Origin: a virus
DNA length: 23,766 nucleotides
Strand: one strand, 5' to 3'
IMG/VR virus record: IMGVR_UViG_3300037585_003661
Span: 1-23,766 of that record
The position numbers were made by a program, and so were the translations under genes. Under the pieces are notes generated by a model. That model ran no database searches, had not been told where the DNA came from, and saw only the letters and a program-made list of their open reading frames with translations. Of this stretch, positions 1-23,766 are shown one piece after another (the first letter of the stretch is position 1; every line of letters starts with the position of its first letter).

Positions 1-1284
1 GTAGAATTTGCACAAGTGTTAGGATTACCTAAACTACAGTTTGAGAAATACAATGGCCAACGTGTTTGGAATGATTGGTCTTTGAGAGTATATGATAAAG
101 CAAGAAACATGCTTAAACATCCAGATGATGCTTACAAAGAAGAAAGAATTAAGCGTGTAGTATTTGCAAAATACAGATTAATAATAGAAGCTTACGAAGA
201 ATTTAAAGAAGATCATAGAGTAGATTTTACAGATATGATTGAAGAGTACATAGAAAACGGCGTACCGCCTAGACTTAAAGTTTTAATTGTAGATGAAGCT
301 CAAGATTTAACACCTTTACAATGGAAATTGATTTATAAATTAGCTGCGTTTAGTCAAAAGATATTTTTAGCAGGGGACGATGACCAGGCGATCTATGAAT
401 GGAATGGTGCAGATGTAGAAGAGTTTAATGAGTTTCCAGGTAGAGATTATATATTAAGAAAATCATACAGGATTCCTTCAGACATACACGACTATTCACA
501 GTATATTGCAAGTTACATTCACGGTAGAAAACGTAAAGAATTCATACCACAAAAGAATGTAGGTAGCATAAATACTTATAATAGATTGAAAGACATACCA
601 TTCAGCGAACACGGATCATGGATCATGTTAGGTAGAACTAATGACATAGTAGATGAACTAAGAACGAAAGCAAGAGAAATGGGATTATTCTTTCAAGACT
701 CAAAAGGTAGAAAATCATTTGATCTTAACAAATGGAAAGCAATACAAATTTGGTTACGTTTGATGAAAGGCGAAAGTATAGATAGAGAAGAAGTTCAAAT
801 TATATACACATATATAAACGAAATAGGATTTGGTTGGCGAAACATAGAATCTAAACGATGGTACAACATACATAATAGCCAAGAATTAAATTATGATTTT
901 TTAAACGTTTGGTGTGGTCTTGGTTCATTAAGAAAACCATGGACAGAGGTATTTAATAGAAATTTTCCAGAAAAAGAAAAGTTTTATTTTGAAAAACTTA
1001 TTGATTCTGGCATAGATATTGTTAAAAATTCAGAGATGATAATTGATACGATACATTCGATCAAGGGTGGCGAAGCTGATAACGTAATTATTTACGAAAA
1101 AACTAATTGGATAGCCTCAATACAAAATAAAGTTGGTATAGATAGAAGCTCAGAATACAGGGTATGGTATGTTGGTGTGACTAGAGCAAAACAAAATATT
1201 CATATATTAAGGAGTAATAGTGAGTATTTTTTTCCACTATCTAGAATGTTAAATGAAGTAAGGAGAGTAAAACATGTCAGCTGA
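1..1284 (+). CDS. UvrD/Rep-like superfamily 1 DNA helicase, 5'-truncated by window edge
   Basis: The reading frame is open from base 1, so the true start lies outside the window. Counting from the GTG at 16, motif II is DEAQD at residues 93-97 and motif III follows as GDDDQ at 120-124. Motif V is HSIKGGEAD at 347-355 and motif VI is VGVTRAK at 386-392. This set and order is that of SF1 UvrD/Rep/PcrA helicases, which are ATP-driven 3'-5' translocases that unwind DNA in replication or repair. The Walker A motif (motif I) must lie upstream. The gene overlaps the next by 11 nt, which suggests one transcript with the PP-loop enzyme and polymerase. A phage replication or recombination helicase is the most likely role; the exact subfamily cannot be fixed without the N-terminus. 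Confidence 0.93.
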   Translation, partial: VEFAQVLGLPKLQFEKYNGQRVWNDWSLRVYDKARNMLKHPDDAYKEERIKRVVFAKYRLIIEAYEEFKEDHRVDFTDMIEEYIENGVPPRLKVLIVDEAQDLTPLQWKLIYKLAAFSQKIFLAGDDDQAIYEWNGADVEEFNEFPGRDYILRKSYRIPSDIHDYSQYIASYIHGRKRKEFIPQKNVGSINTYNRLKDIPFSEHGSWIMLGRTNDIVDELRTKAREMGLFFQDSKGRKSFDLNKWKAIQIWLRLMKGESIDREEVQIIYTYINEIGFGWRNIESKRWYNIHNSQELNYDFLNVWCGLGSLRKPWTEVFNRNFPEKEKFYFEKLIDSGIDIVKNSEMIIDTIHSIKGGEADNVIIYEKTNWIASIQNKVGIDRSSEYRVWYVGVTRAKQNIHILRSNSEYFFPLSRMLNEVRRVKHVS

Positions 1285-2104
1285 TTTAAGAATATTGTCA
1301 TTAGGCGCAGGAGTTCAAAGTTCAACACTTGCATTGATGATAGAAAAAGGTGAAATACCTATGGTAGACTATGCATTATTTTCGGACACTGGGTCAGAGC
1401 CTGCAAAAGTATACCAATGGTTAGAATGGTTGACTACACAATTGTCTTATCCAGTAAATATAGTGTCTGCTGGGTCATTGAAGGAAGGTATGGTTAAGTC
1501 TAACGAAGGAACCTATGTAAGAGGATCTACAGTTCCAATGTATGTTAGGCATAAGATAACGGGTAAAAAAGGTATACTCAGACGTATGTGTACCGCAACA
1601 TATAAAATAGAACCTGTCACAAAAGAAATAAGAAGATTACTTGGTGTGGGTTATAAACAAAGAGTTCCAAAAGATAAAAAGGTGCAACAAATATTTGGTA
1701 TATCTAAAGATGAATCTATTAGAATGAGAGTATCTCAATACCATTATATTGATTTTGAATATCCATTAATTGATAAGAGGATGTCTAGAGCTGATTGTAT
1801 TAAATGGATGAAAGATAATAACTTCCCCGAACCACCAAGGTCTGCATGTACGTTCTGTCCATATCATTCTGATGAAGAATGGTTACGTATAAAAACAGAA
1901 ACACCTGATGAGTTTGAAGAAGTGGTACAGTTAGATAAAAAACTTAGAACAGGTTTTAAAGGATGTAAGCCTGAAGAGAACAATTATTATTTACACAGGT
2001 CTGGTAAACCATTATCTGAAGTTGATTTTAAAAAGAAAAATGATAAACAAGGAGATCTATTAGAGGGTATGGATATGGAGTGTGAAGGAATGTGTGGAGT
2101 GTAA
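1274..2104 (+). CDS. PAPS-reductase-like PP-loop (adenine nucleotide alpha-hydrolase fold) protein
   Basis: The N-terminus carries a PP-loop variant, SLGAGVQSS at residues 9-17, followed by an ALFSDTGSEP segment typical of the phosphoadenosine-phosphosulfate reductase family. Six lines of context and motif evidence point to that superfamily, but not to classical sulfate reduction. Cysteines sit at C106, in a CTFC pair (C192/C195) and in a terminal CEGMC pair (C270/C274). These could ligate a metal or an Fe-S cluster, as known for the related DndC proteins. Family members can adenylate or sulfurate substrates, and phage copies are usually annotated only by fold. The gene overlaps the helicase upstream and is followed after one base by a small gene. 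A role in nucleotide or DNA modification is possible but not shown. Confidence 0.8.
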   Translation: MSADLRILSLGAGVQSSTLALMIEKGEIPMVDYALFSDTGSEPAKVYQWLEWLTTQLSYPVNIVSAGSLKEGMVKSNEGTYVRGSTVPMYVRHKITGKKGILRRMCTATYKIEPVTKEIRRLLGVGYKQRVPKDKKVQQIFGISKDESIRMRVSQYHYIDFEYPLIDKRMSRADCIKWMKDNNFPEPPRSACTFCPYHSDEEWLRIKTETPDEFEEVVQLDKKLRTGFKGCKPEENNYYLHRSGKPLSEVDFKKKNDKQGDLLEGMDMECEGMCGV

Positions 2105-2105
2105 T

Positions 2106-2309
2106 ATGTTTAGAAAATTAATATTAGATGCATTAGAAGATAGATACAATTCTCAAATAAGTGAGGCAGAGGCAACATTAAAAATATATTTAGAAAAACC
2201 TGTAGCAATTGGAGAGCATCCTCAACATGTCGATGAGGCAGATAAATTAATAGAGAAAATTGCAAATGCTGAGGAAAAATTAGAAACACTTAGGGCTTTT
2301 AGATTATGA
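2106..2309 (+). CDS. Small hypothetical phage protein (67 aa)
   Basis: I chose the ATG at 2106, one base after the upstream stop, over an in-frame GTG at 2082 that would overlap the PP-loop gene. The product is charged and predicted helical: it begins MFRKLILDALEDRY, has a central IGEHP turn and ends in an amphipathic helix rich in Glu and Lys. No catalytic motif is visible. Similar short helical proteins with an IGEHP-type turn are common in marine phage early operons, from memory only. It overlaps the following DUF3310 gene in an ATGA arrangement (start at 2306, stop at 2307-2309), so the two are probably translationally coupled. Function unknown. Confidence 0.75.
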   Translation: MFRKLILDALEDRYNSQISEAEATLKIYLEKPVAIGEHPQHVDEADKLIEKIANAEEKLETLRAFRL

Positions 2310-2581
2310 TAACAGATGATGATTTTAAGGAGGCGTTCCCCTTAGACCACCAAGAAGGCGGTGAACACTACAAACATTTACCTATTCAACCTTTTACTTT
2401 CTGTAGAAAAAACAAATTAAATACGACTCAATCTAACATAATTAAATATGCATCTAGATTATATACAAAAGGGGATCCTATTGAACAATTGAATAAAATA
2501 ATCCATTACTGCCAACTTGAAAAAAATTTTCTACAAAATGACAAAGGTAATAAAAAAACAAATAAAAATAAAAAAACATAA
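2306..2581 (+). CDS. DUF3310 family protein
   Basis: The segment GGEHYKHLPIQPFTFCRKN (about residues 18-36) and the later NIIKYASRL and IIHYCQLEKNF pieces match the layout of DUF3310, a family of short phage proteins often labelled nucleotide kinase-like. The usual order is a conserved HY, a helix, then KY-x-R and HY. Length (91 aa) fits a one-domain member. The C-terminus is a run of Lys and Asn encoded by A-rich DNA, which may be a degenerate tail. It overlaps genes on both sides, placing it in the polymerase operon. Biochemical function of the family is not established; a link to nucleotide supply is only inferred from neighbours. Confidence 0.78.
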   Translation: MITDDDFKEAFPLDHQEGGEHYKHLPIQPFTFCRKNKLNTTQSNIIKYASRLYTKGDPIEQLNKIIHYCQLEKNFLQNDKGNKKTNKNKKT

Positions 2582-2780
2582 ATTCAATCTAGAAGTATAT
2601 CCTGCTTTAGAAAGCACTAAGGACATTACTTGGGAAATTTTTCCTATTGGATACAAAGCTGCACTTTACGCTTTTAGTAATAAAGATCAGTTGAACAAAC
2701 ATATAGAGGACAATTACATTTATGAGCCAACAAATAAACTTAACGTACCGAGAAAGTTCAGACTGGAAAACACCAACTAG
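2538..2780 (+). CDS. Small basic hypothetical protein overlapping DUF3310 and polymerase genes
   Basis: The frame starts with a TTG at 2517, but the ATG at 2538 is the more likely start and gives 80 aa. The N-terminus is strongly basic (KKQIKIKKHK). The middle reads like a folded protein (LEVYPALESTKDITWEIFP), followed by a Tyr/Asn-rich end. It overlaps the DUF3310 gene by 44 nt and the polymerase start by 59 nt, which is more than most overlaps in this window. Either it is a real gene nested at the junction or the polymerase begins downstream. I see no known domain and no clear ribosome binding site, so confidence is moderate. Confidence 0.5.
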   Translation: MTKVIKKQIKIKKHKFNLEVYPALESTKDITWEIFPIGYKAALYAFSNKDQLNKHIEDNYIYEPTNKLNVPRKFRLENTN

Positions 2781-4593
2781 TTTTCCTGATCTTAAAACTG
2801 CTAAAGAAATAGCTATTGATTTGGAGACAAGAGATCCAAACATCAAAGATAAAGGGCCTGGATGGCCTACTATGGATGGTAATATAGTAGGAGTGGCTGT
2901 AGCTGCAGATGGTTTTGTTGGATATTATCCAATTGCACATGAAAATGGATCAAATATGGATCTTAAAATGGTGCTTGATTGGATACAGGATATAGTTTCA
3001 GGGCCTGGAGATAAGATATTTCATAACGCACCGTACGATGTGGGATGGTTAAGGGCTCACGGCATACGTATCAAGAATGGTAGAATTATAGATACAATGA
3101 TAGCTGCTGCTTTGGTAGATGAAAACAGATTTTCTTATTCACTTAACGCGTTAGGTTTTGATTTATTAGGAGAAACAAAATCAGAATTAGAATTAAAACA
3201 GGCTGCTGATGATTGGGGAGTAAATGCAAAAGGTGAGTTATATAAATTACCTGCTAAATTTGTAGGAGCTTATGCTGAACAAGATGCATCACTTACATTA
3301 AAACTTTGGCAGTATTTAAAAACAGAAATTACAAAACAATCTTTAACTGATATTTTTAACACTGAGATTGAATTACTTCCTATATTAATTGAAATGAGAG
3401 CTGTAGGTGTAAGAGTAAATTTACAAGAGGCTGAAAAATTAAAAAAAGAATTTGTTTTGAAAGAAGATAAAATACTTTTAAAAATTAAAAAAGAAGCTGG
3501 TGTTGATGTAGATATTTTTGCTGCAAGATCTATTGCAAAAGCTTTCGACAAATTAAAAATAAAATATCCTTTAACAGAAAAAACAAAAGAACCTAGCTTT
3601 ACTGCTAACTGGTTGTTGAACTGTGAATTTCCAATTGCAAAATTTATTAGAGAAGCAAGAGAAGTACATAAATTCCATGCAACTTTTATTGATTCAATCC
3701 TTAAATTCCAACATAATGGGAGGATACATGCTGAAATACATCAACTAAGAGGTGATGGAGGAGGCACTGTGTCAGGTAGACTCAGTTATTCTAATCCTAA
3801 TCTTCAACAAGTACCAGCTAGAAATAAAGAATTAGGAACAAAGATAAGGTCTTTATTTAAACCTGAATCTGGGTTACAATGGGGTTCGTTTGATTATAGT
3901 CAACAGGAGCCAAGACTTGTAGTTCATTATGCATCTTCAATTGGTTTTCCAGGATCAGACAAACTAGTAGAGGCTTATGAAAAAGAAAACGCAGATTTCC
4001 ACCAAACAGTTGCAGAAATGGCAGGAATCCCCAGATCTCAAGCAAAAACAATTAACTTGGGAATCTTTTACGGTATGGGTGCGAGAAAACTTTCCAATGA
4101 GTTGGGAATCCAAACCGACGAGGCCAAGTTACTTTTACAAGAATATAATCAGAGAGTACCATTTGTCAAACAACTAGCAAATAGGTGTATGGAATCTGCA
4201 GAAAAGTATGGATCTATACGGACCATAAGAGGTCGTAAATGTAGATTTGATAAATGGGAACCTATGGCTTGGGGTTTATTTAAATCAGAAACGTATGAAA
4301 GTGCGATTGAAAAGTATGGTAAAAATAATATCAAACGAGCGGGAACTTACAAAGCTTTAAATAGATTAATACAAGGCTCTGCAGCTGATCAAGTAAAAGT
4401 TGCGATGATTGAATGCTATAAGGCAGGTTATTTACCATTGATACAAATACATGATGAATTATGTTTTAATGTAAGACCTGCAAAAGATGCTGATGAAATA
4501 AAAAAAATAATGGAAGATTGTATTAATGAGTTAAAAGTCCCCTCTTTAGTTGATGTTGCTATCGGAAAAGATTGGGGATCGGCACATGATTAA
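2722..4593 (+). CDS. polA: DNA polymerase I, family A, with 3'-5' exonuclease domain
   Basis: This is a complete replicative family-A polymerase (623 aa) without a 5'-nuclease domain, as in T7-type enzymes. Exonuclease motifs are D33-L-E35 (Exo I), HNAPYD with N102/D106 (Exo II) and YAEQD with Y184/D188 (Exo III). Polymerase motif A is DYSQQEPR from D391. Motif B runs from R438 through K442 to Y450, and motif C is HDE at 577-579. The residue matching E. coli Phe762 is Leu446 (KTINLGIFYG). An AGAGGA element lies 11 nt before the ATG. The start codon of the next gene overlaps its end. It is very likely the phage replicase, working with the upstream helicase. The window shows no primase. Confidence 0.97.
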   Translation: MSQQINLTYRESSDWKTPTSFPDLKTAKEIAIDLETRDPNIKDKGPGWPTMDGNIVGVAVAADGFVGYYPIAHENGSNMDLKMVLDWIQDIVSGPGDKIFHNAPYDVGWLRAHGIRIKNGRIIDTMIAAALVDENRFSYSLNALGFDLLGETKSELELKQAADDWGVNAKGELYKLPAKFVGAYAEQDASLTLKLWQYLKTEITKQSLTDIFNTEIELLPILIEMRAVGVRVNLQEAEKLKKEFVLKEDKILLKIKKEAGVDVDIFAARSIAKAFDKLKIKYPLTEKTKEPSFTANWLLNCEFPIAKFIREAREVHKFHATFIDSILKFQHNGRIHAEIHQLRGDGGGTVSGRLSYSNPNLQQVPARNKELGTKIRSLFKPESGLQWGSFDYSQQEPRLVVHYASSIGFPGSDKLVEAYEKENADFHQTVAEMAGIPRSQAKTINLGIFYGMGARKLSNELGIQTDEAKLLLQEYNQRVPFVKQLANRCMESAEKYGSIRTIRGRKCRFDKWEPMAWGLFKSETYESAIEKYGKNNIKRAGTYKALNRLIQGSAADQVKVAMIECYKAGYLPLIQIHDELCFNVRPAKDADEIKKIMEDCINELKVPSLVDVAIGKDWGSAHD

Positions 4594-4762
4594 TGTTGGG
4601 ACCTGTCCTAATTGTAATGAGGTAGTCCCCTTTGAAACAACAGATAAAAATAATATTTACAAATGTCCTTTGTGTAAAGAAGATGCAAGACAATACGTTA
4701 ATGGAAAAATTTTATATTCTAAAATAATTTGGGATTTAGAAGATGGTGAACAAAAGGATTAA
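4586..4762 (+). CDS. Small zinc-ribbon protein
   Basis: The ATG at 4586 overlaps the polymerase stop and follows a GGGGAT sequence that can act as a ribosome binding site; a longer TTG start at 4550 would lie inside the polymerase gene. The 58-aa product has two CxxC knuckles, C7-P-N-C10 and C27-P-L-C30, spaced as in a zinc ribbon, then a short acidic tail. Such small zinc ribbons bind nucleic acid or serve as protein-protein modules. It is the last gene of the left plus-strand operon and faces the convergent minus-strand island. Specific function unknown; it could assist polymerase or transcription. Confidence 0.75.
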   Translation: MINVGTCPNCNEVVPFETTDKNNIYKCPLCKEDARQYVNGKILYSKIIWDLEDGEQKD

Positions 4763-4802
4763 AAGAGGGCATAAAACCCTTACACCAAATTAATGATTTT
4801 GA

Positions 4803-4824
4803 AAAAAATGTTAGTAAAGACTAA
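4803..4824 (-). terminator. Possible intrinsic terminator of the minus-strand island
   Basis: Read on the minus strand, TTAGT-CTTT-ACTAA forms a 5-bp stem (4811-4824) overlapping the stop codon of the last minus-strand gene, followed after CA by seven T residues. The stem is short and AT-rich, so strength is doubtful, but position and T-tract fit. No convincing plus-strand terminator is seen in 4763-4810. Confidence 0.4.
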
Positions 4825-5027
4825 GTATCTGTTTTGTCTTCGTCTTTATCTACATCTAAAAGACCTAATCTAGCGTCAATCTCACTTTGTTCGTTGATTT
4901 TTACCCTTAGATTTTTGATCTTTATGTCTATCCACTTCATGTCAGTAGTCACCCTACCCTGAGCTAACGCTTTGTTGGCCCATTGTGACTCCAACTGCAG
5001 TTTCTCCGATATTAACTTTTGTAACAT
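4821..5027 (-). CDS. Small hypothetical protein, minus-strand island gene 3
   Basis: The start is fixed by a strong ribosome binding site: on the minus strand GAGGAGG lies six bases before the ATG whose complement is 5025-5027. The 68-aa product begins MLQKLISEKLQLESQ and is helical and charged, with an acidic end rich in Asp and Lys (DVDKDEDKTDT). It could form a coiled coil; no known motif is seen. A longer frame back to 5081 is unlikely given the position of this binding site. The gene overlaps the upstream minus-strand gene by 74 nt, so the two share bases in different frames. Function unknown. Confidence 0.7.
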   Translation of the reverse strand: MLQKLISEKLQLESQWANKALAQGRVTTDMKWIDIKIKNLRVKINEQSEIDARLGLLDVDKDEDKTDT

Positions 5028-5211
5028 CGTTGACCTCCTCGTAAGTAACAAAACAACGATTTGGATCACAGAATCCTTCATCTTTCGGTTTTATTTTACC
5101 TTCAAAACCTTGTTTAAAGAACTCAACTAAAGCCCCAAAATCGTCGTCAGCTTTAACTTCAGCATCGTAATACTTGCTTTTATAACGAACTTGTATACGA
5201 TACGTCTTCAT
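4954..5211 (-). CDS. Small hypothetical protein, minus-strand island gene 2
   Basis: The 85-aa product starts MKTYRIQVRYKSKYYDAE, an alternating beta-strand pattern, then a helix (DDDFGALVEFFKQGF) and a loop containing CDPNRC. This looks like a small alpha/beta fold. The last part (after about residue 60) is encoded by DNA that also carries the ribosome binding site and start of the next gene, so the C-terminus may be a by-product of overlap. No strong ribosome binding site is visible upstream. It sits in the middle of the three-gene minus-strand unit. No family recognised. Confidence 0.65.
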   Translation of the reverse strand: MKTYRIQVRYKSKYYDAEVKADDDFGALVEFFKQGFEGKIKPKDEGFCDPNRCFVTYEEVNDVTKVNIGETAVGVTMGQQSVSSG

Positions 5212-5249
5212 GTATGTAGATTAATGAAAATGGGAGAAAAAGTCAAGTA

Positions 5250-5501
5250 CTATGCAGGATCGCCCTTTTTATCACTGTTTGGTACTGCTCTGCATTCAAA
5301 TTTTACAACTATTTTGTTATTTTCTACGTATTCTTTGTCAAATTCTTCTGTTTCTTCTAACGATTTAAAGGCATTGTAGGCAACTCTATAACCCATTTCA
5401 ACACAATCAGAATGACTATAAAAAGTATACCCTGGTATAAAATTACTAGGGCAATCATTGGATACCATGCTGCACATGTATAAAACTAATATATATTTCA
5501 T
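5250..5501 (-). CDS. Small Cys-containing, probably exported protein, minus-strand island gene 1
   Basis: The 83-aa product starts with a short hydrophobic segment (MKYILVLYMCSMVS) that looks like a weak signal peptide or lipoprotein-like leader. Four cysteines follow the pattern C10, C17, C33 and one near the end in VVKFECRAV, which could form disulfides in the periplasm. Between them is a Tyr/Phe-rich region (IPGYTFYSHSDC). I have the impression that similar short Cys-bearing proteins occur in other marine phages, but cannot confirm it here. It is the first gene downstream of the minus-strand promoter at 5520-5548, with a GGTGG element before the ATG. An envelope or superinfection-related role is a guess. 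Confidence 0.7.
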   Translation of the reverse strand: MKYILVLYMCSMVSNDCPSNFIPGYTFYSHSDCVEMGYRVAYNAFKSLEETEEFDKEYVENNKIVVKFECRAVPNSDKKGDPA

Positions 5502-5519
5502 AAAGCCACCATACGAGTT

Positions 5520-5548
5520 ATTTTATTACTTGACAATCATAGTGTCAA
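5520..5548 (-). promoter_or_regulatory. Sigma70-type promoter driving the minus-strand island
   Basis: On the minus strand a perfect -35 TTGACA (complement of 5543-5548) is followed, after 17 bases, by TAAAAT (complement of 5520-5525). The predicted start is near 5513, about 11 nt before the ATG of the gene ending its coding start at 5501. It overlaps the plus-strand promoter at 5530-5557. Confidence 0.75.
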
Positions 5549-5557
5549 CACTATATT
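5530..5557 (+). promoter_or_regulatory. Sigma70-type promoter for the plus-strand small-gene chain
   Basis: A perfect -35 TTGACA (5530-5535) is separated by 16 bases from TATATT (5552-5557). The predicted start lies at about 5564, next to the ATG at 5566, so the first gene may be read from a leaderless or nearly leaderless mRNA. Confidence 0.75.
5541..5552. repeat. Palindrome AGTGT-CA-ACACT inside the divergent promoters
   Basis: Arms AGTGT and ACACT flank a 2-base centre. It lies within the spacer of the plus promoter and contains the minus -35. The same 12 bases recur at 9802-9813 inside a longer palindrome. A repressor operator is a reasonable inference; no cognate regulator is identified. 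Confidence 0.6.
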
Positions 5558-5565
5558 CATGGGAT

Positions 5566-5826
5566 ATGAAAAAAATGGTAGCTGAACAGGTAACTGTAGA
5601 TCATAAATTACGAACTAACGACCACGGATCAGGGCTTGGTTTAACTGATGGTAATACCAAACGTTTCTCAGTTGAAATAGACAGGGACTCAAAACAAATA
5701 AAATTATTTGTAGGTACAAAACCAGAGGATGTGATAACTATGGATGATCACACAAGACTTGAAAGAATCTTTAATACTTTACTTAGCACCGTAAAACAAA
5801 AAATTACTTTTTGGAAAGTAAATTAG
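5566..5826 (+). CDS. Small hypothetical phage protein (86 aa)
   Basis: The ATG at 5566 is about one base from the predicted transcription start; a second in-frame ATG at 5575 is possible. An upstream extension to 5458 would run through the promoter region and is rejected. The product (MKKMVAEQVTVDHKLR...) has alternating hydrophobic stretches suggesting beta-strands (SVEIDRDSKQIKLFVG) and a C-terminal helix (LERIFNTLLSTVKQK). No known motif. It ends directly at the next ATG (stop 5824-5826, start 5827), so it is the lead gene of a tightly packed operon. Function unknown; likely an early host-takeover or accessory protein by position. Confidence 0.72.
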   Translation: MKKMVAEQVTVDHKLRTNDHGSGLGLTDGNTKRFSVEIDRDSKQIKLFVGTKPEDVITMDDHTRLERIFNTLLSTVKQKITFWKVN

Positions 5827-6036
5827 ATGAATGTATATAGTTGGAAAGAGCTGAATGCAAAAGTTGATGGTTTCATTAAATCTGTAAAAGAATCAGAATT
5901 TAAAGATGATGCCTTTATTGATATCATTGCTGGACGTATGGCAGAACTTACATTAGTGGTAGGTGAAACTGGATATCATTTATTTGATAAAACAATTGCC
6001 AAAAGGATAATAGATGCCGAAATTAAAAAATCATGA
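5827..6036 (+). CDS. Small hypothetical phage protein (69 aa)
   Basis: The ATG follows the upstream stop directly. The product (MNVYSWKELNAKVDGFIK...) is predicted to be mostly helical with aromatic and acidic residues, including a hydrophobic stretch AELTLVVGETGYHLF. It has no cysteines and no transmembrane segment. The stop overlaps the start of the next, very short, gene as ATGA (6033-6036). No family recognised. Confidence 0.7.
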   Translation: MNVYSWKELNAKVDGFIKSVKESEFKDDAFIDIIAGRMAELTLVVGETGYHLFDKTIAKRIIDAEIKKS

Positions 6037-6137
6037 AACTTTTGTTGATTTTAGTCGTTTTGTTTGTTTTGTTATGGCTATCTTTTCCGCGCACGATTTC
6101 AATCTTAGTTCTAGCTCTATTGATAGGTTTGACATGA
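6033..6137 (+). CDS. Tiny membrane protein (34 aa)
   Basis: This short gene is linked by ATGA overlaps at both ends: its ATG (6033) overlaps the stop of the gene before, and its stop (6135-6137) overlaps the ATG of the gene after (6134). The product starts MKLLLILVVLFVLLWLSF, has a PRT turn and continues with a second hydrophobic stretch ISILVLALLIGLT, so it is nearly all membrane-spanning, as one long or two short helices. Chained overlaps and this composition make it a likely real gene although it is very short. Small phage membrane peptides can act as lysis helpers, host inhibitors or envelope factors; nothing here decides which. Confidence 0.65.
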   Translation: MKLLLILVVLFVLLWLSFPRTISILVLALLIGLT

Positions 6138-6367
6138 GTTTAGGTAAAGATGTAGATCATAATCACCCAGTAATTAAATGGGTAAAAATGTTGATGGAGA
6201 AGTATGATATCTCTGATTTGGTAGATGAGCATATTGTAGGTGAAGATCCACCGCTTAATGATGCTGAATGTTCTAAAAGATTAAAAAATTTTTTCGAGGC
6301 TTTTGAAAAACAAACTGGATATAAACCAGAACAAGCTATTAAAGATATACGTAGTTTTATGAATTAA
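6134..6367 (+). CDS. Small hypothetical phage protein (77 aa)
   Basis: I place the start at the ATG at 6134, which overlaps the stop of the tiny membrane gene. A longer frame from 6014 would add 40 residues that are only the shifted reading of that membrane gene. The product (MSLGKDVDHNHPVIKWVK...) is helical and charged, with a middle segment DLVDEHIVGEDPPL and a C-terminal LKNFFEAFEKQTGYKPEQA. No catalytic motif is apparent. A single small gap separates it from the oxygenase gene. Function unknown. Confidence 0.7.
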   Translation: MSLGKDVDHNHPVIKWVKMLMEKYDISDLVDEHIVGEDPPLNDAECSKRLKNFFEAFEKQTGYKPEQAIKDIRSFMN

Positions 6368-6374
6368 CAAGTTA

Positions 6375-6848
6375 ATGATTATTAAAAATATAAAATTAAA
6401 AAACAAACACATGATATTAAAAACATTACAAACAATTGCATATGTTAAACATGATTTAGTTGAAGAAGGAGGATCTACTTACAATTATAAATTAGGATCT
6501 AAGATAAATAACTTTAAAAACATAATTAACAATTTTAAAAAGTTAGCTGGTACAAAGTACTATGTCTTAGATTTTTGGTCTAATGTTTACAAAAAAAATG
6601 GATATGTAAAAAAACATAATCACCACGATCCAAACAGTAATTTAAAAGATACAAAACAATTGTCAGGAGTTTATTATTTTCAACATCCTGATGATTCTAA
6701 TTTAATCATAGAAGATAAAAATATACCTGTAAAAGAAGATGATTTTATTTTGTTTGATAGTAAATTGAATCATTATACTTTACCTAATAAATCTGAAAAA
6801 GAAAAAATAGTATTTAGTATTAATTTAGCACATAAGGAGAAACAATGA
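6375..6848 (+). CDS. 2-oxoglutarate/Fe(II)-dependent oxygenase-like protein
   Basis: The 157-aa product has the core of the phage 2OG-Fe(II) oxygenase family (PF13759-like). The pattern is LDFWSNVYKKNGYVKKH, the metal-ligand region H81-N-H-H-D85, the SGVYYFQHP strand, then ILFDSKLNHYTLPN with distal H133, and a closing KIVFSINL. Most members have Arg near the last strand to bind 2-oxoglutarate; here K144 occupies that place, so activity or substrate binding may be altered. Such enzymes hydroxylate protein side chains, nucleobases or small molecules; the substrate here is unknown. The start could also be the ATG at 6411. The stop overlaps the next gene's start. Confidence 0.78.
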   Translation: MIIKNIKLKNKHMILKTLQTIAYVKHDLVEEGGSTYNYKLGSKINNFKNIINNFKKLAGTKYYVLDFWSNVYKKNGYVKKHNHHDPNSNLKDTKQLSGVYYFQHPDDSNLIIEDKNIPVKEDDFILFDSKLNHYTLPNKSEKEKIVFSINLAHKEKQ

Positions 6849-7177
6849 CAAAAGAGAACGAAGCAAGAGCAAAAACAAAAAGGATAGTAATTCAATTAGA
6901 AGATTGGATTGATAACATAGAAGCTTGGGAAGAAAACATTTATGCATTTATGGTGTATGGAAAAGATCTTTTAAAGTTTATGACAGAGCAGCATCCTGAG
7001 ACTAAAAAGGCATTTATGGATATGCGAAAAACACCAAAAGGTAAAATGGAAAGATCTCCAGATTATCCTTGTATGGTTAGTTTTACGGATGGTGAATACT
7101 TTGAACAACAAATTGATACTAAAGTGAAACAGGCTGAGATTAAAACTTTACAAGAAATGAGAAGGCCGTATGGTTGA
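6845..7177 (+). CDS. Hypothetical phage protein (110 aa)
   Basis: A clear AAGGAG lies six bases before the ATG, and the start overlaps the oxygenase stop. The product (MTKENEARAKTKRIVIQLED...) is acidic and aromatic-rich. It has a helical front, WIDNIEAWEENIYAFMVYG, and a later CMVSFTDGEYFEQQID piece with beta character. No known domain. It overlaps the next short gene by 8 nt. Function unknown; position suggests an early accessory role. Confidence 0.72.
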   Translation: MTKENEARAKTKRIVIQLEDWIDNIEAWEENIYAFMVYGKDLLKFMTEQHPETKKAFMDMRKTPKGKMERSPDYPCMVSFTDGEYFEQQIDTKVKQAEIKTLQEMRRPYG

Positions 7178-7346
7178 TCAAACTTTAGATGAAGTAAGGG
7201 CGGTGCAAGAATCCAACAAAGGCCGACGGCACCAGGAGATTAAGAACGCTTATAAAAGAAAAATTTCTGGGTTTATTAAAGATTGTTCTGTCCAAAATCT
7301 AGAAAAAATAGTAACACTAATTGAGAAAGAGGAGGATAAGTTATGA
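7170..7346 (+). CDS. Small basic hypothetical protein (58 aa)
   Basis: This gene bridges the gap between two others: its ATG at 7170 lies within the end of the upstream gene and its stop (7344-7346) overlaps the start of the next as ATGA. The product begins MVDQTLDEVRAVQESNKGRR and continues with a basic helix (EIKNAYKRKISGFIK), a single Cys and an acidic end. The GAGGAGG near its 3' end is the ribosome binding site of the following gene. The overlaps at both ends, together with plausible protein composition, support it. No family recognised. Confidence 0.6.
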   Translation: MVDQTLDEVRAVQESNKGRRHQEIKNAYKRKISGFIKDCSVQNLEKIVTLIEKEEDKL

Positions 7347-7540
7347 ACATAATGAGGCATAAATCAGTTGCGGTACGCAAACCAGACTATGATGTTTTGA
7401 AAGGATTATGTGGCAAGGAACACAGAGGGCCTAGCCAATACATATCGTTATTGATTAAAAAGGAAGTTGAACGACGGGCGAAGGATCGTAAAATGACTCC
7501 AGAAGCTTATGTTAAGAAGATTCTAAGCGATAAAAAATAG
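7343..7540 (+). CDS. Small DNA-binding-like protein, possibly ribbon-helix-helix
   Basis: A strong GAGGAGG lies seven bases before the ATG. The 65-aa product begins MNIMRHKSVAVRKPDYDVL: a basic N-terminal strand followed by two helices (PSQYISLLIKKEVERRAKD and PEAYVKKIL). This order is what ribbon-helix-helix (Arc/CopG-like) repressors show, although the match is judged by eye and is weak. A perfect 7-bp-arm palindrome overlapping a promoter begins four bases after its stop (7544-7559), which would suit a local transcription regulator. Alternative: a small host-binding protein of no known fold. Confidence 0.5.
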   Translation: MNIMRHKSVAVRKPDYDVLKGLCGKEHRGPSQYISLLIKKEVERRAKDRKMTPEAYVKKILSDKK

Positions 7541-7543
7541 CAC

Positions 7544-7572
7544 TTGTATTAAAATACAATTAAGAGTATAAG
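7544..7572 (+). promoter_or_regulatory. Promoter with operator-like palindrome over its -35 element
   Basis: TTGTAT (7544-7549) is separated by 17 bases from TATAAG (7567-7572). The -35 and part of the spacer form the perfect palindrome TTGTATT-AA-AATACAA (7544-7559). Predicted start is near 7579, next to the TTG start codon at 7581. A regulator bound to the palindrome would block polymerase. Confidence 0.5.
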
Positions 7573-7580
7573 CGAGATAG

Positions 7581-7868
7581 TTGACGTACAACTATAAAAA
7601 CGAATTATTTTCTATTTACATTTTTCATTTTAATAACAATAATTTAAGAGTATTTGTGGCTGAACTAGACAACGCAATAAAACTAATCGCTTCTCGTACC
7701 AATCGAGAGGAGTTTAATAAAATAAAATCTGTAATGTACGGATTGTTTTGTGGAGCTAGTTTTGGGTTTGATGATAGTGGCATGGCCTTCAGAGTCCACC
7801 TTGATCAAATTCGTAACAAAACCGATAAGGAGAAACTTAATGCGAGAGTATTACGCGTAGTTAAGTGA
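7581..7868 (+). CDS. Hypothetical phage protein (95 aa, TTG start)
   Basis: The frame begins at TTG 7581, just downstream of the predicted transcription start, so translation may be leaderless; an in-frame GTG at 7656 is an alternative and would remove the Asn/Phe-rich N-terminus (IYIFHFNNNNLR). The better-conserved-looking part follows: VAELDNAIKLIASRTNREEF, then a Gly/Phe-rich SVMYGLFCGASFGFDDSGM and a basic end. No known motif. The stop is followed at once by a long hairpin (7870-7938). Function unknown. Confidence 0.55.
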   Translation: MTYNYKNELFSIYIFHFNNNNLRVFVAELDNAIKLIASRTNREEFNKIKSVMYGLFCGASFGFDDSGMAFRVHLDQIRNKTDKEKLNARVLRVVK

Positions 7869-7869
7869 T

Positions 7870-7938
7870 TTAAATGAGGGCTGGGTGATCTCTTTTGTCA
7901 TCATACAGAGCTACCATTCTGGCCCAGTCCTCGTTTAA
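7870..7938 (+). promoter_or_regulatory. Long stem-loop between two genes, 9 nt before a start codon
   Basis: Bases 7870-7885 (TTAAATGAGGGCTGGG) pair with 7923-7938 (CCCAGTCCTCGTTTAA) in a continuous 16-bp stem with two G-U pairs, closing a 37-base loop that contains a further CTCT/AGAG pairing. There is no T-tract, so it is not a standard terminator. It begins right after the stop of one gene and ends 9 nt before the ATG at 7948, whose own ribosome binding site is not apparent. Confidence 0.65.
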
Positions 7939-7947
7939 TTCATTACC

Positions 7948-8283
7948 ATGTTAATCGAGGAGCTAAAAACAGGATATGAGTCTGAAAAAATATTACCAGA
8001 ACAAAAATTATGGCGGGCTGTTTTGCAACGTGCTTTTGAAGACGTTATATATCCTGGTATGGAGAGACCGTTGGTGGTACAGAAATATAAGGCACACGGT
8101 TGGTTCTCTGATGGGGGTGACGATTTTGATACTGTCTGTTCTTTGGCTGGGTTTAATTACACTTACGTATACGACACTTACCAAACAATGGTAGACAATG
8201 AACAGGTCTACTTCTCCAAAGATCAAATCGAATACATCAATTGGCGTAAAGAATATAACAGAAAAAGAAAAATACGACTTTGA
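7948..8283 (+). CDS. Hypothetical phage protein (111 aa)
   Basis: The product begins MLIEELKTGYESEKILPEQK, then an aromatic helix LWRAVLQRAFEDVIYPGMER, then an acidic and aromatic stretch (HGWFSDGGDDFDTVCSLAGF) and a basic end (INWRKEYNRKRKIRL). This layout resembles small helix-rich phage proteins of unknown role; no domain can be named with confidence. The ATG is preceded not by a ribosome binding site but by a strong stem-loop, so its translation may depend on RNA structure or coupling. Its last 86 nt overlap the HNH gene in another frame. Confidence 0.65.
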   Translation: MLIEELKTGYESEKILPEQKLWRAVLQRAFEDVIYPGMERPLVVQKYKAHGWFSDGGDDFDTVCSLAGFNYTYVYDTYQTMVDNEQVYFSKDQIEYINWRKEYNRKRKIRL

Positions 8284-8878
8284 GTTAAAATATAGAATAG
8301 TTAAACGGTCCACAAAAGAATGCAGCAAGTGTGGATTAATAAAAAATTTATTAGAATTTTATTTTAAAGAAGGTAAACAAAGGCTTCAAGCTGAATGTAG
8401 AACATGTTTAAATGCTAGCAGAATTGCAAAACATTCATCAAATCCAATAGAATACGTTGACTATCTTACAAAAAATTTAAGAAATAATAGTGATAAGAAA
8501 AAACGTAAAGAGTCTAAACTTCAACGTCACGAGTTTTTAGAGATATTTAAGCTGCAGTTTGAAAGGTTCGGTGTCCGTTGTCCATATTCAGGCATTGAAA
8601 TGACTTGGGAGCTTGGGTTAGGTAAGGCTAAGGAGACTAACATAAGTATTGATAGATTTGATTCTACGAGGCCGTATGAGTGGGGAAACGTTGTGTTTTG
8701 CTGTTGGTTTGTAAACCGTATGAAATATGATTACACTGATTTAGAATTTATTGGTGCATGTGAACATATTGCAAGTCATAAGGAGGGGTTTACTAAGGTA
8801 AGAAATTATCTTAAAGAAAAGGCCCAATGGGTGAAAAAATCAACTAAAAAAACCACTGGGCCTAGAGGGAGTAATTAA
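8198..8878 (+). CDS. HNH-type endonuclease-like protein with N-terminal zinc knuckles
   Basis: The 226-aa product has an N-terminal zinc module (C42xxC45 and C67xxC70) around the segment CGLIKNLLEFYFKEGKQ. A C-terminal His-Me-finger-like region follows, with CPYSG at 128-132, then ISIDRFDSTRPYEWGNVVF (149-167) and the VNRMKYD piece (172-178). That pattern is typical of phage HNH nucleases, whose first His is often replaced by Asp in ID-R. They act as free-standing homing-like nucleases or in packaging. The ATG at 8198 lies inside the preceding gene and lacks a clear ribosome binding site, so the real start is uncertain. The 3' end encodes a hairpin (8820-8863). Confidence 0.75.
   Translation: MNRSTSPKIKSNTSIGVKNITEKEKYDFELKYRIVKRSTKECSKCGLIKNLLEFYFKEGKQRLQAECRTCLNASRIAKHSSNPIEYVDYLTKNLRNNSDKKKRKESKLQRHEFLEIFKLQFERFGVRCPYSGIEMTWELGLGKAKETNISIDRFDSTRPYEWGNVVFCCWFVNRMKYDYTDLEFIGACEHIASHKEGFTKVRNYLKEKAQWVKKSTKKTTGPRGSN
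8820..8863 (+). repeat. Inverted repeat at the 3' end of the HNH gene
   Basis: AGGCCCAATGG (8820-8830) pairs with CCACTGGGCCT (8853-8863): 11 bp with one A-C mismatch and a 22-base A-rich loop. There is no T-tract after it. ACTGGG (8855-8860) can alternatively pair with CCCAGT at 8881-8886, giving two exclusive folds near the gene end. Confidence 0.5.
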
Positions 8879-8987
8879 TACCCAGTTAAGTTTTATTCAT
8901 GTGCTACCTCCATGTCAACAATTTATCATGAATCACGGACGACGGCAAATAATATAGTTTAGAATGGTTCTAAATTATGATATCTTA

Positions 8988-9007
8988 TAAGGTACAGTAA
9001 GGTACAG
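8988..9007 (+). repeat. Tandem 10-bp repeat TAAGGTACAG x2
   Basis: Two exact adjacent copies, 8988-8997 and 8998-9007, each with a GTAC centre. They head a cluster of six GTAC cores (8992, 9002, 9029, 9036, 9099, 9110). Confidence 0.7.
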
Positions 9008-9035
9008 ACAGTTATGATGTGAAAAATAGTACCGA

Positions 9036-9119
9036 GTACACTGAAACCAGGAAAATAGACTATTATCCTTATATACCAATGGTTATTCTTTCAGTGTAGT
9101 ACCCTGAAAGTACACTGAA
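9036..9119. repeat. Direct and inverted copies of GTACACTGAA
   Basis: GTACACTGAAA at 9036-9046 and GTACACTGAA at 9110-9119 are direct copies. TTTCAGTGTA at 9089-9098 is the inverted copy. The last two also frame TTTCAG-N9-CTGAAA (9089-9109). The arrangement looks like protein-binding sites. Confidence 0.6.
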
Positions 9120-9215
9120 TTTCAGACTACTATAAGTAACTCTACTGGTTAGGTGACCTTTTTTGTGGTAAGTATATATATTTAGATTATTATACCTATA
9201 TAGATATTGAAAATT

Positions 9216-9731
9216 ATGAATACTGTTGGAGCATTAAAGAAACGTTTAAAAGGAGCAGAGTTCTTGACTCCCAAACAAAGAACATTTGCTGAATTTTTCG
9301 TATCTAGATATCCAGACGTAACAAAAAAAGAGGCGGCTAAAGCTGCTGGGTACGCTGACAAAATTTGCGAGAAGACAGGTAGTTTATTAACTAATCCTGA
9401 TAAATATCCTCATGTAGTAGCTTACATTGAGAAGTTAAGAGATTCAGCGGCAAAGACTTATAAGGATCATTACAGACATCTTAGAAGATTAGACGATTTA
9501 TCAAAAAAGGCAGAGGACAAAGGTCAATTGGCTGCTGCAATTAATGCAGAGTTTAGGTTGGGTCAATCTGTTGGTTTATATGTTGACAAGAAGGAAATAA
9601 AAGTTCAAGACCTGTCAGCTATGTCGAAAGAAGAATTAATTAAACAGATAAATGAGTTACGTGATGAAATACCAAACAGCAAAGTACTCGAGATCGAAGC
9701 CGAAGAAGGCGAAGATTCTTCCGAAGACTGA
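9216..9731 (+). CDS. terS: Terminase small subunit
   Basis: I use the ATG at 9216 rather than the TTG at 9207; the product is 171 aa. The N-terminal region LTPKQRTFAEFFVSRYP followed by VTKKEAAKAAGYAD is the helix-turn-helix pattern of small terminase subunits, which recognise the phage packaging site. A central helical region suits ring oligomerisation, and an acidic C-terminal tail (EIEAEEGEDSSED) may contact the large subunit. The gene starts the late region. It lies about 3.4 kb from the large subunit, not adjacent as usual. A short second frame overlaps its 3' end. Confidence 0.82.
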   Translation: MNTVGALKKRLKGAEFLTPKQRTFAEFFVSRYPDVTKKEAAKAAGYADKICEKTGSLLTNPDKYPHVVAYIEKLRDSAAKTYKDHYRHLRRLDDLSKKAEDKGQLAAAINAEFRLGQSVGLYVDKKEIKVQDLSAMSKEELIKQINELRDEIPNSKVLEIEAEEGEDSSED

Positions 9732-9828
9732 AAAAGAATTCTGGAACGCATTTCATAAAATACATAACTCTCATCTGATATCAACTAATGTGGGAGCTGT
9801 TAGTGTCAACACTAAAAAAGAAGATTAG
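9664..9828 (+). CDS. Possible small basic protein overlapping terS and the metalloprotein gene
   Basis: An ATG at 9664 opens a 54-aa frame across the 56-base gap between the small terminase and the next gene. The product starts MKYQTAKYSRSKPKKAK and contains TEKEFWNAFHKIHNSH, which reads like real protein and fills the only gap between these genes. No strong ribosome binding site is visible. It overlaps both neighbours, and could be chance. Function unknown. Confidence 0.38.
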   Translation: MKYQTAKYSRSKPKKAKILPKTEKEFWNAFHKIHNSHLISTNVGAVSVNTKKED

Positions 9829-10264
9829 AGTTAATTACGAGGATGTTCAAATTAATCTTGTTTCACCTTCTAATGATAACGACGATCATTGTTTTGGGGA
9901 GTATGATTCTGTAAAAAATACTATTCATTTAGACAAGACTCAATCATCAAGATCACTTGCTAATTCACTTTTACATGAAGTACTTCATTCAGTAGTTTAT
10001 CATTCTGGTCTTAATTCAGAGGGTAATTGTCTAGCTGCTGATAAAGATGAAGAGCTTGTTGTAAATAATTTATCTAACACACTTTCACAGATTATTAGGG
10101 ATAATAAATGGTTCTTACCTTACATACAAAAGAATATAAATTCAGGAGATAAAACCAATGAGAAAACAGGAATCAAAACTATACGAAGAGCTAAGAAAAG
10201 CGTTACCAAACGTACACTTTCAAAGAATAGAAACAAACGTAGGCTTAGGAATTCCAGACGTTAA
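9788..10264 (+). CDS. HExxH metalloprotein (putative zinc metallopeptidase)
   Basis: The motif H63-E-V-L-H67 in SLLHEVLHSVVYHSGL, after a strand with NTIHLDKTQ, matches small ImmA/IrrE- or SprT-like zinc peptidase domains found in phages; a downstream EELVVNN may give the third ligand. Such proteins could cut a repressor or host factor, but no partner is seen. The start could be the GTG at 9803, with GGGAG before it, instead of the ATG at 9788, which lacks a ribosome binding site. The Arg/Lys-rich tail after about residue 120 is encoded by DNA shared with the nuclease gene (107-nt overlap) and may not be functional. A palindrome lies at 9800-9815. Confidence 0.72.
   Translation: MWELLVSTLKKKIRVNYEDVQINLVSPSNDNDDHCFGEYDSVKNTIHLDKTQSSRSLANSLLHEVLHSVVYHSGLNSEGNCLAADKDEELVVNNLSNTLSQIIRDNKWFLPYIQKNINSGDKTNEKTGIKTIRRAKKSVTKRTLSKNRNKRRLRNSRR
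9800..9815. repeat. Palindrome TTAGTGT-CA-ACACTAA
   Basis: Seven-base arms around a CA centre, inside the first codons of the metalloprotein gene. Its 12-base core is identical to the palindrome in the divergent promoters at 5541-5552. It may be a second binding site for the same factor. Confidence 0.55.
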
Positions 10265-10574
10265 TGGGTGTTGTAAAGGCATAGAGTTTTGGTTAGAGCT
10301 AAAGGTAAGTTCTGGTACAGCCATTCGGTTATCTAAATATCAAAAATCGTGGATTATCAGGCGTGGTAGAGAGGGAGGTAGAGTATTTATCTTGCGAAAG
10401 GCCCTCTCGGAGAGAGCTTTGAAACTGTACCAGTGGACATCGGCCATGATCCATGAGCCATCAACCCCCGTCCCATTTGCCACTTTCCCATATCCCATTG
10501 ACTACGGCCAACTTCTAGATACCATCCTGAAGAGTCAGTTACCTGCAGCTGGGACCGTGCAGCAGGATCCGTGA
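10158..10574 (+). CDS. VRR-NUC/PD-(D/E)xK-type nuclease
   Basis: An AGGAG precedes the ATG by eight bases. The N-terminal 80 residues show the nuclease core: GIPDV at 31-35 (D34), the ExK strand FWLELKV with E47/K49, and LSKYQKSWI with Q62. This matches VRR-NUC and Holliday-resolvase-like PD-(D/E)xK phage nucleases acting on DNA structures. The domain seems complete by residue 82. The remaining tail (about 55 aa, Pro-rich, ending LPAAGTVQQDP) is encoded by the GC-richer repeat DNA that continues beyond the stop, so it looks like an added extension. It overlaps the metalloprotein gene by 107 nt. Confidence 0.78.
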   Translation: MRKQESKLYEELRKALPNVHFQRIETNVGLGIPDVNGCCKGIEFWLELKVSSGTAIRLSKYQKSWIIRRGREGGRVFILRKALSERALKLYQWTSAMIHEPSTPVPFATFPYPIDYGQLLDTILKSQLPAAGTVQQDP

Positions 10575-10604
10575 TTTCCCATCTCCCAACTCCCACTTCC
10601 CATT
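10541..10604 (+). repeat. Composite repeat copy 1 (B then A)
   Basis: Part B is GCAGCTGGGACCGTGCAGC, inside the end of the nuclease gene. Part A is a pyrimidine-rich run of TCCCA/TTCCCAT units (10575-10604) starting at the stop codon. Spacing B to A is about 15 bases. Confidence 0.6.
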
Positions 10605-10643
10605 GCAAATTCAACATTCTTTGACCATCGACCCCGAGCCTTC

Positions 10644-10690
10644 CAGGAGCTGGTACCGCTGAACCTGTGGTGAACTCCCATTTCCCATTG
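10644..10690 (+). repeat. Composite repeat copy 2 (B then A)
   Basis: Part B is CAGGAGCTGGTACCGCTG (from 10644) and part A is CTCCCATTTCCCATTG (10675-10690). It lies in non-coding DNA upstream of the RNA candidate. Confidence 0.6.
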
Positions 10691-10780
10691 GTAATCCACG
10701 CTTTTGTTTAGAAAAGCAGGACTGCAGCATCAGGATGCGGACCCGCAGCTGGATCCAAGTGAAGCTGGTAAAATAAATAC

Positions 10781-10808
10781 TTGACATCGGCGTGGGATAA
10801 TATATATA
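10781..10808 (+). promoter_or_regulatory. Sigma70-type promoter for the RNA candidate
   Basis: A perfect TTGACA (10781-10786), 16-base spacer and TATATA (10803-10808). The predicted start near 10815 coincides with the first base-paired position of the structured RNA, and no gene follows it for 420 bases. Confidence 0.7.
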
Positions 10809-11023
10809 TGCACATGGTAGCTCAATCATCTCAAACTTGTTAGCTCCTGTTTGTCCGTTGGGCTACCGTTATCTTGGGGCACTCGAGAAAAAGCTTCCCA
10901 CTAAAGAATGAGGCTAGTCGTTTAGTGTTTATGGCGAAACCTATGATGCCCCCTGATCCCTGATCCATTGAGCCAGACGTGGCGTTAGCATAATCAATGG
11001 ATCAGGGATTGGCTGTCGATCTC

Positions 11024-11114
11024 ATTTCCCATTTCCCACTTCCCACTGCAGAACCAAGAACCGTGGTTTGTGAACTAAGAATGAAGGTTACTGGCGGTAC
11101 CGCTGGTCCGCAGG
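11024..11114 (+). repeat. Repeat parts A and B, reversed order
   Basis: Part A is ATTTCCCATTTCCCACTTCC (from 11024) and part B is CTGGCGGTACCGCTGGTCCG (from 11091). Both lie within the RNA candidate, with A upstream of B, unlike the other copies. Confidence 0.55.
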
Positions 11115-11140
11115 TCAGGGTGCTGTAGATTACCTTACGC

Positions 11141-11170
11141 TTACACGTACGCATGTGTGAAAATTTTTTT
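11141..11170 (+). terminator. Intrinsic terminator
   Basis: TTACACGT (11141-11148) pairs with ATGTGTGA (11153-11160) through an ACGC loop: 8 bp with two G-U pairs, then AAA and seven T residues. It closes the RNA candidate just before the next promoter. Confidence 0.6.
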
Positions 11171-11180
11171 GTTTTACCTC

Positions 11181-11209
11181 TTGACTTCTGTGGCTAAACA
11201 TCTTATGTA
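11181..11209 (+). promoter_or_regulatory. Sigma70-type promoter for the small-gene cassette
   Basis: TTGACT (11181-11186), a 17-base spacer and TATGTA (11204-11209). The predicted start near 11216 gives a 20-base leader containing AAAGGAG before the ATG at 11236. Confidence 0.6.
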
Positions 11210-11235
11210 CATGGGACAACCAAAGGAGAACAACG

Positions 11236-11547
11236 ATGACAAAAGAAAAACAAGAAGACAAAAGTAACTTACTATTTACCTGTCCAAAGCATGGCAAAGA
11301 AGCCTACTTCAGTATTAAGAAGTTTGAAAAGCACCCGAAGTGGGGAAAGGATATTGTATATGTTTGGTTTAAAGATGCAAAGCGAGGCGACGAAAAAATG
11401 TGGTGCAGAATCCTCAAGGGAGATAGAAAGAAAGGAATTGGGATTCTAGACAATCAACCATTCAATCAAATTCAATACAAGGTTGGTGATAAATTTAAAT
11501 ACCACACAGATGCCGATGGTATCACATGGAAGGTAGGAAAAGCATGA
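11236..11547 (+). CDS. Hypothetical phage protein (103 aa)
   Basis: An excellent AAAGGAG lies nine bases before the ATG, downstream of a good promoter. The product is basic (MTKEKQEDKSNLLFTCPKHG...) with a CPKHG piece, a strand-rich middle (KDIVYVWFKDAKRG) and a C-terminal KYHTDADGITWKVG. Together these suggest a small beta-rich, perhaps nucleic-acid-binding, fold. Two cysteines (in CPKHG and MWCRIL) are not enough to claim a zinc site. The stop overlaps the start of the next gene. Base composition resembles the phage background, unlike the next gene. Confidence 0.75.
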   Translation: MTKEKQEDKSNLLFTCPKHGKEAYFSIKKFEKHPKWGKDIVYVWFKDAKRGDEKMWCRILKGDRKKGIGILDNQPFNQIQYKVGDKFKYHTDADGITWKVGKA

Positions 11548-11885
11548 GTATTGAAAAATTTTTGCTTGAAGGAGAAAAGTCAGAGTCCTTCACTATTGAA
11601 GATGTCGTGAAACATGGTTGCAGCGGCGGGGTTATCCCGTCGCTGATTTACTATTATGATACAGTGAAGTTTCATGATGAACATGAAACCTGGATCTGGC
11701 AGCAGCTGGATCAACATGCCAACGTCGATGGCCTGTCAACCCTGCAATACATTTCCCGTTTGAACGGCGGAAAGGATGTGGGGTCATTGCGTCAATTGAA
11801 GAACCTGCTGAGCTGGTGGGCTGCAGAGGTTGCTGCACAGTACATCCTGAACGAAAGAGAGGAGCAAGATGCGTGCACTGGTTAG
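11544..11885 (+). CDS. DUF7222-like small phage protein
   Basis: I use the ATG at 11544, which overlaps the upstream stop as ATGA and follows AAGGTAGG; an in-frame ATG at 11526 is possible. The 113-aa product has the layout VVKHGCSGGVIPSLIYYYDT, then a helix with WIWQQLDQ, then NGGKDVGSLRQLKNLLSWWA and a closing AAEVAAQYIL. This matches, from memory, small phage proteins grouped as DUF7222; function unknown. The gene is visibly richer in GC than those around it, with codons such as CTG and GGC favoured, so it may have been acquired from a phage of a different host. Confidence 0.68.
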   Translation: MSIEKFLLEGEKSESFTIEDVVKHGCSGGVIPSLIYYYDTVKFHDEHETWIWQQLDQHANVDGLSTLQYISRLNGGKDVGSLRQLKNLLSWWAAEVAAQYILNEREEQDACTG

Positions 11886-11968
11886 GTATATTATTTGGTT
11901 TGTTTCTGATGCGATCGGAATGGGGGCGCGTGTTCGTGGGCCTGGCTTTGGTAGCGATGTTCATTTAG
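11873..11968 (+). CDS. Tiny membrane protein (31 aa, GTG start)
   Basis: GTG 11873 lies eight bases after AGAGGAG, a better spacing than the ATG at 11869 of the competing frame. The product is a single-pass membrane peptide: HWLGILFGLFLM, a charged RSEWGR turn, then VFVGLALVAMFI. It overlaps the end of the DUF7222-like gene. The frame is short, so the call rests on the ribosome binding site and the hydrophobic pattern. Confidence 0.45.
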   Translation: MHWLGILFGLFLMRSEWGRVFVGLALVAMFI

Positions 11969-11983
11969 TTCCCACATCCCGTG
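11967..11983 (+). repeat. Isolated repeat part A
   Basis: AGTTCCCACATCCCGTG shares TTCCCACATCCCG with the part A at 12062-12078. No part B lies upstream of it. Confidence 0.5.
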
Positions 11984-12022
11984 CCAAGCCTCAAGACTTT
12001 GAGTTTACAGATGAAGAGCTGA

Positions 12023-12078
12023 CTGGCAGCAGGTACCGCTGGACCAGAGCTGACGCTGGGGTTTCCCACATCCCGCTG
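12023..12078 (+). repeat. Composite repeat copy 3 (B then A)
   Basis: Part B is GGCAGCAGGTACCGCTGGAC (within 12023-12047) and part A is TTTCCCACATCCCGCTG (12062-12078). It lies between two tiny genes, just before the ribosome binding site of the second. Confidence 0.6.
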
Positions 12079-12096
12079 AAAGAAAGGAGTTTTGCT

Positions 12097-12282
12097 ATGT
12101 ATGAAGAAGCTAATGCATCAGGAGCTGGGACCGCTGTACCGAATGTAATCCCGTTTCCCATTTCCCACCGAAAAGCTGAGGTTGATGATGTGAAAGATAG
12201 ACATCAGAAGCACGGCGGTACCGCGAAAATTCAGGTCTTGTTCTATTGGTCGTTGGTTGGTTGGCTATTATTCAATCTGTGA
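12097..12282 (+). CDS. Small C-terminally anchored membrane protein (61 aa)
   Basis: An AAAGGAG lies eight bases before the ATG at 12097, a better start than the frame's upstream ATG at 11869. The product has a soluble front and a C-terminal hydrophobic segment, VLFYWSLVGWLLFNL, that would anchor it in the membrane. The front includes repeat-encoded residues: GAGTAVPN from part B and IPFPISH from part A. A further B-like element gives HGGTA. So the repeats lie within the gene in frame. Function unknown; a host-membrane effector is possible. Confidence 0.5.
   Translation: MYEEANASGAGTAVPNVIPFPISHRKAEVDDVKDRHQKHGGTAKIQVLFYWSLVGWLLFNL
12119..12170 (+). repeat. Composite repeat copy 4 (B then A), inside a gene
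   Basis: Part B is CAGGAGCTGGGACCGCTG (from 12119) and part A is CCCGTTTCCCATTTCCCACC (from 12150). A partial B (CACGGCGGTACCGCG) follows at 12211-12225. Reading frame of B is the same here and in the nuclease gene (codons for Ala-Gly-Thr). Confidence 0.6.
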
Positions 12283-12337
12283 GGTTAAAATAAAAAATGA
12301 AATAAATGTAAATATTCGCTTGATATGGTCATGGGAT

Positions 12338-12367
12338 TTGATAAGCTTTCATTGTTATAAATATAAA
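12338..12367 (+). promoter_or_regulatory. Weak possible promoter before the 119-aa gene
   Basis: TTGATA (12338-12343), 18-base spacer and TATAAA (12362-12367). The implied start lies close to the TAGGAG ribosome binding site, which makes it uncertain. Confidence 0.35.
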
Positions 12368-12384
12368 CAATAGGAGTATATAAT

Positions 12385-12744
12385 ATGACAAAGACAAAAG
12401 AGAACGAAAGTCCTTTCGCACTTAAAGGAAAACAAAAAAAGCTTGTTATCCAAAGTTGTGAATTGTTAGACAACAAATCGCAATTAAGTAGTGATTGGAA
12501 TAGAATAATAAAACCAGAATTGATTTTATTATTTGAAGATCACTCTCAATACAGTGCGGTAAATCATACCCTCACTGGTTTGGGTTGTGTTAAAAATAAA
12601 ACTCATTATGCAATACATAAAAATGTAAAAGAGTATAATATGTTTGATAGTGAGAATTTTAAAAAACAATATCCTGATTTGTTTAAAAAGTTCAGTAAAA
12701 AGAACGTAAGAACGAATTGGACTTACTCAATAAAAGAGGTATAA
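12385..12744 (+). CDS. Hypothetical phage protein (119 aa)
   Basis: TAGGAG precedes the ATG by eight bases. The product starts MTKTKENESPFALKGKQKK and is basic and polar. It has a helical segment (QSCELLDNKSQLSSDWNRI), a central piece LLFEDHSQYSAVNHTLTGLG and a Lys-rich end. It has no membrane segment and no known motif. Its base composition returns to the AT-rich background after the GC-richer patch. It is followed after six bases by another small gene, so the two probably form a unit. Function unknown. Confidence 0.7.
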   Translation: MTKTKENESPFALKGKQKKLVIQSCELLDNKSQLSSDWNRIIKPELILLFEDHSQYSAVNHTLTGLGCVKNKTHYAIHKNVKEYNMFDSENFKKQYPDLFKKFSKKNVRTNWTYSIKEV

Positions 12745-12750
12745 TTCATT

Positions 12751-13035
12751 ATGACAAAAGCACTTATAAAAATGAATGAGATTATATCTCAAAACAAAAG
12801 TAATGATGAGATCGTTGCGGAATTAAAACAATTCGTGGATATCTTAAAGAATAAAAAAGAAAGCACGATTGATTGGCAACTTGTTGCAGGATATCTAGAT
12901 CAACAAGTCTTTGAGTTCTTTTTAAGAAATCAAAATGATGAGAAGATCAAAGAGTTCGCAACAACACTCGCTGGAAATCTCGCGGAAAAATTTGGACTTG
13001 TGCGAGATACTACGACAATGACACGACCTAATTAA
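12751..13035 (+). CDS. Hypothetical helical phage protein (94 aa)
   Basis: The product starts MTKALIKMNEIISQNK and is predicted to be almost entirely helical. A middle segment, DIL-KNKKESTIDWQLVAGYL, is followed by FEFFLRNQNDEKIKEFATTL. This could be a helical bundle or coiled-coil adaptor. A GAGGT lies about ten bases before the ATG. A strong GC-rich hairpin (13043-13066) begins seven bases after the stop. No family recognised. Confidence 0.68.
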   Translation: MTKALIKMNEIISQNKSNDEIVAELKQFVDILKNKKESTIDWQLVAGYLDQQVFEFFLRNQNDEKIKEFATTLAGNLAEKFGLVRDTTTMTRPN

Positions 13036-13042
13036 ACCTAAT

Positions 13043-13066
13043 GCGTGGCGGATAAAACCGCCACGC
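13043..13066 (+). repeat. Perfect 9-bp GC-rich hairpin without T-tract
   Basis: GCGTGGCGG (13043-13051) pairs exactly with CCGCCACGC (13058-13066) across an ATAAAA loop. No T-run follows. It lies in the 142-base gap before the large terminase gene. It may end or stabilise the upstream mRNA, or mark a packaging-related site; neither is shown. Confidence 0.7.
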
Positions 13067-13177
13067 TGTCCGCCAGGCTATCACCTGTAGCCATCTCAAT
13101 ATTAGTATCTCTTTTTTCCTACATACTAGATTTAGCGATTTTTCCACACCACACCCCCTAGATTTTGCGAATGTGAC

Positions 13178-14710
13178 TTGACAAACAACATACGTGCAAA
13201 GTTAGACAAATATGATATAACCAAAATACTTATGGATTTAGATTTACTGCCAAAAGAGAAGTTAATTAAGGTAAAACAACTTCTAGATGCAAAAAAGATA
13301 CTGAAAGCGAGAACAGAATTCCTTTTCTTTGTAAAACAAGTATGGCCAGATTTCATTTGCAGAGAAGCAAATGAACCTTCTAAGTGGGGCCACCATCAAA
13401 TAATTGCTGAGAAATTGACTCAAGTAGCTGAAGGCAAGATCAAGAGGCTCATTATCAACATGCCACCTAGACATACTAAATCTGAATTTGCATCATATTT
13501 GTTTCCTTCTTGGATAATGGGACTCCGACCCAAAGCCAAAATCATGCAGGTTTCTCACAATGCTGAACTCTCACAAAGGTTTGGTAGAAAAGTAAGAAAC
13601 TTAGTTGACAGTACCGAATATAAAAAAATTTTTAATAATATGGGACTCCAACAGGATAGCAAAGCTGCAGGTCGTTGGGAAACTTCTGATGGAGGTGAAT
13701 ATTTTGCAGCGGGTGTCGGTGGTGCCATAACGGGTAGGGGTGCTGATGTATTAATTATTGATGACCCTCACACCGAACAAAATGTCATGTCTGATTCTGC
13801 AATGGAGAAGACCTATGATTGGTATGTATCGGGTCCACGTCAACGTTTACAACCTGGTGGGTCGATCGTGGTCGTAATGACTAGATGGGCTACAGATGAT
13901 TTGACAGGAAGACTTCTCAAAGCGCAAGCGAACACAGGCGCGGACAAATGGGAGGTGGTCGAGTTTCCAGCACTCCTGGACGACGGAGAACCTGTATGGC
14001 CAGAGTATTGGAAGAAAGAAGAATTAGAATCTGTAAAAGCATCTATACCTCCTCAACGTTGGAACGCACAGTATATGCAAAACCCAACTTCAGAAGAAGG
14101 AGCCATCATCAAACGTGAATACTGGCGACCATGGTCGGGGGGCATGCCAGAGTTAGAATTTGTTATTCAATCACTTGACACTGCTTTTTCAAAAAAAGAT
14201 TCTGCTGACTATAGTGCAATAACTACTTGGGGTGTGTTTAGACCATCAGAGGATTCTCCACCATGTTTAATGTTACTTGATGCAATGAAAGGTCGTTGGG
14301 ACTTTCCAGAACTAAAAGCAGTTGCAACTGAAGAATATACATATTGGAAACCTGAAGCTTGTATTATTGAGGCGAAGGCCAGTGGACTACCGCTCATTCA
14401 AGAATTACGTAGAACTGGAATACCTGTTCAAGAATTTGTTCCTGGTCGAGGAAAAGATAAAGTTTCACGTGTAAATGCAGTGTCTCCTGTCTTTTCGTCA
14501 GGTATGGTTTTTTATCCTGAAGGTAAACAATTTGCTCATGAAGTCATTGAAGAATGCGCAGCATTTCCTCATGGAGATAATGATGACCTCGTGGACAGTA
14601 CCACACAAGCTGTGTTAAGATACAGAGAAGGTAATTTTATATCGGCTGATTTTGACTATGAACCTACAGATCATGTAAGGTTGCCTCAAGAATATAAATA
14701 TTATACGTAG
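13178..14710 (+). CDS. terL: Terminase large subunit
   Basis: The DNA packaging motor and nuclease (510 aa). The ATPase domain has a Walker A-like MPPRHTKSE at 95-103 and Walker B LIIDDPH with D195/D196. The RNase H-like nuclease domain has D334 (in SLDTAF), E398 (in IEAKASG) and the acidic DDLVD at 469-473. This order is standard for phage large terminases that cut and pump DNA into the prohead through the portal. The frame has no ATG near its start; the TTG at 13178 (MTNNIRAKL) is the best choice, with no clear ribosome binding site. A later ATG at 13229 would remove only 17 residues. It begins the structural operon. Confidence 0.96.
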   Translation: MTNNIRAKLDKYDITKILMDLDLLPKEKLIKVKQLLDAKKILKARTEFLFFVKQVWPDFICREANEPSKWGHHQIIAEKLTQVAEGKIKRLIINMPPRHTKSEFASYLFPSWIMGLRPKAKIMQVSHNAELSQRFGRKVRNLVDSTEYKKIFNNMGLQQDSKAAGRWETSDGGEYFAAGVGGAITGRGADVLIIDDPHTEQNVMSDSAMEKTYDWYVSGPRQRLQPGGSIVVVMTRWATDDLTGRLLKAQANTGADKWEVVEFPALLDDGEPVWPEYWKKEELESVKASIPPQRWNAQYMQNPTSEEGAIIKREYWRPWSGGMPELEFVIQSLDTAFSKKDSADYSAITTWGVFRPSEDSPPCLMLLDAMKGRWDFPELKAVATEEYTYWKPEACIIEAKASGLPLIQELRRTGIPVQEFVPGRGKDKVSRVNAVSPVFSSGMVFYPEGKQFAHEVIEECAAFPHGDNDDLVDSTTQAVLRYREGNFISADFDYEPTDHVRLPQEYKYYT

Positions 14711-14716
14711 ACTAAC

Positions 14717-17350
14717 ATGGCTGATAATAATGTAATATTAGATTATGGTGAAATAGAAAATCTAGATGAAAAGAAACTAGAGGAAGCCAAAAAGAAATTT
14801 CAAGATACAGCATATACAATGGTTCGTGATGTAACGCCCGTGGTCGGTGAGTTACAATCCTATAAGTATGCATTACAAGATGCTGAGGCTATAGCAAAAG
14901 CTGCTAGAGGTGAAGAGGGTTATAAGGACATGACACCGATTGAAGCGTTAGCATACGCTGCTTTGACTGGACTTGGAGTTGCAGGGACTATTCCAATTGT
15001 CGGGCCTGTATTTAGAACAGCACAAAAAGGTATTCGTGCATTGATGCCGAACCGTGGAACACGGGAAATTGGAGGTCAAACAGTTCCTGGAGTACAAGCA
15101 AATGAATTTAATAGAATGAATTTAGATACTCCTATGAATGATGAAATAAGAAATGCAATTCAAAATGATCCTAGATTTCAAATATTTGTTAATAATTTAC
15201 CTGATTACAGACAAGCACCTAGATACTTAGAATCTAATTTGCAAGAGTATCGTCGTGTTTTTAGAAATGATCCTGCACAAATGGCACGGCTAAATGAACA
15301 ATATTCTACGAGAGGAAGCACTAAAAATTTAACTGAAGAAAAAGCGCAAGCATTAAAAAACGAAAAAGACTTTGATGCTAAAGTAATAGGTAATTCTTCT
15401 AAATCATTAACAGTACCAAACGAACCTTTAACATTTGGAAGAGGATTGAGACAAAATAAAAATGATACAGTTAAAGAATATCTTGGATCTGCAGCTTGGG
15501 ACGAAGTAAATAGATCTGGTAATGCAATGGGTACACCGCAAGAGTGGATGGGTTTTTTAAAAGGTTTAAGACAAAAAGGAATTAAAGCAGAAGAATTATC
15601 GGACTCAGGATTATTGATGTTTGGTAAAGGTGGTGAACCTGTGGGTGGAGATGTATTTAATTTAGCCAAATCAAATCCAAAAATGAAAATATCAAAACAA
15701 GAAATTTTAGCAGCGTTAGAATCTAATCCAACGTATAGAATGAAAACGAAAAATTATAGATATCCAATTAATACTGATGAAGTATTGAGTGTGTATCCTA
15801 ATTTTGCAAAACTAAGTAGAGAAGTAGAATCAATGATTTTAAGAAACACTACTGAAATGTCTAACGTTCAAGCGAGATCACAATTAAATAAAATTACAGA
15901 TGATTTAAATAATGATAGAATAGATTTTAATGATTTAGCAAGCACTCTTTCTGCAAGTCCAAATAAATTATCTTCACTTGAAGCAACCAAAGTAAGATTA
16001 GAAAAATCTTTAGATCAATTTAAAGACAATGACAAAATACTGCTACGAGCTTTGATTGATGAATATGATAAAGCAATTGGCATTGCATCAAGAGCGACCG
16101 AAGCAACTACAGCACCAAGACATAAAGGCACTTTTCCAGGTGGGGGATATGATTATAGAGAAAAGGTAACTTATTTAAATGAAGCTATACCAGGTAACTC
16201 AGTTAGCATGAGAGTAGACAGTACTCACTTCAATGATCCTAATGCAGTAACATTTGTAAGATATGACACTAGAGGTGTTGATAATTACGGGGACACTTAT
16301 TTCATGGTTGAGTTACAATCAGATCCTCATCAAAGTATAACTAAACAGGCATCAGAGCATTATAGACTTTTTAATAAAGGCGATAGTAAGACGAGCCCTG
16401 TAGATATGGTAAGAAAAAATCCAAATTCAAAATCAATAAGAACAAGAGTAGTAAAAAGAGAAATAGATGATCTTTTAAATAGACAGAATGAATTACAAAA
16501 AATTAATATGGAACGACCGCTTGCACCACCAGAGATTGAAGAATTAGACTCAATAATGAAAAGTATAAAAACTAAAGAAAGAGAATTAAATAGAATGCCT
16601 GCAAGACAAGGAGAGGTAACTCCAGGTAGTTCAAGTTCAAGACAATCTACTTATGATACTGGGGATATGACTTATGACTATTATCCGATGGGTAATGAAG
16701 CTACTTGGGTCAAAGCAAATATCAAAGGGTTAATTCATGATGCAAGAAAAAATAATAAAAGATATATTGCACTCGCACCAGCTGACTTTTTTCAACTGAC
16801 TATAAACAATAAAGCAAAGATTGAACAGTTTTATGGTTTAGGAAATAAAAGACTAACTGATAGATTTATAAATGTAGATGCTAAAAAAAATTTTTATAAT
16901 GAAGACGGATCTGGATTTGGTAAATATAGAAAATACAAAAAGGACAATCCTAATGATCTTGATGATCTAAGCTCCTCTCCTACTGAAGAATTAGGAGGAA
17001 TGGCCGTGGTTCCAAAGGCCATGAAAGATGTTGCAAAAGAACTTGGAGCAACGTTTACTACAAAGAAAGTATTTCATACAGATCAAAATAAACTATACAA
17101 ACTATATGATGATGAAAAAAAAGTGCCTAGATATGCTTTCAGTAAAAAATATGAAATGGAAGAGTTTTACAACAATTTAGACAGAAAAGGTGGATTAGAA
17201 ATGATTAAAATGGAAGCAGATGATCCTAGAAATTTTGTCGAAAGTATAGTAATAGATTTACAAGGGACTAATAAAAAGGCAAAAATGAAAGCCTACAAAT
17301 TTGGAGGATTGGTTGAAGTTAATAGATCTAACTTTGCACCATTATTTTAA
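14717..17350 (+). CDS. Large phage protein with EIQSD-like domain (putative virion-associated)
   Basis: 877 aa between the large terminase and the portal. A hydrophobic stretch (AYAALTGLGVAGTIPIVGPV, about 79-98) could span or disrupt a membrane. The segment YFMVELQSDPHQ (528-539) resembles the EIQSDWHQ signature of very large polyvalent phage proteins. So does the downstream pattern of W664 plus a helix and the ALAPADFFQL strand. This suggests a related, divergent domain. The C-terminus ends in KFGGLVEVNRSNFAPLF, a GG-type tail shared with two nearby proteins. Likely a structural or injected protein, from position and length; the enzymatic role, if any, is unknown. Its stop overlaps the next start. 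Confidence 0.7.
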   Translation: MADNNVILDYGEIENLDEKKLEEAKKKFQDTAYTMVRDVTPVVGELQSYKYALQDAEAIAKAARGEEGYKDMTPIEALAYAALTGLGVAGTIPIVGPVFRTAQKGIRALMPNRGTREIGGQTVPGVQANEFNRMNLDTPMNDEIRNAIQNDPRFQIFVNNLPDYRQAPRYLESNLQEYRRVFRNDPAQMARLNEQYSTRGSTKNLTEEKAQALKNEKDFDAKVIGNSSKSLTVPNEPLTFGRGLRQNKNDTVKEYLGSAAWDEVNRSGNAMGTPQEWMGFLKGLRQKGIKAEELSDSGLLMFGKGGEPVGGDVFNLAKSNPKMKISKQEILAALESNPTYRMKTKNYRYPINTDEVLSVYPNFAKLSREVESMILRNTTEMSNVQARSQLNKITDDLNNDRIDFNDLASTLSASPNKLSSLEATKVRLEKSLDQFKDNDKILLRALIDEYDKAIGIASRATEATTAPRHKGTFPGGGYDYREKVTYLNEAIPGNSVSMRVDSTHFNDPNAVTFVRYDTRGVDNYGDTYFMVELQSDPHQSITKQASEHYRLFNKGDSKTSPVDMVRKNPNSKSIRTRVVKREIDDLLNRQNELQKINMERPLAPPEIEELDSIMKSIKTKERELNRMPARQGEVTPGSSSSRQSTYDTGDMTYDYYPMGNEATWVKANIKGLIHDARKNNKRYIALAPADFFQLTINNKAKIEQFYGLGNKRLTDRFINVDAKKNFYNEDGSGFGKYRKYKKDNPNDLDDLSSSPTEELGGMAVVPKAMKDVAKELGATFTTKKVFHTDQNKLYKLYDDEKKVPRYAFSKKYEMEEFYNNLDRKGGLEMIKMEADDPRNFVESIVIDLQGTNKKAKMKAYKFGGLVEVNRSNFAPLF

Positions 17351-17559
17351 TGATTGATCAATACATAAAACAAGCTACTAAAGGTTCGCAAAATATTGCA
17401 GGAAATGTAAAAGGGCAAGTAGAACAACCTCAAAAAATATCCAAAGGGGTTGAGGGTTTTAAAAAAGAGCAAGGCATGAATTTAAAAAAAGGAGGCTTTA
17501 TTGCAAAAGGATGTGGTAAGGTTATGAGCAACAGACGTAAAAAAACAAGGATGTATTGA
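17350..17559 (+). CDS. Small GG-tail protein (69 aa)
   Basis: The ATG shares its A with the upstream stop. The product starts MIDQYIKQATKGSQN and is Gln/Lys-rich. It ends in a distinctive tail, KKGGFIAKGCGKVMSNRRKK, with TRMY after it. The same kind of tail (GG, hydrophobic pair, basic residues, final aromatic) closes the proteins at 14717-17350 and 19885-20481. I believe similar RRK-type ends with KGCG occur in other marine phages, not verified. It is placed between the large protein and the portal, so a minor virion component or scaffold-like role is likely. Confidence 0.72.
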   Translation: MIDQYIKQATKGSQNIAGNVKGQVEQPQKISKGVEGFKKEQGMNLKKGGFIAKGCGKVMSNRRKKTRMY

Positions 17560-19907
17560 TGTCAGGAGAAAGTTTCGAAAACACAGATTTAGAAATTGAA
17601 CAAGAAACAGGTTCATTACCAGAAGACGTAGGCACTGTGCTTGATGAAGATGAAAATGTAATTGCAGGAGAAGCTCTACCAGAAGTTCCTGTTGAATCTT
17701 TTTATACTAACCTTGCAACTGTTTTAGATGAGCAAACACTTTCTAAGATTGGAAGTGACTTAATATCTGATTACGAACAAGATAAGAGATCAAGACAAGA
17801 GTGGGTAGATTCTTACGTCAAAGGTTTAGATCTATTAGGTTTTAAATATGAATCACCAAGCAGACCATTCTTAGGTGCAGCTGGTGTAACACATCCATTA
17901 CTAGCAGAATCTGCAACACAGTTTCAAGCACAAGCAATAAAAGAATTGTTACCATCAGACGGACCCGTAAGAACAGAAGTCATCGGTGCACAAACAGACG
18001 AGAAAATAGATCAAGCTAGTAGAGTTAAAGATTACATGAATTATATGATCATGAACAAAATGGAGGAGTACACTCCAGACATGGATCAAATGTTATTTAT
18101 ATTACCTCTAACAGGTTCAACATTTAAAAAGGTTTACTTCGATCCAGTAATGAATAGAGCATGTGCAAAATTTATAAAAGCTGAAGATTTAGTCGTACCT
18201 TACAATGCAACTGATTTATCAGATGCTAGCAGGATTTCACAAATTGTACAGACATCAGAAAATGATTTACGTAAGTTACAAGTTTCGGGATTCTATAGAG
18301 ACATAGATCTCCCGAGACCAGTTTATAAACAGGATAAAGTCCAAGAGAAGATTTATGAACTGGAGGGCGTGTCCGCAAATGATGGACGGGATCGTGGTGG
18401 GTTATATAATTTAGTAGAAGTACATACTAATTTGGATATTCCAGGTTATGAAGATCCAGATGGTATTAAAGTTCCATACATTGTAACAGTCGATGAAGAC
18501 TCTAGAAAAATTTTATCTATTTACAGAAATTACAATGAGAATGATGAATTAAAAAAACCAAAACAGTATTTTGTTCATTATAAATTTTTACCAGGACTTG
18601 GTTTTTATGGTTTTGGTTTAATACACATGATTGGTGGTTTATCAAGAACTGCAACCTCTGCACTAAGACAATTGTTAGATGCTGGAACTTTATCAAATCT
18701 ACCTGCTGGTTTTAAATCTAGGGGATTGAGAATAAGAGATGATGCAGAGCCATTACAACCAGGTGAGTTTAGAGATGTAGATGCGCCTGGCGGAAACATA
18801 AAAGATCAATTTCAATTTTTACCATTCAAAGGCCCTGATGCTACATTGTTTCAATTATTAAACTTCTGCGTAGAATCAGGAAGAAGATTTGCTTCAATTG
18901 CTGATATGAAAGTATCTGACATGAATGCGCAATCTCCTGTTGGAACTACAATGGCGATCCTTGAGCGAGGGTCAAAAGTTATGTCTGCAATTCATAAGAG
19001 ATGTTATTATGCAATGAGACAAGAATTTAAAATGCTATCAAAAGTATTTGCTGATTACTTACCTCCAGAATATCCTTACGATGTTATTGGTGGAAATAGA
19101 TTTGTTAAACAATCTGATTTTGATGATAGAGTAGATGTTATTCCAGTAGCTGATCCTGATATCTATTCTATGACACAAAGAATACAGGTTGCACAAGCTG
19201 AACTACAACTAGCACAATCTAATCCAGGTATGCATGATGTTCATGAAGCTTACAAAAGAATGTACCAAGCTTTAGGTGTAAAAAATATAAATGGTATTTT
19301 GAAACCACCACCTGAGCCACCAAAACCTTTAGACCCAGCAATTGAAAATACTGGTGCTCTACAAATGATAATTCCAAAAGCTTTTCCTCAACAAGATCAT
19401 GAAGCACACATACAAGCACACATGGCATTTATGACTTCTAGGATGGTTCAGGTAAATCCACAAATTTATGGTCTACTTCAAGGTCATTTAATGGAACATA
19501 TTTCATTACAAGTGAAACAAGAGATTCTACAACAGTTTAATCAAGATGAAAGAATGGTTGAGATGCAGTCTGTTGATGAAGAGGCGTTCACAGTGGAGTT
19601 TGATAACGCTGTAGCACAAAGAATTGCTCAAAGAATTCAAGAATTAGTAGCTATGGAACAACAATTTACTGCTCAACAGAACCAAGATCCTCTTTTAGCT
19701 TTAAAACAAAAAGAATTAGACCTACGAGCGATGGATATTCAAAGAAAAGCTAGTGAAGAAGCACAAAAAATGGAGTTTGAGACTAATAAATTTAGTGCAC
19801 AACAAACTTTAGCTGAAGATAAGTTGAATTTGAATGAAGAACTTGGTAAAAAAAGAGTAGAATTACAAGAAGAAAAATTAGAAAATGAAAAAAACCGTGA
19901 AAAATAG
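17559..19907 (+). CDS. Portal protein
   Basis: The ATG at 17559 shares its A with the upstream stop TGA. The 782-aa product is the size of podovirus-type portal proteins. Characteristic parts are the helical N-terminus with DYEQDKRSRQEWVDSYVKGL, then SRPFLGAAGVTHPLLAES, QAIKELLPSDGPV, and the GSTFKKVYFDP segment. The C-terminal third is a Gln/Glu-rich coiled coil (ALKQKELDLRAMDIQRK). The portal forms the dodecameric ring at one capsid vertex through which DNA is packaged and ejected. Gene order (large terminase, this gene, scaffold, capsid) fits. Its end overlaps the next gene by 23 nt. Confidence 0.92.
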   Translation: MSGESFENTDLEIEQETGSLPEDVGTVLDEDENVIAGEALPEVPVESFYTNLATVLDEQTLSKIGSDLISDYEQDKRSRQEWVDSYVKGLDLLGFKYESPSRPFLGAAGVTHPLLAESATQFQAQAIKELLPSDGPVRTEVIGAQTDEKIDQASRVKDYMNYMIMNKMEEYTPDMDQMLFILPLTGSTFKKVYFDPVMNRACAKFIKAEDLVVPYNATDLSDASRISQIVQTSENDLRKLQVSGFYRDIDLPRPVYKQDKVQEKIYELEGVSANDGRDRGGLYNLVEVHTNLDIPGYEDPDGIKVPYIVTVDEDSRKILSIYRNYNENDELKKPKQYFVHYKFLPGLGFYGFGLIHMIGGLSRTATSALRQLLDAGTLSNLPAGFKSRGLRIRDDAEPLQPGEFRDVDAPGGNIKDQFQFLPFKGPDATLFQLLNFCVESGRRFASIADMKVSDMNAQSPVGTTMAILERGSKVMSAIHKRCYYAMRQEFKMLSKVFADYLPPEYPYDVIGGNRFVKQSDFDDRVDVIPVADPDIYSMTQRIQVAQAELQLAQSNPGMHDVHEAYKRMYQALGVKNINGILKPPPEPPKPLDPAIENTGALQMIIPKAFPQQDHEAHIQAHMAFMTSRMVQVNPQIYGLLQGHLMEHISLQVKQEILQQFNQDERMVEMQSVDEEAFTVEFDNAVAQRIAQRIQELVAMEQQFTAQQNQDPLLALKQKELDLRAMDIQRKASEEAQKMEFETNKFSAQQTLAEDKLNLNEELGKKRVELQEEKLENEKNREK

Positions 19908-20481
19908 AAAAATAGGTAAAAAATTTGGGCCTCCACCTGAAAAAGGGCCTATGCCTCAAGGTTTTTTCAAAGGAGCTTTAGCTGATGCTAACAAAGGTCA
20001 AGCAATGTCACCTGGAACAGGGGCAACAGGTGGTACAAGAGGTGGAGGAAGAGACCCAAGTGCTCAATTTGATGGCACAAAGACATCACCTGCAGCAAAA
20101 CAAGCTTTAGCAACACAAAGAAAGACAACAAGAGAAACTTTAAATCCATCAACTAAACTTTCAAGCAAAATTATTCAAGGGTTAGCAAGTTCAGTTATAC
20201 CTGGAGGAGGATTTTTAGTTGCAAAAATGCAAGATTCAGTGCCTTATTACAAAAGAGGCAAAAACAAGAAAAAAACTAGTCCTTTTGCAGGTAGAGATAA
20301 TGGAGGTGACCCAGCTCCGCTGCCAAAAGTTGAATCTATAGATATAAATGCACCAGAATTACCGATAGGTAAAAAACCAATTGTGCCTTATAAGTTTGAT
20401 TTTCAATATAGAGATGGCGGAATGGTTAGAGGTTCGGGTAAAATTTTAAAAAATAAAATTAAGAAAGCGAGGATTTTTTAA
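19885..20481 (+). CDS. Gly/Pro-rich structural-type protein with GG tail (198 aa)
   Basis: The ATG lies within the end of the portal gene. The product starts MKKTVKNRKIGKKFGPPP and has disordered Gly/Pro/Ser-rich regions (MSPGTGATGGTRGGG). A short hydrophobic part is LASSVIPGGGFLVAKM. The tail is YRDGGMVRGSGKILKNKIKK followed by ARIF. The tail aligns with that of the 69-aa protein. Low-complexity composition and position point to a minor virion or assembly protein. No family is named with confidence. Confidence 0.68.
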   Translation: MKKTVKNRKIGKKFGPPPEKGPMPQGFFKGALADANKGQAMSPGTGATGGTRGGGRDPSAQFDGTKTSPAAKQALATQRKTTRETLNPSTKLSSKIIQGLASSVIPGGGFLVAKMQDSVPYYKRGKNKKKTSPFAGRDNGGDPAPLPKVESIDINAPELPIGKKPIVPYKFDFQYRDGGMVRGSGKILKNKIKKARIF

Positions 20482-20864
20482 TGTGGTTTCAAGCGATAAA
20501 ATTAGCAGTTTCTGCTGGAAGTAAGATCTATGCTAACAAACAAAAGGCAAAAATGGCAATGTCAGACGCACAATTGTTACATGCAGAGAAACAAGCACGG
20601 GGTGAGGAAGCATATCAGGGTAAATTATTAGAAGCCAGACAATCAGACTGGAAAGACGAGGCGGTCCTCATCATATTATCAACGCCCGTGGTAGTGCTTG
20701 CGTATGCGGTCGTATCGGATGATCCAACTGCTATGGACAAGGTAAAATTGTTTTTTGAGATGTTCTCACAGCTTCCGAGCTGGTTCACAAATTTGTGGAT
20801 CCTTGTCGTGGCGAGTATATATGGAATTAAGGGAACTCAAATCTTCCGTAATGGAAAAAAATAG
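20481..20864 (+). CDS. Holin-like membrane protein
   Basis: The 127-aa product has a helical N-terminal region (about 1-56). It then has SDWKDEAVLIILSTPVVV leading into a first transmembrane segment (61-78) and a second one (WFTNLWILVVASIYG, 101-115), and a basic C-terminus. The WKDE entry and the final GIKG resemble GTA-type/superfamily III holins. Holins form pores in the inner membrane at lysis. No endolysin is visible in this window, so this could also be a different small membrane protein in the head module. Its ATG shares its A with the upstream stop. Confidence 0.62.
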   Translation: MWFQAIKLAVSAGSKIYANKQKAKMAMSDAQLLHAEKQARGEEAYQGKLLEARQSDWKDEAVLIILSTPVVVLAYAVVSDDPTAMDKVKLFFEMFSQLPSWFTNLWILVVASIYGIKGTQIFRNGKK

Positions 20865-21082
20865 TGGACTTTGAAACAATAAAATACATCAAGACTAAAC
20901 TGCTTGAACCCAAGAAAGAAAGGCTTAAAGATAAAGTTATAATTGGTGTTGACAATTGGGACGAATATAAATATATAATAGGACAGATCAGATCCATAGA
21001 GGATCTGCAACAAGACCTAACGGACTTGTTCAAAAAACAGGAGCTACATGACGATAATAACGCCGAAGGCGCAGGAGACTAA
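20864..21082 (+). CDS. Small helical hypothetical protein (72 aa, GTG start)
   Basis: The GTG start overlaps the holin-like gene's TAG stop. The product (from the start: FETIKYIKTKLLEPKKERLK) is charged, helical and likely soluble. The central VDNWDEYKYIIGQIRSIEDL followed by QQDLTDLFKK looks like two amphipathic helices. The acidic end reads HDDNNAEGAGD. I suspect similar helical proteins follow the holin-like gene in other marine phages; that is from memory. The last 35 nt overlap the cochaperonin gene, whose ribosome binding site GGAG lies inside it. Function unknown. Confidence 0.7.
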   Translation: MDFETIKYIKTKLLEPKKERLKDKVIIGVDNWDEYKYIIGQIRSIEDLQQDLTDLFKKQELHDDNNAEGAGD

Positions 21083-21503
21083 AAATGGAAGTCTTCTCAA
21101 TGCTTACAAAACTAAGGAAGAAGTAGAAAAACTTTACTTACATTCCGATTCCATTGACAAAAAAGCCGTAGAAAAATTACCCCAACCAACTGGATGGAGA
21201 ATGTTAGTTCTTCCATACTCAGGCCCTAAAAAATCTAAGGGTGGTTTAGTATTTTCAGATGAGACTCATGAGAGAATTCAAATGACAACTGTTTGTGCAT
21301 TGGTTCTTAAATTAGGATCTCTTTGTTATTCAGATAAAGAAAAATTTGGAGATAAACCTTGGTGTAAAGAAGGTGATTGGATTATCTTCGGTAGATATGC
21401 AGGGAGCCGTTTCAAAATTGATGGTGGTGAAGTGCGTATTTTAAACGATGACGAAGTTATCGCTAAAATCAGTAATCCAGAGGATATACTGCACACTTAT
21501 TAA
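21048..21503 (+). CDS. GroES-like cochaperonin (Cpn10 family)
   Basis: The 151-aa product has the Cpn10 fold signature: LPQPTGWRMLVLPYSGP (about 44-60), a mobile-loop region KKSKGGLVFSDETHERIQ, then GDWIIFGRYAGSRFKIDG and a final EVRILNDDEVIAKI. The segment around KEGDWIIFGRYAG matches the end-half of GroES (the usual form is xGDxVxFxKYAG). Phage cochaperonins (T4 gp31 type) replace host GroES to let GroEL fold the large capsid protein. Its location directly before scaffold and capsid genes supports that job. The N-terminal 40 residues form a charged extension absent from GroES. The start has GGAG six bases upstream. Confidence 0.85.
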   Translation: MTIITPKAQETKNGSLLNAYKTKEEVEKLYLHSDSIDKKAVEKLPQPTGWRMLVLPYSGPKKSKGGLVFSDETHERIQMTTVCALVLKLGSLCYSDKEKFGDKPWCKEGDWIIFGRYAGSRFKIDGGEVRILNDDEVIAKISNPEDILHTY

Positions 21504-21512
21504 GGAGCTAAG

Positions 21513-22514
21513 ATGGTAAAAGATAAATATGGTTTAGATACCAGTGAAGTCGAACTTGACACTTCAGGAGTAGAAGAAAAAGAAGTTACAATTGAGGAAA
21601 AAAAGGTTGAATCTAAAGAACCTGTTATTCCAAAGTTTGAAGTTGAACCAGATGGTACAGCTGTCAATGAACACAAAGACGATAAAATAGAAGTTGTTCA
21701 GGCTGAGGAAACAGAAGTAAAAACTGAAAAAGAAGATGATAAAAAAGATCCACAAGACTTAAATCAATATTCTGAAAACGTTAAAGGTAGAATTGGAGAT
21801 TTAACTAGGAATTGGAGAGAATCTCAAAGGAGAGAAAAAGCAGCTTTAGAATATGCAAAAGGCATTCAAAAGAAAATGGATGACATGCAGAAACGTTTTC
21901 CAAAACTTGAGGAAAATTATCTATCTGAATTTGAAAAGAGAATTACCTCAGATTCTGTTGATGCATCTAGGGCACTTCAACAGGCTATTGATTCAGGAGA
22001 TTCAGGAGCTATTGCAAAAGCAAATGAAAGAATAGTTCAATTAAGTATTGAAAAAGAAAGATTGGCTAACACTAAATATATGCGTGAGCAAGAAGCTGAG
22101 AAAGTCAAAAATGAACCACAAGAACCTCAAATTCCTGAGATTCAAGCCTCACCTAAAGCACAAGCTTGGGCTGAGAAAAATGAGTGGTTTATGAATGACA
22201 ATATCATGACTACTGCAGCACTTGAAATAGATAAACAAATCAAGGGTGAGGGTATTGCAGGAGACACAGATGCGTATTATAATGAATTAGATAAACGACT
22301 GGGAGAATATTTTCCTCAGAAGTTTGCTAAGCCCGAAACTGCAGGCACTGTAGTTGAGGAACCTAAACAGGAGCAAAAGAAACCCGTCCAGACTGTTGCT
22401 TCTGCTGTTAGAAACCAAGATGGACGCAGAACTGTGAAACTCACCAGGTCACAGTTGGTAATCGCTAAAAGATTAGGGGTGCCACCTGAAGAATACGCGA
22501 AATATGTTAAATAA
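21513..22514 (+). CDS. Scaffolding / capsid assembly protein
   Basis: An AAGGAG precedes the ATG. The 333-aa product is very acidic in its first 90 residues (many Glu/Lys/Val), then helical with a long coiled-coil-like stretch (ANERIVQLSIEKERLANTKY). A C-terminal helix-turn-basic segment, RTVKLTRSQLVIAKRLGVPP, follows. This is the typical composition of phage scaffold proteins that organise capsid subunits and are removed before maturation. Position just before the head genes supports it. No protease is seen. Some similar proteins are called minor capsid assembly proteins. Confidence 0.78.
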   Translation: MVKDKYGLDTSEVELDTSGVEEKEVTIEEKKVESKEPVIPKFEVEPDGTAVNEHKDDKIEVVQAEETEVKTEKEDDKKDPQDLNQYSENVKGRIGDLTRNWRESQRREKAALEYAKGIQKKMDDMQKRFPKLEENYLSEFEKRITSDSVDASRALQQAIDSGDSGAIAKANERIVQLSIEKERLANTKYMREQEAEKVKNEPQEPQIPEIQASPKAQAWAEKNEWFMNDNIMTTAALEIDKQIKGEGIAGDTDAYYNELDKRLGEYFPQKFAKPETAGTVVEEPKQEQKKPVQTVASAVRNQDGRRTVKLTRSQLVIAKRLGVPPEEYAKYVK

Positions 22515-22525
22515 AGGAGCTAAAT

Positions 22526-22999
22526 ATGAGTGATATTAAAAAAAGAGTTTCGCGCGAGTCAGATCAACGAACAACAGATGTTCGTAAAAAGGTCTGGTCT
22601 CCACCGTCAAGTCTAGATGCGCCTCCGCCACCGAAAGGTTATGTCCATAGATGGCTGAGAGCTACTTCAATGGGTTTTGAAGACACTGGAAACATGTCTA
22701 AGAAACTTAGAGAGGGCTGGGAATTAGTTAGAGCTGAAGAGTTATTAGAACAAATTGGCCCTAATGATTATCCTGTCATGAGAAGTGGTACACACGAAGG
22801 CGTAGTTGGGGTTGGGGGCCTATTGTTGGCTAGGATACCAGAAGAGATTGTGGAATCGCGTAAAGACTACTTTAGATCCAAGACCAAAGGTCAGATGGAC
22901 GCGGTAGACCATGATTTACTGAAGGAGCAACGACCAGAGATGCCTATCAATATTGATAGACAATCTCGAGTAACCTTCGGAAGTGGAACTAAAAAATAA
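22526..22999 (+). CDS. Hypothetical head-module protein (157 aa)
   Basis: AAAGGAG lies six bases before the ATG. The product starts MSDIKKRVSRESDQRTTDVR and has a Pro-rich linker (SPPSSLDAPPPPKGYVHRW). A compact region follows, NMSKKLREGWELVRAEEL, with GVVGVGGLLLARIPEEI after it. The charged tail ends RVTFGSGTKK. It sits between scaffold and the decoration-like protein, so a minor head or assembly role is likely. No known domain recognised. Confidence 0.72.
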   Translation: MSDIKKRVSRESDQRTTDVRKKVWSPPSSLDAPPPPKGYVHRWLRATSMGFEDTGNMSKKLREGWELVRAEELLEQIGPNDYPVMRSGTHEGVVGVGGLLLARIPEEIVESRKDYFRSKTKGQMDAVDHDLLKEQRPEMPINIDRQSRVTFGSGTKK

Positions 23000-23060
23000 T
23001 TTTTTAGTGACTACCAAGGGGTTATTAAACTAACAACTAACAAACTAAGGAGTAACAACC

Positions 23061-23642
23061 ATGGCTAATCAAAGTGGTAACTTTGGCTTGAGACCGTCTA
23101 GAATGTTAGGAGGAACACCGTTTAATAACTCGCAAAACAGATACAGAATATTGAAGAACTACGGTACTGCAATATTCCAAGGAGACCTAGTAAAGGCAGT
23201 GACTAACGGAACTGTCGAAAGAGCTGGGGCTACCGATAACCCTGTTGTTGGAGTTTTTAATGGAGTCTTCTATACAGACCCGACTTCTCAAAAGCCTACG
23301 TTCAAAAATCATTATCCAGGCACAATAAGTGCTAACGATATTATTGCGAACGTTATCGACGATCCGAATGTAGTTTACGAAGTTAAATCAGATGGAAGTT
23401 TTGCGACTGACCATTTGTTTGCAAACTACAAGATCGTTGCAACAGCTGGCGACACTAATTCAGGACAATCTAGAGAAGCTTTAGATGAATCAACTGCAGA
23501 CTCTTCGTCTACATTTGTTTTACAAGCAATTGATATTTCTCAAGATCCTGAGAATAGTGATCAAACAACATCAAACGTAAACGTACTCGTTAGAATCAAT
23601 GCTCACCAATACAAAGGTGGAGTAGTTGGTTTAACGGCATAA
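23061..23642 (+). CDS. Head decoration-like structural protein (193 aa)
   Basis: AAGGAG lies eight to nine bases before the ATG. The product starts MANQSGNFGLRPSRMLGGTP and is beta-rich and Gly/Asn/Thr-rich (GTAIFQGDLVKAVTNGTVER). It has many short strands and ends with INAHQYKGGVVGLTA. Length and composition fit capsid-stabilising or decoration proteins placed right before the major capsid gene. The 61-base gap upstream contains repeated AACTAA units and no clear promoter. The gene is probably highly expressed from its good ribosome binding site. Confidence 0.75.
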   Translation: MANQSGNFGLRPSRMLGGTPFNNSQNRYRILKNYGTAIFQGDLVKAVTNGTVERAGATDNPVVGVFNGVFYTDPTSQKPTFKNHYPGTISANDIIANVIDDPNVVYEVKSDGSFATDHLFANYKIVATAGDTNSGQSREALDESTADSSSTFVLQAIDISQDPENSDQTTSNVNVLVRINAHQYKGGVVGLTA

Positions 23643-23658
23643 TAAGGAGTAAATAACT

Positions 23659-23766
23659 ATGGCTATATCACGAGCACAACTAGTTAAAGAACTAGAGCCA
23701 GGTTTGAATGCCTTATTCGGCCTGGAGTATGATAGATACGAAAATGAACACGCAGAAATCTTTACT
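23659..23766 (+). CDS. Major capsid protein, 3'-truncated by window edge
   Basis: AAGGAG lies ten bases before the ATG at 23659. The visible 36 residues start MAISRAQLVKELEPGLNALF and continue GLEYDRYENEHAEIF. This matches, from memory, the N-terminus of major capsid proteins of marine podovirus-type phages, and the position after scaffold and decoration genes fits. The rest lies beyond the window. Confidence 0.75.
   Translation, partial: MAISRAQLVKELEPGLNALFGLEYDRYENEHAEIFT

Follow-up and report, generated by a model that had tools for sequence, protein, structure and literature searches.

A Conserved Folded RNA between the Terminase Genes of a Pelagiphage-like Virus and Its Predicted Antisense Pairing with the Phage groES Translation Start

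The DNA analyzed here, referred to as the window, is the 23,766-base IMG/VR virus record IMGVR_UViG_3300037585_003661. The terminase large subunit and the DNA polymerase that it encodes are nearest to those of HTVC023P-type pelagiphages; the large subunit is 64% identical to that of HTVC023P and 61% identical to that of HTVC027P, and the polymerase is 60% identical to that of HTVC023P. Judged by these sequences, the source is a marine phage akin to the viruses of SAR11 bacteria, pelagiphage-like and of the HTVC023P type. The interval under study lies, as was stated in a preliminary description of this DNA, between the two terminase genes, TerS (9207–9731) and TerL (13178–14710). The surrounding region, 10459–12240, is a GC-rich patch with about seven repeat units in one orientation, each composed of a 7-nt TTCCCAY array and then a GGTACCG or GGGACCG motif, and it extends into the ends of the open reading frames at 10158–10574 and 11869–12282. 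In L020 (4070–6048) and L021 (94–2072), the match to the terminase large subunit covers about 1980 bases and not 1530, which suggests that an intein, an intron, or some other in-frame insertion is present.

The interval opens with a sigma-70-type promoter on the plus strand (10781–10808), consisting of TTGACA at 10781–10786, a 16-nt spacer, and TATATA at 10803–10808; both elements, noted earlier, are present in the sequence. The TATATA box stands 7 nt upstream of GGTAGC at 10816, and transcription of the RNA is expected to start at about 10815–10816, at the base of the first hairpin. The spacer contains CGTGGGATA (10791–10799), a motif that we infer to be operator-like; relatives have at this site either CGTGGGATA or its reverse complement, TATCCCAYG. 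The hairpin, designated stem 1 (10816–10867, plus strand), is the conserved 5′ part of the RNA and scores 70.7 bits with the covariance model. The 13-pair stem recognized previously (10814–10826 with 10857–10869) is present, some of its pairs being G-U, and stem 1 alone folds with a free energy of −20.9 kcal/mol (z −5.1, none of 200 shuffled sequences being as good).

An exact 29-nt piece of stem 1 is present in 21 viral contigs and a looser pattern in 51; once duplicates are removed there are ∼43 distinct marine viral loci, to which the covariance model and a third pattern add further, divergent clades. At these loci a promoter lies directly 5′ of the hairpin, and both the TTGAC[AT] box and its spacing to stem 1 are kept nearly constant. 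The outer helix is nearly invariant, and the rare changes within it maintain pairing (U-A to U-G, G-U to A-U, and C-G to U-G); in the L040 and L048 clades one C-G pair has become U-A. The loop reads AGCUCCU in all clades. The invariant columns AGCUCCUGUUU and CCGUUGGG exceed what pairing within the hairpin requires and coincide with the complementarity to a gene start that is discussed below. More than 40 loci, compensatory changes, and a constant distance from promoter to hairpin lend good support to the proposal of a structured non-coding RNA transcribed from a promoter of its own, and on this comparative evidence the interval in all likelihood encodes a genuine conserved folded phage RNA. 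Host copies of stem 1 were sought by two pattern scans of 11.3 M bacterial and archaeal genome contigs, which returned none or only chance matches, and were dismissed. An interpretation of stem 1 as an integron attC site (RYYYAAC...GTTRRRY) was rejected, as the two boxes are not both conserved: GTTGGGC is constant in the main clades and absent from divergent members, and the other box varies (CAAT, CGAC, or CAAC). A single reverse-complement tRNA match, in L134, was taken as chance.

The complete RNA region, 10814–11172, folds with −118.3 kcal/mol (z −4.1), a value reached by none of 100 dinucleotide shuffles. The known RNAs that had not been recognized by eye, tmRNA, RNase P RNA, 6S RNA, and tRNA, are indeed not represented, there being no covariance-model match at gathering score and no ARAGORN match; no other Rfam family reached its gathering score either, and a relaxed threshold gave chance-level matches only. 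Downstream of stem 1 is module A (10876–10952, plus strand; fold z of −2.25 for 10874–10953), in which a closing helix GGGGCA/TGCCCC encloses CACTAAA/TTTAGTG. This nested arrangement, noted previously, is present and shows compensatory changes in relatives: among 14 distinct sequences, both helices have double changes (C-G to U-A, A-U to G-U or G-C, and G-C to A-U). Module A is kept in one clade of relatives. When targets of module A were sought in two related contigs, the best exact complements were 10–11 nt long and identified no consistent site; for the other modules no target was found either. The perfect 16-bp stem reported at 10956–10971 with 10994–11009 is present and is part of a 70-nt hairpin module (10953–11022, plus strand; fold z −4.9), but this module is an insertion that is nearly private to the window, being seen only there and in the identical contig L086. 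BLAST alignments of the relatives that span this place pass straight from 10952 to 11023 without it, and different insertions are found in other relatives elsewhere in the interval. The modules are followed by an array of the 7-nt repeat TTCCCAT/TTCCCAC (11023–11046, plus strand), a layout that is the same in relatives, and the folding of 11023–11172 is unexceptional (z −0.25).

A hairpin followed by seven T residues at 11141–11170 had been described as a terminator, an assignment that the analysis does not support: the folding of 11135–11172 is close to that of shuffled sequence (z −0.77), AAAA is interposed between the stem and the T run in place of a U run directly after a stable hairpin, and the hairpin was not called by a terminator scan. 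The A4T7 tract (11160–11170) stands ∼10 nt 5′ of the next −35 box, which makes a terminator doubtful; the distance is ∼10 nt in most relatives and 2–3 nt in one clade, and the tract looks more like the UP element of the next promoter than a terminator tail. This next promoter (11181–11216, plus strand) comprises TTGACT at 11181–11186, a 17-nt spacer, TATGTA at 11204–11209, and a CATGGGA motif, and it belongs to the gene at 11236. The earlier statement that no gene follows holds only in part: this gene does come next, with a promoter of its own. On the plus strand of the window CATGGGA occurs only at 5558, 11210, and 12330, each time near promoter-like sequence. Sites near TTGAC number two of three in the window, two of two in the HTVC023P locus, none of one in HTVC027P, and one of four in a 59-kb relative; because of the poor association in the latter two, the motif was rejected as a general promoter element and is a clade-level observation only. 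Sites like CATGGGA also stand 5′ of accessory genes in HTVC023P. Past the next promoter, L113, L116, and L119 have long, structured-looking 5′ leaders that begin with GACAGCCARATGAAT, precede the next gene, and are unlike the stem-1 RNA.

When the fetched loci were searched with the loop sequence, an antisense match was found at one gene start in many phages. The gene concerned, which in the window occupies 21048–21503 on the plus strand within the structural-gene region, encodes a Cpn10/GroES-like co-chaperonin of 151 amino acids (PF00166, E 2e-8, above the Pfam cut-off). Two adjacent, near-invariant stretches of stem 1 are complementary to the region preceding its start codon: block 1, UAGCUCCUGUUU (10841–10852, plus strand), would form 12 bp with AAACAGGAGCUA (21035–21046) over the Shine-Dalgarno sequence, and block 2, GUCCGUUGGG (10853–10862, plus strand), would form 10 bp, one of them G-U, with CCUAACGGAC (21016–21025). 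The proposed target site, CCTAACGGAC-TTGTTCAAA-AAACAGGAGCTA (21016–21046, plus strand), accordingly takes in the groES Shine-Dalgarno sequence and extends over the 3′ portion of the gene upstream. The duplex between stem 1 and this site is predicted to have a free energy of −37.9 kcal/mol, as compared with −20.9 kcal/mol for the self-fold of stem 1. Both stem 1 and the groES target site are absent from HTVC023P.

Among starts led by a Shine-Dalgarno sequence, the groES start ranks first by contiguous match to the phage's own stem 1 in all nine RNA-target pairs, taken from contigs that have both parts, with 12–18 bp as against 8–10 for the next-best start, and first by duplex energy in eight of the nine; since the contigs are related, these comparisons are not independent. 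Of 43 such starts in a 59-kb relative, that of groES has the best energy. When stem 1 was shuffled 2000 times, 12 of the shuffles for the window reached the observed match length at some start, and for each of seven other contigs 0–3 of 2000 did so. Block 2 is found in RNA and target alike in four target clades and is lacking from both in two, and its loss may have been a single event. The RNA of a divergent clade has 17–18 contiguous bp with its own target and 12–16 with others. Covariation in block 1 is limited, foreign RNA-target pairs often being as long as own pairs. The core of the target coincides with codons of the upstream gene that are themselves conserved (KKQEL), and 10 of its 12 nt are kept in L051, where no stem 1 was detected; conservation of the target is therefore partly explained without the RNA. 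A comparison of synonymous sites at the target showed the region to be highly conserved overall. By energy alone the groES site is not unique in the window, as a site internal to TerL has a lower value (−44.7 versus −39.7 kcal/mol), and a target search on energy only was set aside; shuffles of the whole 359-nt RNA also commonly find a 12-nt match somewhere on the window's plus strand. A 59-kb relative (L416) has, at contig position 40953 on the minus strand and away from the groES start, another 13-nt complement to its own stem 1, CTAAACAGGAGCT, possibly a second target or a chance match.

The interpretation that we consider the most probable, with reasonable but limited confidence, is that the interval encodes a trans-encoded antisense RNA that blocks translation of the phage's own groES. 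Transcription would begin at the base of stem 1, and the hairpin loop would present UUAGCUCCU for contact with the Shine-Dalgarno sequence of the groES mRNA. The hairpin would then open to form a two-block duplex (12 + 10 bp) over AACGGAC...AAACAGGAGCUA, which, lying directly 5′ of the start codon, would hinder ribosome binding. It might also lay the polycistronic mRNA open to RNase, and in consequence translation of groES would be delayed or tuned, with repression as the simplest outcome. From promoter-like sequence, a conserved hairpin, complementarity in several clades, and the joint presence or absence of block 2, we infer transcription of the RNA, formation of the duplex in the cell, and repression. 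The RNA is encoded ∼10 kb away from its putative target (10816 as against 21016–21046), and its complementarity to the translation start is conserved. Of the roles suggested beforehand, that of a phage regulatory RNA is supported and can now be specified, at the level of sequence, as antisense to the groES start; no support was found for a decoy. The modules 3′ of stem 1 are exchangeable structured domains that may serve stability, processing, or other targets. The proposal makes a specific prediction amenable to mutation, a 22-bp interaction controlling the phage's own GroES-like chaperonin, and we found no regulatory RNA of pelagiphages described in the open-access literature.

A cis-acting role was also considered, in which transcription from 10781 makes the interval a 5′ leader that controls the gene at 11236 by attenuation or by sequestration of the ribosome-binding site. 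The loop CUCCU could pair with AGGAG of that gene, and a strong terminator is missing between it and the RNA; however, the gene has its own promoter with CATGGGA, its start is far from being the best match to stem 1, and relatives differ by hundreds of bases in how far the gene lies from stem 1 and in what lies between them. Moreover, at least five different genes come after the RNA in relatives while stem 1 stays, and this variation between phages argues against a leader, which we regard as unlikely. Little weight is given likewise to a general anti-Shine-Dalgarno RNA, whose CUCCU loop would bind many mRNAs or ribosomes of phage and host. The constancy of the loop in every clade and the predominance of AGGAG over CTCCT on the plus strand of the window (53 versus 9) speak for such an RNA, but the conserved complementarity extends well past the Shine-Dalgarno core, block 2 fits the groES site, and other starts offer only 8–10 contiguous nt.

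If the modules rather than stem 1 carried the function, for example in protein binding or assembly, the RNA would be a multi-domain scaffold or structural RNA comparable to GOLLD and ROOL. In favor of this, the modules have structure, are conserved, and are exchanged between phages, and related ones adjoin Flavobacterium-1 RNA in long non-coding stretches of other phages; nevertheless, the minimal relatives L033, L034, L104, and L109 keep stem 1 and the repeat array without these modules, and this reading appears improbable. Even less credence attaches to a DNA-level element (a recombination hotspot, packaging site, or origin) of which folding is a by-product: repeat arrays and insertions do cluster between TerS and TerL, but G-U pairs and one-sided changes preserve pairing, the spacing from promoter to stem is constant, and the orientation is on a single strand throughout.

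As an antisense regulator of groES, the RNA would resemble P22 sar, λ OOP, and P1/P7 c4 in being a phage-encoded RNA that pairs with an mRNA of the same phage. The targets of sar, OOP, and c4 are lysogeny or immunity genes of temperate phages, whereas the putative target here is a co-chaperonin gene, the RNA is encoded ∼10 kb from it, and the stem-1 RNA bears exchangeable extra modules. The sar RNA pairs with ant mRNA and inhibits synthesis of the antirepressor (reviewed in PMC12197685), and HTVC027P, an isolate of the phage type concerned here, has been described as lytic (PMC12753301). The phage antisense RNA PAK_P4as15, which may repress translation of its own phage's endolysin (PMC12197685), is similar in its proposed repression of a phage's own gene but differs in target, phage, and architecture. 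Flavobacterium-1 RNA (RF02976) has no match in the window at the threshold of 58.9 bits; its matches are in other marine phages, where it shares a non-coding stretch with hairpin modules like the 70-nt insert. GOLLD and ROOL, large structured RNAs associated with phages, may be analogous to the long modular RNAs found in relatives, but the RNA of the window is short, has no Rfam match, and is proposed to act through base pairing by stem 1. The structures of GOLLD and ROOL are described in PMC12286853.

The stem-closed elements that separate stem 1 from the 7-nt TTCCCAT array differ among relatives. One type of module is closed by GATCYCTGATC...GATCTGRGATC; two scans of viral contigs each yielded at least 120 stretches of it, and it occurs in hundreds of marine viral contigs (L181–L405) and in the isolate HTVC027P. 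In 223 distinct listed copies, inner stem positions 1–4 pair in 96–100% of cases, as compared with 46–81% for permuted partners; the listed copies sit in non-coding DNA, and apical parts that resemble one another are found on unlike stems and in varied contexts. Of 194 listed copies, 92 have a promoter within 500 nt upstream, as against 42 of 390 control positions; 7-nt repeats of the CAAGC type follow within 700 nt in 148 of 223 copies, as against 38 of 390. The left arm of the insert in the window is identical to that of this family, and its right arm is perfectly complementary but different from that of the family, so that the insert is likely, on sequence grounds, though not proven, to be a derived member. 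A broader and tentative idea is that the RNA of the window could belong to a mosaic class of phage RNAs not described before, having their own promoters, a variable series of recombined stem-closed modules, and 7-nt repeat ends, with some modules, stem 1 among them, acting as antisense guides against particular genes; if this is true, marine phages draw on a common stock of parts to build regulatory RNAs with several targets. The module architecture merits study in its own right, and the family offers a concrete way into Flavobacterium-1 RNA and into the long stretches of marine phage DNA that are non-coding.

Among the matches listed, Flavobacterium-1 RNA adjoins such a module in four loci, including HTVC027P. 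When the modular RNA of HTVC027P was compared with its own genome, the longest matches were its own 7-nt repeats. In this isolate (MN698241.1, ∼17.7–18.2 kb, minus strand; L133, 3260–3680), a promoter is followed by ∼450 nt of non-coding, unannotated DNA upstream of gp34, which holds a hairpin module of the GATCYCTGATC type and a 90-bit match to Flavobacterium-1 RNA. Downstream of this stretch and on the same strand lie gp33 and gp34, which constitute a temporal expression cluster of their own, and directional RNA-seq data for HTVC027P are public under PRJNA1253180 (PMC12753301).
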